A stretch of DNA of 47,287 nt from assembly GCA_020832225.1 (NCBI GenBank), contig JAFIFA010000144.1, positions 1 to 47,287 on the forward strand, in the 5' to 3' direction. The notes under the pieces were generated by a model. It was not told the origin of the DNA. It made no database searches and saw only the letters and a program-made list of their open reading frames with translations. This DNA comes from Balneolaceae bacterium (lineage in GTDB: Bacteria > Bacteroidota > Rhodothermia > Balneolales > Balneolaceae). Positions within the stretch are counted from its first letter, which is position 1, and the number at the start of each line of letters is the position of its first letter. Below, piece by piece: positions 1 to 47,287 of the stretch. The translations under genes were made by a program, and so were the position numbers.

Positions 1-46
1 GAATAATGCCTTATTTAGTAGGGTCTGGTGATGATTCCCTTGAAAT

Positions 47-283
47 CTACAATTTATTAACCAAAACCTCGAAAATTGGGGGTTCTGCAAAGGCCTCTAC
101 AACATCTCCATTATGAATGGTATCTGCCATACTTGATTGAAAAGAGGCAGATTCTGTAGCTGAAAAATTATTTTTGATTTCACAATCAATGGAATCAAAA
201 CTTAAACCAAATAAAGCTAATAAAATTGCAATGAATATGTATCTTAAAATAAATAAGTCCTCTATAATTTTTATTGAATGCAA
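47..283 (-). CDS. Putative immunity protein of cassette D (small membrane/secreted protein)
   Basis: I recognise no family. The 78-residue product has a hydrophobic stretch at about residues 12-29 (ILRYIFIAILLALFGLSF), which could be a signal anchor or an uncleaved signal peptide, and then a short polar tail. It starts with TTG inside the last codons of the GH19 gene of cassette D (13-nt overlap), so the two are probably translationally coupled. By position it matches the other three cassettes, where a small envelope protein follows each peptidoglycan hydrolase. It is shorter than the other putative immunity proteins and may be truncated or decayed. The array may continue beyond the left window edge. 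The immunity role is inferred only from position. Confidence 0.45.
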   Translation of the reverse strand: MHSIKIIEDLFILRYIFIAILLALFGLSFDSIDCEIKNNFSATESASFQSSMADTIHNGDVVEAFAEPPIFEVLVNKL

Positions 284-1053
284 TTAATAATTGCTTCTTG
301 AAAATCCTGAGCTAAAAAAGAAATATCTTCAGCTCGATCTGTGCCATTAACAACCCATCTAGCATTTATGTAGTCGGTTTCAAATTCATTGATATGATCA
401 GATAACTTTCTACCAGTATATAATCCATATTTCATTCCTTCAACCAGAATAGTTGCGGCAATTTCCGGATCTTCTGCCAATTCTGGATTGTTAATCAGAT
501 CAATTCCCAACCGGTTGGTCCAGTACTGATAATTAGCCCGCCCTGTCAACTGAACGTAACCACGGCCTATGTATTTGTCGCCGTCACCAGGTTGGGTATT
601 CCCCAAATCCTCTCTGCCTTCGTATCTTCCAGGCCTTACATTTTGTTCAACCATCAACCGTCCAAAATGAGATTCATGCTGAGCAGTCGCAATAACGTAA
701 GCTGCCTGAGCGGTTGTTAATCCAGCATTTTTCATCTCGGTATAGATACCGGGCATGGATGCTTCAGCATGCTCTTTTAAGTAGTTCGATACAGAATTTT
801 TAATACAATCAATGAAATTTTCATTATTGATATTGCAACTGGATAGTAGATCTTGAATATCACAAGGGACCAGCTCCTCACACCCATCATCCCCAAGCTC
901 TCCGCATGGTTCTTCATCCGGCGGTAGTGGTTCATCACCGGGTCCGCAATCTTCGCGGGGTGTACCGCTGCCTCCTCCCGGATTAGGATCCCATGGGTCG
1001 TCCGGATCTTCAGGACCTTCATCATCACCCGGAAAGCGCCGTATACCCGCCAA
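271..1053 (-). CDS. Orphan toxin cassette D: linker plus GH19 lysozyme/chitinase-like domain
   Basis: This 260-residue reading frame has no signal peptide. Residues 7-64 are the shared acidic, Cys/Pro/Gly-rich linker (FPGDDEGPEDP ... GDDGCEEL). Residues about 95-260 form a GH19-type glycan hydrolase. It has the first catalytic Glu in AQHESHFG (E127), a second acidic candidate in RYEGREDLGN (E145 or E148), and the GH19 substrate-site signature YIGRGYVQLTGRANYQ. Such domains cut the beta-1,4 glycan chain of peptidoglycan or chitin. The only usable start is a TTG (1051-1053), just after the stop of the upstream immunity gene. It therefore looks like a silent or donor C-terminal module, not an exported protein. 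One linker Cys has become Arg (TPREDCGPG). The catalytic domain looks intact. Confidence 0.75.
   Translation of the reverse strand: MAGIRRFPGDDEGPEDPDDPWDPNPGGGSGTPREDCGPGDEPLPPDEEPCGELGDDGCEELVPCDIQDLLSSCNINNENFIDCIKNSVSNYLKEHAEASMPGIYTEMKNAGLTTAQAAYVIATAQHESHFGRLMVEQNVRPGRYEGREDLGNTQPGDGDKYIGRGYVQLTGRANYQYWTNRLGIDLINNPELAEDPEIAATILVEGMKYGLYTGRKLSDHINEFETDYINARWVVNGTDRAEDISFLAQDFQEAIINCIQ
874..1032 (-). repeat. Shared linker repeat, copy D
   Basis: This is the fourth copy of the linker coding repeat. Across about 160 bp it differs from copy A (4871-5040) at only about two positions, by eye. Homology stops on one side at GDDGCEE and on the other within FP-GDDE, where the sequence changes abruptly to unrelated DNA just after the stop of the immunity gene of cassette C. 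Confidence 0.9.
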
Positions 1054-1079
1054 GTTCGCAGTCTGATTCTTTATCTCAA

Positions 1080-1574
1080 CTAAGGAATAAACCGAAGCTC
1101 GATTTCAGTGATCTCACCATCTGAATTCGTTTCAATATTCAAATATTGATAATCAGCACTACCAAGTGTAATAGCAGTACCATGATCTCCGCGATTTGAA
1201 TAAGAATTCGGGAATGGAATAGAGATGGTATTTACACTATCACCAACTTTCAGAACAAACGAGTTCAGATGAATCTGAAAATTTGAAGAATTAACAATAA
1301 AGCTTCTAAGCTTATTGTCAACAAAATCAAATTCTGCTCCACTATAGAAATAGGTAGTTCCATTTTTCTCAATCATTTCCCAAAATACGGTTTCTGTGCT
1401 ATCCGGCTGACCAAATTTGTTTGTTAAAGTCTCGGGGTTATGCTTCAATTCAATTTCGCCGTTGATTTTAAGCGTACCGTCGAAATTATCTGCTTGTTGA
1501 GCTGAGCATGTAGCATGAAATAATATGGAGAACATCGCGGTGATAAAAATGGATATTTTTCTTATATACATCAT
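1080..1574 (-). CDS. Putative periplasmic immunity protein of cassette C (partner of M23 effector)
   Basis: The 164-residue product has a clear Sec signal peptide (MMYIRKISIFITAMFSILF, cleavage near CSA-QQ). The gene starts 13 nt after the stop of the M23 module. The mature part is beta-rich and carries a KFGQPDS segment, a LKVGDSVNTI segment and a closing TEIELRFIP strand. The same elements, in the same order, occur in the partner of the other M23 effector (2517-3044: LFGNYSS, IKVGDSLASL, RKIVYFVSP), so the two appear homologous. This fits periplasmic proteins that each block a related zinc endopeptidase. The immunity function is inferred from context and homology; no known family was recognised with certainty. 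Confidence 0.7.
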   Translation of the reverse strand: MMYIRKISIFITAMFSILFHATCSAQQADNFDGTLKINGEIELKHNPETLTNKFGQPDSTETVFWEMIEKNGTTYFYSGAEFDFVDNKLRSFIVNSSNFQIHLNSFVLKVGDSVNTISIPFPNSYSNRGDHGTAITLGSADYQYLNIETNSDGEITEIELRFIP

Positions 1575-1587
1575 TTATTGATTTTGA

Positions 1588-2304
1588 TTAATCACAAGAA
1601 ATTTCAGTTGTGTTGATTGTTCCATTGCTATTAAACTTGGTGGACATGTAATCATTCGGGTCAACTTTACTTTCTTGACCATTAACTACTTTTCTTGCCT
1701 GTATGTGAACATGGGGAAGGACAACTATATTTCCATTATCTTGTGCATTACCTGTATTGCCCGTCAACCCAAGTTGTTGTCCGGCATAAACAGTAGTTCC
1801 AGCTGGAACATGCATTTCGTTCAGATGTGCATACCTGAACCGAATAATTTCTCCATTAATCTCAGATTCGATGATCACATAATTACCCCATGTCCTTACC
1901 CTTCTATCATATTCACCAGGATTCATAGGAGGATATCTTCTTTCAACCACCGTTCCAGGGTGCATGGAATAGAGAGGACTGTTAAGCTCGGCTGAGATAT
2001 CAATGCCATCATGAAAATCACAATTCAATCCATTTGAATCACAATTTCGTGTAGGACCAAACATTCCACCTTTCACATTCCAGCCATTCGATGGAGTGAT
2101 TTCAGGATTTGGCAAAGGGTCCCCAAGACATAAATCCGATTCGGAACAATAATCAGGTGGATTATCTCCCTCACAAGGGTCCAGCTCCTCACACCCATCA
2201 TCCCCAAGCTCACCGCATGGTTCTTCATCCGGCGGTAGTGGTTCATCACCGGGTCCGCAATCCTCGCATGGAGTACCGCTGCCTCTTCCCGGATTAGGAT
2301 CCAT
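1588..2304 (-). CDS. Orphan toxin cassette C: truncated linker plus M23 (LytM) endopeptidase
   Basis: This 238-residue frame begins at an ATG created by a 1-bp deletion in the linker (ggatccatggg against ggatcccatggg in the other copies). Residues 1-46 are the remaining linker and residues about 62-230 are an M23 metallopeptidase. The zinc and catalytic set is complete: H98 and D102 in FHDGID, H160 in YAHL, and H198/H200 in PHVHIQ. M23 enzymes cut peptide cross-bridges or stem peptides of peptidoglycan. There is no signal peptide in this frame, so the module is silent or a donor unless recombined behind the lipoprotein head. The partner immunity gene lies 13 nt downstream. Confidence 0.75.
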   Translation of the reverse strand: MDPNPGRGSGTPCEDCGPGDEPLPPDEEPCGELGDDGCEELDPCEGDNPPDYCSESDLCLGDPLPNPEITPSNGWNVKGGMFGPTRNCDSNGLNCDFHDGIDISAELNSPLYSMHPGTVVERRYPPMNPGEYDRRVRTWGNYVIIESEINGEIIRFRYAHLNEMHVPAGTTVYAGQQLGLTGNTGNAQDNGNIVVLPHVHIQARKVVNGQESKVDPNDYMSTKFNSNGTINTTEISCD

Positions 2305-2354
2305 GGGTTGTCCGGATCTTCAGGGCCTTCATCATCACCCGGCCAATCCGGAAA
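2185..2354 (-). repeat. Shared linker repeat, copy C (frameshifted)
   Basis: This is the most diverged linker copy. It has the 1-bp deletion near 2301 and scattered substitutions. Unlike copies B and D, the homology to the head gene continues upstream to about 2516 (see the separate remnant entry). Confidence 0.9.
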
Positions 2355-2516
2355 ACTACTACTACCGCACTGATCGTCGCAGGGCTCCTATATAACATCT
2401 ATTTCGGGAAGCCACATGCCCCCATCGGAATTCTGGCACTGTTGCATAGAACTATTGTGCCAGCAAGTAAAGGAGAGAAAATAATACCCTACTGGATTGT
2501 AACACAGAATGGTGGT
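2305..2516 (-). pseudogene. Decayed fragment of the toxin N-terminal domain in cassette C
   Basis: Translated in the linker-compatible frame, this stretch gives YYFLSFTCWHNSSMQQC, then SDGGMWLPEIDVI, a stop, and EPCDDQCGSSSFPDWPGDD. It aligns residue by residue with the head gene (FYCPYFACWADENQQHC, PDGGAWSPEIDVIDEPCDDECGGGGFPDWPGDD) and keeps the cysteines. A TAG replaces the Asp codon after DVI, and the linker frameshift follows. It begins directly after the stop of immunity gene B (2517). It is therefore a fossil of the region just before the linker, left from a time when this cassette was joined to a fuller head gene. Confidence 0.8.
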
Positions 2517-3044
2517 TTAAGGACTCACAAAGTATACAATTTTTCTCACGGTATTAGTAATCGGATCTAGTTCCAAATTGATTCCAGTATCCTTACCAGG
2601 ACATCCAAAAGCCACAAATGAGTATGAAACATATTGAGATTCTCCAATAATTAGTTCATCTCCAAATGACTCTTCAAGACTGGCAAGTGAGTCTCCAACT
2701 TTAATAGAATTGTCCTGAATAACGACAGACCATTCATCATTGACTATTGTAATCCGTGTGACCAATGTTTGAACATCATACGTGAACCCAATGCGATTAT
2801 CACCATAGTTAAAAGCTCTGCTTCTATTCTCTCCAAGCTCATCTACTGAGCTATAATTTCCGAAGAGGTACTGTAAATTTTCGTGTTCTGCATTAGTAGC
2901 ATTAATCTGTTCGATCGTCTTGTCGTTAAATGTAATAACCTCATAGTCATTGCATGAAAGCATGTTAACCACATCTTGAGCTTGAATACAAGTAACGCTC
3001 ATTGCAATAAGTATTAAAGGGAGAATCGTTTTTAAATTGATCAT
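2517..3044 (-). CDS. Putative periplasmic immunity protein of cassette B (partner of M23 effector)
   Basis: The 175-residue product has a Sec signal peptide (MINLKTILPLILIAMSVTCI, cleavage near IQA-QD) and a beta-rich mature part with NSIKVGDSLASLEESFG and a C-terminal RKIVYFVSP strand. It lies 15 nt behind the M23 module. It shares several segments with the product at 1080-1574, which also follows an M23 module. The KVGDS-type motif recalls small two-layer beta proteins of the SmpA/BLIP type, but I cannot assign a family. Likely role: protects the producer's own periplasm from the M23 effector of cassette B. The protein is seen; the function is inferred. Confidence 0.7.
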   Translation of the reverse strand: MINLKTILPLILIAMSVTCIQAQDVVNMLSCNDYEVITFNDKTIEQINATNAEHENLQYLFGNYSSVDELGENRSRAFNYGDNRIGFTYDVQTLVTRITIVNDEWSVVIQDNSIKVGDSLASLEESFGDELIIGESQYVSYSFVAFGCPGKDTGINLELDPITNTVRKIVYFVSP

Positions 3045-3059
3045 TGTTTTTTAGCTTAA

Positions 3060-3779
3060 TTAGCAATCTGTTTCGGCTTTTGGATTTCCCAATGAGTTAA
3101 ATTGTGTAGTCATTATTTCCTCTGGATTTTTAGGAGCACTATAATCGTTCTTTAAATTCCAACCTGAACCTATTCTCTTCCTTACTACTAAATGTGTGTG
3201 TGGGACAGTCATTCCCCTAATTACTGCGCCCTCTAAATTACCACTTAGACCCTGAGCACCAATAATTTCACCGGCATTTATATTTGCGCCATTTATAGGA
3301 CGGCCATTTTTTTGTAAATGACCGTACTGATGAGTGTAATACTCCCCATTTATAAAACTTTGAATGGTGACATAAAAACCGATTCCATCTGGTTCGTAAC
3401 CAACACTTACGACTGCTCCACCGTACATGGCATAAAAAGGTTCGCCGACGTCATTTACAATGTCTATCCCGCTGTGAAACTGCTCTCCTCCGCTTCTGGT
3501 GTATCCAAACCGCCCACCATTTATACCGCTGTTAGTTTGTGGGGCAATCCGAGGATTTTTAACCGGATTTCCTTCACATGGTTTCATTAAATCCTCATCC
3601 TCACACCCATCATCCCCAAGCTCACCGCATGGTTCTTCATCCGGCGGTAGTGGTTCATCACCGGGTCCGCAATCTTCGCAGGGTGTACCACTGCCTCCTC
3701 CCGGATTAGGATCCCATGGGTCGTCCGGATCTTCAGGGCCATCATCACCCGGCCAGTCCGGGAAACTGTTCCCAAGCAC
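3060..3779 (-). CDS. Orphan toxin cassette B: linker plus M23 (LytM) endopeptidase
   Basis: This 239-residue frame starts at a GTG directly after a TGA, just behind immunity gene A. Residues 6-60 are the shared linker with one in-frame codon deletion (PGDDGPED against PGDDEGPED). Residues about 85-205 are an M23 zinc peptidase: H102 and D106 in FHSGID, H154 in YGHL, H194/H196 in PHTHLVV, and the LSGN segment typical of LytM. It should cleave peptidoglycan peptides. No signal peptide is present, as expected for an orphan C-terminal module. The M23 domain is related to that of cassette C but is well diverged, while the linker DNA is nearly the same. Confidence 0.8.
   Translation of the reverse strand: MLGNSFPDWPGDDGPEDPDDPWDPNPGGGSGTPCEDCGPGDEPLPPDEEPCGELGDDGCEDEDLMKPCEGNPVKNPRIAPQTNSGINGGRFGYTRSGGEQFHSGIDIVNDVGEPFYAMYGGAVVSVGYEPDGIGFYVTIQSFINGEYYTHQYGHLQKNGRPINGANINAGEIIGAQGLSGNLEGAVIRGMTVPHTHLVVRKRIGSGWNLKNDYSAPKNPEEIMTTQFNSLGNPKAETDC
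3599..3773 (-). repeat. Shared linker repeat, copy B
   Basis: Third linker copy. It differs from copy A by a 3-bp deletion and a handful of substitutions, with similarity ending abruptly at both ends. It sits between immunity gene A and the M23 domain of cassette B. Confidence 0.9.
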
Positions 3780-3794
3780 TCATGTAAAATATCT

Positions 3795-4193
3795 TCAGTC
3801 TTCAGCCCGATCAAAAATTAAAAGCCTTCCCTGCGGCAGTGACAAAAGGGTGAGCACCCCATTGAGGCCTTGGACTACATAACATTGCTTATCGTTTTCG
3901 GCATATAGAACCTCTAGCATTGCAAAATCTTCTTCATTGTCTGCTGTCTCACCTTCGCATTGATGTACTATGTGCCATTCTGCTTCTTCAAATAACTGAC
4001 CATCATCTAAAAAATAAAGTGAACTATTTTCATAAAAGTGCCAGATAAAGTCAGGGCTACCCTCAGATTCCCATTTTCCAAGGATCATCTCCTGAGGATC
4101 ATTGATTTCTACATCAAAAAATGTATTGGGGCTTAATGTTGATCCAATACAAAAAATTAAAAGTGCAATTATTGTTTTTAAAAATGCATTCAT
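3795..4193 (-). CDS. Putative periplasmic immunity protein of cassette A (lipocalin-like)
   Basis: The 132-residue product has an N-terminal signal peptide (MNAFLKTIIALLIFCIGSTL). The segment LGKWESEGSPDFIWHFYE followed by a hydrophobic strand and LFEEAEWHI resembles the opening of small lipocalin-like proteins common in Bacteroidota, where a GxW motif starts the barrel. The gene starts 17 nt behind the end of the GH19 domain of the head gene, the same spacing seen in the other cassettes. It probably protects the cell wall from the GH19 effector. The lipocalin link rests on one motif and is tentative. The immunity role is contextual. Confidence 0.65.
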   Translation of the reverse strand: MNAFLKTIIALLIFCIGSTLSPNTFFDVEINDPQEMILGKWESEGSPDFIWHFYENSSLYFLDDGQLFEEAEWHIVHQCEGETADNEEDFAMLEVLYAENDKQCYVVQGLNGVLTLLSLPQGRLLIFDRAED

Positions 4194-4465
4194 GAGATTC
4201 TATTTACTTATTAACATTCAATTAAATAATTTATTTGATTCAACAATGTTTCTCTTTGTGCAACAGTATTAAAGCTTCCGGAAACTCTTCTTGTCACCTC
4301 CCTGATATTTAGACCATCAGTTCTGTCTAAAACATTCACTTTAAAAAACCACATTGCACTTATTACTGCGAAATCAATATTTGAAGAGATATAGCCAGGA
4401 TTTTGGGTAAAGTTTATGCCTCCCCCGAAAGCGTTATTATAAAATGAACCGAAGCTTTGATAATT

Positions 4466-4468
4466 TTA
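4466..4468 (-). other. In-frame TAA nonsense codon inside the GH19 domain of the head gene
   Basis: The codon sits where GH19 proteins read GRGxIQLTGxxNY. After the TAA the same frame encodes NYQSFGSFYNNAFGGG and continues to IEC and a stop at 4211, so a single base change separates an intact from a broken effector. Confidence 0.85.
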
Positions 4469-4870
4469 TTTCCCGGTAAGTTGAATTAAACCCCGACCTC
4501 TGTATTTCCAGCCATCACCACTCGCAGAAGAGCCAATTCCTAACCGGTTTGCGTAAACATAATTTGCCAGTTTTTCCGGATTATGGGCATATCCATGAGG
4601 ATCTTTTTTTGTTGGATCGCTAAATGAGAAACGATTTGGCCAAACGGCTACAAGTCGCTCGGCGGAATAGTTCATGTTCTCAATCAATGTTGTCATTCCA
4701 TGGCTCTCATATCCGGTTTGGGCCAAAAAATGTGATACGGTTTCTTGATCGGTAATGCCAAATATTTCACCGTGCTCATTAACATTATCCGAAATTTTTG
4801 TAATAATACTACTTGATGCATTGGAAAAAATTGCGCTGAGTTGGATTTGATCTAATTCACAAGGGTCCAG

Positions 4871-5040
4871 CTCCTCACACCCATCATCCCCAAGCTCTCC
4901 GCATGGTTCTTCATCCGGCGGTAGTGGTTCATCACCGGGTCCGCAATCTTCGCAGGGTGTACCGCTGCCTCCTCCCGGATTAGGATCCCATGGGTCGTCC
5001 GGATCTTCAGGACCTTCATCATCACCCGGCCAGTCCGGGA
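4871..5040 (-). repeat. Shared linker repeat, copy A (in the head gene)
   Basis: This is the reference copy of the linker: about 57 codons rich in Asp, Glu, Pro, Gly and Cys (FPDWPGDDEGPEDPDDPWD ... PPDEEPCGELGDDGC). Three further copies stand at the start of the downstream cassettes. It is the natural crossover site for swapping C-terminal domains. Confidence 0.9.
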
Positions 5041-5633
5041 AACCACCGCCACCACACTCATCGTCGCACGGCTCATCAATCACATCGATTTCCGGGCTCC
5101 AGGCCCCGCCATCCGGGTCTACACAATGCTGCTGATTTTCATCAGCCCAGCAGGCAAAATAGGGACAGTAAAATCCCTCAGAGTTTGCTGAACTACACCA
5201 ATCCCCGGTTGAAGCGATCATCTCACCGGATTGTAAACGGTTCATCCTTTCACTATGATCCTTCGTTACTGCATCTCTCAGCAGTTTATCCACCATCTCT
5301 CTTCCTTTTGCCGTACCTGGTATAATGCAGTTAGCCAGACGATATATCTTTCCTTCACTGTCTTTAAACCGGTAGCGATAATTTGCTCTGGCATCGCCGG
5401 CTTCCTCTGCAATATACTCCGGAAAGTGAAGAAATATACTGCGATAGCGATAGGGTAATTCTTCATCGTTCGTTAGCTGGCTCAAGAAACACCCATAAAC
5501 AGACCCTTGAACTCCTGACTTGGCAAAACCTCTCTCCAAAACACCACCAACCGGCATTTCAGTAAACCCTAAATCATCTAATGGGCCAATTTTTTCAACT
5601 TCTTCGTCTGAAGAAAGAGGGATCAGGTCACAT

Positions 5634-5641
5634 CCCCCCCC
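5634..5641 (-). repeat. G8 homopolymer in the lipoprotein signal peptide (candidate phase-variation tract)
   Basis: Eight C on the plus strand are eight G on the coding strand, in codons 18-21 just before the lipobox Cys. With 8 G the frame runs GTG GGG GGG GAT GTG ACC TGA. With 9 (or 6) G it runs on through TGT GAC CTG into the whole Cys-rich domain. The remaining length of the gene is a multiple of three only if one base is added. Confidence 0.8.
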
Positions 5642-5694
5642 ACTAGTCTTAGTAAAAGCAAACCAACAACTGTCAACAGCCTTAGTTTAAACAT

Positions 5695-6017
5695 TTGAAA
5701 GAGAATTTGTTAATAGCAACGGACTGTTTACAAGATCCATCCGTTTACTATTTGTTACATATTTCTTCAAAAAGTTTTCGGACAAAAATTTATCTAATTG
5801 ATTATATAGACCTTATGCCTCTAAAAAATCAGCCTTTTAAATAATCTTACTCAAAGCAAAATGGCCTGAACTCTGTTAAACCTTCTTTACTCACATGCTC
5901 CAGGATCTTTAGACGAGATCCATACACGTGGCCTGTTATCAAAAAATCTCAGCTACCCACCACCCACTACAGATTCACCCATTTTTTCCGTATCTATCAG
6001 ACTGAAAAAGACACGTT
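5695..6017. other. Gene-free divergent intergenic region
   Basis: No reading frame or RNA gene is apparent. It separates the minus-strand toxin array from the plus-strand core genes and must hold the promoters of both. A TATAAT-like box lies on the minus strand at about 5811-5816, but I see no convincing -35 partner. A 6-bp inverted repeat (GGATCT/AGATCC) is at 5903-5921. AT content drops near 5.9 kb, where the island seems to end. Confidence 0.4.
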
Positions 6018-6578
6018 GTGATGCAAAAAAAGAGCGACTTCATATTCTCCTATCCCCCAAACCTGCAGGAGCTGGATCTGGCTACCATGGTGAGCATGTA
6101 CCGGGACCGCGGTGAACCGCGCAAGGCAGCAGCCGGCAAGTATCTTGCATGCTCCCTAACGCGAAAGCTCCTGAAGGATGCCAAATGGTGGTTCGGCCTC
6201 TACTACAGCCAGGCCGCATGGGATGAGCTGCTCACAAAAGGCTCTGAAGGCTATCCACTTACCGAAGCGGAGCTCAATGTGCTTGGATTGCTCGCTGCCA
6301 CCGAAGAGCCGCCACACCGCGAATATGTTGAGAAGAATATCGGTGTACTGCCCAAACTGGCCTATCTGATTGTCAACGATATCAAACAGTTTGGCTTTAT
6401 CCAGGAAGATGAGAGCGGATTCCTGATGATTACTCCCCGGGGTGAACGCGCACTTCAGGGAATTGCCCGCCGGCTCTACGGCAAACGGTTCACCCCGGAG
6501 ATGCTGGTTGCCTACAATCACAGCGACGAACTGAAACGGGATGATGAAGAGCGTAACGACCAAGCTACTCTCTTTTAA
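6018..6578 (+). CDS. Conserved hypothetical protein, winged-helix-like C-terminus
   Basis: I do not recognise this 186-residue protein. It has no signal peptide or membrane segment. The middle is helical (TEAELNVLGLLAATEEPPHREYVEKN), and the region LAYLIVNDIKQFGFIQED followed by GFLMITPRGERAL looks like the recognition helix and wing of a winged-helix DNA-binding domain. The last residues are acidic (DDEERNDQATLF). A start at the second Met (6021) is equally possible. It lies 83 nt upstream of argS on the same strand. Codon use matches the core genes. Confidence 0.6.
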   Translation: MMQKKSDFIFSYPPNLQELDLATMVSMYRDRGEPRKAAAGKYLACSLTRKLLKDAKWWFGLYYSQAAWDELLTKGSEGYPLTEAELNVLGLLAATEEPPHREYVEKNIGVLPKLAYLIVNDIKQFGFIQEDESGFLMITPRGERALQGIARRLYGKRFTPEMLVAYNHSDELKRDDEERNDQATLF

Positions 6579-6661
6579 CTTTTCAATCGGGCAGGATTTG
6601 GCAGGAATTAATTGGTATCTTTCCAAGCTGTAAAAACCTCAGAAAGAACCCTATTCCATCC

Positions 6662-8296
6662 ATGGAGCAATATCTTCAGAAAGCCATCCTAGAAGCACTT
6701 ACCAAAATGGGTGTCTCTGGTGATCAGATCCCAGAAATTCAGATCGAAACACCCCGCGACCCATCCCACGGTGATGCAGCCACCAATGTGGCCATGATGC
6801 TCGCCAAACCGCTTCGCAACAACCCCCGAAAGATCGCTGAAGAGCTTGTCTCCACACTCAAAACAGATTCCTCCAGAATCGAAGCCGTTGAGATTGCAGG
6901 GCCGGGATTTATCAACTTTCGCTACTCCGACAGCTACCTCTACAATGAACTAACCGATCTCCTGAAAGAAGGTGAAGATTTCGGGAAAAGCAGCGGCCGT
7001 AAAGGCATTAAGGCTCTCGTTGAATTTGTGAGCGCCAATCCCACCGGCCCTCTAACCGTTGGCCATGGCCGTAACGCTGTTTTGGGAGACACCGTAGCAA
7101 GACTCCTGGAGTGGACCGGAGCCGATGTTCATCGTGAGTACTACTTCAACAATGCAGGCCGCCAGATGAGGGTGCTTGGGCAGAGTGTACGTGCCCGTTA
7201 TCTTCAGGAGCTTGGCAAAGACGCGGAGCTGCCCGAGGGTGGCTATGAGGGTGAATATATCCGGGACATTGCCAAAAAACTGATCGATGAGCATGGGGAT
7301 TCACTGCTAAATGCTGAAGATGAAAAGGTCTTTAAAGAGAGTGCGGAAGCGGCCATTTTTGAAGAGATCCGGAAAACACTGGAGCGAATGAACATCCGGA
7401 TGGACTCCTTTTTCAATGAACATACTCTCTACGAAAACGGCTCCATCGATAACGTACTAAAAGTTTTTCGTGAAAAAGGAATGGCGTATGATGAGGATGG
7501 CGCTGTCTGGTTTAAAACCACAGAGTTTGGCAAGGACAAAGATACCGTACTGGTTAAAAGCTCGGGTGAACCAACCTACCGCCTTCCGGACATCGCCTAT
7601 CACGCTAACAAACTGGAGAGAGGCTACAACCTCTGTCTGGATGTCTTTGGTGCCGATCACATCGACACCTACCCGGATGTACTGAACGGTATCTCCGTTC
7701 TTGGTTATGACAAAGAGCTTGTGGATGTACTGGTCTATCAGTTTGTGACGCTTGTAAAGGATGGCAAACCGTTCAAGATGAGCACCCGTAAAGCGAACTT
7801 TGTGACGCTGGATGAGCTGATGGATGAAGTGGGCGAAGATGTGACCCGGTTTTTCTTCCTGATGCGATCACCCAATACACACCTGGAGTTTGATGTGGCT
7901 CAGGCCAGGGAAGCGGGAGAGAAGAACCCGGTCTTCTACCTTCAGTATGCCCATGCGCGGATTCAGTCGATCCTTCGAAAAGTGCACGAAACGTCTGACA
8001 GAAGCGGGGAGAGCAACCTTAGCCTTCTAACTCACGATTCCGAGATCACCCTGATCAAGAAACTGCTCTCATTCCCCGATGCTGTTGAACTCTCTGCCAC
8101 ACATCGCGAACCGCATCGTCTCATCACCTATCTGAATGAGCTCGCCTCCACATTCACCTCTTTCTATCACGACTGCAGGATTATGGGAGTAGAGGAGGAT
8201 CTGCAGCAGGCACGGGCCAATCTGGCTGCAGCCACCGCACGAGTGCTCAAAAACGGACTTCGCATCCTGGGCATCACCGCACCGGATCAGATGTAG
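6662..8296 (+). CDS. argS: Arginyl-tRNA synthetase
   Basis: This class I aminoacyl-tRNA synthetase charges tRNA-Arg with arginine using ATP in the cytoplasm. The 544 residues match the family's usual 550-580. The N-terminal additional domain covers about residues 1-115. The HIGH-type motif is in SANPTGPLTVGHGRNAV (about 124-140). The KMSKS-equivalent FKMSTRKANFVTLDEL lies near residue 372, followed by the DALR anticodon-binding domain, which includes FYLQYAHARIQSI. The start ATG follows a long untranslated gap after the upstream gene, so it may have its own promoter. Confidence 0.97.
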   Translation: MEQYLQKAILEALTKMGVSGDQIPEIQIETPRDPSHGDAATNVAMMLAKPLRNNPRKIAEELVSTLKTDSSRIEAVEIAGPGFINFRYSDSYLYNELTDLLKEGEDFGKSSGRKGIKALVEFVSANPTGPLTVGHGRNAVLGDTVARLLEWTGADVHREYYFNNAGRQMRVLGQSVRARYLQELGKDAELPEGGYEGEYIRDIAKKLIDEHGDSLLNAEDEKVFKESAEAAIFEEIRKTLERMNIRMDSFFNEHTLYENGSIDNVLKVFREKGMAYDEDGAVWFKTTEFGKDKDTVLVKSSGEPTYRLPDIAYHANKLERGYNLCLDVFGADHIDTYPDVLNGISVLGYDKELVDVLVYQFVTLVKDGKPFKMSTRKANFVTLDELMDEVGEDVTRFFFLMRSPNTHLEFDVAQAREAGEKNPVFYLQYAHARIQSILRKVHETSDRSGESNLSLLTHDSEITLIKKLLSFPDAVELSATHREPHRLITYLNELASTFTSFYHDCRIMGVEEDLQQARANLAAATARVLKNGLRILGITAPDQM

Positions 8297-8311
8297 AGGC
8301 ACATCAATTTT

Positions 8312-9121
8312 TCAGGCCGGGCGCAACTTTGTGAAACAGACAATGCCGCGGGTAATCTGCTCTTCCACACGGAAGCCGGCTCGCTCAAAGAGTGTATTGC
8401 TCTCATTAACGCTCCAGAACTGGATTCCGCTCACCCCAACCGACTCCTGAAGAAAACGGCCTCCCCAGTGCGAGGATTTGATGAGGTGCATCATAAACAT
8501 CACACCGTCACTCTTCAGCACTCTCCGGCACTCATAAAGAACCTTTAACTCATCGGTCAATTCGTTGAGCGTTCCCCCCATCACCACGCCATCAAAGGTC
8601 TGGCCAAAGAAGGGCATATCCCTTGCATCAGCACGGATAAAGAAAATATCGGTTTGATCGGCTTCTGCTTTCAACCGCGCTTCGAGCAGCATAGCGTTGG
8701 AGAAGTCGAGCGCAACCTGCCTGCTGTTTGGCGCCGCCTTCTTGAGCAGTCTTGAGTAGAGAGCGGTTGAACACCCCACATCAAGGTAACTCCCGCTATT
8801 TGAGGGCTGCACCCACTCCAGCAACAGCTCCTCCTCCTTGGCGATTGGAAACTCCTCGCCGGTTAGGAGAGAAAGCGATCGCTTTCTCCAGAGATCTTCA
8901 TAGACGGAGGCGGTGAGGCGCCAGTGGTTCGTACTCTGGGCAAGAGAGTACTCCTTCTCCTTGGTACCGCTCAACAGGTCAATCACGTTGTTCTTGACGA
9001 AATACTCGTCTCCCTTTGGAGAACTGATTGTTCCGTTGAAAGGCATAGACAACTCGGAGGCTTTGTCGGGAATGTCGATTGACTCCCGCTCGTGAAGTGG
9101 TGACCGGATCTGTAGTGCCAT
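8312..9121 (-). CDS. Class I SAM-dependent methyltransferase
   Basis: The 269-residue product has a Rossmann methyltransferase core: motif I in YLDVGCSTALYSRLL, the acidic end of strand 2 in VALDFSNAML, an Asp after strand 3 in IRADARDMPF, and motif IV FDGVVMGGTLNEL. About 95 residues precede the core, including a short Cys-free segment SSPKGDEYFVKNNVIDLL of the type found before UbiE/Trm112-like methyltransferases. The substrate cannot be told. It is the last gene of a probable dnaN - DUF62 - methyltransferase unit, 59 nt behind the DUF62 gene. Confidence 0.85.
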   Translation of the reverse strand: MALQIRSPLHERESIDIPDKASELSMPFNGTISSPKGDEYFVKNNVIDLLSGTKEKEYSLAQSTNHWRLTASVYEDLWRKRSLSLLTGEEFPIAKEEELLLEWVQPSNSGSYLDVGCSTALYSRLLKKAAPNSRQVALDFSNAMLLEARLKAEADQTDIFFIRADARDMPFFGQTFDGVVMGGTLNELTDELKVLYECRRVLKSDGVMFMMHLIKSSHWGGRFLQESVGVSGIQFWSVNESNTLFERAGFRVEEQITRGIVCFTKLRPA

Positions 9122-9180
9122 GGCAGAATTGAGTTTAAGATGTCTATACCGTCCTACGCAGGATTCCGGTAGCTGTTTCG

Positions 9181-9969
9181 CTACTTTTGGGTAAAAATTG
9201 AGATCTGCGCACCTTTTTGAACACCAAGCATCTCTCTTGCGTTGCCCTTGTTGATCGCAATTTCAAGATTACCGGAGCTGCCGATATATGCCACCGGCTC
9301 CCCCTCCGTTACGCTGCCATAGGCTTTTTCAACTCTGTTCAGAATGGTATTGCCAACATAGATTCGGAACCTGGAGTCGCCAATCGCCTCACGAATGAGA
9401 TCTTCCGAAATGTTTGAGACCAGATTACCAAAGCGGTCGATGTGAATAATCCAGCCCTGAATCCCATCCTTATCGGAAATGGGCACAGCCCATCGATAGG
9501 TAACCAATTCGTCCACTGTTTCGCCCATCTCCTCAGGTGGTGTTCCATTGGCCAGATGAGCCGCTACCGGTGAGAAAATATCCCGTCCATGAAATGTGTT
9601 TGAGGGGCTCTTCTCCCAAAAGCTATCGCGGGTAAGCTTCCACGCTTTGTAATCAAATTCGTCGGCGATGAGCGAGAAGATTCCATTATCGGGCCCAACA
9701 AAAAACTGATCCTTAATCCGGATCACAACCGGGTTTCGATCCGTGCCAACACCGGGATCAACAACTACCAGGTGAACCGTTCCGGGTGGAAAGTGCATCG
9801 CTGCGTTTCGAACAACCCATGCACCTGCCATCACATCCTGAGGCGGCACATCGTGTGAAACGTCGATAAAACGTACCTCCGGTGAAATTCGTAGCATGAT
9901 GGCTTTCATTACACTTACGTAGTGATCCTGCAGCCCAAAGTCTGTGGTAAGTGTAATGATGGGGCGCAT
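9181..9969 (-). CDS. SAM hydroxide adenosyltransferase (DUF62/chlorinase-fluorinase family)
   Basis: The 262-residue product belongs to the DUF62 family. Non-halogenating members hydrolyse S-adenosylmethionine to adenosine and methionine. Family signatures are TLTTDFGLQDHYV at the N-terminus, DVSHDVPPQD, VHLVVVDPGVGTDR and FVGPDNGIFS in the N-terminal domain. The C-terminal beta domain carries IDRFGNLVSNI and YIGSSGNLEIAINKGNA. The Asp-Arg-His-type residues of the hydrolase branch fit a hydrolase better than a halogenase, but I did not align the family. It starts 5 nt after dnaN, suggesting co-transcription. Confidence 0.9.
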   Translation of the reverse strand: MRPIITLTTDFGLQDHYVSVMKAIMLRISPEVRFIDVSHDVPPQDVMAGAWVVRNAAMHFPPGTVHLVVVDPGVGTDRNPVVIRIKDQFFVGPDNGIFSLIADEFDYKAWKLTRDSFWEKSPSNTFHGRDIFSPVAAHLANGTPPEEMGETVDELVTYRWAVPISDKDGIQGWIIHIDRFGNLVSNISEDLIREAIGDSRFRIYVGNTILNRVEKAYGSVTEGEPVAYIGSSGNLEIAINKGNAREMLGVQKGAQISIFTQK

Positions 9970-9974
9970 TATGA

Positions 9975-11090
9975 TCAGGCGTAGCTGTTGAGCATTACCG
10001 GCATCACGAGCATCAACATCTCGGTACCGTCATCTTCTTCAGCGGGTTTTACAATTCCGGCTCTGTTCGGTGTGGAGAACTCAAAACGGGCCTCATCACC
10101 ATCCACATTGCTCAATACATCAGCGAGGTATTTTGCATTAAAGCCGATCTCCATTTCGCCCGATGAGTAATCACAGGAGATGGTCTCCTTCGCTTCACTG
10201 CTCATATCAAGATCCTCAGCGCGGATAGTGAGCTTATCCTGCCCCAGCTGCAGACGGATCTGACGTGTGGTGCTGCTTGAGAAGACAGAGACCCTACGCA
10301 CGGTCGAGAGCATCTGCTCTTTTTCGATCAGCAGACTCTTGTCGTTGTCGCGCGGTATCACCGACTCGTAGTTGGGATACTGCTCGTTGATGAGCCGTGT
10401 AATAATAATCGTATTGCCGCTCTTGAACTGCGCATGATCTTCTGAAACGGTGAGGTCGCAATCGGCACCGTCCAGCGCCTTGGAGATAAGGCTTAGCGCT
10501 TTCTCCGGCACAATGAAGTTAAGCGGACTCTCTGAGGTTAGATTACGGTTCACAAACCGAACCAGACGGTGGCCATCTGTGGCAACAAATTTGCTCTCCT
10601 CAGCACCGATATCAAAGTAGACACCCATCATAGCCGGACGAAGATCGTCTGTCGATACGGCAAACATCGTTTTGCCAATGGCGTTGGTGATCAGATCGGT
10701 ATCGGTGGAGAGTGTTGTACCGCTCTCCATATCGGGCACTTCGGGAAATTCGTCAGCCTCTTCACCCACCAGCTTATAGTTCCCTTTGTCGGTCTTGAAA
10801 GTCACATTTTGATTCTCGTCTACATCAAAAAAGACAGCGACGTTGGGAAGCTGGCGAAGCGTATCCAGCAGACGTTTGGCGGGGATGGCAACAGCTCCCT
10901 CTACCTCAATATCGGCGTTGATATATTCAATAATGGAGATTTCAAGATCGGTGGCCGTCAGCTTAAGCCTTCCGTCTTCAGATTCAAAAAGAATGGTTTC
11001 AAGAATTGGAAGTGTCGCCTTGCTTGGCACCGCACCAATTACGGCGGATAGTCCCTGATTCAGATCGCTGCTGGATACGTTAAATTTCAT
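9975..11090 (-). CDS. dnaN: DNA polymerase III beta subunit (sliding clamp)
   Basis: The 371-residue protein matches the family length. It forms a dimeric ring around DNA and tethers polymerase and repair enzymes. The N-terminal domain opens with MKFNVSSSDLNQGLSAVIG, and three clamp domains follow (AIPAKRLLDTLRQLP, ATDGHRLVRF, FNAKYLADVL). The C-terminus reads MLMLVMPVMLNSYA, as expected for the end that closes the client-binding pocket. It heads a probable operon with DUF62 and a methyltransferase. dnaA and recF are not adjacent. Confidence 0.97.
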   Translation of the reverse strand: MKFNVSSSDLNQGLSAVIGAVPSKATLPILETILFESEDGRLKLTATDLEISIIEYINADIEVEGAVAIPAKRLLDTLRQLPNVAVFFDVDENQNVTFKTDKGNYKLVGEEADEFPEVPDMESGTTLSTDTDLITNAIGKTMFAVSTDDLRPAMMGVYFDIGAEESKFVATDGHRLVRFVNRNLTSESPLNFIVPEKALSLISKALDGADCDLTVSEDHAQFKSGNTIIITRLINEQYPNYESVIPRDNDKSLLIEKEQMLSTVRRVSVFSSSTTRQIRLQLGQDKLTIRAEDLDMSSEAKETISCDYSSGEMEIGFNAKYLADVLSNVDGDEARFEFSTPNRAGIVKPAEEDDGTEMLMLVMPVMLNSYA

Positions 11091-11162
11091 AGTAAATTCT
11101 GCTAAAATGGTTGATCAGAAGTGTCTCTTACGATGATTTTTCAGCTGTTCATAAGAGAACTT

Positions 11163-11191
11163 ATACTAACAAATCCTGCTTCATACCGCAA
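11163..11191 (-). promoter_or_regulatory. dnaN: Candidate promoter for dnaN
   Basis: On the minus strand TTGCGG (11186-11191) and TAGTAT (11163-11168) are 17 bp apart, about 70 nt before the dnaN start. It is a partial match to a sigma-70 promoter. It is a pattern match only. Confidence 0.35.
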
Positions 11192-11289
11192 CCGTAAATC
11201 ACCTTCTGAGCGCCCTTTAAATCATTTCGTCATGAATCTTTAGATCACCCGCTCCTCATTGGATGGAATATGCCTTATATTTTTGGCCT

Positions 11290-12222
11290 ATGAAGAAACG
11301 GATTATGATTGTGGGGCCCACAGCATCGGGCAAAAGCTCCCTCGCAACGGCACTTGCCGAAACGATCGGGGGTGAGATCATCTCTGCAGACTCCCGACAG
11401 TGCTACCGCGAGATTGATAAAGGAACAGCCAAACCCTCTCCGGAGCAGCTTCGCAGGGCGCCTCACCACAATATCTCCTGCATGGATCTGCAGGAACCGG
11501 ACAGCGCCGCCCTCTTTCTTGAGCGCGCAACCACCATCGCATCCGGGATTGAAGAGCGCGGCAACACCGTGATCTATTGCGGTGGCAGCACGCTCCACCT
11601 TCAGTCACTTATCCAGCCGATGGATGACCTGCCGCCCTCAAATCCGGCACAGGTCGAAAAGCTGAACCGGGCTGCAGACGAGGATGGCATCGAGCACCTG
11701 TTCGAAAAACTGAAAGAGATTGATCCTGATTACGCCTCTTCCATGGATGGGATGAACCGGCAGCGAATTATTCGCGCACTTGATGTCTATATGCAGACCG
11801 GCAAGCCGTTCAGCTCTTTTCACAAACGGGGTGAAGTAAAACCTCCGTCCAATCTCTCTGTTTTCCTACTCCACTGGCCCCGTAAGATGCTCCACGAGCG
11901 GATCAACAGCCGCGCTCAGGCGATGATAGATAACGGCCTGGTAGAAGAGACCAGAGCCCTCCTGGCCAATGGGTACTCTCCCGACCTTCAGGCTCTCAAA
12001 ACCGTGGGCTATCGACAGGTAATTGAGTATCTGAATGGGGAGGTCAACCACGCCCAGATGGTAAAAGATATCAAAACCGCCACGCGCAGATATGCGAAAC
12101 GTCAGATCACATGGTTCCGTAAGTGGAGCTTTGCACACTCAATTGAAATGAATGAAATCGATACCGCAGAAGCATTGGCGTTCATCCAACAACAGGTAGC
12201 GGCTGTCGGTGATAAAGGTTAA
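11290..12222 (+). CDS. miaA: tRNA dimethylallyltransferase
   Basis: Adds dimethylallyl to N6 of A37 in tRNAs that read UNN codons. I chose the ATG at 11290 (MKKRIMIVGPTASGKSS) over an in-frame ATG nine codons upstream, because the P-loop normally lies close to the N-terminus. Visible motifs are Walker A GPTASGKSS, the IISADSRQCYREIDKGTAKP segment that binds the tRNA base, HHNIS, GGSTLHLQSLI, and the RYAKRQITWFRK signature near the C-terminus. The resulting protein of 310 residues is of normal length. It heads a plus-strand run into purS and clpS. Confidence 0.96.
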   Translation: MKKRIMIVGPTASGKSSLATALAETIGGEIISADSRQCYREIDKGTAKPSPEQLRRAPHHNISCMDLQEPDSAALFLERATTIASGIEERGNTVIYCGGSTLHLQSLIQPMDDLPPSNPAQVEKLNRAADEDGIEHLFEKLKEIDPDYASSMDGMNRQRIIRALDVYMQTGKPFSSFHKRGEVKPPSNLSVFLLHWPRKMLHERINSRAQAMIDNGLVEETRALLANGYSPDLQALKTVGYRQVIEYLNGEVNHAQMVKDIKTATRRYAKRQITWFRKWSFAHSIEMNEIDTAEALAFIQQQVAAVGDKG

Positions 12223-12256
12223 CTTAGAGGCTTCTCCTTAAACGTTAAGACAAGGC

Positions 12257-12505
12257 ATGTATAAAGCAAAAATCAACATCACCCTTCGAAAATCGATTCT
12301 GGACCCTAAAGGTAAGGCAGCACACCACGCCCTCCACAATCTCGGACTAAAAGATGTGAACGGTGTGCGAATCGGTAAATTCATCGAAATGGACATTCAG
12401 GCAGAATCGGATAAGGAAGCGTATGAGCTTGCAGAAACAGCCTGCTCCAAGCTGCTTGCTAATGAAGTGATGGAAGATTACCAGATCCGGATCGAAAAGA
12501 ATTGA
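12257..12505 (+). CDS. purS: Phosphoribosylformylglycinamidine synthase subunit PurS
   Basis: The small subunit of the three-part FGAM synthase (PurS, PurQ, PurL) in purine biosynthesis. The 82 residues match the family. Seen: KINITLRKSILDPKGKAAHHAL, the GKFIEMDI strand and the C-terminal helix with CSKLLANEVMEDYQIRIE. It overlaps by a few bases the longest reading of clpS and lies one gene upstream of purQ. purL is not in the window. Confidence 0.95.
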   Translation: MYKAKINITLRKSILDPKGKAAHHALHNLGLKDVNGVRIGKFIEMDIQAESDKEAYELAETACSKLLANEVMEDYQIRIEKN

Positions 12506-12513
12506 TACCCCTC

Positions 12514-12861
12514 ATGTTTTCTGACCTTCTTCACAATCCATACACCTCCTCGCTACCCGACCGGAGTGCATCTCCCGGGAAAGCAGCGCCAGAGGTAGAT
12601 GTAATGGAGGAGACCAAAGAGGATGAGCTTATCGACTCTCCCTGGAGGCTGATTCTTTTCGATGACGACATTCACACCTTCGACGAGGTTATTAACCAGC
12701 TTATTAAAGCGTTGGGTTGCAGTCTAGCCAAAGCGGAACAGATCACAATGAAAGTTCACAACGAAGGGAAGGCCACCGTATTTGAGGGTTCATTTGAAGA
12801 GTGCCTCAAAATCAACTCTGTACTTCAGGAAATTCAACTAATCACCGAAATTAAAGGATAA
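12514..12861 (+). CDS. clpS: ClpS-like adaptor for the ClpAP/ClpCP protease
   Basis: The core WRLILFDDDIHTFDEVINQLIKAL is the ClpS signature (D-D-x-H-T). The family uses this N-degron pocket to deliver proteins with bulky N-terminal residues to the Clp ATPase. The C-terminal part FEECLKINSVLQEIQLITEI completes the fold. A non-conserved acidic N-terminal arm of about 40 residues precedes the core. I chose ATG 12514 over a TTG at 12502 that overlaps purS. Its place between purS and purQ is unusual for this adaptor and probably reflects an operon join. Confidence 0.9.
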   Translation: MFSDLLHNPYTSSLPDRSASPGKAAPEVDVMEETKEDELIDSPWRLILFDDDIHTFDEVINQLIKALGCSLAKAEQITMKVHNEGKATVFEGSFEECLKINSVLQEIQLITEIKG

Positions 12862-12865
12862 CCAA

Positions 12866-13567
12866 GTGTCTAATACTATTGGAGTCATCGTATTTCCGGG
12901 ATCCAACTGCGATCATGACGCATATCACGCCATGAAGCATATCATGAATGCAGAAACCCGTTTTCTGTGGCATAAAGAGACAGACCTCGGCGATATCGAC
13001 CTGTTGATTATACCGGGCGGTTTCTCATATGGAGACTATCTTCGTTCAGGTGCCATTGCCCGTTTTTCCCCGATTATGCAGTCTGTTGTGGATTATGCAG
13101 CCGCAGGCAAACCGGTTCTTGGAATCTGCAACGGTTTTCAGATCCTGCTTGAGTCCGGACTTCTTCCGGGTGCCATGCTCCACAACGAGCAACTTCGATT
13201 TATCTGCAAGGATGTCCATATTCGAACGGAAAGCAACGGCTCTCTATTCACATCAGGAATGAAAAAGGGGCAGGTTTTCCGTATACCTGTCTCTCATGGT
13301 GAAGGCAACTACTTTATTGATGACAATGGGCTCAATGAGCTGGAGAACAACGAGCAGATCGCCTTTCGCTACTGTAATACCGAAGGTGAGATTACACCTG
13401 AATCGAATATCAACGGCTCGGTTTCCAACATTGCAGGTATAACCAACAAAGGCGGCAACGTGCTTGGAATGATGCCCCACCCGGAACGAGCCATGGAACC
13501 CGTTCTTGGCAATACCGATGGCAAGCTCTTTTTTGAGTCGGTTTTCAATCGTCTTCAGCCGGCATAA
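12866..13567 (+). CDS. purQ: Phosphoribosylformylglycinamidine synthase subunit PurQ (glutaminase)
   Basis: Class I glutamine amidotransferase subunit that supplies ammonia to PurL in purine biosynthesis. It has the nucleophile Cys in GICNGFQ (C88), the oxyanion region PGGFSYGDYLR, and the catalytic His-Glu in MMPHPERAMEP. The 233 residues are typical of the stand-alone subunit. The start is GTG, 4 nt after the clpS stop. Confidence 0.97.
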   Translation: MSNTIGVIVFPGSNCDHDAYHAMKHIMNAETRFLWHKETDLGDIDLLIIPGGFSYGDYLRSGAIARFSPIMQSVVDYAAAGKPVLGICNGFQILLESGLLPGAMLHNEQLRFICKDVHIRTESNGSLFTSGMKKGQVFRIPVSHGEGNYFIDDNGLNELENNEQIAFRYCNTEGEITPESNINGSVSNIAGITNKGGNVLGMMPHPERAMEPVLGNTDGKLFFESVFNRLQPA

Positions 13568-13570
13568 CTC

Positions 13571-14602
13571 ATGAACAGAGAACTGCTGAACTCCATACTC
13601 TCTACCCCGGGAGCGCCCGGTTTCGAGGCCCCCATACGTGATGTAATTGAAGCAGAGCTGAAACCGCATGCTGATGAGATCACAACAGACCGCATCGGCA
13701 ATCTGATTGTGCGAAAAAAGGGAGAGGGTCCCAAGGTGATGGCGGCCGCTCACATGGATGAAATTGCGCTTATCTCCACACACGTTGATTCGAACGGGTT
13801 TATCCGCTTCTCTACCCTCGGAGGATTTGACCCCGAGACGTTGATTACTCAGCGTGTTACCGTTCACGGCGAAAAAGATCTGGTTGGTGTTATCGGCTCC
13901 AAACCGATTCATATACAAAGCGACAGTGAGAAGAAGAGCAAATCGAAGCTGAAGGATCTCTTTATCGATACAGGCCTCAAGAAAGATGAAGTAAAAGAGT
14001 TAGTTCCTCCGGGATCGCCTATTACCCGGCTCAGAGAACCCATGATTATGGGTGAGTGCATCACATCCAAATCGCTCGACAACCGCATTTCAGTCTATAT
14101 TCTCATTGAGGCTTTCAAACAGGCGGTTAAAGTAAACTCCGATTTCTATGCGGTCTTCACCTGCCAGGAGGAGGTTGGAATTCGCGGGGCCCGTGTTGCC
14201 GCAGGCGCTATTCAGCCCGACATAGGCCTTAATCTGGATGTAACCCTTGCCAACGATCTTCCCGGCGTGAGTGAGCATGAACAGTGCACAAAGTTGGGTG
14301 AAGGAATTGGAATAAAAGTGATGGACAAGAGCATTATATGCACGCCTTCACTCGTTAGCTACCTGGAAAAGATCGCTGATGAGAAGAAGATCCCTTATCA
14401 GCGTGAAGTACTAACCGCAGGCGGTACAGATACTTCAGCTATGCAGTACTTGATGGGTATTGGCAGCCACGTTACTTCAATTTCGTGCCCTGTCAGATAT
14501 ATTCACAGCACTGCAGAGACGTGCGCAATCCCTGACGTAGAAGCGGGCATCAAATTAACAAAAGCCTGCATTGAACAGATCGGTTCATACCCATTTGAAT
14601 GA
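13571..14602 (+). CDS. M42 family metallopeptidase (glutamyl aminopeptidase/endoglucanase-like)
   Basis: Co-catalytic dinuclear metallo-aminopeptidase of the M42 clan, cytoplasmic and often a large tetrahedral oligomer. Metal ligands and catalytic residues visible: AAHMDEIAL (His, Asp), KSLDNRIS (bridging Asp), [11 protein letters not shown] (catalytic and metal Glu), LDVTLA (Asp) and YIHSTAET (His). The 343 residues match the family. It trims N-terminal residues from short peptides; the exact preference is unknown. It is 3 nt behind purQ and overlaps lptB by 4 nt (ATGA). Confidence 0.93.
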
Positions 14603-15357
14603 GTGAACAACCCGAAAATTCGATGAAGCTCCACAGCCAAAAACTCGTTAAGAGTTACAGGAAACGTGTGGTTGTGAATGAAGTCTCCATTAATGTAAAT
14701 CAGGGTGAAATTGTAGGGTTGCTTGGACCCAATGGGGCCGGCAAAACCACCACTTTCTATATGTTTACAGGAATCGTAAGGCCTAACTCGGGCAGCGTAT
14801 TCCTTAATGAGAAGAACATCACACGAAAACCGATGTATCAGCGGGCGAGAATGGGAGTGGGTTATCTGGCTCAGGAAGCGAGCGTTTTCAGGAATCTGAC
14901 CGTCAGGCAGAACCTGCAGGCCGTGCTCGAATTTCATAAAGTACCCAAAGCTGAAAAGAACAGGCGCGTTGATGGTTTGATTGAGGAGTTCGGGCTTCAA
15001 AAAGTTGTTAACAACAAAGGGTATAGTCTTTCAGGCGGGGAGAGAAGAAGAACTGAGATAGCACGAGCATTGGTTACCGATCCAAAATTTATTCTTCTCG
15101 ATGAACCCTTCGCAGGCGTTGACCCGATCGCTGTAGAGGATATTCAGGAGATTGTTGCGGCGCTTAAGCATCGCAACATCGGGATCTTCATCACCGATCA
15201 TAACGTCCATGAAACTCTTGCCATTACAGATCGTGCCTACCTGATGTTTGAAGGACGTATATTGCGTGAAGGTACTGCAGAAGAACTCGCTGAAGATGAA
15301 GAGGCGAAAAAGCTTTACCTTGGAAAGACTTTTAAACTGGACCGCTACAAAGAATAG
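14599..15357 (+). CDS. lptB: LPS export ABC transporter ATP-binding protein LptB
   Basis: The ATPase of the LptB2FGC complex that extracts lipopolysaccharide from the inner membrane and pushes it through the Lpt bridge. Seen: Walker [11 protein letters not shown]-loop [17 protein letters not shown], signature [15 protein letters not shown], Walker [18 protein letters not shown]-loop TDHNVHETL. The fused LQNxL and DHNVRETL-type wording is diagnostic of LptB against other ABC ATPases. lptA, C, F and G are not nearby. Its start overlaps the M42 stop. Confidence 0.94.
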
Positions 15358-15363
15358 AACTCT

Positions 15364-15681
15364 ATGAATGAGATTACCGTAACCGACCTGAAAGAGATAA
15401 AAGAGCAGGATAAACCGTTTGTCCTGCTTGATGTACGTGAACCTCACGAATACTACATTGCAGACCTTCCCAATACCACTCGCATTCCGTTGGGCGACCT
15501 TGAAGGCCGCGCGGATGAGCTAAACAAGGATGATGAGATCGTGGTGATGTGCAGGTCCGGAGCGCGATCAGCTAATGCAACCAACCTCCTTACTGAAAAA
15601 GGGTTCAAAAACGTATCCAACCTGAAGGGTGGAATTCTTGCCTGGTCGCGCGAAATTGACCCTTCTGTGCCAGAATATTGA
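15364..15681 (+). CDS. Single-domain rhodanese-like sulfurtransferase
   Basis: The 105-residue protein contains the rhodanese fold with the active-site loop MCRSGARSANAT (Cys nucleophile) and the opening LLDVREPHEYYIADLPN. Such small rhodaneses transfer sulfane sulfur; no partner is indicated by the context. It is 6 nt behind lptB. Its stop is only 7 nt from the stop of the convergent rho gene, with no clear terminator between. Confidence 0.94.
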   Translation: MNEITVTDLKEIKEQDKPFVLLDVREPHEYYIADLPNTTRIPLGDLEGRADELNKDDEIVVMCRSGARSANATNLLTEKGFKNVSNLKGGILAWSREIDPSVPEY

Positions 15682-15688
15682 TTTCAGA

Positions 15689-16912
15689 TCAGGTTGTAGC
15701 AGCGATCTGCTGAAAAATCTCTTCGTTGCTTTCGGTTCGCTTCATTACCTGAAGCAGCATCTGCATCGACTCTTTTGGAGATTTTTTGAGCAGAAACCGG
15801 CGAACCATATTACGCTCTTCCAGCGACTCTTCAATAAACTTGTTCTCATTTCTCGTACCGGAAGCGGCAATATTGATAGCCGGATAGGTTCTGTCGTTAG
15901 CCAGTTCCCTGTCCAGAACAAGCTCCATGTTACCTGTTCCCTTAAACTCTTCGAAGATGAGATCATCCATTCTGGAGTTGGTCTCTACAAGACAGGTGGC
16001 AATAATGGTTAACGAACCACCACCTTCAATTTTCCTGGCAGAGCCAAAGATCTTTTTAGGAATTTCCAGTGCCCGAATATCAAGACCACCGGAAAGTGTA
16101 CGTCCGCTGTTGGTCTGTGCAGCGTTGTAAGCTCTGCCAAGGCGTGTGAGGGAGTCGATCAGTAGTACAGCGTGCTCTCCATACTCTGCCTTTCGTTTTA
16201 CGTAGCCCAGAGCCATTTCTGAGATTCGAACATGGCTTTCGGTGGGCTTGTCGTTGGATGAGGCAAAAACCTCCGCATTGGTTGTTCTGAGAAAATCGGT
16301 TACCTCTTCCGGGCGCTCATCAACCAGCAGAACGGCTGTATGAATGTCTGGATAGTTATCGGTGAGTGACTTGGCAATCTTTTTAAGAAGTACCGTCTTA
16401 CCGGTTCTTGGGGGTGCAACAATAATGGCTCTCTGCCCCCTTCCTATCGGTGCAACCAGGTCTATCACGCGTAGTTCAATATCATCGGGGTTAACGCCCA
16501 GCTTGATATATTCGGTAGGCATGATCGGCGTCTGCAATTCAAAGCGGTTCACCTTTTGCCACTCTTCAGCGGGCTTCCCGTTCACTTTCTGAATGGAGTG
16601 AACATGGCGATTGCCGCTCTGGTCCTCTTCAAACTCTCCTTCCAACAGAAGTCCGGAGCGCAGATCGTGGTGCTTCACCTCATCTGGTTTCAGAAACGGA
16701 TCTTTGGGGTTGTAGCTGAACTCAAAATCGATCCTGCGGATAAATCCATACCCTTTAGGATTGATTTCAAGAATACCGCTGTATCGGCCGCCTATTCTTG
16801 TCTGTTGATTATGATGAAACTGGGGGACAAAGCCGTTTTTTTTCTTTCCCTTGCCTTTCGACTTACCCTTAGACTTATGATTTCGTCCCCGGTTTTTGTG
16901 TGAACGTGCCAT
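15689..16912 (-). CDS. rho: Transcription termination factor Rho
   Basis: Hexameric RNA-dependent ATPase that ends transcription. Order of parts: a basic Lys/Gly/Arg-rich arm (residues 1-26), the cold-shock-like RNA-binding domain with RYSGILEINPKGYGFIRR, and the ATPase with Walker A APPRTGKTVLL, Walker B AVLLIDSLTRLGRAYN, Q-loop NSGRTLSGGLDI and R-loop GGGSLTIIATCLVET. The 407 residues are slightly short of E. coli's 419. The N-terminal helix bundle is replaced by the basic arm. Confidence 0.97.
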   Translation of the reverse strand: MARSHKNRGRNHKSKGKSKGKGKKKNGFVPQFHHNQQTRIGGRYSGILEINPKGYGFIRRIDFEFSYNPKDPFLKPDEVKHHDLRSGLLLEGEFEEDQSGNRHVHSIQKVNGKPAEEWQKVNRFELQTPIMPTEYIKLGVNPDDIELRVIDLVAPIGRGQRAIIVAPPRTGKTVLLKKIAKSLTDNYPDIHTAVLLVDERPEEVTDFLRTTNAEVFASSNDKPTESHVRISEMALGYVKRKAEYGEHAVLLIDSLTRLGRAYNAAQTNSGRTLSGGLDIRALEIPKKIFGSARKIEGGGSLTIIATCLVETNSRMDDLIFEEFKGTGNMELVLDRELANDRTYPAINIAASGTRNENKFIEESLEERNMVRRFLLKKSPKESMQMLLQVMKRTESNEEIFQQIAATT

Positions 16913-17040
16913 GCACTAATGAATTTTATATGTGTTCAGTAGAAGTTGAAAATCTAACTTGTATAGTGAATAATGTGTTCTGACTACAAGAAGAGAATGG
17001 AGATCTTGATCTTCGCAATGGGAAGGATCGGAGAAATGAA

Positions 17041-17067
17041 AGAGTGATGCTCTTATCGCATCACTCT
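17041..17067 (-). terminator. Strong hairpin between the TPR gene and rho
   Basis: AGAGTGATGC and GCATCACTCT form a perfect 10-bp stem with a 7-nt loop. On the minus strand it follows the TPR gene by about 38 nt, and the 3' flank is pyrimidine-rich (TTTCATTTCTCC). It may end the upstream operon or lie in the rho leader. Confidence 0.65.
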
Positions 17068-17104
17068 CATGAAAATATAAGGAAGGAAAGCTGTGAATCA
17101 AAAA

Positions 17105-18421
17105 TTATCGAACGGTAGTGGCTTCATCGATCCATGCGTAGCATTGATGCACGCTTCCGTTGATCTGCATTCTGTCTCCGGTTTCCCATCCGCGGAAGAA
17201 TTTATCTTCGGAAGTAGGGAGTACAGGTTCGTAGGTTGTATACTGTCTGCGAACTGCATTTGCCACAGAAGGGTCTGCATCACGAGCTTTATCCAGATAG
17301 TCGAGAACCAGCCAGTAGACTGTTCGGTCATCCCGGTCGATTTGACGCCCGGAAGTACACTGAGAAATTGCAGCACCGTAAATGGATGCGATTCTCATGT
17401 ATGGCTGCCCCCAACTGCTGTCGAGGCTGCTTGCTTCGCGGGCATATCTTCGGGCAGACTGTAGGTCGCCTTTATTCTGATAGGTCTCCGCAATTCGAAG
17501 CGTGGTTGTCTTCTTGTGCTCACGATTATCGGTAAGCTCTACAGCTTCCTTCATGTAACGGATGGCAAGTTCATACTGTGCATCTGATCGGGCATAGTCT
17601 GCCAGACGAGTTGCATTTTCGTATGTTTTGCTGATCTCATAGAGTTTGCCAGCGTACTCTATCGATTTTTCCCTGTCACCTCTGTTTTCGTAGAGTGACG
17701 CGATTTCACGAATCAGCGCTTCATCTCCGGGATTGTTGGCAAGCCGCTCTTCTAAAAATCCAATCCGCTCTTCCGGATCGGAGAATAGACCGTCTCGCAC
17801 CTCTTCAATATTGTTGGTGAGCTGGGAACCGGCATAATTCTCAGCAATTTCAATCATTGCGAGTGCTTTGTCGCGCTCATTCTGAGATACATAGTTTGAG
17901 AGAAGAATTTGGATATAGTACCCATCTGCTGACTGTGTGAGTCTCTCAGGATCGAGCTCAAACGCTTTCTCATAGTCGGCATACGCTTTAAGCATACCGT
18001 CCTGAATCTGGCTTTGGTGCTCCTGGAAAAATCGTCCACGGTTGAAGTGCCATCTGTAGTAATCGATGGTCTCTTCATCAAATGTGGCAAATGCATCATC
18101 ATAGATGGCCAAGGCCGTATCGATGTGGGCGGATCTCAGTGCCGGGTCGCTGGCCTGTTTTGAGAGCTCAGAGTAGACATCAATCAATCGCTCATACTGC
18201 CTGTGGAGGGTAAACCGGTTCGCACCGGGTATCTCCATCGGTTTCTTTTCAAGCATCCATTTTCCAAACTGCAGAGCCATGTCATAATTGCCGGTTCTGT
18301 AGTTCTCATAGAATATGGAGTAAGCCTGAATCTCGCTCATTCCGTAAGGTGGCTCACTTTGTGAATAGGCATTCGATGAGAATGCAAAGATGAATGCTAA
18401 TATTGCTATGTATTTTTTCAT
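17105..18421 (-). CDS. Secreted TPR-repeat protein
   Basis: The 438-residue protein has a signal peptide (MKKYIAILAFIFAFSSNAYS) and is otherwise built of helical tetratricopeptide-type repeats. Examples are YENRGDREKSIEYAGKLYE, YARSDAQYELAIRYMKEA and YQNKGDLQSARRYAREAS. It should act in the periplasm or at the outer membrane as a protein-protein scaffold. It has two Cys near the C-terminus. It follows an outer-membrane barrel gene by 54 nt and may be its partner. Exact function unknown. Confidence 0.8.
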   Translation of the reverse strand: MKKYIAILAFIFAFSSNAYSQSEPPYGMSEIQAYSIFYENYRTGNYDMALQFGKWMLEKKPMEIPGANRFTLHRQYERLIDVYSELSKQASDPALRSAHIDTALAIYDDAFATFDEETIDYYRWHFNRGRFFQEHQSQIQDGMLKAYADYEKAFELDPERLTQSADGYYIQILLSNYVSQNERDKALAMIEIAENYAGSQLTNNIEEVRDGLFSDPEERIGFLEERLANNPGDEALIREIASLYENRGDREKSIEYAGKLYEISKTYENATRLADYARSDAQYELAIRYMKEAVELTDNREHKKTTTLRIAETYQNKGDLQSARRYAREASSLDSSWGQPYMRIASIYGAAISQCTSGRQIDRDDRTVYWLVLDYLDKARDADPSVANAVRRQYTTYEPVLPTSEDKFFRGWETGDRMQINGSVHQCYAWIDEATTVR

Positions 18422-18475
18422 ATTTCTGCGATTTGTTTCTGTCCTGTATCTAAACTCACAACAGGGGATTTATTA

Positions 18476-19813
18476 TCACTGGAATCTTTGCCTTACAAAC
18501 ATGTATTCAGCAAGATTCAGAGACAGTGTAAAGCCCCATATATTCTCTTTAACCAAATCTGAGGATTGAGTTCCCCGGATTCCGTAATGAAAGTTTAAAT
18601 CAACGGATGAGGATGATCTCTGAGAAACGATGCCGATACCGGCATTCAAAAACAGAGTCTCTATATTTTCACCGTTGATAGCCAGGTGGCCGTCATCGTA
18701 GGATGTACCCACACTGTATTTAAAGTTTGAGAAAAAGCCGCCCGGTGTTTCGAATCTATAGGGATGGTACTGTAAGCCGAGCCCTGCTCTCATTCTGTCC
18801 TTAAAAAAGGCTTCCTGAGCCGGACTGTAGCTATACTCTGCATTTCCCCACTCCTGGTACTGAACCTCAGTAGCAACGTTAACGTAGCGACTGAAATTAT
18901 ACACAAGGCCTGCATTAAATTCCAATGGCATCTTTACGGTACCGTCACGAACGGATGCAGGGCCACTCAGGTCGATCTGAGTGGGAATTCCACCACCGGT
19001 AATTAATCTCGGATCAGATAGGGTACGAAATGCGGTTGCGGTGCGCTCTGCTTCAATATTTACCGGCAGATTAACAGTGGCCCCCAGGGAGATCTGATCT
19101 TCGCTTCCGAAAATCTCACCTTTATTGAAGAAAACCCCGAAACGGTGCCCGAAGCCATACCCTTCAATACTCTGATTGGTTATCGTGTTTCGGTAGCTGC
19201 CGTCGCTGAAGGATGAAATTCTCTCCTGCTGCTGTGATAGCAAATTGGCAGAAAAGCCATAACCTACCGAGAGAAAGCTTGCAACCCTCAAACCAAAGCC
19301 AGCCTCAAAACGATTGATACCGCCAGTTCCGCGGACGCTGTTCTGAAAACTTACCGGGTCGGTTTCAAATCCGCCAATAGGACTAAATGAACCTTCGTTG
19401 ACAGAGCGAAAGTCGGAGCGGGTCATCGGAGTAAACGAAATTGATGCCCCAAGCTGGTTTCGCAGAAGCGGCACAACCAGCTGAAAATTATCAAACGCAA
19501 AGAGCGCATTGGTCACAGAGGAGGTGTTATCCTGCATGTTGAAATTGTTCATGCTGAGAGCAACAGAACCCTGTGTAAAACCTGTAAGGCCCCAGTGTGC
19601 CGGATTGGAGATGCTGGGAGACATATTGGTAAATGATGCCACTCCGGACAGACCCATTCCGTTTGTATAGGGTGAATGGACGTCCATCGGCATGCCCAGG
19701 CCAAAGCCGGAGTAAAAAGATCCGGTTCTGGCCAGATCGTTATCCTGGGCGCTGGTTGTCTGAACAAACAAGAGCCCGAGTACTATCGTAAATATGGTGG
19801 AGAGGGATTTCAT
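18476..19813 (-). CDS. Outer-membrane beta-barrel protein (FadL/PorV-like)
   Basis: The 445 residues have a signal peptide ending TTSA-QD and alternating amphipathic strands rich in Gly and aromatic residues. Examples are GSVALSMNNFNMQ, FEAGFGLRVASFLSVGYGFSANLL and LGLQYHPYRF. The C-terminus ends in Phe-Gln after MFVRQRFQ. The N-terminal motif NPAHWGLTGFTQGSVAL resembles the start of FadL/UPF0164-type barrels in this group, where asparagine-proline lies after the signal. It lies 9 nt behind the lipoprotein gene, so the two are likely co-expressed. Transport substrate unknown. Confidence 0.75.
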   Translation of the reverse strand: MKSLSTIFTIVLGLLFVQTTSAQDNDLARTGSFYSGFGLGMPMDVHSPYTNGMGLSGVASFTNMSPSISNPAHWGLTGFTQGSVALSMNNFNMQDNTSSVTNALFAFDNFQLVVPLLRNQLGASISFTPMTRSDFRSVNEGSFSPIGGFETDPVSFQNSVRGTGGINRFEAGFGLRVASFLSVGYGFSANLLSQQQERISSFSDGSYRNTITNQSIEGYGFGHRFGVFFNKGEIFGSEDQISLGATVNLPVNIEAERTATAFRTLSDPRLITGGGIPTQIDLSGPASVRDGTVKMPLEFNAGLVYNFSRYVNVATEVQYQEWGNAEYSYSPAQEAFFKDRMRAGLGLQYHPYRFETPGGFFSNFKYSVGTSYDDGHLAINGENIETLFLNAGIGIVSQRSSSSVDLNFHYGIRGTQSSDLVKENIWGFTLSLNLAEYMFVRQRFQ

Positions 19814-19822
19814 AAAACCTGA

Positions 19823-21193
19823 CTATTCTACGGTCGTAATTATAATTCTTGGTCTCAGATTCTCAGAGGCTTGGCTTCCATAGAAATCGGAAGAGAAGAG
19901 AATGCCGTTTGTTGTCTGAAGCGAAACAAAAATCGGCCCTTCCTCAATATCACCAAACACATAGTTAAGGATATATTGAGTGATATCTATGCTAAAGAGC
20001 TGATTATCCTGATCGAGTGAACTTCCGAACCGCGATGGGTTCACAAAAAGCTCAGATACCAGATCGGATGGTGTTCTCTGGAATGAGTGACCCCGCAGGC
20101 TGGTTACTGCCGGTCTTGATATTGCTGACGTCATCTCTTCCCGTTCGGTATCTCTTACAAAGACCAGTTTGGCGTTCACGATGTTTTTTGAGCTCAACTC
20201 CTCGATTGGCAGATCCACATCTACCTGGAGAATTCGCTCGGAATTGTGAAGAACAAAACCATCATCAAAATCCGGTTCGTCTGATCGGACTACAGTTGAA
20301 CCCCAGTCAATCAGATCCAGAAACTGTGACGATGAGCCATTCCCATTTTCATCGCCGTTATCGTCACCATTTCCGTTCTCATCACCGTTTTCGCCATTTC
20401 CGTTCGGGCTGTTAACCAAAAATCTGGTAATACCGGGAGCGTCCTCATCATCATCCTGTGAGTGTCTCAGGAACCGGATTTTTGAGTCGTCGTCAACAGG
20501 AACAATGGCAAGGCCTGTAAATTCGCGCCGGTACAGAGAGTCACGGTTAGCCTCTTCGCTGTTGAAGAACTCCCGAAACTTTTGAACCCACTCATTATCC
20601 AGCGGCACCTCGATACTATCCTCATCAGCCACTTCAAACTCACCCACTTTCGCAGAGAGATCTACAGCCACCTCACTGTTGTAGCGAAGTTGATTTCCGC
20701 GCCATCGTTCACCCACTTCATAGATTTCAAACCGTGAAACAGATCCTGCATCACCGTAAATCGGTGTTCTGAAAGTCAGTTTCAGGCTCATTGTGTCATC
20801 TTCGCCAATCTCATCTACAACCGCTCTTGTAATAGCTGGCTTGAGCAGGGATACGGCGTTAAGATTTCCATACAGAGGGTCCTGAAATGCTCCCATAGCA
20901 CTGTTCTGCAATCTCCCGGAGAAGGTATTGGCCTCCACGGTAGAAATTGATTCCACATCGTACGTAGTTGTACGCGCTTCATCAGGATCGGGCCCAAGGC
21001 CATCTCCCACCGTTCCGCCAGATTCACATCCGGCAAATATCAGTGCGGCGAGAAGAAGAAAGGCAGCGACCGGAAGCCGACTGCCTTTAATAGCAATATT
21101 CAGGTTATTTCTGTCAGGTTCAGAAGTGGATGGTCGATCACTCCTCTTTTCCGGTGATCTCCCGGTAATATTCAGCAAATTTTTTCGATACAT
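19823..21193 (-). CDS. Large lipoprotein, DUF4270-like
   Basis: The 456-residue product has a lipoprotein signal with AFLLLAALIFAGCESGG (lipidated Cys in FAGC). The only in-frame start is the ATG at 21193, which overlaps the starch-synthase gene by 56 nt and gives a long basic N-region. The mature chain is beta-rich, with a low-complexity Asn/Gly/Asp/Glu run (NGENGDENGNGDDNG) at about residues 270-290. The pattern of paired domains with TTVR and SDFYGSQASENLRPRIIITT at the end recalls DUF4270-type surface lipoproteins of Bacteroidota. It is probably anchored in the outer membrane next to the barrel encoded downstream. Confidence 0.7.
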   Translation of the reverse strand: MYRKNLLNITGRSPEKRSDRPSTSEPDRNNLNIAIKGSRLPVAAFLLLAALIFAGCESGGTVGDGLGPDPDEARTTTYDVESISTVEANTFSGRLQNSAMGAFQDPLYGNLNAVSLLKPAITRAVVDEIGEDDTMSLKLTFRTPIYGDAGSVSRFEIYEVGERWRGNQLRYNSEVAVDLSAKVGEFEVADEDSIEVPLDNEWVQKFREFFNSEEANRDSLYRREFTGLAIVPVDDDSKIRFLRHSQDDDEDAPGITRFLVNSPNGNGENGDENGNGDDNGDENGNGSSSQFLDLIDWGSTVVRSDEPDFDDGFVLHNSERILQVDVDLPIEELSSKNIVNAKLVFVRDTEREEMTSAISRPAVTSLRGHSFQRTPSDLVSELFVNPSRFGSSLDQDNQLFSIDITQYILNYVFGDIEEGPIFVSLQTTNGILFSSDFYGSQASENLRPRIIITTVE

Positions 21194-21944
21194 CTTCGGG
21201 CGAACCCTGAATTTTGGTTGGATTTATATTTAATTCTTTGAACAGATCATCGAACTGGTCAGACAGATGGTTACCAGTCACAACGTGATCGCTGTATTTC
21301 AATCCGGTTTTAAGGAGATCTACAGCCCCACCTTCGGCCAGTTCATCAATGTTCACATTTTCGGGAAGACCAAGCAGATCCAATATATTGGTTCCATCAA
21401 AGTGCCCTTTATTTTCGGGGTGATGGAGGTTATATACTATCTGCGTGTTCTTGAAAATCTTCTCTTCCTTATACTTGGTGCGAACAAGCAGCGGTATCAA
21501 TCCGGCTGGCCAATCGTGGCAGTGGATGATATCCGGTTCCCATCCGAGACTGATAACTGTCTCAAGCACTCCTTTATTGTAGAAGGCGAGGCGTTCATCA
21601 TTGTCATCGTAAAACTTGTCGGTTTTGGGATTCACAAACATCCCTTTCCGCTTGAAGTACTTATCGTTATCCAGGAAGTAGACCTGAAGTTTGGCATTCG
21701 GAATACTTGCTACTTTAATCTTCATGCTATCCACGGTATCCCCAACTTCAACTTCGATGCCGGAGAGGCGGATTACTTCATGAAGCCTATTGCGGCGATC
21801 ATTAATCGTGCCATACTTCGGGAGCAGGATTCTGATTTCAAAACCCTGGTCCTGAAGAGACGCGGGCAGGAACCTGAGCAGGTCTGCCGTGTGTGTCATT
21901 CTTGCAAATGGAGCGATTTCAGCGGCTGCGTACAATATTTTCAT
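21138..21944 (-). CDS. Starch/glycogen synthase catalytic-domain protein, N-terminal half only
   Basis: The 268-residue protein matches only the N-terminal Rossmann domain of GT5 glycogen synthases: MKILYAAAEIAPFA, RILLPKYGTI, YFLDNDKYF, RLAFYNKGVLE, DIIHCHDWPAGLIPLLV and KYSDHVVTGN. The C-terminal GT-B half, which holds much of the nucleotide-sugar site, is absent. The KxGGL loop after the first strand reads ARMTHTADLL instead. Similar half-length proteins are known in Bacteroidota glycogen clusters. It may need a partner or act as a regulator. It lies in a run with glgB, malQ and comA. Confidence 0.85.
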   Translation of the reverse strand: MKILYAAAEIAPFARMTHTADLLRFLPASLQDQGFEIRILLPKYGTINDRRNRLHEVIRLSGIEVEVGDTVDSMKIKVASIPNAKLQVYFLDNDKYFKRKGMFVNPKTDKFYDDNDERLAFYNKGVLETVISLGWEPDIIHCHDWPAGLIPLLVRTKYKEEKIFKNTQIVYNLHHPENKGHFDGTNILDLLGLPENVNIDELAEGGAVDLLKTGLKYSDHVVTGNHLSDQFDDLFKELNINPTKIQGSPEDVSKKFAEYYREITGKEE

Positions 21945-21967
21945 GACGATCTATGCGGTTGCTTGGA

Positions 21968-22789
21968 TTAACTTCCGGTTGCGCCGGAGCTTCCACTACG
22001 GGGAAGCAGTTCTTGGAATTTTTCTTCATCTAATGAATAAAAGTCAAATAAAGTATCACTTCTGAGCCCGAGGCGAAGTGTCTCTACAGGTATCACCTCC
22101 GATGGGGAGATATTACCGAGATTCACATTGGTGCCAAACTTTCTGATGAACCAAACCTGCTGCTCTTTTTTTGGGGCTTCGAAAATCAAACAATCTGGAT
22201 CTATCTGATCGGCGATCTCGTCGATGAGCCCCGAGCGAATCTCGCCATTTGGCCGGAACACACCCACGTTGCCGCTTTCACGAGCTTCGCAGATAACTTT
22301 CCAGGCACCGGCTTTCAGCTCACTTTTGATCATTTTCACCCAGTTGTAAGGCGGAATAATCTCATCCGGATTCTTGCTGCCCACTTCAGACAGAACAGTA
22401 AACTCACTACTCAATCTCTCGATGATATCGAGCTTTCGGGCTTCTGAAAGGCGAATACATCCGTTGGAAACCTCAATGACCGACACACCATGCTCTCTGA
22501 GCAGCTCAATGTAATCTTCCAGCTGATCCCGGAGCAGATAGGCTTCAAACAGCGTTCCGCCAAAATAGACAGGGATATTGCTATCTCGGTAAACATCCAG
22601 CTTCTTTGTCAGATTGGGAGTCACAAGACTTGTGCCCCATCCCAGTTTTACCAGATCGGTAAATTCGGAAGCAGCTTCACAGAAATCTTCAGCCTCACGA
22701 ACACTGAACCCTTTATCGAGCGCAAGAGTAATCCCATTGCTACGGGGTTTTTCAGTCCGCGCCGGCAGATGATTTAATTGAAATGGCAT
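21968..22789 (-). CDS. comA: Phosphosulfolactate synthase (ComA family)
   Basis: Family enzymes add sulfite to phosphoenolpyruvate, giving (2R)-phospho-3-sulfolactate. This is the first step to coenzyme M in archaea and to sulfolactate in some bacteria. Seen: ALDKGFSVREAEDFCEAA, VKLGWGTSLVTPNL, VYFGGTLFEAYLL, IEVSNGCIRLS, VLSEVGSKNPDE, ICEARESGNVGVFR and IFEAPKKEQQVWFIR. The 273 residues and TIM-barrel pattern fit. comB and comC are not seen here. Its place between malQ and the half starch synthase is unexplained. Confidence 0.92.
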   Translation of the reverse strand: MPFQLNHLPARTEKPRSNGITLALDKGFSVREAEDFCEAASEFTDLVKLGWGTSLVTPNLTKKLDVYRDSNIPVYFGGTLFEAYLLRDQLEDYIELLREHGVSVIEVSNGCIRLSEARKLDIIERLSSEFTVLSEVGSKNPDEIIPPYNWVKMIKSELKAGAWKVICEARESGNVGVFRPNGEIRSGLIDEIADQIDPDCLIFEAPKKEQQVWFIRKFGTNVNLGNISPSEVIPVETLRLGLRSDTLFDFYSLDEEKFQELLPRSGSSGATGS

Positions 22790-22868
22790 TCACTGAGTTT
22801 ATTCATTATAAGACAGCATAAGATACAAAACGGTGGTTTCATTGAAAAGCGATGCGGAAATTCATCTG

Positions 22869-24377
22869 CTACCCCTCAGAGTGAACCACTTTCCGGTTGC
22901 CCAATTCGATCAGAGCCCTTATCCGATCCCCATCCACTTTCTGCAGCATATCGGGTGTATACCGCCACATCCAGTTATTACCAACGGTTGCCGGCAGGTT
23001 CATGCGATGATCGGTATCAAGCCCCATGAAGTCCTGAAGCGGAAAAATGGCTTGATCGGCTACCGACAACATCCCCAGCCGAATCAGCTCCCACTCAATT
23101 TCATTTCCGTCACTGCGGGTGTATTCCCTAACCCGGTGCTTCTCGATTTCCGGAGCTGCCTGGTACCATCCCACACTCGTATCGTTGTCGTGTGTTCCGG
23201 AATAGGTTACACAGTTTTGCGGATAGTTGTGCGGGAGAAAGCTGTTGGTTGAATCGGAATCGAACGCAAACTGAATGATCTTCATACCCGGGAAATTGAA
23301 GTCGTCACGCAGCTTCTCAACCGTAGGAGTCATCACTCCAAGATCTTCGGCTATGATCGGCAGCTGCCCAAGCTCTTTCTGAATGGTTTCAAACAACTTC
23401 TGGCCTGGAGCAGGCACCCATCGACCATTAATCGCCGTATCTTCTTCTGCAGAGACCTCCCAATACTCGTCGAATCCACGAAAGTGGTCTACACGGATAG
23501 CATCGTAAAGTTCAAACATCTGCCGGAACCGCTCAATCCACCAGCTAAAACCACTCTTCTCAAGCTCCTTCCAGTTGTAGAGCGGATTTCCCCACAGCTG
23601 ACCGGTTTCGCTGAAATAGTCTGGCGGCACTCCGGCAATAAGCTGACGGTTCCCCTGCTTATCAACAGCAAAGAAGGAGGGGTTCGACCAAACATCGGCG
23701 CTGTTGTGGTCCACAAAAATTGGAATATCACCAATCACCCTGATTCCCTTCTCATTTGCGTACGACTTGAGCTCATACCACTGCTCAAAAAACTCAAACT
23801 GTAGCCAACGATAGTAATCGATCTCTTTACTTTGCTTTTTGGCAAACGATTTCAGATCGGCTTTTTTGCGCTGCGCGAGGCCTTTATTCCAAAGGTTCCA
23901 TGGCTTGCGGCCATTTTCGATGGAACATGCCATGAAGAGGGTATAGTCGTCCAGCCAATAGTTATTCTGCTTGGCAAACTTCTTCAGCTTCTTCGCATCT
24001 TCGCCAGACTCTGATTCGAGATAGCGTTCATAGGCCTTTCTGTAAAGATTCTCTTTTACCTCATAAGAAGCCTCATAATCTGCTGTGGTGGTGACCGGCA
24101 GCTCCGCTTTTTTAAGCTCCGACTCTTTAAGGAGCCCTTTTTCAGCTAGTTTATCGGGACTGATCAGGTAGGGGTTGCCGGCAAATGCCGAGTAGCTGGC
24201 GTAAGGTGAATTGCCATACCCGGTAGGGCCTAATGGCAGCACCTGCCAGATGGTTTGATTGGTTTGTTCCAGAAAGTCGATAAACTCCCTCGCCTCATGC
24301 CCCAAATCGCCCATACCGTACCTGGATGGAAATGATGTTGGATGCACAAGCGTGCCACAGGATCTTGGAAATCTCAT
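22869..24377 (-). CDS. malQ: 4-alpha-glucanotransferase (amylomaltase, GH77)
   Basis: Moves alpha-1,4-glucan segments between chains, linking glycogen and maltodextrin pools in the cytoplasm. GH77 signatures: WQVLPLGPTGYGNSPYAS, AGVPPDYFSETGQLWGNPLY, AIRVDHFRGFDEYWEV (catalytic Asp nucleophile), IIAEDLGVMTPTVEKLRDD (acid/base Glu) and YSGTHDNDTSVGW. The 502 residues are a normal bacterial length. It starts 33 nt after glgB. Confidence 0.97.
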   Translation of the reverse strand: MRFPRSCGTLVHPTSFPSRYGMGDLGHEAREFIDFLEQTNQTIWQVLPLGPTGYGNSPYASYSAFAGNPYLISPDKLAEKGLLKESELKKAELPVTTTADYEASYEVKENLYRKAYERYLESESGEDAKKLKKFAKQNNYWLDDYTLFMACSIENGRKPWNLWNKGLAQRKKADLKSFAKKQSKEIDYYRWLQFEFFEQWYELKSYANEKGIRVIGDIPIFVDHNSADVWSNPSFFAVDKQGNRQLIAGVPPDYFSETGQLWGNPLYNWKELEKSGFSWWIERFRQMFELYDAIRVDHFRGFDEYWEVSAEEDTAINGRWVPAPGQKLFETIQKELGQLPIIAEDLGVMTPTVEKLRDDFNFPGMKIIQFAFDSDSTNSFLPHNYPQNCVTYSGTHDNDTSVGWYQAAPEIEKHRVREYTRSDGNEIEWELIRLGMLSVADQAIFPLQDFMGLDTDHRMNLPATVGNNWMWRYTPDMLQKVDGDRIRALIELGNRKVVHSEG

Positions 24378-24410
24378 AATTCAGTTAATCGTTAGTCAGC
24401 TTTTAAATTA

Positions 24411-26618
24411 CTATTTTTTTACGGGCCGGAGAATCAGTCCGGCAAGAGGAGGAACCGTTACTGTGATATTGCACTCCTGACTGTGCCATGCCCCTTCTTG
24501 CCCCTTTATTACGGTGGGGCCTGCGTTACTTCCTCCATAATACTCTGAGTCACTGTTCAGCACCACTTCATATTCACACGCTTCAGGTACGCCAAATTTA
24601 TACGCTTCATGTAGCGTGGGTGTAAAGTTCAGTAGAAATATTAGGTAATCGTCCGAATCTTTAGCCCTTCGGATGAAGGAGAGCATGCTGTTGTCGGCAT
24701 CACTGATATCGATCCACTCGAAGCCTTCCCAGTTGGAATCCACTTCATGCATCGCCGACTCGTCTATATAGGTCCGGTTTAGATCTTTCAGAAGGTTTTG
24801 AATACCCTTATGATTCTCCCACTGCAGAAGGTGCCAGTCGATGGAGTTCGATTCGGTCCATTCACTCCACTGCCCAAATTCACCACCCATAAAGAGCAGT
24901 TTCTTACCGGGATGACCATACATGTAGGTGTACAACAGCCTGAGGTTGGCAAATTTCTGCCAGTCATCACCGGGCATTTTGGCCAGCAGCGACTGCTTCA
25001 TGTGCACCACCTCATCGTGAGATAGCGGCAGAATAAACTGTTCGGAGAAGGCGTAGATAAGTGAGAAGGAGAGCTGATCCTGATGATACTTCCGGTAGAG
25101 AGGATCTTTCTCCATATAGGCAAGCGTATCGTTCATCCAACCCATGTTCCACTTAAAATCAAAACCGAGTCCGCCCGAGGATGTTGGCCGGGAAACGCCC
25201 TGCCAGGATGTGGACTCTTCAGCAAACGTAAGCACGCCCGGGAAATAGTCGTGCACCACCTCATTAAACCGCCTCAGAAACTGAATCGCCTCCAGGTTCT
25301 CGCGTCCGCCATACTGATTGGGAATCCACTCTCCCTCTTCTCGGGAGTAGTCCAGATAGAGCATTGAAGCCACGGCATCGACCCTGAGTCCGTCGATGTG
25401 AAACTCCTCAATCCAGTAGAGTGCATTTGAAATCAGAAAATTGATCACTTCGGTTCGCCCGAAGTTAAAAATGTTGGTTCCCCAATCTTTATGTTCACCC
25501 AGCCTGGGGTCTTCATGCTCATAAAGGGCCGTACCGTCGAAGCGGCGCAATCCGTGGTCGTCTTTGGTAAAGTGGGCAGGCACCCAATCTACCACAACAC
25601 CGATCCCGGCCTCGTGGCACTTATTCACGAAATATTTAAAATCGGCAGGATCTCCAAACCGGCTTGTTGGAGCGAAGTATCCGGTTATCTGATAGCCCCA
25701 GGATGGATCGTAAGGGTGTTCGGCCACCGGCATAAGCTCTACATGCGTGAACCCCATCTTCTCCATATAGGGAACAAGATCGTCTGCCAGCTCACGATAG
25801 TTTAAAAACCCGGGCTCCTCCCCAATGTGCCGCTTCCAGGAGCCGGCATGAATTTCATAGATTGAGATTGGGCGGTCGTGATGCTGCTTCTCCGTGCGAT
25901 TTTCAACCCAATCGGAATCTTTCCACTTGAACCCGTCCCGCCAAATGATGGAGGCAGTACCGGGCCTCAGCTCAAAGTACCGGCCGTATGGATCCGCCTT
26001 CTTCATCGGCGTGCTTCCCGGATGAGCCTTTACCTCAAACTTATAGAGATCCCCCTCGCCCACATGCGGCAGAAAAATCTCCCAAATGCCCTGATCGTGG
26101 TATTTCCGCATGCCGTGTACTCGACCGTCCCAACCATTAAAGGATCCAATAACGCTTACGCGGTGCGCACTCGGAGCAGTCACAACAAACTGAGTTCCCT
26201 TCACGCCATCCACCTCTTTCAGGTGGGCTCCCATCAATCTGTATGCATAGTGGTGATTTCCCTCGCCCCACAGCTGAAGGTCGAAATCGGAAATCTGTGG
26301 ACCAAATCGGTAAGGATCATCAATCGTATAAACCTCACCTTCGTGAGGGGTCACCTCAATCTTATAGGAGAATCTGTTTTTACGGCGCGGAAACACTTTT
26401 TCAAAGAGTCCCTCTTCCGAAATACGCTCAGGGCTGAACGGTTTTCCCTTTTCAGGAATTACCTGAATTGACTTGGCATCCGGGCGAAAACATCGGAAGA
26501 CCAATTTTTCTGACTCCTTCACGTTCACACGATGCAGGCCAAGCACCGAAAAGAGATCTCCATGCTCGCCGTTGGATATTGCCTGAATTTCTTCGATTTT
26601 AAGCGTCATGTTTTTCAC
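24411..26618 (-). CDS. glgB: 1,4-alpha-glucan branching enzyme
   Basis: Creates alpha-1,6 branches in glycogen. The 735-residue protein has an N-terminal glycan-binding region, a CBM48 domain (VVTAPSAHRVSVIGSFNGWDG), and a GH13_9 barrel. The barrel shows region I VVDWVPAHF, nucleophile IDGLRVDAVASMLYLDY, acid/base TFAEESTSW and transition-state Asp LSHDEVVH, then the C-terminal beta domain. Length matches E. coli GlgB (728). A start three codons later (MTLKIEE) is possible. It leads the minus-strand glycogen run. Confidence 0.97.
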   Translation of the reverse strand: MKNMTLKIEEIQAISNGEHGDLFSVLGLHRVNVKESEKLVFRCFRPDAKSIQVIPEKGKPFSPERISEEGLFEKVFPRRKNRFSYKIEVTPHEGEVYTIDDPYRFGPQISDFDLQLWGEGNHHYAYRLMGAHLKEVDGVKGTQFVVTAPSAHRVSVIGSFNGWDGRVHGMRKYHDQGIWEIFLPHVGEGDLYKFEVKAHPGSTPMKKADPYGRYFELRPGTASIIWRDGFKWKDSDWVENRTEKQHHDRPISIYEIHAGSWKRHIGEEPGFLNYRELADDLVPYMEKMGFTHVELMPVAEHPYDPSWGYQITGYFAPTSRFGDPADFKYFVNKCHEAGIGVVVDWVPAHFTKDDHGLRRFDGTALYEHEDPRLGEHKDWGTNIFNFGRTEVINFLISNALYWIEEFHIDGLRVDAVASMLYLDYSREEGEWIPNQYGGRENLEAIQFLRRFNEVVHDYFPGVLTFAEESTSWQGVSRPTSSGGLGFDFKWNMGWMNDTLAYMEKDPLYRKYHQDQLSFSLIYAFSEQFILPLSHDEVVHMKQSLLAKMPGDDWQKFANLRLLYTYMYGHPGKKLLFMGGEFGQWSEWTESNSIDWHLLQWENHKGIQNLLKDLNRTYIDESAMHEVDSNWEGFEWIDISDADNSMLSFIRRAKDSDDYLIFLLNFTPTLHEAYKFGVPEACEYEVVLNSDSEYYGGSNAGPTVIKGQEGAWHSQECNITVTVPPLAGLILRPVKK

Positions 26619-26722
26619 GTCCCCGGATTTTGATTAGCACGGCGCTAAAGATATTAATTTTAAGGCCAATTACTGCAGATTATTAATGAAACGGCCTGCA
26701 GGGATAAATACAAATTTCAGGA

Positions 26723-27949
26723 ATGAATATCATTCGCTTTATATCAAGGCGCTATCTTTTTTCAAGAAAACAGCTCTCCCTGATCTCGGTTCTTACCGGA
26801 ATTAGCATTGCGGGGATCACTCTCGGTACGGCACTGCTGATTATTGTCCTCTCCGTATTTAACGGTTTTTACGATGTGATCCGCGGTTTTCTTCTCTCTT
26901 TCGATCCCGATATCCGCATTGAGCTTGCCGACCAGTCGGCAATCAACCTTGCTGACGAGATCGCCAGCCGGATTGAGGAGCACCCCGAGGTGGTTGGCGT
27001 CTCCCCGTTCATTAACGGCAAGGCGATGATCATATCAGATGGCAGCCGCAATGATGTGGTGACTGTGAGAGGAATCAAGCGGGAGTCTCACATTCGGATC
27101 AACAAGCTTGAAAACAGTGTAAAGAGCGGTGTTTTTGACCTCTCGGTGCAGGATAATCGCCCCGGAGTGGTTATTGGGGAGACCCTGGTTAACCGCTATG
27201 GCTTCAGTCCGGGAGATGAGATTGCGCTGCTTAGCCCAACCGGAATGCGGCGGGCCCTTACCCAGTTTTCGGCACCCAGGGCGAGCCGTTTTAATGTGAG
27301 GGGGCACTACTCGATTCAGCAGATCATCGATGACGAAATTGTTTACATCGACCTCGGGGCCGCTCAGCGACTCTTCAACATGCAGAATGAGATCACCGGT
27401 TACGACCTCCGCCTCACGGATACCGACCGTGCTGAGCGGGTTAAACAGGAGCTTCAGGAGGAGCTTGGTGCAGATTTTCAGATACAGACCTGGTACGATC
27501 TTCAGCGCCCGCTCTACGATGTGATGCAGCTGGAGAAGTGGGGCTCCTACTTCATTCTCATGATTATCGTTCTGGTTGCCGTTCTGAATATTGTGGGATC
27601 ACTCACCATGATCGTCATTCAAAAGAAACGGGATATTGGCGTTCTGATCTCCATGGGAATGACGCCCAAGACGATCCGTAAAATCTTTATCAGCCAGGGT
27701 ATTCAGATCGGGCTGATCGGCTGCCTGATTGGCGGAACACTCGGTATTCTCCTCAGTTTTGCGCAGATGGAGTATGGCCTTGTGAAACTGACCTCATCAT
27801 TTATCATTGACGCATACCCTGTTGCCATTCGGCTAACCGACATCGCCCTGGTTCTTGGAGGGAGTATGGTTCTCTGCCTTGGCGCCAGCTGGTATCCGGC
27901 CCTGCGAGCTGCTTCCGTGCAGCCCGCTGATGCCGTGAGGGATGAGTAG
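26723..27949 (+). CDS. LolC/LolE-type lipoprotein-releasing ABC transporter permease
   Basis: The 408-residue inner-membrane protein has the MacB/LolCDE plan: an N-terminal transmembrane helix (SVLTGISIAGITLGTALLII), a large periplasmic domain (about residues 45-260), then three helices. These are YFILMIIVLVAVLNIVGSLTM, a segment near GIQIGLIGCLIGGTLGILL and IALVLGGSMVLCLGASW. SRRYLFSRKQLSLISVL at the start is typical of LolC/E. No ATPase gene is adjacent, so lolD is elsewhere. It should release lipoproteins from the inner membrane for transfer to the outer one. Confidence 0.88.
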   Translation: MNIIRFISRRYLFSRKQLSLISVLTGISIAGITLGTALLIIVLSVFNGFYDVIRGFLLSFDPDIRIELADQSAINLADEIASRIEEHPEVVGVSPFINGKAMIISDGSRNDVVTVRGIKRESHIRINKLENSVKSGVFDLSVQDNRPGVVIGETLVNRYGFSPGDEIALLSPTGMRRALTQFSAPRASRFNVRGHYSIQQIIDDEIVYIDLGAAQRLFNMQNEITGYDLRLTDTDRAERVKQELQEELGADFQIQTWYDLQRPLYDVMQLEKWGSYFILMIIVLVAVLNIVGSLTMIVIQKKRDIGVLISMGMTPKTIRKIFISQGIQIGLIGCLIGGTLGILLSFAQMEYGLVKLTSSFIIDAYPVAIRLTDIALVLGGSMVLCLGASWYPALRAASVQPADAVRDE

Positions 27950-27968
27950 GCTCTCCGCCTGAATTGGC

Positions 27969-28301
27969 TCATCCCCGAATTATCACCGCATTGGATGGAA
28001 CGCGTCTAATGCGATGGCACTCCATCACAGGAGGCTGATGGCCCGGAGGCCGATCGCTGTACCAAACCCTGCACTTGCCGGGTGGGGGCATATGGCCTCG
28101 CGGTACTTTCACCTGAGTGGTGGCTTTACGCCCCTGCTGGCTTCTGGGAACGGCGCCCTTCTTCTTATGGACAACCTTTGGTTTCGAGACATCAATAATC
28201 ACCGGTTCAGGCTGGATAATGACGCGTCCGGTTACAGTACAACCTGTGAAGAACAGGGAGATGATCAGAAGAGCCGGAAAGAGGTTTATTCGCGCTTTCA
28301 T
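27969..28301 (-). CDS. Small basic lipoprotein
   Basis: The 110-residue product has a lipoprotein signal (FPALLIISLFFTGC, lipidated Cys in FTGC) and a basic, Pro-rich mature part. It contains HMPPPGKCRVWYSDRPPGHQPPVMEC, whose two Cys could pair. Similar short PPPGxCRxWxPxxPPGxQPP proteins are common as hypothetical lipoproteins; no function is known to me. It converges on the LolC/E-like gene, 19 nt apart. A competing plus-strand frame over the same DNA was rejected. Confidence 0.75.
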   Translation of the reverse strand: MKARINLFPALLIISLFFTGCTVTGRVIIQPEPVIIDVSKPKVVHKKKGAVPRSQQGRKATTQVKVPRGHMPPPGKCRVWYSDRPPGHQPPVMECHRIRRVPSNAVIIRG

Positions 28302-28460
28302 AATCGAAGGGTTTTGTGGCAGATTGACATCCGGGTGACGTTAATCACCCTACCCTCTCTACAGCGATACGTCCGATTGGTTTCGGCAAATCGGCCAAAA
28401 TCACATCTTTATGCGATATTGGTATCGCACGCATTTCTCTCTCTTAAGTGACGCTTTTCC

Positions 28461-30131
28461 CTAATTGTAGGTGTCAGGAAGGTCGTTTTCATAGAGAACC
28501 ACATCACCGGGCTTCGCATACTCCCTGAGCAGTGCATTGGCATCAAACAGGGAAGAGACAACCTTCAGATTGATCTCCCGACCGTTGCTAACAGATCGTA
28601 TTCCCTCGGCAATGGGACGAGTCTGCTCTTTGCCAACCAGGATAATCAAATCCAGTTCTGCATCCGCAATATGGCTGCCCCATTTGCGGTTCTCCTCCTC
28701 TTCAAGCTCACCCAGTTCAACCATTCCCGGCGTGATCAATATTTTGCGTCCGCCTGAAAAACTTTTCAGAACATCGACTGCATTTCTGGCCCCTACCGGA
28801 TTGGAGTTAAAGGCATCATCAATAATTGTGAGTCCATTTTGCTTTTTAAGCTCCAGCCGGTGTTCAACAGGCTCCATTCTCGATGCGGCAAGGGATATGG
28901 TCTGTAGCCGTATATCGAACTCCGAGGCTACGGCTGCTGCCAACAGCATATTTTGAATATTGTGAGATCCTAAAAGCTTTGTCTCCACCCGCTGGCTCTC
29001 TTCGCCGTCATCGTTCACCCTTACCAGGTCGAACGCTGTGCCCTCTGAGCCCACCTCGACTTTCTCTGCACGCAGATCACCATTCTCACCCACAAACCGA
29101 ATTTTAACATCGTTCCTCAGCTCCGCCATCTCTCTTACGAGATCATCATCTCCGTTCAGGATCAGCGTACCCCCGGGTTTCAGCTCTCGAGCGAGCGTAC
29201 CTTTTTCACGTGCCACAGCCTCCCTGGAGCCAAACGTTTCGAGATGAGAGATCCCGACGTTGGTGATTACGGAGATATCGGGCTGGGCAATATCACACAG
29301 CTCTTTAATATTTCCTTCGTATCTGGCTCCCATCTCAAGTATCAAGACCTGATCATCTGCCTTCAAGTCATTGTTGATCACCTTGCAGATCCCCATCGGG
29401 GTGTTGTAGCTGCCGGGTGTTACGCAGACCCGAATCCTCTCTTTCAGAAAAGCGTCGATTACAAACTTCGTGCTTGTTTTGCCATAGCTTCCTGTAATGG
29501 CAACCACTTTAAGGTGAGGAAGTGAAGCCAGCTTTTTCCGGGCATCTCGCTTAAATCCGTTTTGAATGGTCTTCTCAACCGGTTTCATTATCCACGCCGC
29601 CACTGAAACGAAAAAGGGAATCAGCATATCGCTGAGCACCAGTCCGAAGCTGAGCAGGTAGGGATCAACGTTTACGAAAGCGCCGGCAAAATCACGAATC
29701 TGTACGCCGGTGAAAGTAAAATCGACCAGATAGAACCAGATTGTTCCAAAAATGATCAGTGAGGTAATACCCACTCTCTTCAGCCTGGCCGTATAGACAA
29801 GCGGCTTCTTCTCCTTTTCGGGCCTGTAACGAGATGTGCTGCCAAACCAAAAGAGGATAAAAACAAACATCGTGATGATCCCCGTCGTGAGCGTTATGTA
29901 ATCCACAAGGAGATAGATCACAATGAAGATGAGGATCATAAAGAGAGTATGCTCCGATGTAAAAACCTTATCAAACAAGTTGCGGTTCTTCCACTGCCTG
30001 AACTCATTGGTCTTGTAGCCGGTTTGCTGCAGCATGTGCAGAAAAAAGCGCAGACGATATAGGGAGTGACGAAGAAAGATGACCACCATCAGAATTACGA
30101 TGGCATTCATTGTGATTGTGTAGAGGTCCAA
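28461..30131 (-). CDS. Membrane-anchored MurF-like Mur ligase
   Basis: The 556-residue protein has about five membrane segments in residues 1-185, such as NAIVILMVVIFL, TLFMILIFIVIYLLVDYIT and SLIIFGTIWFYLV. A Mur ligase core follows with the P-loop AITGSYGKTSTK (about 211-222), ILEMGARYEGNI, NVGISHLETFGS, KLLGSHNIQNMLLAAAVA and IIDDAFNSNPVGARNAVDVL. The core is closest to MurF, which joins D-Ala-D-Ala to UDP-MurNAc-tripeptide, but the soluble N-terminal MurF domain is replaced by the membrane part. It may be a MurF variant or a ligase for another polymer. It is divergent from the nucleotidyltransferase gene. Confidence 0.88.
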   Translation of the reverse strand: MDLYTITMNAIVILMVVIFLRHSLYRLRFFLHMLQQTGYKTNEFRQWKNRNLFDKVFTSEHTLFMILIFIVIYLLVDYITLTTGIITMFVFILFWFGSTSRYRPEKEKKPLVYTARLKRVGITSLIIFGTIWFYLVDFTFTGVQIRDFAGAFVNVDPYLLSFGLVLSDMLIPFFVSVAAWIMKPVEKTIQNGFKRDARKKLASLPHLKVVAITGSYGKTSTKFVIDAFLKERIRVCVTPGSYNTPMGICKVINNDLKADDQVLILEMGARYEGNIKELCDIAQPDISVITNVGISHLETFGSREAVAREKGTLARELKPGGTLILNGDDDLVREMAELRNDVKIRFVGENGDLRAEKVEVGSEGTAFDLVRVNDDGEESQRVETKLLGSHNIQNMLLAAAVASEFDIRLQTISLAASRMEPVEHRLELKKQNGLTIIDDAFNSNPVGARNAVDVLKSFSGGRKILITPGMVELGELEEEENRKWGSHIADAELDLIILVGKEQTRPIAEGIRSVSNGREINLKVVSSLFDANALLREYAKPGDVVLYENDLPDTYN

Positions 30132-30350
30132 ATTAATTCTGAAAAAACTGGTTTTACGGAATAACTCCGTCGGGCGGTCCGCCGGATCACAAAATGGAAA
30201 ATCGGGCCCGATCCTTTATATTGCGAACCGTTACCGATCATCAAAAATTCATAAACAAGAAAGATAAGAAACATCCGGGACAATGAATCCCCATTCACAA
30301 AGTGAAGCCGGAGAGGATGTTTCCGTAACAAACCAAAGATTTTAAAACCT

Positions 30351-31346
30351 ATGAAACTTATTATTCCGATGGCAGGCCGGGGCACCCGTGTACGCCCGCA
30401 CTCTCACACAACTCCAAAACCTCTTCTGCCTGTTGCCGGCACCATGATTGTCGAGAGAATTGTGGAGACCTTTGCGCGCACCCTGGACCGTAAAATCACC
30501 GAAATCGTCTATATTCTCGGCCCTGATTTTAGCCGCGAAATCAAAGAGACGCTTACTGAGATGAGTAAACGCCACAATGCCAAGGCGACGTTCCGTACGC
30601 AGGATGTGGCTCTTGGAACCGCTCATGCCGTCTCCTGCGCAGGTGAAAGCCTGAAAGGTGAGGTGATTATTGTCTTTGCCGATACGATATTCGACTCCAA
30701 CGAGACGGTCAGTGTTGAAGGTGCAGACAGCGTGATCTGGCTTAAGGAGGTTGATGATCCATCCCGTTTTGGCGTAGCCGTTCATGATGGAGATACCATT
30801 ACCGATTTTGTTGAGAAGCCGAGTGAACCGATCTCAAAACTGGCGATCATTGGCGTCTACTATTTCAAAAAGGGAGAGGAGCTGAATAAAGAGATTCAGT
30901 ATCTGCTGGATAACGATGTTACCGGCCACGGTAACGAATATCAACTTACGGATGCGCTGGATCGGCTGTTGAAAGATGGAAAGAAGTTCCGGAAGGCAAC
31001 GGTTGATGAGTGGCTCGACTGCGGCACACTTCCTGCATGGCTAGACACCACCGGTGAAATTCTTGAAAAAGAGAAGCACAGCTATGGCGATTACGATAAC
31101 ACAACCATCCATCCACCTGTCTATTTTGGGGAGGGTGTAAAGATCAGTGGTAGTGAGATTGGACCCAATGTAAGTGTTGAGGCGGGGACGGTTATCAAAA
31201 ACAGCACTATCAAAAACAGCATTATTCAGAAGAGTGCAACACTTGATGGATGCAAGCTGGATCGATCAACGATTGGTAATCATGCTGAGGCTGTCAATGC
31301 GACCGGCTCAATCCATATCGGCGATCACTCTATTCTGAAGCAGTAG
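30351..31346 (+). CDS. Sugar-phosphate nucleotidyltransferase with C-terminal beta-helix
   Basis: The 331-residue protein has a GT-A-like nucleotidyltransferase domain: IIPMAGRGTRVRPHSHTTPKPLLPVAG with the GxGTRxxP-K signature, VALGTAHAVSCAGE, IIVFADTIFD and FVEKPSEPISKLAIIGVYYF. A left-handed beta-helix of hexapeptide repeats follows (about residues 245-331: VYFGEGVKISGSEIGPNVSV). It resembles GlmU/RmlA-type uridylyl- or thymidylyltransferases that activate sugar phosphates for cell-surface glycans. The sugar cannot be told. A terminator follows at 31368. Confidence 0.92.
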   Translation: MKLIIPMAGRGTRVRPHSHTTPKPLLPVAGTMIVERIVETFARTLDRKITEIVYILGPDFSREIKETLTEMSKRHNAKATFRTQDVALGTAHAVSCAGESLKGEVIIVFADTIFDSNETVSVEGADSVIWLKEVDDPSRFGVAVHDGDTITDFVEKPSEPISKLAIIGVYYFKKGEELNKEIQYLLDNDVTGHGNEYQLTDALDRLLKDGKKFRKATVDEWLDCGTLPAWLDTTGEILEKEKHSYGDYDNTTIHPPVYFGEGVKISGSEIGPNVSVEAGTVIKNSTIKNSIIQKSATLDGCKLDRSTIGNHAEAVNATGSIHIGDHSILKQ

Positions 31347-31367
31347 GCTCCGAATTTACTGATTCTC

Positions 31368-31405
31368 AAAAAGGCTCTCTATTGATCAATGGAGGGCCTT
31401 TTTTA
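31368..31405 (+). terminator. Rho-independent terminator after the nucleotidyltransferase
   Basis: AAAAAGGCTCTC pairs with GAGGGCCTTTTT around an inner TTGATCAA palindrome, ending in T6. It is placed 22 nt after the stop codon. Confidence 0.8.
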
Positions 31406-31420
31406 TTGGCGGGAACGATA

Positions 31421-31790
31421 CATTTTATCAACTTTGTGCCCTTCGAGTCTACTTTGCGAACTTCTTGGTTAAACAGATCTGCCCTCGAACATGGAATAGG
31501 TTTTTTGAAAGGTATCAAACCCTTTTTTAACCGCGGCGAACGCGGAGAAGACGCAGCGTTATGCATTGGGGGACAATGCATTTTATCAACTTTGTGCCCT
31601 TTAGATCCACGTTGCGAACTTTGTGGTTAATCAGATCTGCCCTCGAACGTGGAATAGGTTTTTTGAAAGGCATCAAACCCTTTTTTAACCGCGGCGAACG
31701 CGGAGAAGGCGCAACGTTTCGCAGTGGGGGACAATGCATTTTATCAACTTTTTGCCCTTTAGATCCACGTTGCGAACTTTGTGGTTAACC
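31421..31790. repeat. Tandem 158-bp repeat, about 2.3 copies
   Basis: Copies start at 31421, 31579 and 31737 (the last is about 54 bp long). Each holds CATTTTATCAACTTTGTGCC, AACTTTGTGGTTAA, then GGAATAGGTTTTTTGAAAGG and TTTTTTAACCGCGGCGAACG. The last element resembles the widespread dispersed elements in many bacterial genomes that read TTAACCGCGGAGAACGCGGAG. Copies 2 and 3 are nearly identical, and copy 1 is more diverged. Open frames inside it are repeat artefacts. Confidence 0.85.
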
Positions 31791-31803
31791 GGATTGCTGT
31801 TTT

Positions 31804-32583
31804 TTATGGATCATGCTTTCTCTGCACGTATCGGAAATTGTGTATCTCTTCGCCTACAGCCACGTTAATCTCAAGAATACGGGCATCGGGATAAACCGGC
31901 AGACTGATCTCTCCTGAGACAACATCACCCTCAACCAGGTCGGTAATTCTGACTGCCTCCACCTCCCAGTAGTTTCTGCTTGAGTTCAGACTCGATACAG
32001 TTCGATAGAAGTTCTCACGCCTTTCAGCTCTATTGATGGCGCGACGGTTTCGCTGCTCTTCACGCAGGCTCCTGGCCTCCCGCGACTGATCGTCTGAGGA
32101 GATTGCTGCAGCCGCACCAACCCCTTCCGTAATTCCACTCAGCAGCATATTAGTCCGCTCACGCGCCACCGCCCTAGATTGATCTTTATCGATCTCCAGA
32201 ATGGTCTCTTCGGGGTCGTAAGCACCCTTCTCTGCAAGCAGCTCTTCGACCCACTCTCCCTGCCGAACTTCTTCATCAAAGTTGAAGTTGAGTCCTATTG
32301 CTTCAAATGTGATATCCTTTCCCGGATCAAACCGAACAATTTCTTCACCGTAATTGGTCACTTCCAGATCCATAATTACCCGGTTGCCCAGATGACGATA
32401 GTAGGCAATCAACACACTTGAGTTATCCTGCTCGCTTAAAAGATACTCCATACCTCCATACATCATCACATCCGGTTCATGTTCATTATCAACAGAAAGA
32501 CGAAGAACCGGTTCCGGGCTGCAGGCTGTGACTATTAAAAAAAGTAATCCTACTACTGGTAAAGCGGTACTACGGTTTTTCAT
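31804..32583 (-). CDS. Lipoprotein of unknown function
   Basis: The 259-residue product has a lipoprotein signal (LPVVGLLFLIVTACSPEP, lipidated Cys in VTAC). A beta-rich first half contains VIMDLEVTNYGEEIVRFDPGKDITF. A helical, highly charged middle follows (REARSLREEQRNRRAINRAERRENFYRTVSSL, about residues 165-200). The C-terminal strand region (GEISLPVYPDARILEINVAVG) resembles a DUF of the immunoglobulin-like type. No known family recognised. It faces away from the CCA gene. Confidence 0.75.
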   Translation of the reverse strand: MKNRSTALPVVGLLFLIVTACSPEPVLRLSVDNEHEPDVMMYGGMEYLLSEQDNSSVLIAYYRHLGNRVIMDLEVTNYGEEIVRFDPGKDITFEAIGLNFNFDEEVRQGEWVEELLAEKGAYDPEETILEIDKDQSRAVARERTNMLLSGITEGVGAAAAISSDDQSREARSLREEQRNRRAINRAERRENFYRTVSSLNSSRNYWEVEAVRITDLVEGDVVSGEISLPVYPDARILEINVAVGEEIHNFRYVQRKHDP

Positions 32584-32806
32584 AGCTTAAAAGTTCGTTA
32601 ATGGTTGTTCAAAAAACTTGTGAATCGTCTGCTCATCTTCAATCACATCATCATGTTATACATTACTTATCAAAAAACTGAAGAGAAGTGAATGGATGAT
32701 GGTTACTTTCAGCACCCAAATCCGGAATCATCACAACGATGCCTGAATGCAACCGGAATAGTTCTTATTTTAAAAGGCTAACTTAAAAAACCGATCGAGT
32801 TTCGCT

Positions 32807-34228
32807 TTGCAAGACATTCCCAATAAGCACAAGGAGATTTTCAGAACCATCGGCGAGGCCGCCGACGCAATTAACCAACAAGCTTATGTAGTTGGAGGAT
32901 ATGTGCGTGACTTCTATTTGAAGCGCACCGGTGACGGAGAGTTGACCGATATCGATTTTGTAACGGTCGGATCGGGAATAGAACTAGCCCGTGAGGTTGC
33001 AAGACGCCTTAAAAGCAGCAAGATCACCGTCTTTAAACAGTTTGGCACGGCACAGGTTCGCCATGGCAGTCTCGACCTGGAATTTGTTGGTGCCCGAAAG
33101 GAGAGCTATCGAAAGAATTCACGCAAGCCGATCGTGGAAGATGGCACGCTGGAAGATGATCAGCTCAGACGTGACCTCACCATCAATGCACTATCGTGGA
33201 GTCTCAATCCAGACACTTTTGGAGTTCTGCACGACCCCTTTAATGGAATTCAGGATTTGAAGAACAAGGTGGTCCGTACCCCTATAGATCCTGAAAAGAC
33301 GTTTGATGATGACCCTCTCCGAATGATGAGGGCGATCCGCTTTGCAACTCAGCTTCGGTTTGAGATCGATGAGATAACCTTTGAGGCGATCAAGAAGATG
33401 GCCCATCGAATCTCAATCATCTCCAAGGAGAGGATTCTGGAGGAGCTGAATAAAATTGTATTGAGCCCGAAACCTTCAGAAGGATTCAAGATGCTTTTTC
33501 ACAGCGGTCTGCTGGGTGAATTCTTCCCCGAAATGGTGCGCCTGAAGGGAGTTGATGAGCGAAACGGTCAGCGCCATAAAGATAACTTCTGGCATACACT
33601 CGAGGTTCTCGACAACGTGGCGAAGGTGAGCGACAATTTGTGGCTCCGCTGGGCAGCCATTATGCACGACATTGCCAAACCTCCAACCAAGAAATTTGTA
33701 AAAGGAGTTGGCTGGACTTTTCACGGGCATGACGCGCTTGGTGCCAAGTGGGTACCCCGGATCTTTAAGCGGCTCGGCCTCCCTATGGATGAACGGATGC
33801 GTTACGTAAGGAAACTGGTTCGACTTCATCTGAGGCCAATTGCACTGGTTTCTGATGAGGTGAGCGACAGCGCCGTGCGCCGGCTGATCTATGAGGCTGG
33901 CGATGACATTGAAGATCTGATGATGCTCTGCCGCGCCGACATCACCAGTAAAAACGAATGGCGGGTCAAAAAATACCGAAACAACTTTGACCGTGTTGAG
34001 AAGAAAATTATTGAGGTTGAAGAGAAAGACCGAATCAGAAACTGGAAGAACCCAGTTAGCGGCGACGAAGTGATGGAACTGCTAAATGTGAAACCGGGCC
34101 CGATTGTAGGGCGCGCCAAGGATAAAATTAAGAACGCCATACTGGACGGAGAGATAGGCAACTCTTACGAAGAGGCCTACAATTACCTGGTTGAAATCAA
34201 AGATGAACTGACCAACTCCAAATCCTGA
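32807..34228 (+). CDS. CCA-adding enzyme/poly(A) polymerase family protein with HD domain
   Basis: The 473-residue product combines the class II nucleotidyltransferase head (VVGGYVRDFYL, TDIDFVTVGSG, RRDLTINALSWSLN, DPLRMMRAIRFATQL) with an HD phosphohydrolase domain (WAAIMHDIAKPPTKK, HGHDALGAKW) and a C-terminal RNA-binding part. Such proteins add or repair the CCA end of tRNA. The start shown is TTG (TTG CAA GAC ATT), the first plausible start. Family and role are clear; its exact split between CCA and A addition is not. Confidence 0.9.
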   Translation: MQDIPNKHKEIFRTIGEAADAINQQAYVVGGYVRDFYLKRTGDGELTDIDFVTVGSGIELAREVARRLKSSKITVFKQFGTAQVRHGSLDLEFVGARKESYRKNSRKPIVEDGTLEDDQLRRDLTINALSWSLNPDTFGVLHDPFNGIQDLKNKVVRTPIDPEKTFDDDPLRMMRAIRFATQLRFEIDEITFEAIKKMAHRISIISKERILEELNKIVLSPKPSEGFKMLFHSGLLGEFFPEMVRLKGVDERNGQRHKDNFWHTLEVLDNVAKVSDNLWLRWAAIMHDIAKPPTKKFVKGVGWTFHGHDALGAKWVPRIFKRLGLPMDERMRYVRKLVRLHLRPIALVSDEVSDSAVRRLIYEAGDDIEDLMMLCRADITSKNEWRVKKYRNNFDRVEKKIIEVEEKDRIRNWKNPVSGDEVMELLNVKPGPIVGRAKDKIKNAILDGEIGNSYEEAYNYLVEIKDELTNSKS

Positions 34229-34255
34229 CCCACTCAACCTCATAAATCACAAACT

Positions 34256-34513
34256 ATGGAACCGGTAACCCTCATCGGCCTCGCAGCAGGTTTCTGCACA
34301 ACGATCGCCTTCCTTCCACAGGTTTTACACACCTGGAAAACCAAATCAGCCAAGGATCTCTCCCTGGGAATGTACTCCATATTCTGCACCGGCGTAGTTC
34401 TCTGGCTTGTCTATGGTATTGTGGTTAAAGATATTCCACTGATTTTAGCCAATGGGATCACCATGGTACTGGCCCTCATCATTCTATATTTCAAACTGAC
34501 TTTTAAAGATTAA
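34256..34513 (+). CDS. SemiSWEET sugar transporter
   Basis: The 85-residue product has three transmembrane helices and the PQ-loop: LIGLAAGFCTTIAFLPQVLHTWKTKSAKDLSLGM, then CTGVVLWLVYGIVV, then LANGITMVLALIILYFKL. It fits a bacterial SemiSWEET, a dimeric uniporter for small sugars such as glucose or sucrose. It lies 27 nt after the CCA gene and 11 nt before ispE. Confidence 0.93.
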   Translation: MEPVTLIGLAAGFCTTIAFLPQVLHTWKTKSAKDLSLGMYSIFCTGVVLWLVYGIVVKDIPLILANGITMVLALIILYFKLTFKD

Positions 34514-34524
34514 CAGACCCGCCC

Positions 34525-35388
34525 ATGTGGATTGCAAACTCTTATGGCAAGATCAATCTCGGACTTCATGTACTGGAGCGCCTGCCCACCGGTTACCACC
34601 GCATCGAAACGGGATTCTGTTTTATTGAGTGGAACGACCGCTTTGAGGTTGAGCCCGCCGAGTCTTATTCGCTATCCATTTCAGACGAAACCATTCCGGC
34701 TGATGACTCCAACCTGATTACCAGGGCGTACCGGATGTTTGAACAGTATGTGGGCCTGAATCAGAACTACTCCTTCAGGGTTCAAAAAAAGGTTCCGGCC
34801 GGAGCAGGGTTGGGTGGTGGCAGCAGCAACGCCGCACTCACGTTCCGGATTCTCAACAAGCTCGAAAAGTCAGGGCTATCCAGTGATGAACTGATCGATC
34901 TGAGCCGAACACTTGGGGCTGATATTCCGTTTTTCATCAAAGGCACCCCGGGAATTGGCACCGGCATGGGACAGGATATCGAGCCGCTGGAGGTTCAGCC
35001 CGATGGATGGATACTCTGCGTATACCCCGGCTTTGAAAGTTCAACAGCCGAAGCCTACAGCAACTGCGAGCCGAACCCCAATCCCGACTTCTCCGTCAGA
35101 GGTGTTCTACTCGAAGAGGAGATCGATCAGTGGCCATACCTGCTCAGAAACGACCTGGAAGCCTCTGTGATTCCTCGTAATGAACTGATAGGCAACATCA
35201 AAGACCAGCTCACAGATTTTGGCGCTGCGTATGCCGCAATGAGCGGAAGCGGTTCCACCGTTTTCGGTATCTTTGATCAGGATTTTGTTGCAATTAACGC
35301 CTATGAGTCGTTTCATAAATTGGGTTTCTTAACAAATTTGACGAAACCCAACTTTAAACCAGATTATGGTATCTACCGGACAGACTAA
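34525..35388 (+). CDS. ispE: 4-diphosphocytidyl-2-C-methyl-D-erythritol kinase
   Basis: GHMP kinase of the MEP pathway for isoprenoid precursors. It phosphorylates the 2-hydroxyl of CDP-ME. Seen: YGKINLGLHVLERLPTGYH, the ATP-binding PAGAGLGGGSSNAA and the C-terminal GAAYAAMSGSGSTVFGIF. The 287 residues are normal. It lies in a plus-strand run with SemiSWEET and glgP. Confidence 0.96.
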   Translation: MWIANSYGKINLGLHVLERLPTGYHRIETGFCFIEWNDRFEVEPAESYSLSISDETIPADDSNLITRAYRMFEQYVGLNQNYSFRVQKKVPAGAGLGGGSSNAALTFRILNKLEKSGLSSDELIDLSRTLGADIPFFIKGTPGIGTGMGQDIEPLEVQPDGWILCVYPGFESSTAEAYSNCEPNPNPDFSVRGVLLEEEIDQWPYLLRNDLEASVIPRNELIGNIKDQLTDFGAAYAAMSGSGSTVFGIFDQDFVAINAYESFHKLGFLTNLTKPNFKPDYGIYRTD

Positions 35389-35517
35389 ACCCGGAATCAG
35401 AGATTTGATCCCGGTTCAGGAGATTTAATCCGGACTCGCAAGGAGCAGCGATCCGTCAGGCCCTTTGGCTACCCGGTATTCAAGCGAAGACACAAATCAC
35501 ACTTCAATTCAGATCTT

Positions 35518-37977
35518 ATGGCTAAAAAGAATTCAGTAAATCCGCGTGCAGGAATGGACGTCGATTCGTTCAAAAAAGATATAGAGGAGCATCTTCGGTA
35601 TACACTCGCCAAAGACCAGTACTCATCCACCGCATGGGACGACTACCGCAGCGTAGTACTCTCTGTTATGGACCGGCTCCATGACAGATGGATCCAGACT
35701 CAGCAGGGTTACTACAAAAGTGATGAAAAGCGTGTCTACTATATCTCCATGGAGTACCTGATTGGGCGACTTCTCGACAATATGCTGGTTAACCTCGGCG
35801 TACAGGATGTTGCCGCCGAAGCGATGAAAAAGGTTGGACTCGATTATGATAAGGTCCGAAATGCAGAGTGGGACGCCGGTCTCGGCAATGGTGGCCTGGG
35901 GCGTCTTGCTGCCTGCTTTCTAGACTCCATGGCAACGCTTGGCATACCGGCCATTGGCTATGGTATCCGCTACGACTACGGAATCTTCTATCAACAGATT
36001 GAAAACGGATTCCAGATTGAGAAACCGGATATGTGGCTTCGTTACGGAAACCCGTGGGATGTTGTTCGCCCTAAAATCCAGTACAACGTACCATTTTATG
36101 GTGACTCCCACGCGTACCACGATGACGGTGGCGACCTGAGATTCAAGTGGCAAAACACCCATGATGTGCTTGCCGTTGCCTACGACACACCGATACCCGG
36201 GTATAAAAATGATATCGTTAACAACCTGCGACTTTGGAAAGCTTCATCCTCTTCCAGCATCGACCTGAAGAGCTTCAACCAGGGTCAGTACATTGATGCC
36301 GTTCGGGATACACAGCTGAACGAGAACATCTCGAGGGTTCTCTACCCTAACGACAAGGTGTTTGTAGGACAGGAGCTTCGTCTCAAACAGGAGTTCTTCC
36401 TCGTAGCCGCTTCGATGCAGGATATTCTGCGCCGTTTCCGGAAAACGAATGACGACTGGCGAAAACTTCCCGAAAAAGTGGCCATTCAGTGCAATGACAC
36501 CCATCCAAATCTCGCAATTCCTGAACTAATGCGTGTTCTTGTGGATGAGGAGGGACTTTCATGGGATCTGGCATGGGAGATCACTGAGAAGACAATGGCA
36601 TACACAAACCATACGCTTCTGCCCGAAGCGCTTGAAAAGTGGCCTGTATCGCTACTCAGAAACCTGCTTCCGAGACATCTTCAGATTATCTATGAAATTA
36701 ACCGTCGATTCCTTCAGCAGGCATCAGAGAAGATCGGGGACGACAAAGGAAAGATCAGCCGACTCTCTATCGTAAGCGAAGGTGAGGATCCTGTTGTACA
36801 CATGGCGTCGCTCGGAATTGTTGGCTCGCACAAGGTGAACGGTGTAGCCGCACTCCATAGCGACCTTATCAAAAAGACTTTGTTCAGAGATTTTTATGAG
36901 ATCTATCCGGAAAAGTTCACCAACAAAACCAACGGAATTACTCCTCGCCGCTGGCTCAAGCAGTGTAACCGGCCTCTTGCCGACCTCATCACCGATGAGA
37001 TTGGAGAGGGCTGGGTAACCGACCTCGATCAGCTTAAGAAGCTTGAGAAGAAGACGGACGACAAAAAGTTTATGAAGAAGTTCGTGGACATCAAGCAGGC
37101 CAACAAGAAGCGCCTGGCAGAATACGTCGAGGAGAAGCGCGGAATCAAACTGAATGAGAAGTCAATTTATGATATTCAGATCAAGCGGATTCATGAGTAC
37201 AAGCGTCAGCTGATGCTCGCCCTCTATGCGATTACTCAATACAATCGTATCAAGGCCAATCCCGATGAAGATTACACCCCGAGAACGATTCTCGTTGCCG
37301 GAAAGGCAGCTCCCGGATATACCATGGCCAAGCTCTTCATTAAACTAATGAACGACATTGGCGAGAAGATCAACAACGATCCGGATGTGGGTGATCGCCT
37401 GAAGTTTCTCTTCCTGGAGAACTACAGCGTAACCCTGGCCGAGAAGATGATTCCGGCTGCCAACCTATCCGAGCAGATCTCTACTGCCGGATTTGAAGCC
37501 TCCGGAACCGGCAACATGAAGTTCGCCCTCAACGGTGCACTCACCATCGGCACGCTCGATGGTGCCAACGTGGAGATTAAAGAGGAGGTGGGTGAAGAAA
37601 ACATCTACATCTTTGGCAACACCGTGGAAGATGTGGATCGCCTGCGCCATGAAGGGTACAACCCATGGGACTACTACAACTCTAACGAAGAGCTGAAAAA
37701 AGCGATTGATCAGATTAAGGATGGTTTCTTTAATGAAGATAAGGAGCTGTTCCAGCCAATCATCGACTCACTGCTCCATAAGGGCGACTACTTCCTGGTT
37801 CTGGCCGACTACGCCGCCTATGTGGAGACACAGGAGAAGCTGGATAAGCTCTACCTGGATCAGAAAGAGTGGAACCGGGTTGCGCTGCTCAATACGGCAC
37901 GTGTTGGAAAGTTCTCTTCAGACAGAACCATCCGCGACTATGCAGAAGAGATCTGGAAAGTTGATGTGAAAAAGTAG
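35518..37977 (+). CDS. glgP: Glycogen phosphorylase
   Basis: PLP-dependent GT35 enzyme that releases glucose-1-phosphate from glycogen. The 819-residue protein shows YYISMEYLIGRLL, NGGLGRLAACFLDS, IQCNDTHPNLAIPELMR, TNGITPRRWL and the PLP-binding Lys in ASGTGNMKFALNGALTIGTL. This complements the branching enzyme, amylomaltase and half starch synthase at 21-26.6 kb. It has its own 129-nt upstream gap after ispE. The downstream hairpin at 37989-38021 may end it. Confidence 0.98.
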   Translation: MAKKNSVNPRAGMDVDSFKKDIEEHLRYTLAKDQYSSTAWDDYRSVVLSVMDRLHDRWIQTQQGYYKSDEKRVYYISMEYLIGRLLDNMLVNLGVQDVAAEAMKKVGLDYDKVRNAEWDAGLGNGGLGRLAACFLDSMATLGIPAIGYGIRYDYGIFYQQIENGFQIEKPDMWLRYGNPWDVVRPKIQYNVPFYGDSHAYHDDGGDLRFKWQNTHDVLAVAYDTPIPGYKNDIVNNLRLWKASSSSSIDLKSFNQGQYIDAVRDTQLNENISRVLYPNDKVFVGQELRLKQEFFLVAASMQDILRRFRKTNDDWRKLPEKVAIQCNDTHPNLAIPELMRVLVDEEGLSWDLAWEITEKTMAYTNHTLLPEALEKWPVSLLRNLLPRHLQIIYEINRRFLQQASEKIGDDKGKISRLSIVSEGEDPVVHMASLGIVGSHKVNGVAALHSDLIKKTLFRDFYEIYPEKFTNKTNGITPRRWLKQCNRPLADLITDEIGEGWVTDLDQLKKLEKKTDDKKFMKKFVDIKQANKKRLAEYVEEKRGIKLNEKSIYDIQIKRIHEYKRQLMLALYAITQYNRIKANPDEDYTPRTILVAGKAAPGYTMAKLFIKLMNDIGEKINNDPDVGDRLKFLFLENYSVTLAEKMIPAANLSEQISTAGFEASGTGNMKFALNGALTIGTLDGANVEIKEEVGEENIYIFGNTVEDVDRLRHEGYNPWDYYNSNEELKKAIDQIKDGFFNEDKELFQPIIDSLLHKGDYFLVLADYAAYVETQEKLDKLYLDQKEWNRVALLNTARVGKFSSDRTIRDYAEEIWKVDVKK

Positions 37978-37988
37978 AAGTAACAATT

Positions 37989-38021
37989 CCCCTGCCTTCT
38001 GTTTTACAAAACAGGGTAGGG
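37989..38021 (+). terminator. Possible hairpin terminator after glgP
   Basis: CTGTTTT/AAAACAG pairs around AC, flanked by CCCC...GGTAGGG. There is no T tract, so it may instead stabilise the 3' end. Confidence 0.4.
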
Positions 38022-38086
38022 TGAACCGTAACTATTGAGGTTTGCTGGCGTAAAATCTAATAAACCCAAACGCTAAGCTGACCTTT

Positions 38087-38722
38087 ATGAGCTACCCAAA
38101 ACGTTTGGCTGCCATTGCTTCAATGGCGGCCTTTTTTTTATCACTTGTCACCTTTCAATCCACCGAAGCCCGGCAGGCTGAGACACTCTTTGACGGATCA
38201 ATCACCCACGGAGGGTTTGGTGGTCCTGTTGTGAAAATCGGAGAGGTTAACGGTGCGGCCGCTGCATGGGTTGGCGGACGCGGAGGCTGGATCATCAATC
38301 TGAACAGAGAGCACGCACTTTCACTTGGTGGTGGAGGTTATTTTCTCGCCACTGAACACCTTGCACCAGCACCCGGCCTGGTTAATAGCGATGAGGACTA
38401 TTTTGCACTGACGGGCTACGGAGGGTTTGAGCTCGAGTACACCAACCGCTCCTACCGACTGATCCACCTGACGGCAACTACTCTGATTGGAGGCGGTACC
38501 TTAATGCTTCGCGAACGGAATTTCGACGAGGTGTCGGACGACATTGAGACCTATTTCGTTGTCGAACCCGGCCTCCACGCAGAACTGAATGTCACCTCTT
38601 TCTTCAGAATTGGAGCCGGAGCAACCTATCGAATCACAAGCGGCATCAATAGGTTTGGATTCAGCGATAGCGACTTTAGCGGCCTAAATGGCGTAATCAC
38701 ACTTAAATTCGGAGGTTTCTGA
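38087..38722 (+). CDS. Outer-membrane beta-barrel-like protein, paralogue 1
   Basis: The 211-residue product has a signal peptide (MSYPKRLAAIASMAAFFLSL, cleavage near TEA-RQ) and a Gly-rich beta-strand pattern. Landmarks are GSITHGGFGGPVVKIGEVNG, RGGWIINLNREHALSLGGGGY, YGGFELEYTNRS and GVITLKFGGF at the C-terminus, which has a terminal Phe. It is paralogous to the following gene and its stop overlaps that start by 1 nt. Function unknown; it is probably an 8-stranded barrel or porin-like protein. Confidence 0.7.
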   Translation: MSYPKRLAAIASMAAFFLSLVTFQSTEARQAETLFDGSITHGGFGGPVVKIGEVNGAAAAWVGGRGGWIINLNREHALSLGGGGYFLATEHLAPAPGLVNSDEDYFALTGYGGFELEYTNRSYRLIHLTATTLIGGGTLMLRERNFDEVSDDIETYFVVEPGLHAELNVTSFFRIGAGATYRITSGINRFGFSDSDFSGLNGVITLKFGGF

Positions 38723-39330
38723 TGATCCGCTTCTCCACAATTCTTATTCTCATTTTTCTTGCATCAGCACTGCCTGAGCGCTTGCTCGCACAGCAGCCTG
38801 AAACACTTCTCTCCGGAGACATTCGCCATGGCGGGTTCGGCTCCCTGATCTTTGGTGTAACATCCGTGAACGGTCAGGCAGCCTATCTTACAGGAACCCG
38901 CGGTGCCTGGTCTCTTCGCTTTGCCGATGGCCAGACACTGCATATCGGGCTTGCCGGATATAGCACGGAGAATGGATTTGACGCCGTAAATGTGAACGGC
39001 GCCAACCTTCCTGAGTTGGATCTTCAGTATGGGGGGTTCGAAACGGAGTATCTCAACAACTCGAACGGCCTGATCCACTATGGTGGACAGCTGCTTGTTG
39101 GCGCCGGTACGGTTCGTTACAGAGATCGAGTTCCCGATCTCGCAAAACGAAGCGACTCCATCTTTACCATTCAGCCGGGAGCCAATATTCACCTGAACAT
39201 TACCAACTGGTTCCGGATCAACGGAGGGGTGACCTATCGATTGGTCAATGGGACTTCTTTGGAGGGAACCAGTAACTCTGAACTCTCCGGTTTTTCAGCG
39301 ATGATCGGCCTTAGATTTGGCTGGTTTTGA
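38722..39330 (+). CDS. Outer-membrane beta-barrel-like protein, paralogue 2
   Basis: The 202-residue product has a signal peptide (MIRFSTILILIFLASAL, cleavage near LLA-QQ) and the same plan as its neighbour: GDIRHGGFGSLIFGVTSVNG, YGGFETEYLNNSNGLIHYGG and SAMIGLRFGWF at the end. Start ATG overlaps the previous stop (TGATG), so the two are co-translated. It faces the MBL-fold gene tail to tail, 5 nt apart. Confidence 0.7.
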   Translation: MIRFSTILILIFLASALPERLLAQQPETLLSGDIRHGGFGSLIFGVTSVNGQAAYLTGTRGAWSLRFADGQTLHIGLAGYSTENGFDAVNVNGANLPELDLQYGGFETEYLNNSNGLIHYGGQLLVGAGTVRYRDRVPDLAKRSDSIFTIQPGANIHLNITNWFRINGGVTYRLVNGTSLEGTSNSELSGFSAMIGLRFGWF

Positions 39331-39335
39331 GGAGC

Positions 39336-40358
39336 TCAGGCTTTTTCGAGAGTTTCCTCCATTTCCGGCAGTACAATCTCACCCGGCAGTGGTGATTCTA
39401 TAAAGGGAAGCTCCAGTTCGTGTAGCCGATCCAGCGGGTCAAAAAGTGGCTCATCGGAGAGATCAAAGGTACCGTAGTGCATCGGTATAAAACGACTTCC
39501 ATTAAGCTCACGAAAGGCTCTCACGGCATCTTTCGGGTTGATGTGGGCAGAGTGCATAAACCACTCAGGCTTGTATGCACCAACACCCATAATGGCCGTA
39601 TCCGGCTCTCCAATGATGCGTCTGATTTGATTGAAGTGGGAACCATACCCGCTGTCGCCCATAAAATAGATGGATGTCTCTTCCGTACGAATAAAAAAAC
39701 CGCCCCACAGGCGTTTTCTCTCATCAAACAAACCCCTGCGGCCCCAATGCCGTGATGGGGTGAAAATAATTTCGTGCCCGCCGCGGAGTTCGCCATAGCT
39801 TTGGTACCATCCCGCCTCCGTAATCGATACCCCGGGCATCCAGCTTTCAATGAGATTGCCCATCTTGAGTCCGGTGAGCACCTTTACATCTGGGCATCGT
39901 TCAGCTATAAAGCGCAGTGTGGCCTCATCGCAATGATCCCGGTGATCGTGTGAGAGCAGGACGTAATCAATATTTTTGACCTTCTCCGGGGCAAATGGAA
40001 GTGAAATCTGTCTTTTCAGAAAAAGGCTATCGAACCATACTGGATCCGTGATAAATGTGACGCCCGATAGCCGGATCAGAAATGAGGCGTGCCCCAGCCA
40101 GACAATCATATCGCCCGTCTCATCAAAAACATGACCGGCATCCACAACATCCATCTTTCGATTCTCCTCTCTCTTAATTTTAGCATCCGGGTTCCCTGAA
40201 AGCTGCCACTTTAAAAGGCGTAGGTAGCCGGTGGTGAACGGCTCATGAAGATTCACAAATCGCCCTTTTCGATTCACAGGTACACCTTTCCAATCTTCAT
40301 CGGGATGAACAGTACTCAGCTCCGGGTTATCGATATAGTGATCAGCTTTATTCATCAA
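39336..40358 (-). CDS. Metallo-beta-lactamase-fold hydrolase (NAPE-PLD/UlaG-like)
   Basis: The 340-residue protein has the MBL metal-binding set: WLGHASFLIRL, FITDPVWFDS, LLSHDHRDHCDEATL (H-x-H-x-D-H), FTPSRHWGRRG, FMGDSGYGSHF and PMHYGTFDLSDEP. The pattern is close to the N-acyl-phosphatidylethanolamine phospholipase D group (BCP- or YcbL-like relatives) rather than beta-lactamases. It likely acts in the cytoplasm on a lipid or phosphoester. It follows a 27-codon membrane peptide and the ferric-reductase-like gene on the same strand. Confidence 0.85.
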   Translation of the reverse strand: MMNKADHYIDNPELSTVHPDEDWKGVPVNRKGRFVNLHEPFTTGYLRLLKWQLSGNPDAKIKREENRKMDVVDAGHVFDETGDMIVWLGHASFLIRLSGVTFITDPVWFDSLFLKRQISLPFAPEKVKNIDYVLLSHDHRDHCDEATLRFIAERCPDVKVLTGLKMGNLIESWMPGVSITEAGWYQSYGELRGGHEIIFTPSRHWGRRGLFDERKRLWGGFFIRTEETSIYFMGDSGYGSHFNQIRRIIGEPDTAIMGVGAYKPEWFMHSAHINPKDAVRAFRELNGSRFIPMHYGTFDLSDEPLFDPLDRLHELELPFIESPLPGEIVLPEMEETLEKA

Positions 40359-40407
40359 TCGGGATTACGTTCCCCGTACCTAACCGATTCTCTCGGGCTG
40401 AACGTTC

Positions 40408-40491
40408 TCATCTGAGAGCAAAGAGTCCAATTGCAATCAAGATAATGACGGCGATTACGATTACCGTTCTGCGAATGTAGATATGAAGCAT
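40408..40491 (-). CDS. Very small membrane peptide (27 residues)
   Basis: This short ORF reads MLHIYIRRTVIVIAVIILIA, then IGLFALR. It is basic at the N-terminus and has a single hydrophobic helix, as in a small transmembrane peptide. It starts 17 nt after the stop of the ferric-reductase-like gene and ends before the MBL-fold gene on the same strand, so it may be part of that transcript. It is too short to trust from sequence alone, but its composition is what a real small membrane protein would look like. Confidence 0.5.
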   Translation of the reverse strand: MLHIYIRRTVIVIAVIILIAIGLFALR

Positions 40492-40508
40492 GGCTAAATG
40501 ATTATCCT

Positions 40509-41837
40509 TTAAACAATATTAAATCTCTCTGAATGCACTTTATGGACCGAAACTCCCCACTCAGTAAGCTTCGATTCGGCAGCGTCCATCATAGGCGGCG
40601 GACCACAGACAAAATATTCACATTGATGATGCTCTTCAGGAATGTTTCTCTTCAATACCCCACCATCAATAAATCCCTCTTCGCCATCCCATCCTTCAGG
40701 CGGATTCTCATAGACATGAACCACCTTAAGGTTGAGCTCGCTTGAGAGTACTTTAAGATCTTCCCGGAACGGAGTATGTTCGACGTCCGGGGTTCCGTAA
40801 ATCAGCGTAAACTCTCTCTGATCGTGCCTTTCGCGCAACGATTCAAGAATGCTCATAGCCGGTGTAATACCGATCCCGCCCGCTATAAAAATGTTATGTG
40901 TGGCCACCGATTCAGAAAGGGTGAAATTTCCGTACGGTCCCTCGATAAAGGCTGTTTCACCCTCCTTAAGATTCTTAACTTCAGAAGTGAAGTCGCCCAA
41001 CTCTTTTATCGTGAGGCGAAGGGAGTTCCTCTTTTCCGGAGCCGATGAGATAGTAAAGGGATGTTGCTGCAATTTGTAAGGGGTGTCTCCCAGCGTAACC
41101 CACACAAACTGGCCCGGTTTGAACTCCATTCCGTCGTGCCCAACAGGCTCAAACTCCACACTCCAGATGGTTGGCGACTCCTCGGTAATTCGTTTCACCT
41201 TCCATGGTCGCTTCTTCATCTGCATTGGGCGCCAGACGCGGTTGTGCATCAGCAAACCGATGGCGCCCAGCGAGAATCCTACCCAGACGATCTGCTGCCA
41301 AAGCTCAGAAACGTAGAAACTGACCTGCAGAATGTGGACGGTTCCTACAAATACAACAAAGAGTGCAAGGACTCCGTGAGAGAGTCGCCACCATTCATAG
41401 ATGATGCCAAATTTTTCCCTCCAATGTGTGAATGCAATCAGCAGGGTAACAGCGATCAACACACCTGAAAGAGCAACTGCTCTTGGAAAGTTAACCGTTG
41501 GGTCAAGAAACTTATGAAACTCGGAATCCGCCAGAAACAGAACTGCAAAGTGGCCAACTATGAAAGCCCAGGCGATGTAGCCCGCCTGTCCATGAAACTG
41601 CAGGAGTTCATCCAGCCCGAACGGTGCACCAATCCGGCTGTATCGAGCCGTGAGCAGGAACTGCAGTCCCATCATGGCCAGCCCCACAAAGCCAAGCCCC
41701 ACGCCAAACTCAACCCAGAATCCGCGGCTCTCCTCCTGATGCCCGATCATTGCCAGTACAAGCGGCGCCAGAACAAGAACCATGAAGATTGTTAACCACG
41801 CAAAAGCGCTTGTTAAAAACTGTTTCTTACTCCTCAT
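40509..41837 (-). CDS. Ferric-reductase-like transmembrane flavoprotein
   Basis: The 442-residue protein has about six transmembrane helices in residues 10-200 (FAWLTIFMVLVLAPLVLAMI and others), with paired His in AWAFIVGHFAVL and LSHGVLALFVVFVGTVHIL to bind heme. An FAD domain (QQHPFTISSAPE) and an NAD(P)H domain (IAGGIGITPAMSILESL, CGPPPMMDAAESKL) follow. It resembles ferric-chelate reductase and NADPH-oxidase-type proteins. Electrons would cross the inner membrane to an unknown acceptor. Confidence 0.9.
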   Translation of the reverse strand: MRSKKQFLTSAFAWLTIFMVLVLAPLVLAMIGHQEESRGFWVEFGVGLGFVGLAMMGLQFLLTARYSRIGAPFGLDELLQFHGQAGYIAWAFIVGHFAVLFLADSEFHKFLDPTVNFPRAVALSGVLIAVTLLIAFTHWREKFGIIYEWWRLSHGVLALFVVFVGTVHILQVSFYVSELWQQIVWVGFSLGAIGLLMHNRVWRPMQMKKRPWKVKRITEESPTIWSVEFEPVGHDGMEFKPGQFVWVTLGDTPYKLQQHPFTISSAPEKRNSLRLTIKELGDFTSEVKNLKEGETAFIEGPYGNFTLSESVATHNIFIAGGIGITPAMSILESLRERHDQREFTLIYGTPDVEHTPFREDLKVLSSELNLKVVHVYENPPEGWDGEEGFIDGGVLKRNIPEEHHQCEYFVCGPPPMMDAAESKLTEWGVSVHKVHSERFNIV

Positions 41838-41903
41838 AAGGATTTAATAAGTGTTCGAAAGCTGAATTTTTTACTGAAAAAAGAACCGGGTGTCTAAAGC
41901 AAT

Positions 41904-42323
41904 TTATGACCCAAGAGACTCAATTGCTTTGGTCACTTTTTCGGGTGGACGAATCGGCCGGCCGTTGTTCATAAATACCGCCGTAACCTTTCCTTTCAAG
42001 ATCAGTTCATTATCTTTTTTACTGTATATATCCTGATGAAAGAGAAACCGCACGTTGCCCGATGGCTCAGCAAAGGTTTTTACCACAAACTCATCATCTG
42101 CCATCAATGGCCTCTTATACACCAGTTCAATTTTATGCACAACCGCATCGGTTCCCTCCCGGTGCAGTTCATTGAAATTGAGACCCGCAAATTTGATAAA
42201 TTCATGCCTCGCGTGCTCAAGGTAGTTTTGATACACGGAGTTGTTTACCACTCCCTGTGTATCGAGTTCATAGTCGCGAACGGCCATATCGATATCAAAA
42301 CTGTACGATCTTTTCCCTGACAT
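41904..42323 (-). CDS. Hotdog-fold acyl-CoA thioesterase (4HBT family)
   Basis: The 139-residue protein has the YbgC/4HBT hallmark DYELDTQGVVNNSVYQNYLEHARHEFIK, with an Asp/Gln-Gly-Val-Val-N motif and the helix that follows. The rest is the hotdog strand set (VVHKIELVYKRPLMADDEFVV, FLFHQDIYS). It hydrolyses an acyl-CoA thioester; the chain is unknown. It is separated from the ferric-reductase-like gene by 66 nt. Confidence 0.92.
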   Translation of the reverse strand: MSGKRSYSFDIDMAVRDYELDTQGVVNNSVYQNYLEHARHEFIKFAGLNFNELHREGTDAVVHKIELVYKRPLMADDEFVVKTFAEPSGNVRFLFHQDIYSKKDNELILKGKVTAVFMNNGRPIRPPEKVTKAIESLGS

Positions 42324-42430
42324 GCTTTCTGTAGATTTCCTTTTAATTTAATGTCTGTATTGATGTTAGAGGAACAATATAGCGTAAACAGAACGGACTT
42401 AATATTTCAATCTCTAAAACCGACCCATCC

Positions 42431-43411
42431 ATGAGGCTCTTCTCAGCCATCGCAATCTTAATTCTGATCCTGGGTGCATGCACCCCGAACGAACTGCCAT
42501 TAACCGGAAAAACCATTGTTCTGGATCCGGGACATGGCGGAACAGCTGAAGTCGACACATTCAGGGTAGGGCCTGCAGGTGAGCGGGAGGAGTGGATCAA
42601 TCTGCGAGTAGCCAACGATCTCGAACAGCTGCTGCAGGAGCGAGGTGCTGAAGTTCTGATGACCCGTACCGACGACAGCCACGTTGATCTTGCCGATCGG
42701 GCCTCTTTGGCAGTTGACAACAACGCCGACCTCTTCCTCTCGATTCACCATAACGCCACTGCCGACCCGGAAGTTAACTTTCCGATCGTCTATTTTCACG
42801 GAAACCAGAGTGAAAACCGAGCCGGAGCCCGCCTTGCCGAGTTGATGGGCAGAGAGCTACGGGCTACTCTTTTTGATGGTGAGGGTCCGCTGGTTGTCGC
42901 TTCCGACCTGACCATCTTCCCCAACTCAGGTACAGGAGTTTTGCGTCGCTCTTACGGGATTCCGGGAGTAATAACAGAGGCCTCCTTCTTCACCAATCCG
43001 GAAGAGGAGCAGCGATTATTGGATCCCCGGTATATACGTGGTGAAGCAGAAGCACTGCTGAGAGCGATTGAAGCTTTCTTTACAGAGAGTGAGCTGCGAA
43101 TGGAGGAGCCTTTCAGCCGTACCGAACTGCCAACCTTTTCCGTATTTCAGGAGGCTGAACGGATGTCGCCCGAAGCGATGAGGTGGCGCGAAAACTTTGA
43201 GAGAGCCGCTGAACTCTTTCAAACGGAAAACGAAGAAGAGCTTGAGAGAGCCTACGAATATGCCACCAAAAGCGTCCGATCTTTCCCGGATTCACCAGTT
43301 GCCCGCGAGGCACACCTACTTAGAGCAGATATCCTGGTGCTGTTAGGCCGGGGTGATGAAGCGGAAGTGGAGAGAACCCGGGCCGAGGAGTTCTACATCC
43401 CGATAGATTAG
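42431..43411 (+). CDS. Lipoprotein N-acetylmuramoyl-L-alanine amidase (amidase_3)
   Basis: The 326-residue protein has a lipoprotein signal with AILILILGAC (lipidated Cys in LGAC) and an amidase_3 domain: VLDPGHGG (zinc His), EEWINLRVANDL (zinc Glu), FLSIHHNA (zinc His) and GVITEASFFTNPEEEQ (catalytic Glu). It cleaves the bond between N-acetylmuramic acid and L-Ala in peptidoglycan. The C-terminal third (about residues 225-326) is helical and TPR-like (AREAHLLRADILVLLGRGDEA). It is likely anchored in the outer membrane and acts in cell separation. Confidence 0.92.
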   Translation: MRLFSAIAILILILGACTPNELPLTGKTIVLDPGHGGTAEVDTFRVGPAGEREEWINLRVANDLEQLLQERGAEVLMTRTDDSHVDLADRASLAVDNNADLFLSIHHNATADPEVNFPIVYFHGNQSENRAGARLAELMGRELRATLFDGEGPLVVASDLTIFPNSGTGVLRRSYGIPGVITEASFFTNPEEEQRLLDPRYIRGEAEALLRAIEAFFTESELRMEEPFSRTELPTFSVFQEAERMSPEAMRWRENFERAAELFQTENEEELERAYEYATKSVRSFPDSPVAREAHLLRADILVLLGRGDEAEVERTRAEEFYIPID

Positions 43412-43412
43412 C

Positions 43413-43439
43413 GGGTGACCGATCGGTAATCAGTCACCC
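43413..43439. terminator. Bidirectional hairpin between convergent genes
   Basis: GGGTGAC and GTCACCC form a 7-bp stem between the amidase and DUF1080 genes, with a possible inner pair CGAT/ATCA. It is well placed to end both transcripts. Confidence 0.55.
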
Positions 43440-43454
43440 AATAAAGCATTCTGA

Positions 43455-44270
43455 TCAGATTTCACGCACCCAGATATTTCGGAAACTCACATAATCGCCA
43501 TGATCCTGCAGGCCAATCGGAAGCTTGCGGGGGTGCTCTGTGTAGCTTGGTGGACCGATGTAGGTTGTAGGCCCTTTGATTTTTTCACGGTGGTGAATCA
43601 AAACCCCGTTGTGAACTACAGTTACGTAGGCCGGCTTGATCAGCTTGCCATCCTCATCAAAATATGGCGCTTCAAAATAGATGTCGTAGCTCTGCCACTC
43701 TCCCGGCGGACGGCTGGCATTCACCATTGGGGCTCGCTGCTTGTAGATGGAACCGGCCTGACCGTTTGAATAGGTCGGGTTTTGCCAGGAGTCGAGTACC
43801 TGGATCTCGTAAAGCCCCATCAGAAAAACACCGCTGTTTCCGCGCCCTTGGCCGTCGCCATCTATCTCTTCAGGAGTTTTCCACTCTATATGGAGATGCA
43901 TATCCCCGAAAGAGGCGTTCGATTTGATGTTGCCTGAACCCGGCACAACCGTCATCACGCCATCCTCGACGCTCCAGGGCGCCGGATCGTGCTCTTCCAT
44001 CAGCTGTTCAAGGTAGTCGGGCACACCCGCTGCATCCGGAAAATAGCCGGGTGCAGACTGCCATTGAGAGAGATCGGTACCATCAAATAGAACAACGGCA
44101 TCGGAAGGTGGCTCGGCAAAGTGGCCGGTGGTTTGTACCGAATCGGCAACCGGAGTCCAGTCTTCAGTCAGCTCCGGATCCCACTCAACCTGTCGGTCTT
44201 GTGCACACGCAATCTGTACGGTTAATAACGGGATAGCGAGCAGCAGTAAAATCAGCCGGGAATAACTCAT
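43455..44270 (-). CDS. DUF1080 (3-keto-disaccharide hydrolase-like) protein
   Basis: The product is 271 residues from the chosen ATG at 44270 (MSYSRLILLLLAIPLLTV, signal peptide with cleavage near ACA-QD). An in-frame ATG at 44294 is possible but adds an unusual N-region. The concanavalin-like DUF1080 core shows VVLFDGTDLSQWQS, the FGDMHLHIEWKTPE strand, GNSGVFLMGLYEIQVLDSW and a C-terminal SFRNIWVREI. Such secreted proteins bind or cleave carbohydrates. Substrate unknown. Confidence 0.88.
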   Translation of the reverse strand: MSYSRLILLLLAIPLLTVQIACAQDRQVEWDPELTEDWTPVADSVQTTGHFAEPPSDAVVLFDGTDLSQWQSAPGYFPDAAGVPDYLEQLMEEHDPAPWSVEDGVMTVVPGSGNIKSNASFGDMHLHIEWKTPEEIDGDGQGRGNSGVFLMGLYEIQVLDSWQNPTYSNGQAGSIYKQRAPMVNASRPPGEWQSYDIYFEAPYFDEDGKLIKPAYVTVVHNGVLIHHREKIKGPTTYIGPPSYTEHPRKLPIGLQDHGDYVSFRNIWVREI

Positions 44271-44443
44271 GGCATTCGTGGTCTGTAATTTCAAATTTCA
44301 GTTCCGGAATGGAATTTCATTTTCCGCTTTCTATTATAAGCAAACCGATCAAAACTTTGCAGTAAGAAAAAAGAGCTGGTCCGCATAATTTTTCTATTTT
44401 GACGGGAGTTAATCAGTAATAACCTCAACAATCAGGAATCGCC

Positions 44444-44875
44444 ATGAAGTGGATCACCCTTTTTTTTACAATTGCTGCTTTTTCGGTTTTTGACGCTACA
44501 GCGCAAACCACCTTTGAAGTAGATCTTGGTGGACATAATAAAGTACCGCCTATTCGTACCGCCGGGAATGGCCTTCTTGAGGTTACTGTAGAGGGAGACT
44601 CTCTTTTTGTGAGTGGTTCATTTGAAGAGCTTAGAGGCACATTCTGGTCTGCCTCCATCAATTATGGTGGACCTAGAGATACCGGCAACCCCCTCATGCG
44701 GCTTAAGGTTGAGCTGAATGAGAGCCGCAATGGCGGTGAATTTAGGAGAGAAGATAATGCATTCGAACTGCGACCTGCTCAAAAACAGGCATTGCGCGAA
44801 GGCAAGCTCTATATCAATATCTCATCCAGTCGCCATCAGGATGGTGAGATTCGGGGCCAGATACCGAGGATGTAG
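44444..44875 (+). CDS. Secreted CHRD-domain protein
   Basis: The 143-residue protein has a signal peptide (FTIAAFSVFDATA-QT) and a CHRD domain: EVDLGGHNKVPPIRTAGNGLLEVTVEGDSLFVSGSFE, then a C-terminal ALREGKLYINISSSRHQDGEIRGQI. CHRD domains are named for chordin; bacterial ones are secreted and have no clear enzyme activity. It stops 1 nt before the end of the opposite propeller gene. Confidence 0.88.
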   Translation: MKWITLFFTIAAFSVFDATAQTTFEVDLGGHNKVPPIRTAGNGLLEVTVEGDSLFVSGSFEELRGTFWSASINYGGPRDTGNPLMRLKVELNESRNGGEFRREDNAFELRPAQKQALREGKLYINISSSRHQDGEIRGQIPRM

Positions 44876-44876
44876 C

Positions 44877-45995
44877 TCAGAGTGAATAGGAGTAGACCTG
44901 AATGGCCGGCAAACCCTCTTCCGACTCCGTAATGGCATAAACCCGATTATGGCGCAGGCTCACAACTCTTTCTCCTGTAGGAAATGAGGTTCGAAAAACC
45001 GGTTCGCCCTGAGTATCAAATAGCAGCCACTCTCCTTCTGGTTCTTCCGTAAATACGTGAATCCATGCATAACCATTATCATCCACAAGCATATTTCGGA
45101 ATGCCGGTTTGTAGTCCGGAAATTCCGTGCGCAGATCCCGGATATGCTCACGTTCCAGGTTGTTGCTGTAGCGTGATATCACACTATCACCATCAGCTGC
45201 AGTAAACGGGCGGTTTGAGAGGTCATAGTTGATGAATGGTGTAAACTCCTGCTCACCTGATATTTTCCGTTGAACTTCCAGAGATTCAGTCCACCCGTAG
45301 TAGTAGTTTCCATCATAATCAGAAGTAAAACGGCCTTGAAGGTGAACTTCCGGTACAGATAGCGACATCATCGGCTGGCCGGAGCCACCTGTAACAGTGA
45401 ACATTTCATTATTTTGAGAAAGGTGCAGGCTGTCGGCCACAATCTCGCCGGAGGCATTTATTTTCCGTAAAACTGTATGGCCGTTATCATCGGTAAACGG
45501 ATTAAATCTGTTGATAGTCATATACTCTCTGTTGGCTTCCGGAAAAAATTGAGTAAACATACCTGTATTGGAGGTATTGAGTGAGAAGTCGTAATCGAAC
45601 GTCCACTCATCTCCGTTTCTGGCATATACGATTATATTTCGCGCGCCCCAGTCGATCAGATGAACACGATTCTGCTGATCGATCGCCATTGGGCCAGGAA
45701 ACTCATACTCGCCTGGACCGGAACCACGCCCGCCAAGAGTATGCAGAAATTGACCATCGGGATCCAGAGCATGAAGAAATCGCTGCTGAGAATCAGAAAT
45801 GATGATGTAACCTTCCGAATCGACCAAAACCTGACCGATGGAGCTCAACAACAGATCACCTGTCTCCGTGATTAATGTTTCCGGTTCGATAGATAGTTGA
45901 GGAATTACTGAATCTGAGTCACTCTCATTCTCAGAAGAACAGGCCATAACGATAAACAGGAGAGTAATGGTGATGGTGAAGTAGGCTAATCTCAT
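44877..45995 (-). CDS. 6-bladed beta-propeller lipoprotein
   Basis: I chose the ATG at 45995 (MRLAYFTITITLLFIVMACS, lipidated Cys in VMAC) instead of an in-frame ATG 52 codons upstream, because the lipoprotein signal sits at the later start. The 372-residue product shows beta-propeller blades such as VLVDSEGYIIISDSQQRFLHAL, LGGRGSGPGEYEFPG, IDQQNRVHLIDWGARNIIVYA and MLVDDNGYAWIHVF. Surface or periplasmic; ligand unknown. This group belongs to the BF2992/6-bladed family of Bacteroidota. Confidence 0.85.
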   Translation of the reverse strand: MRLAYFTITITLLFIVMACSSENESDSDSVIPQLSIEPETLITETGDLLLSSIGQVLVDSEGYIIISDSQQRFLHALDPDGQFLHTLGGRGSGPGEYEFPGPMAIDQQNRVHLIDWGARNIIVYARNGDEWTFDYDFSLNTSNTGMFTQFFPEANREYMTINRFNPFTDDNGHTVLRKINASGEIVADSLHLSQNNEMFTVTGGSGQPMMSLSVPEVHLQGRFTSDYDGNYYYGWTESLEVQRKISGEQEFTPFINYDLSNRPFTAADGDSVISRYSNNLEREHIRDLRTEFPDYKPAFRNMLVDDNGYAWIHVFTEEPEGEWLLFDTQGEPVFRTSFPTGERVVSLRHNRVYAITESEEGLPAIQVYSYSL

Positions 45996-46212
45996 GATTT
46001 CAATTTTTTTGAATTTTGATCCACAAGTAAATACTAACAAATTAGGAAGTAAGCAAGATCGTGATATAGCAAAAAAAATAAACAAGCCTCTCGGGCATTG
46101 GTATACCATATTTGGATAACCACAGGTTTTACAGATTGTCATCCAATTCATTTGAACGCATTGCTTTAACCCTCTGTTTGTCTAAAAAACAACAACTAAA
46201 CCGAGGTAACTT

Positions 46213-46872
46213 ATGAAAGTCATTATTGCCGGAGGGCACGGCCAGATCGCCATGCACCTTCACCCCATGTTAGAAAAGAGAGGACATCAATCTGTTGGAC
46301 TGATTCGTAAACCGGAACAGTCAGACGACCTGAAAAAGGCCGGGGCTACACCCGTAATTGTGGATATCGAAAAAGAGGATGACATCTCCAAAGCTGTGGG
46401 GGAAGCCGATGCCGTTGTTTTTGCCGCCGGTGCGGGACCCGGAAGCGGAAAAGAGCGTAAATGGACGGTCGACAGAGATGGAGCCATCAAACTGATTGAA
46501 GCTGCCAAAAAAAATGGCATCAAACGCTATGTGATGATCAGCGCCATGGGGCTGGATACGCCTCGGGGTGATGAGGTTTTTCAGGTCTACCAGAAAGCGA
46601 AAGCAGAGGCGGATCAGGCGTTAAAGGAGAGCGGATTGGATTACACCATTATCAAACCAGGAAGGCTCACCAACGGGCCGGGAACCGGCAAGGTGAAGGT
46701 TGCCCGTAAGCTGGAAGGTGGCGAGATTCCCCGGGAAGATGTTGCGCGTGTAGTGCTCTATGCACTCGAAAATCATCACACCATCGGCATGGAGTTCGAT
46801 CTTCTGAGTGGCAGCAACAGCATCGAGAGCGAGCTGGTAAGGATGGTTGAGGGGAGTGACTCGAAGCGCTGA
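46213..46872 (+). CDS. Atypical SDR, NAD(P)-binding protein (NmrA/YwnB-like)
   Basis: The 219-residue protein has a Rossmann core: IIAGGHGQIAMHLHPML (atypical GxxGxxG), VIVDIEKEDD, VVFAAGAGPGSG, KRYVMISAMG and the Y-x-x-x-K-like YQKAKAEADQAL. IKPGRLTNGPGTGKV and REDVARVVLYAL are typical of the NAD(P)-dependent sugar-epimerase-like group. It may sense redox state or reduce a quinone or sugar; the activity is unknown. Confidence 0.9.
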   Translation: MKVIIAGGHGQIAMHLHPMLEKRGHQSVGLIRKPEQSDDLKKAGATPVIVDIEKEDDISKAVGEADAVVFAAGAGPGSGKERKWTVDRDGAIKLIEAAKKNGIKRYVMISAMGLDTPRGDEVFQVYQKAKAEADQALKESGLDYTIIKPGRLTNGPGTGKVKVARKLEGGEIPREDVARVVLYALENHHTIGMEFDLLSGSNSIESELVRMVEGSDSKR

Positions 46873-47287
46873 GGTCATAGCGCAAGGCGCGGAGGGCTGA
46901 CATTACCCATGTAATATTTGCATCTTAAATAAAAAACCATGTAGCACAACGGTTTAATGCGTTTGGTAAGATCCTTGTTCATCCCGAGGCCTCGGGACGA
47001 ACCAATAGCTTGTTTAACAGAAAACTGTTAACCTCTTTCAGGAATAGCAGTAAATAATCACAAAAACTGTCAACCTAAATCAGGAACAGACCGATCAAGG
47101 CGGTCCCCGAGTGATCGGGGTTGGCGGCGGGTGCTTCTGGGTGACGGAAAAATTTCAAGGCCGATTTGGTTAAAATTCCTTCTTAGCATTCATTTCCGGC
47201 TGATGAAATTTTTCTATTCGTCACCCGCCAGCCACCCTTTTCCCGCCAATTGATTCAAGGCCGGGTTAAACTCAATCGTAAACTGTA
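46873..47287. other. Non-coding region with several direct and inverted repeats
   Basis: No gene is seen. It contains a 14-bp palindrome (CCCGAGGCCTCGGG, 46983-46996), a 7-bp inverted repeat TTAACAG/CTGTTAA (47014-47031) and a 27-bp direct repeat (47021-47047 and 47063-47089). There is also a CCCCGA/TCGGGG hairpin (47105-47120) and a long imperfect inverted repeat (47139-47157 with 47204-47226). This density suggests a mobile-element edge or remnant. Confidence 0.6.
47021..47089. repeat. 27-bp direct repeat pair
   Basis: Copies at 47021-47047 and 47063-47089 match at 22 of 27 positions by eye (both AAAACTGT-AACCT...TCAGGAA-AG), 42 bp apart. Repeats of this type, beginning TG near the core, recall the multiple terminal repeats of IS21-like elements, but no transposase is in view. 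Confidence 0.55.

Follow-up and report, generated by a model that had tools for sequence, protein, structure and literature searches.

The gene analysed here lies in a 47,287-nucleotide stretch of a Balneolaceae genome (the window, in what follows) and very probably codes for the sole MurF, the D-Ala-D-Ala-adding ligase, of this bacterium, in a form in which a membrane domain occupies the position that the UDP-binding domain has in classical MurF. Our main reading, to which we give a probability of about 0.55, is that this only MurF is embedded in the membrane and acts on a lipid-linked tripeptide at its cytoplasmic face.

Gene and domain organization

The features of the gene and its surroundings are collected in Table 1. 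Pfam detected no N-terminal Mur_ligase domain (PF01225, UDP-binding) in the window protein, while the middle and C-terminal domains were found together with a whole P-loop. The preliminary description of this DNA had claimed that the Mur ligase core is intact and that about five transmembrane segments replace the UDP-binding domain, and both statements hold, with five helices and PF01225 absent. The best NCBIfam model for the protein was murF (TIGR01143; 250.3 bits, E 3e-74), with a score below the cut-off of 288.6 bits and a match beginning only at profile position 73. None of 58 genomes, this one included, had a protein over that cut-off.

An artefact of annotation, assembly or start codon choice could in principle join two unrelated pieces, and the gene does begin with TTG in a frame that stays open for another 81 bases upstream. 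The TTG, however, aligns with the starts of the relatives, the same domain was found in 134 of 164 genomes of the class, and 34 aligned rows have this architecture in one frame, with invariant residues in the membrane part. We consider the artefact refuted, because the architecture is conserved.

The conserved neighbours of membrane MurF are either a nucleotidyltransferase or an alpha/beta hydrolase plus a short Rho. The divergent sugar nucleotidyltransferase lies beside the gene in all 15 Balneolales loci examined; in the window, its product is below the cut-off of every NCBIfam model among the matches listed (25 of 31). In loci from other orders of the class, the short Rho gene adjoins membrane MurF in 15 of 17 (identity assigned by model for two of them), and the alpha/beta hydrolase (frames of 262 to 435 aa) is found upstream on the same strand, within approximately 1.1 kb, in 17 of 17 (L223 to L238 and L240). 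None of three hydrolases tested was over a cut-off among the NCBIfam matches listed, the closest match elsewhere in the window genome is C207 (42% identity), and no such gene was found in the rho-adjacent stretches of 15 classical-MurF genomes. A role of this hydrolase as a wall partner is possible.

Table 1. Features of the membrane MurF gene, its neighbours in the window, and the decayed frames of family f7
Feature	Position	Strand	Basis or remark
Membrane MurF gene	28461..30131	-	556 aa; begins with TTG; coordinates include the stop codon
N-terminal membrane domain, residues 1-203, five TM helices, proposed N-out/C-in	29523..30131	-	Hydropathy, AlphaFold2
Cytoplasmic loop 1, residues 25-57, invariant R26, Q35, Y39	29961..30059	-	Alignments A3 and A4
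Cytoplasmic loop 2 to start of helix 4, residues 98-119	29775..29840	-	Alignments A3 and A4
Mur ligase middle (ATPase) domain, residues 212-402	28926..29498	-	Pfam Mur_ligase_M, E 8e-40
P-loop TGSYGKTS, residues 213-220	29472..29495	-	No variation in an alignment of 26 class members
Mur ligase C-terminal domain, residues 424-546	28494..28862	-	Pfam Mur_ligase_C, E 3e-13
C-terminal tail ENDLPDTYN	28464..28490	-	Motif comparison with classical MurF
LolC/E-type ABC permease, downstream neighbour	26723..27949	+	Below the cut-off of its own model
Sugar nucleotidyltransferase, divergent neighbour	30351..31346	+	Context
Decayed membrane MurF-PurC frame, G070	L283:1378-3552		
Decayed membrane MurF-PurC frame, G178	L284:3286-5784		
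Decayed membrane MurF-PurC frame, G090	L285:3750-5993		

The membrane domain

Hydropathy placed segments near residues 2-20, 63-81, 82-100, 120-138 and 159-177, and the AlphaFold2 model of the whole protein (mean pLDDT of 89.4) has helices at all five places; the membrane domain modelled alone reached a mean pLDDT of 91.9. A simple hydropathy count over the N-terminal part of 34 aligned rows, the window included, gave 3 to 5 segments, the low counts being partly an artefact, since some rows start late (cut to the tblastn range). With segments taken from the AlphaFold2 model, all 35 rows had a greater density of Lys and Arg on the side proposed as cytoplasmic (means of 17.7 in 76 residues there and 0.71 in 16 outside), so that by the positive-inside rule we propose an N-terminus outside and a ligase core in the cytoplasm. 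This is the topology prediction that the preliminary description had called for. As the domain is conserved over the class, chance can be dismissed as its origin.

Searches for relatives of the domain were negative within their scope. Pfam found no family over its cut-off in the three N-terminal domains tested, and a weak match to PAP2 (E 0.0065), below the cut-off, was disregarded. The membrane domain alone had no Foldseek match in the PDB with an E of 0.001 or less, and with a second structural aligner none of 280 chains reached a Z of 5; these missing matches do not prove a new fold.

In both class alignments (of 35 and of 26 rows), twelve residues never vary: R26, Q35, Y39, K108, K109, T114, R116, R119, P172, P184, E186 and A197. 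Ten of them lie in cytoplasmic segments and none outside, with 76 of the 203 positions being cytoplasmic (binomial 0.0016); the other two are R119, at the cytoplasmic end of helix 4, and P172, inside helix 5. The stretch from loop 2 to the start of helix 4 carries K108, K109, T114, R116 and R119, and four of the five invariant Lys/Arg residues are clustered there (K108, K109, R116 and R119), forming a patch that we propose as a candidate diphosphate-binding site. The domain is probably more than an anchor, because it has 12 invariants (10 of them cytoplasmic), and decayed copies (described below) keep only 4 or 5 of the 12. A bare anchor is thus disfavoured by the invariant cytoplasmic residues, and we regard a participation of the membrane domain in substrate binding as likely.

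Relationship of the core to other Mur ligases

The structures closest to the core are MurF proteins, namely 3zl8 (Z of 38.2, rmsd of 4.1, 371 residues aligned) and then 4qf5_B (Z of 37.2, rmsd of 4.2, 379 residues aligned). In a quick tree of 58 rows, the core clusters with MurF and not with MurE or MurD; membrane forms make up one clade (support of 100) and the classical MurF of the class another (support of 99). The deep order of this tree is not to be trusted, because it warns that long branches meet. Eight of 20 MurF loci of other classes, missed by the motif pattern, were dropped from both the tree and the motif counts.

The membrane form shares with classical MurF (TIGR01143; PDB 3zl8, 4qf5, 4cvk and 1gg4) the same middle and C-terminal domains and the P-loop, and differs from it in having the five-helix membrane domain instead of the UDP-binding N-terminal domain. 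The motif M-x-ELG was present in 21 of 21 membrane forms, in 25 of 27 classical MurF and in none of 10 MurE/MurD proteins, and [YF]N-x-[NS]P is also common to both forms. The differences are no less regular: classical MurF has GD[MI]xELG (25/27), whereas the membrane form has TPGMxELG (21/21); the tail ENDLPD is found in all 21 membrane forms and in none of the 27 classical MurF tested; and the terminal KGS of 20 of the 27 classical proteins (15/15 of the class, 5/12 of others) is missing from all 21 membrane forms.

By the classical definition, i.e., three domains and a score over the cut-off, the membrane form is not a member of MurF, while by role and core it would work as one. The unlike tail and motifs, along with the low score, might suggest instead a ligase for some other polymer or a wall-modifying enzyme, with the MurF step performed by an unrecognised enzyme or missing. 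Against this stand the MurF motifs that were kept and, above all, the genomic evidence that follows, and we consider it improbable that the protein is anything other than a MurF.

Absence of another MurF in the genome

Five places in the genome match Mur_ligase_M. Three are MurE, MurD and MurC of the dcw cluster, a fourth, outside that cluster, is FolC, and the fifth is membrane MurF. A second MurF, sought among these places as named by models, was not found, nor is there any other candidate Mur-type ligase in the genome, in which membrane MurF fills the slot of the classical enzyme. The dcw cluster reads mraZ-mraW-ftsL-ftsI-murE-mraY-murD-ftsW-murG-murC-ftsQ-ftsA-ftsZ (names read from the open reading frames by eye, with MurE, MraY, MurD, MurG and MurC assigned by model), with no murF between murE and mraY. 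The genome has one Ddl over its cut-off. Its MurE and MurC keep PF01225 and its MurD keeps its own N-terminal domain, and PF01225 is also kept in two classical MurF of the class.

Of 40 further dcw stretches of the class, 39 contain both murE and mraY, always next to each other with no murF in between, whether the genome is of the membrane or of the classical type. The lack of murF at this place is therefore seen even where a classical MurF sits elsewhere (L183 to L222 without L209).

The preliminary description had named the search for a second murF in the genome as a check, on the view that, if a normal one existed elsewhere, this gene might code for a ligase for another polymer or a wall-modifying enzyme, and that the lack of one, together with full complementation of a conditional murF mutant, would make it the plain MurF. 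The first alternative falls, as no other MurF was found here and none of the 134 class genomes that carry the membrane domain has a MurF over the cut-off. The second stands in part: with no other murF found, the protein is very probably the MurF of its lineage, yet it is not a plain one, since its substrate domain is embedded in the membrane and has invariants of its own.

Distribution and evolutionary history

The census of the class covered 164 genomes at least 90% complete. The 134 genomes with the membrane domain had no MurF over the cut-off, 27 had a classical MurF over the cut-off and no strong domain match, and in 3 neither was complete: G432 has a partial core (E 2.9e-61), and G045 and G048 are fragmented. 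The domain was found at an E of 0.001 or less in 137 genomes, strongly in 134 (E 6e-36 or better) and weakly in 3 (E 7e-11 to 3e-13), and a MurF-type core accompanied it at E 7e-66 or better in 125 of the 134; the other 9 had a weaker murF match, four of them with a frame of <350 aa (G429, G461, G464 and G467). The strong-domain and classical sets do not overlap, and exclusion therefore holds in 161 of the 164 genomes. No family code contains both types, the classical form being in f7, f13, f15, f16 and f19 and the membrane form in the others. This mutual exclusion, together with the search of the genome that found no other MurF, leads us to reject a ligase for another polymer.

In the census of the phylum (392 genomes), 88 genomes had the membrane domain at E 1.5e-24 or better, in 298 a MurF passed the cut-off of the family model, and 6 had neither. 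Four more gave weak domain matches (G070, G178, G110 and G391); the matches of G110 and G391, which are outside the class, were at E 7e-4 and 1e-3, and both genomes had a strong murF match (E 1e-107 or better).

A contig scan with the window protein covered the best 80 of 106 relatives. Wherever a title names a genus, family or order, it is Balneolales or Rhodothermia, save for one labelled Chitinophagaceae (L040), whose match length and score are those of L010, of the window's genus. Rhodohalobacter halophilus (L038) is among these relatives, with the same match length and score as L009 (G018, also of the window's genus). Among plasmids, 0 of 111 tblastn records covered 80% of the query and, of two matches opened, one (Subdoligranulum) was a classical MurF in a dcw-like cluster. 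Membrane-fused MurF-like proteins occur in Bacillota. In the open-access literature, as covered by titles and the beginnings of abstracts and with most subscription papers outside it, we found no description of a membrane-embedded MurF, and the word murF is absent from the main text of a paper on a Salinibacter model (PMC6508672).

On a quick species-proxy tree of 41 rows built from MraY, MurD, MurG and MurC (MurE was left out, and MraY is present in 40 rows, as neither murE nor mraY is seen in L209), parsimony asks for 3 changes of the trait, while the starred branches by themselves force 1. With midpoint rooting, which does not infer the root, the membrane form falls on both sides of the deepest split, and we therefore infer that the class had this form first and regained the classical one later.

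Decayed copies in family f7

All three census genomes of family f7 (G070, G178 and G090) have a classical MurF plus a decayed membrane MurF, so that their weak matches to the membrane domain are genuine. The decayed frames adjoin the short rho and consist of the membrane domain, a decayed core without P-loop and, in frame, a SAICAR synthetase (PurC). Each keeps five hydrophobic segments, Pfam finds no Mur domain left in them, and in G070 there is one stop (TAA) within the matched stretch, just before the decayed frame. The decayed copies of these three genomes, all of one classical-MurF family, also weigh against a function other than that of MurF. The protein is almost certainly the MurF of its lineage, because no other MurF was found, the two forms exclude one another across the class, and decayed copies exist in f7.

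The decayed copies of G070, G178 and G090 retain, respectively, 4, 5 and 4 of the 12 membrane invariants, compared with 5, 7 and 8 of 18 control positions (those with one residue at 70 to 90%). The middle domain has 20 invariant positions, of which 14 were alignable; the three copies retain 1, 3 and 2 of these. Since the membrane invariants are kept no better than the control, the special constraint on them has gone with the ligase; they were lost no faster than other positions, which does not show that they went first. T114, R116 and R119 are replaced in all three copies, while K108 and K109 are kept as K or R, so the loss of the patch is partial.

Some further observations concern this locus. 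In family f7, the former site of membrane MurF is marked by the short rho, and 15 classical-MurF genomes have two rho-type genes each, one long and one shorter (370 to 411 aa in 13 of the 15). In 12 stretches beside the short rho of other classical genomes (on the divergent side, two of them shortened by contig ends), no remnant was found. The decayed part of the MurF-PurC frame may be a membrane anchor for PurC, or PurC may have its own internal start.

Substrate and proposed mechanism

The preliminary description had proposed a lipid-linked or membrane-bound substrate or, alternatively, a membrane-tethered MurF. The MurF part of that proposal stands. We put the chances of a lipid-linked rather than a UDP-linked substrate at about even, by analogy with MurT.

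MurT, which together with GatD forms the lipid II isoglutaminyl synthase, also lacks the UDP domain and acts on lipid-linked precursors (PMC6113224, PMC3266927): GatD/MurT amidates lipid I and lipid II and not the UDP-pentapeptide (PMC3266927). According to PMC6113224, the diphosphate of the UDP substrate of MurE and MurF is placed at the boundary between the N-terminal and middle domains, and the authors suggest that for lipid II this boundary marks the exit of the lipid from the membrane, where a UDP domain would be unnecessary and likely to clash with the membrane. It is at this boundary that the membrane domain of the window protein begins. The two proteins differ, as MurT amidates D-Glu with its partner GatD, no membrane domain is described for it in the accessible parts of these papers, and the window protein scores 32.6 bits against the MurT model NF045635, the cut-off of which is 800. 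On the side of the substrate, tripeptide builds up in the wall of Staphylococcus aureus with low murF (PMC9603463), so its MraY, MurG and later steps can carry the tripeptide. The MurT precedent, the boundary position and the S. aureus tripeptide are the reasons why we favour the lipid-linked tripeptide, at roughly even odds.

A membrane-anchored N-terminus on a Mur-type ligase is also found in PgsB/CapB, of polyglutamate synthesis. PgsB/CapB is absent among the NCBIfam matches listed for the window protein (25 of 27).

In the proposed mechanism, MraY, and possibly MurG too, would act first, on UDP-MurNAc-tripeptide. The invariants at the membrane face, including K108, K109, R116 and R119, would then hold undecaprenyl diphosphate where classical MurF holds UDP, and the core would use ATP to activate the end of the tripeptide and join to it, as lipid I or II, the D-Ala-D-Ala made by Ddl. 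That, in much of the class, transfer of the tripeptide by MraY (perhaps also MurG) precedes completion of lipid I/II by membrane MurF, leaving little or no UDP-MurNAc-pentapeptide, is a tentative proposal that we rate a shade under even odds.

The competing explanation with most weight, which we take seriously although it seems the less probable one, is that the sole MurF still works on soluble UDP-MurNAc-tripeptide, the membrane domain being a tether, perhaps beside MraY for channelling, with loops that bind UDP anew. In its favour, the two forms have replaced one another by the changes counted on the species-proxy tree, which is simplest to understand if both work on one UDP substrate. At the threshold used, genomes of the membrane form and of the classical form could not be told apart by any column of MraY, MurG, MurC or MurD (MurE was left out), so no adaptation of these enzymes to a tripeptide substrate, and no signature in MraY or MurG, is visible; the window genome has an ordinary MurC, MurD and MurE. 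Moreover, MurT, likewise devoid of the UDP domain, could carry out the reaction of MurE with a UDP substrate in vitro, according to data that its authors mention and do not show (PMC3266927). The basic residues that persist at positions 108 and 109 of the decayed copies also count against a lipid-linked substrate. On the other hand, the cytoplasmic part of the membrane domain in the model amounts to two loops and a helix extension, no family or PDB entry was found to match the domain, and a bare anchor has no need of 12 class-invariant residues. On balance, we retain the lipid-linked tripeptide as our preferred substrate.

Implications

To our knowledge, MurF is treated as a soluble enzyme of universal occurrence, with which the cytoplasmic phase of cell wall synthesis ends. 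A replacement seated in the membrane, present in 134 of the 164 class genomes and there unaccompanied by a classical MurF, would show that this step can move into the membrane. Should the substrate be lipid-linked, the order of the textbook pathway is not universal, and the peptide would be finished after, and not before, its attachment to the membrane carrier. With a membrane form, a classical form and a decayed copy, the class is a natural swap system for the replacement of an essential pathway step.
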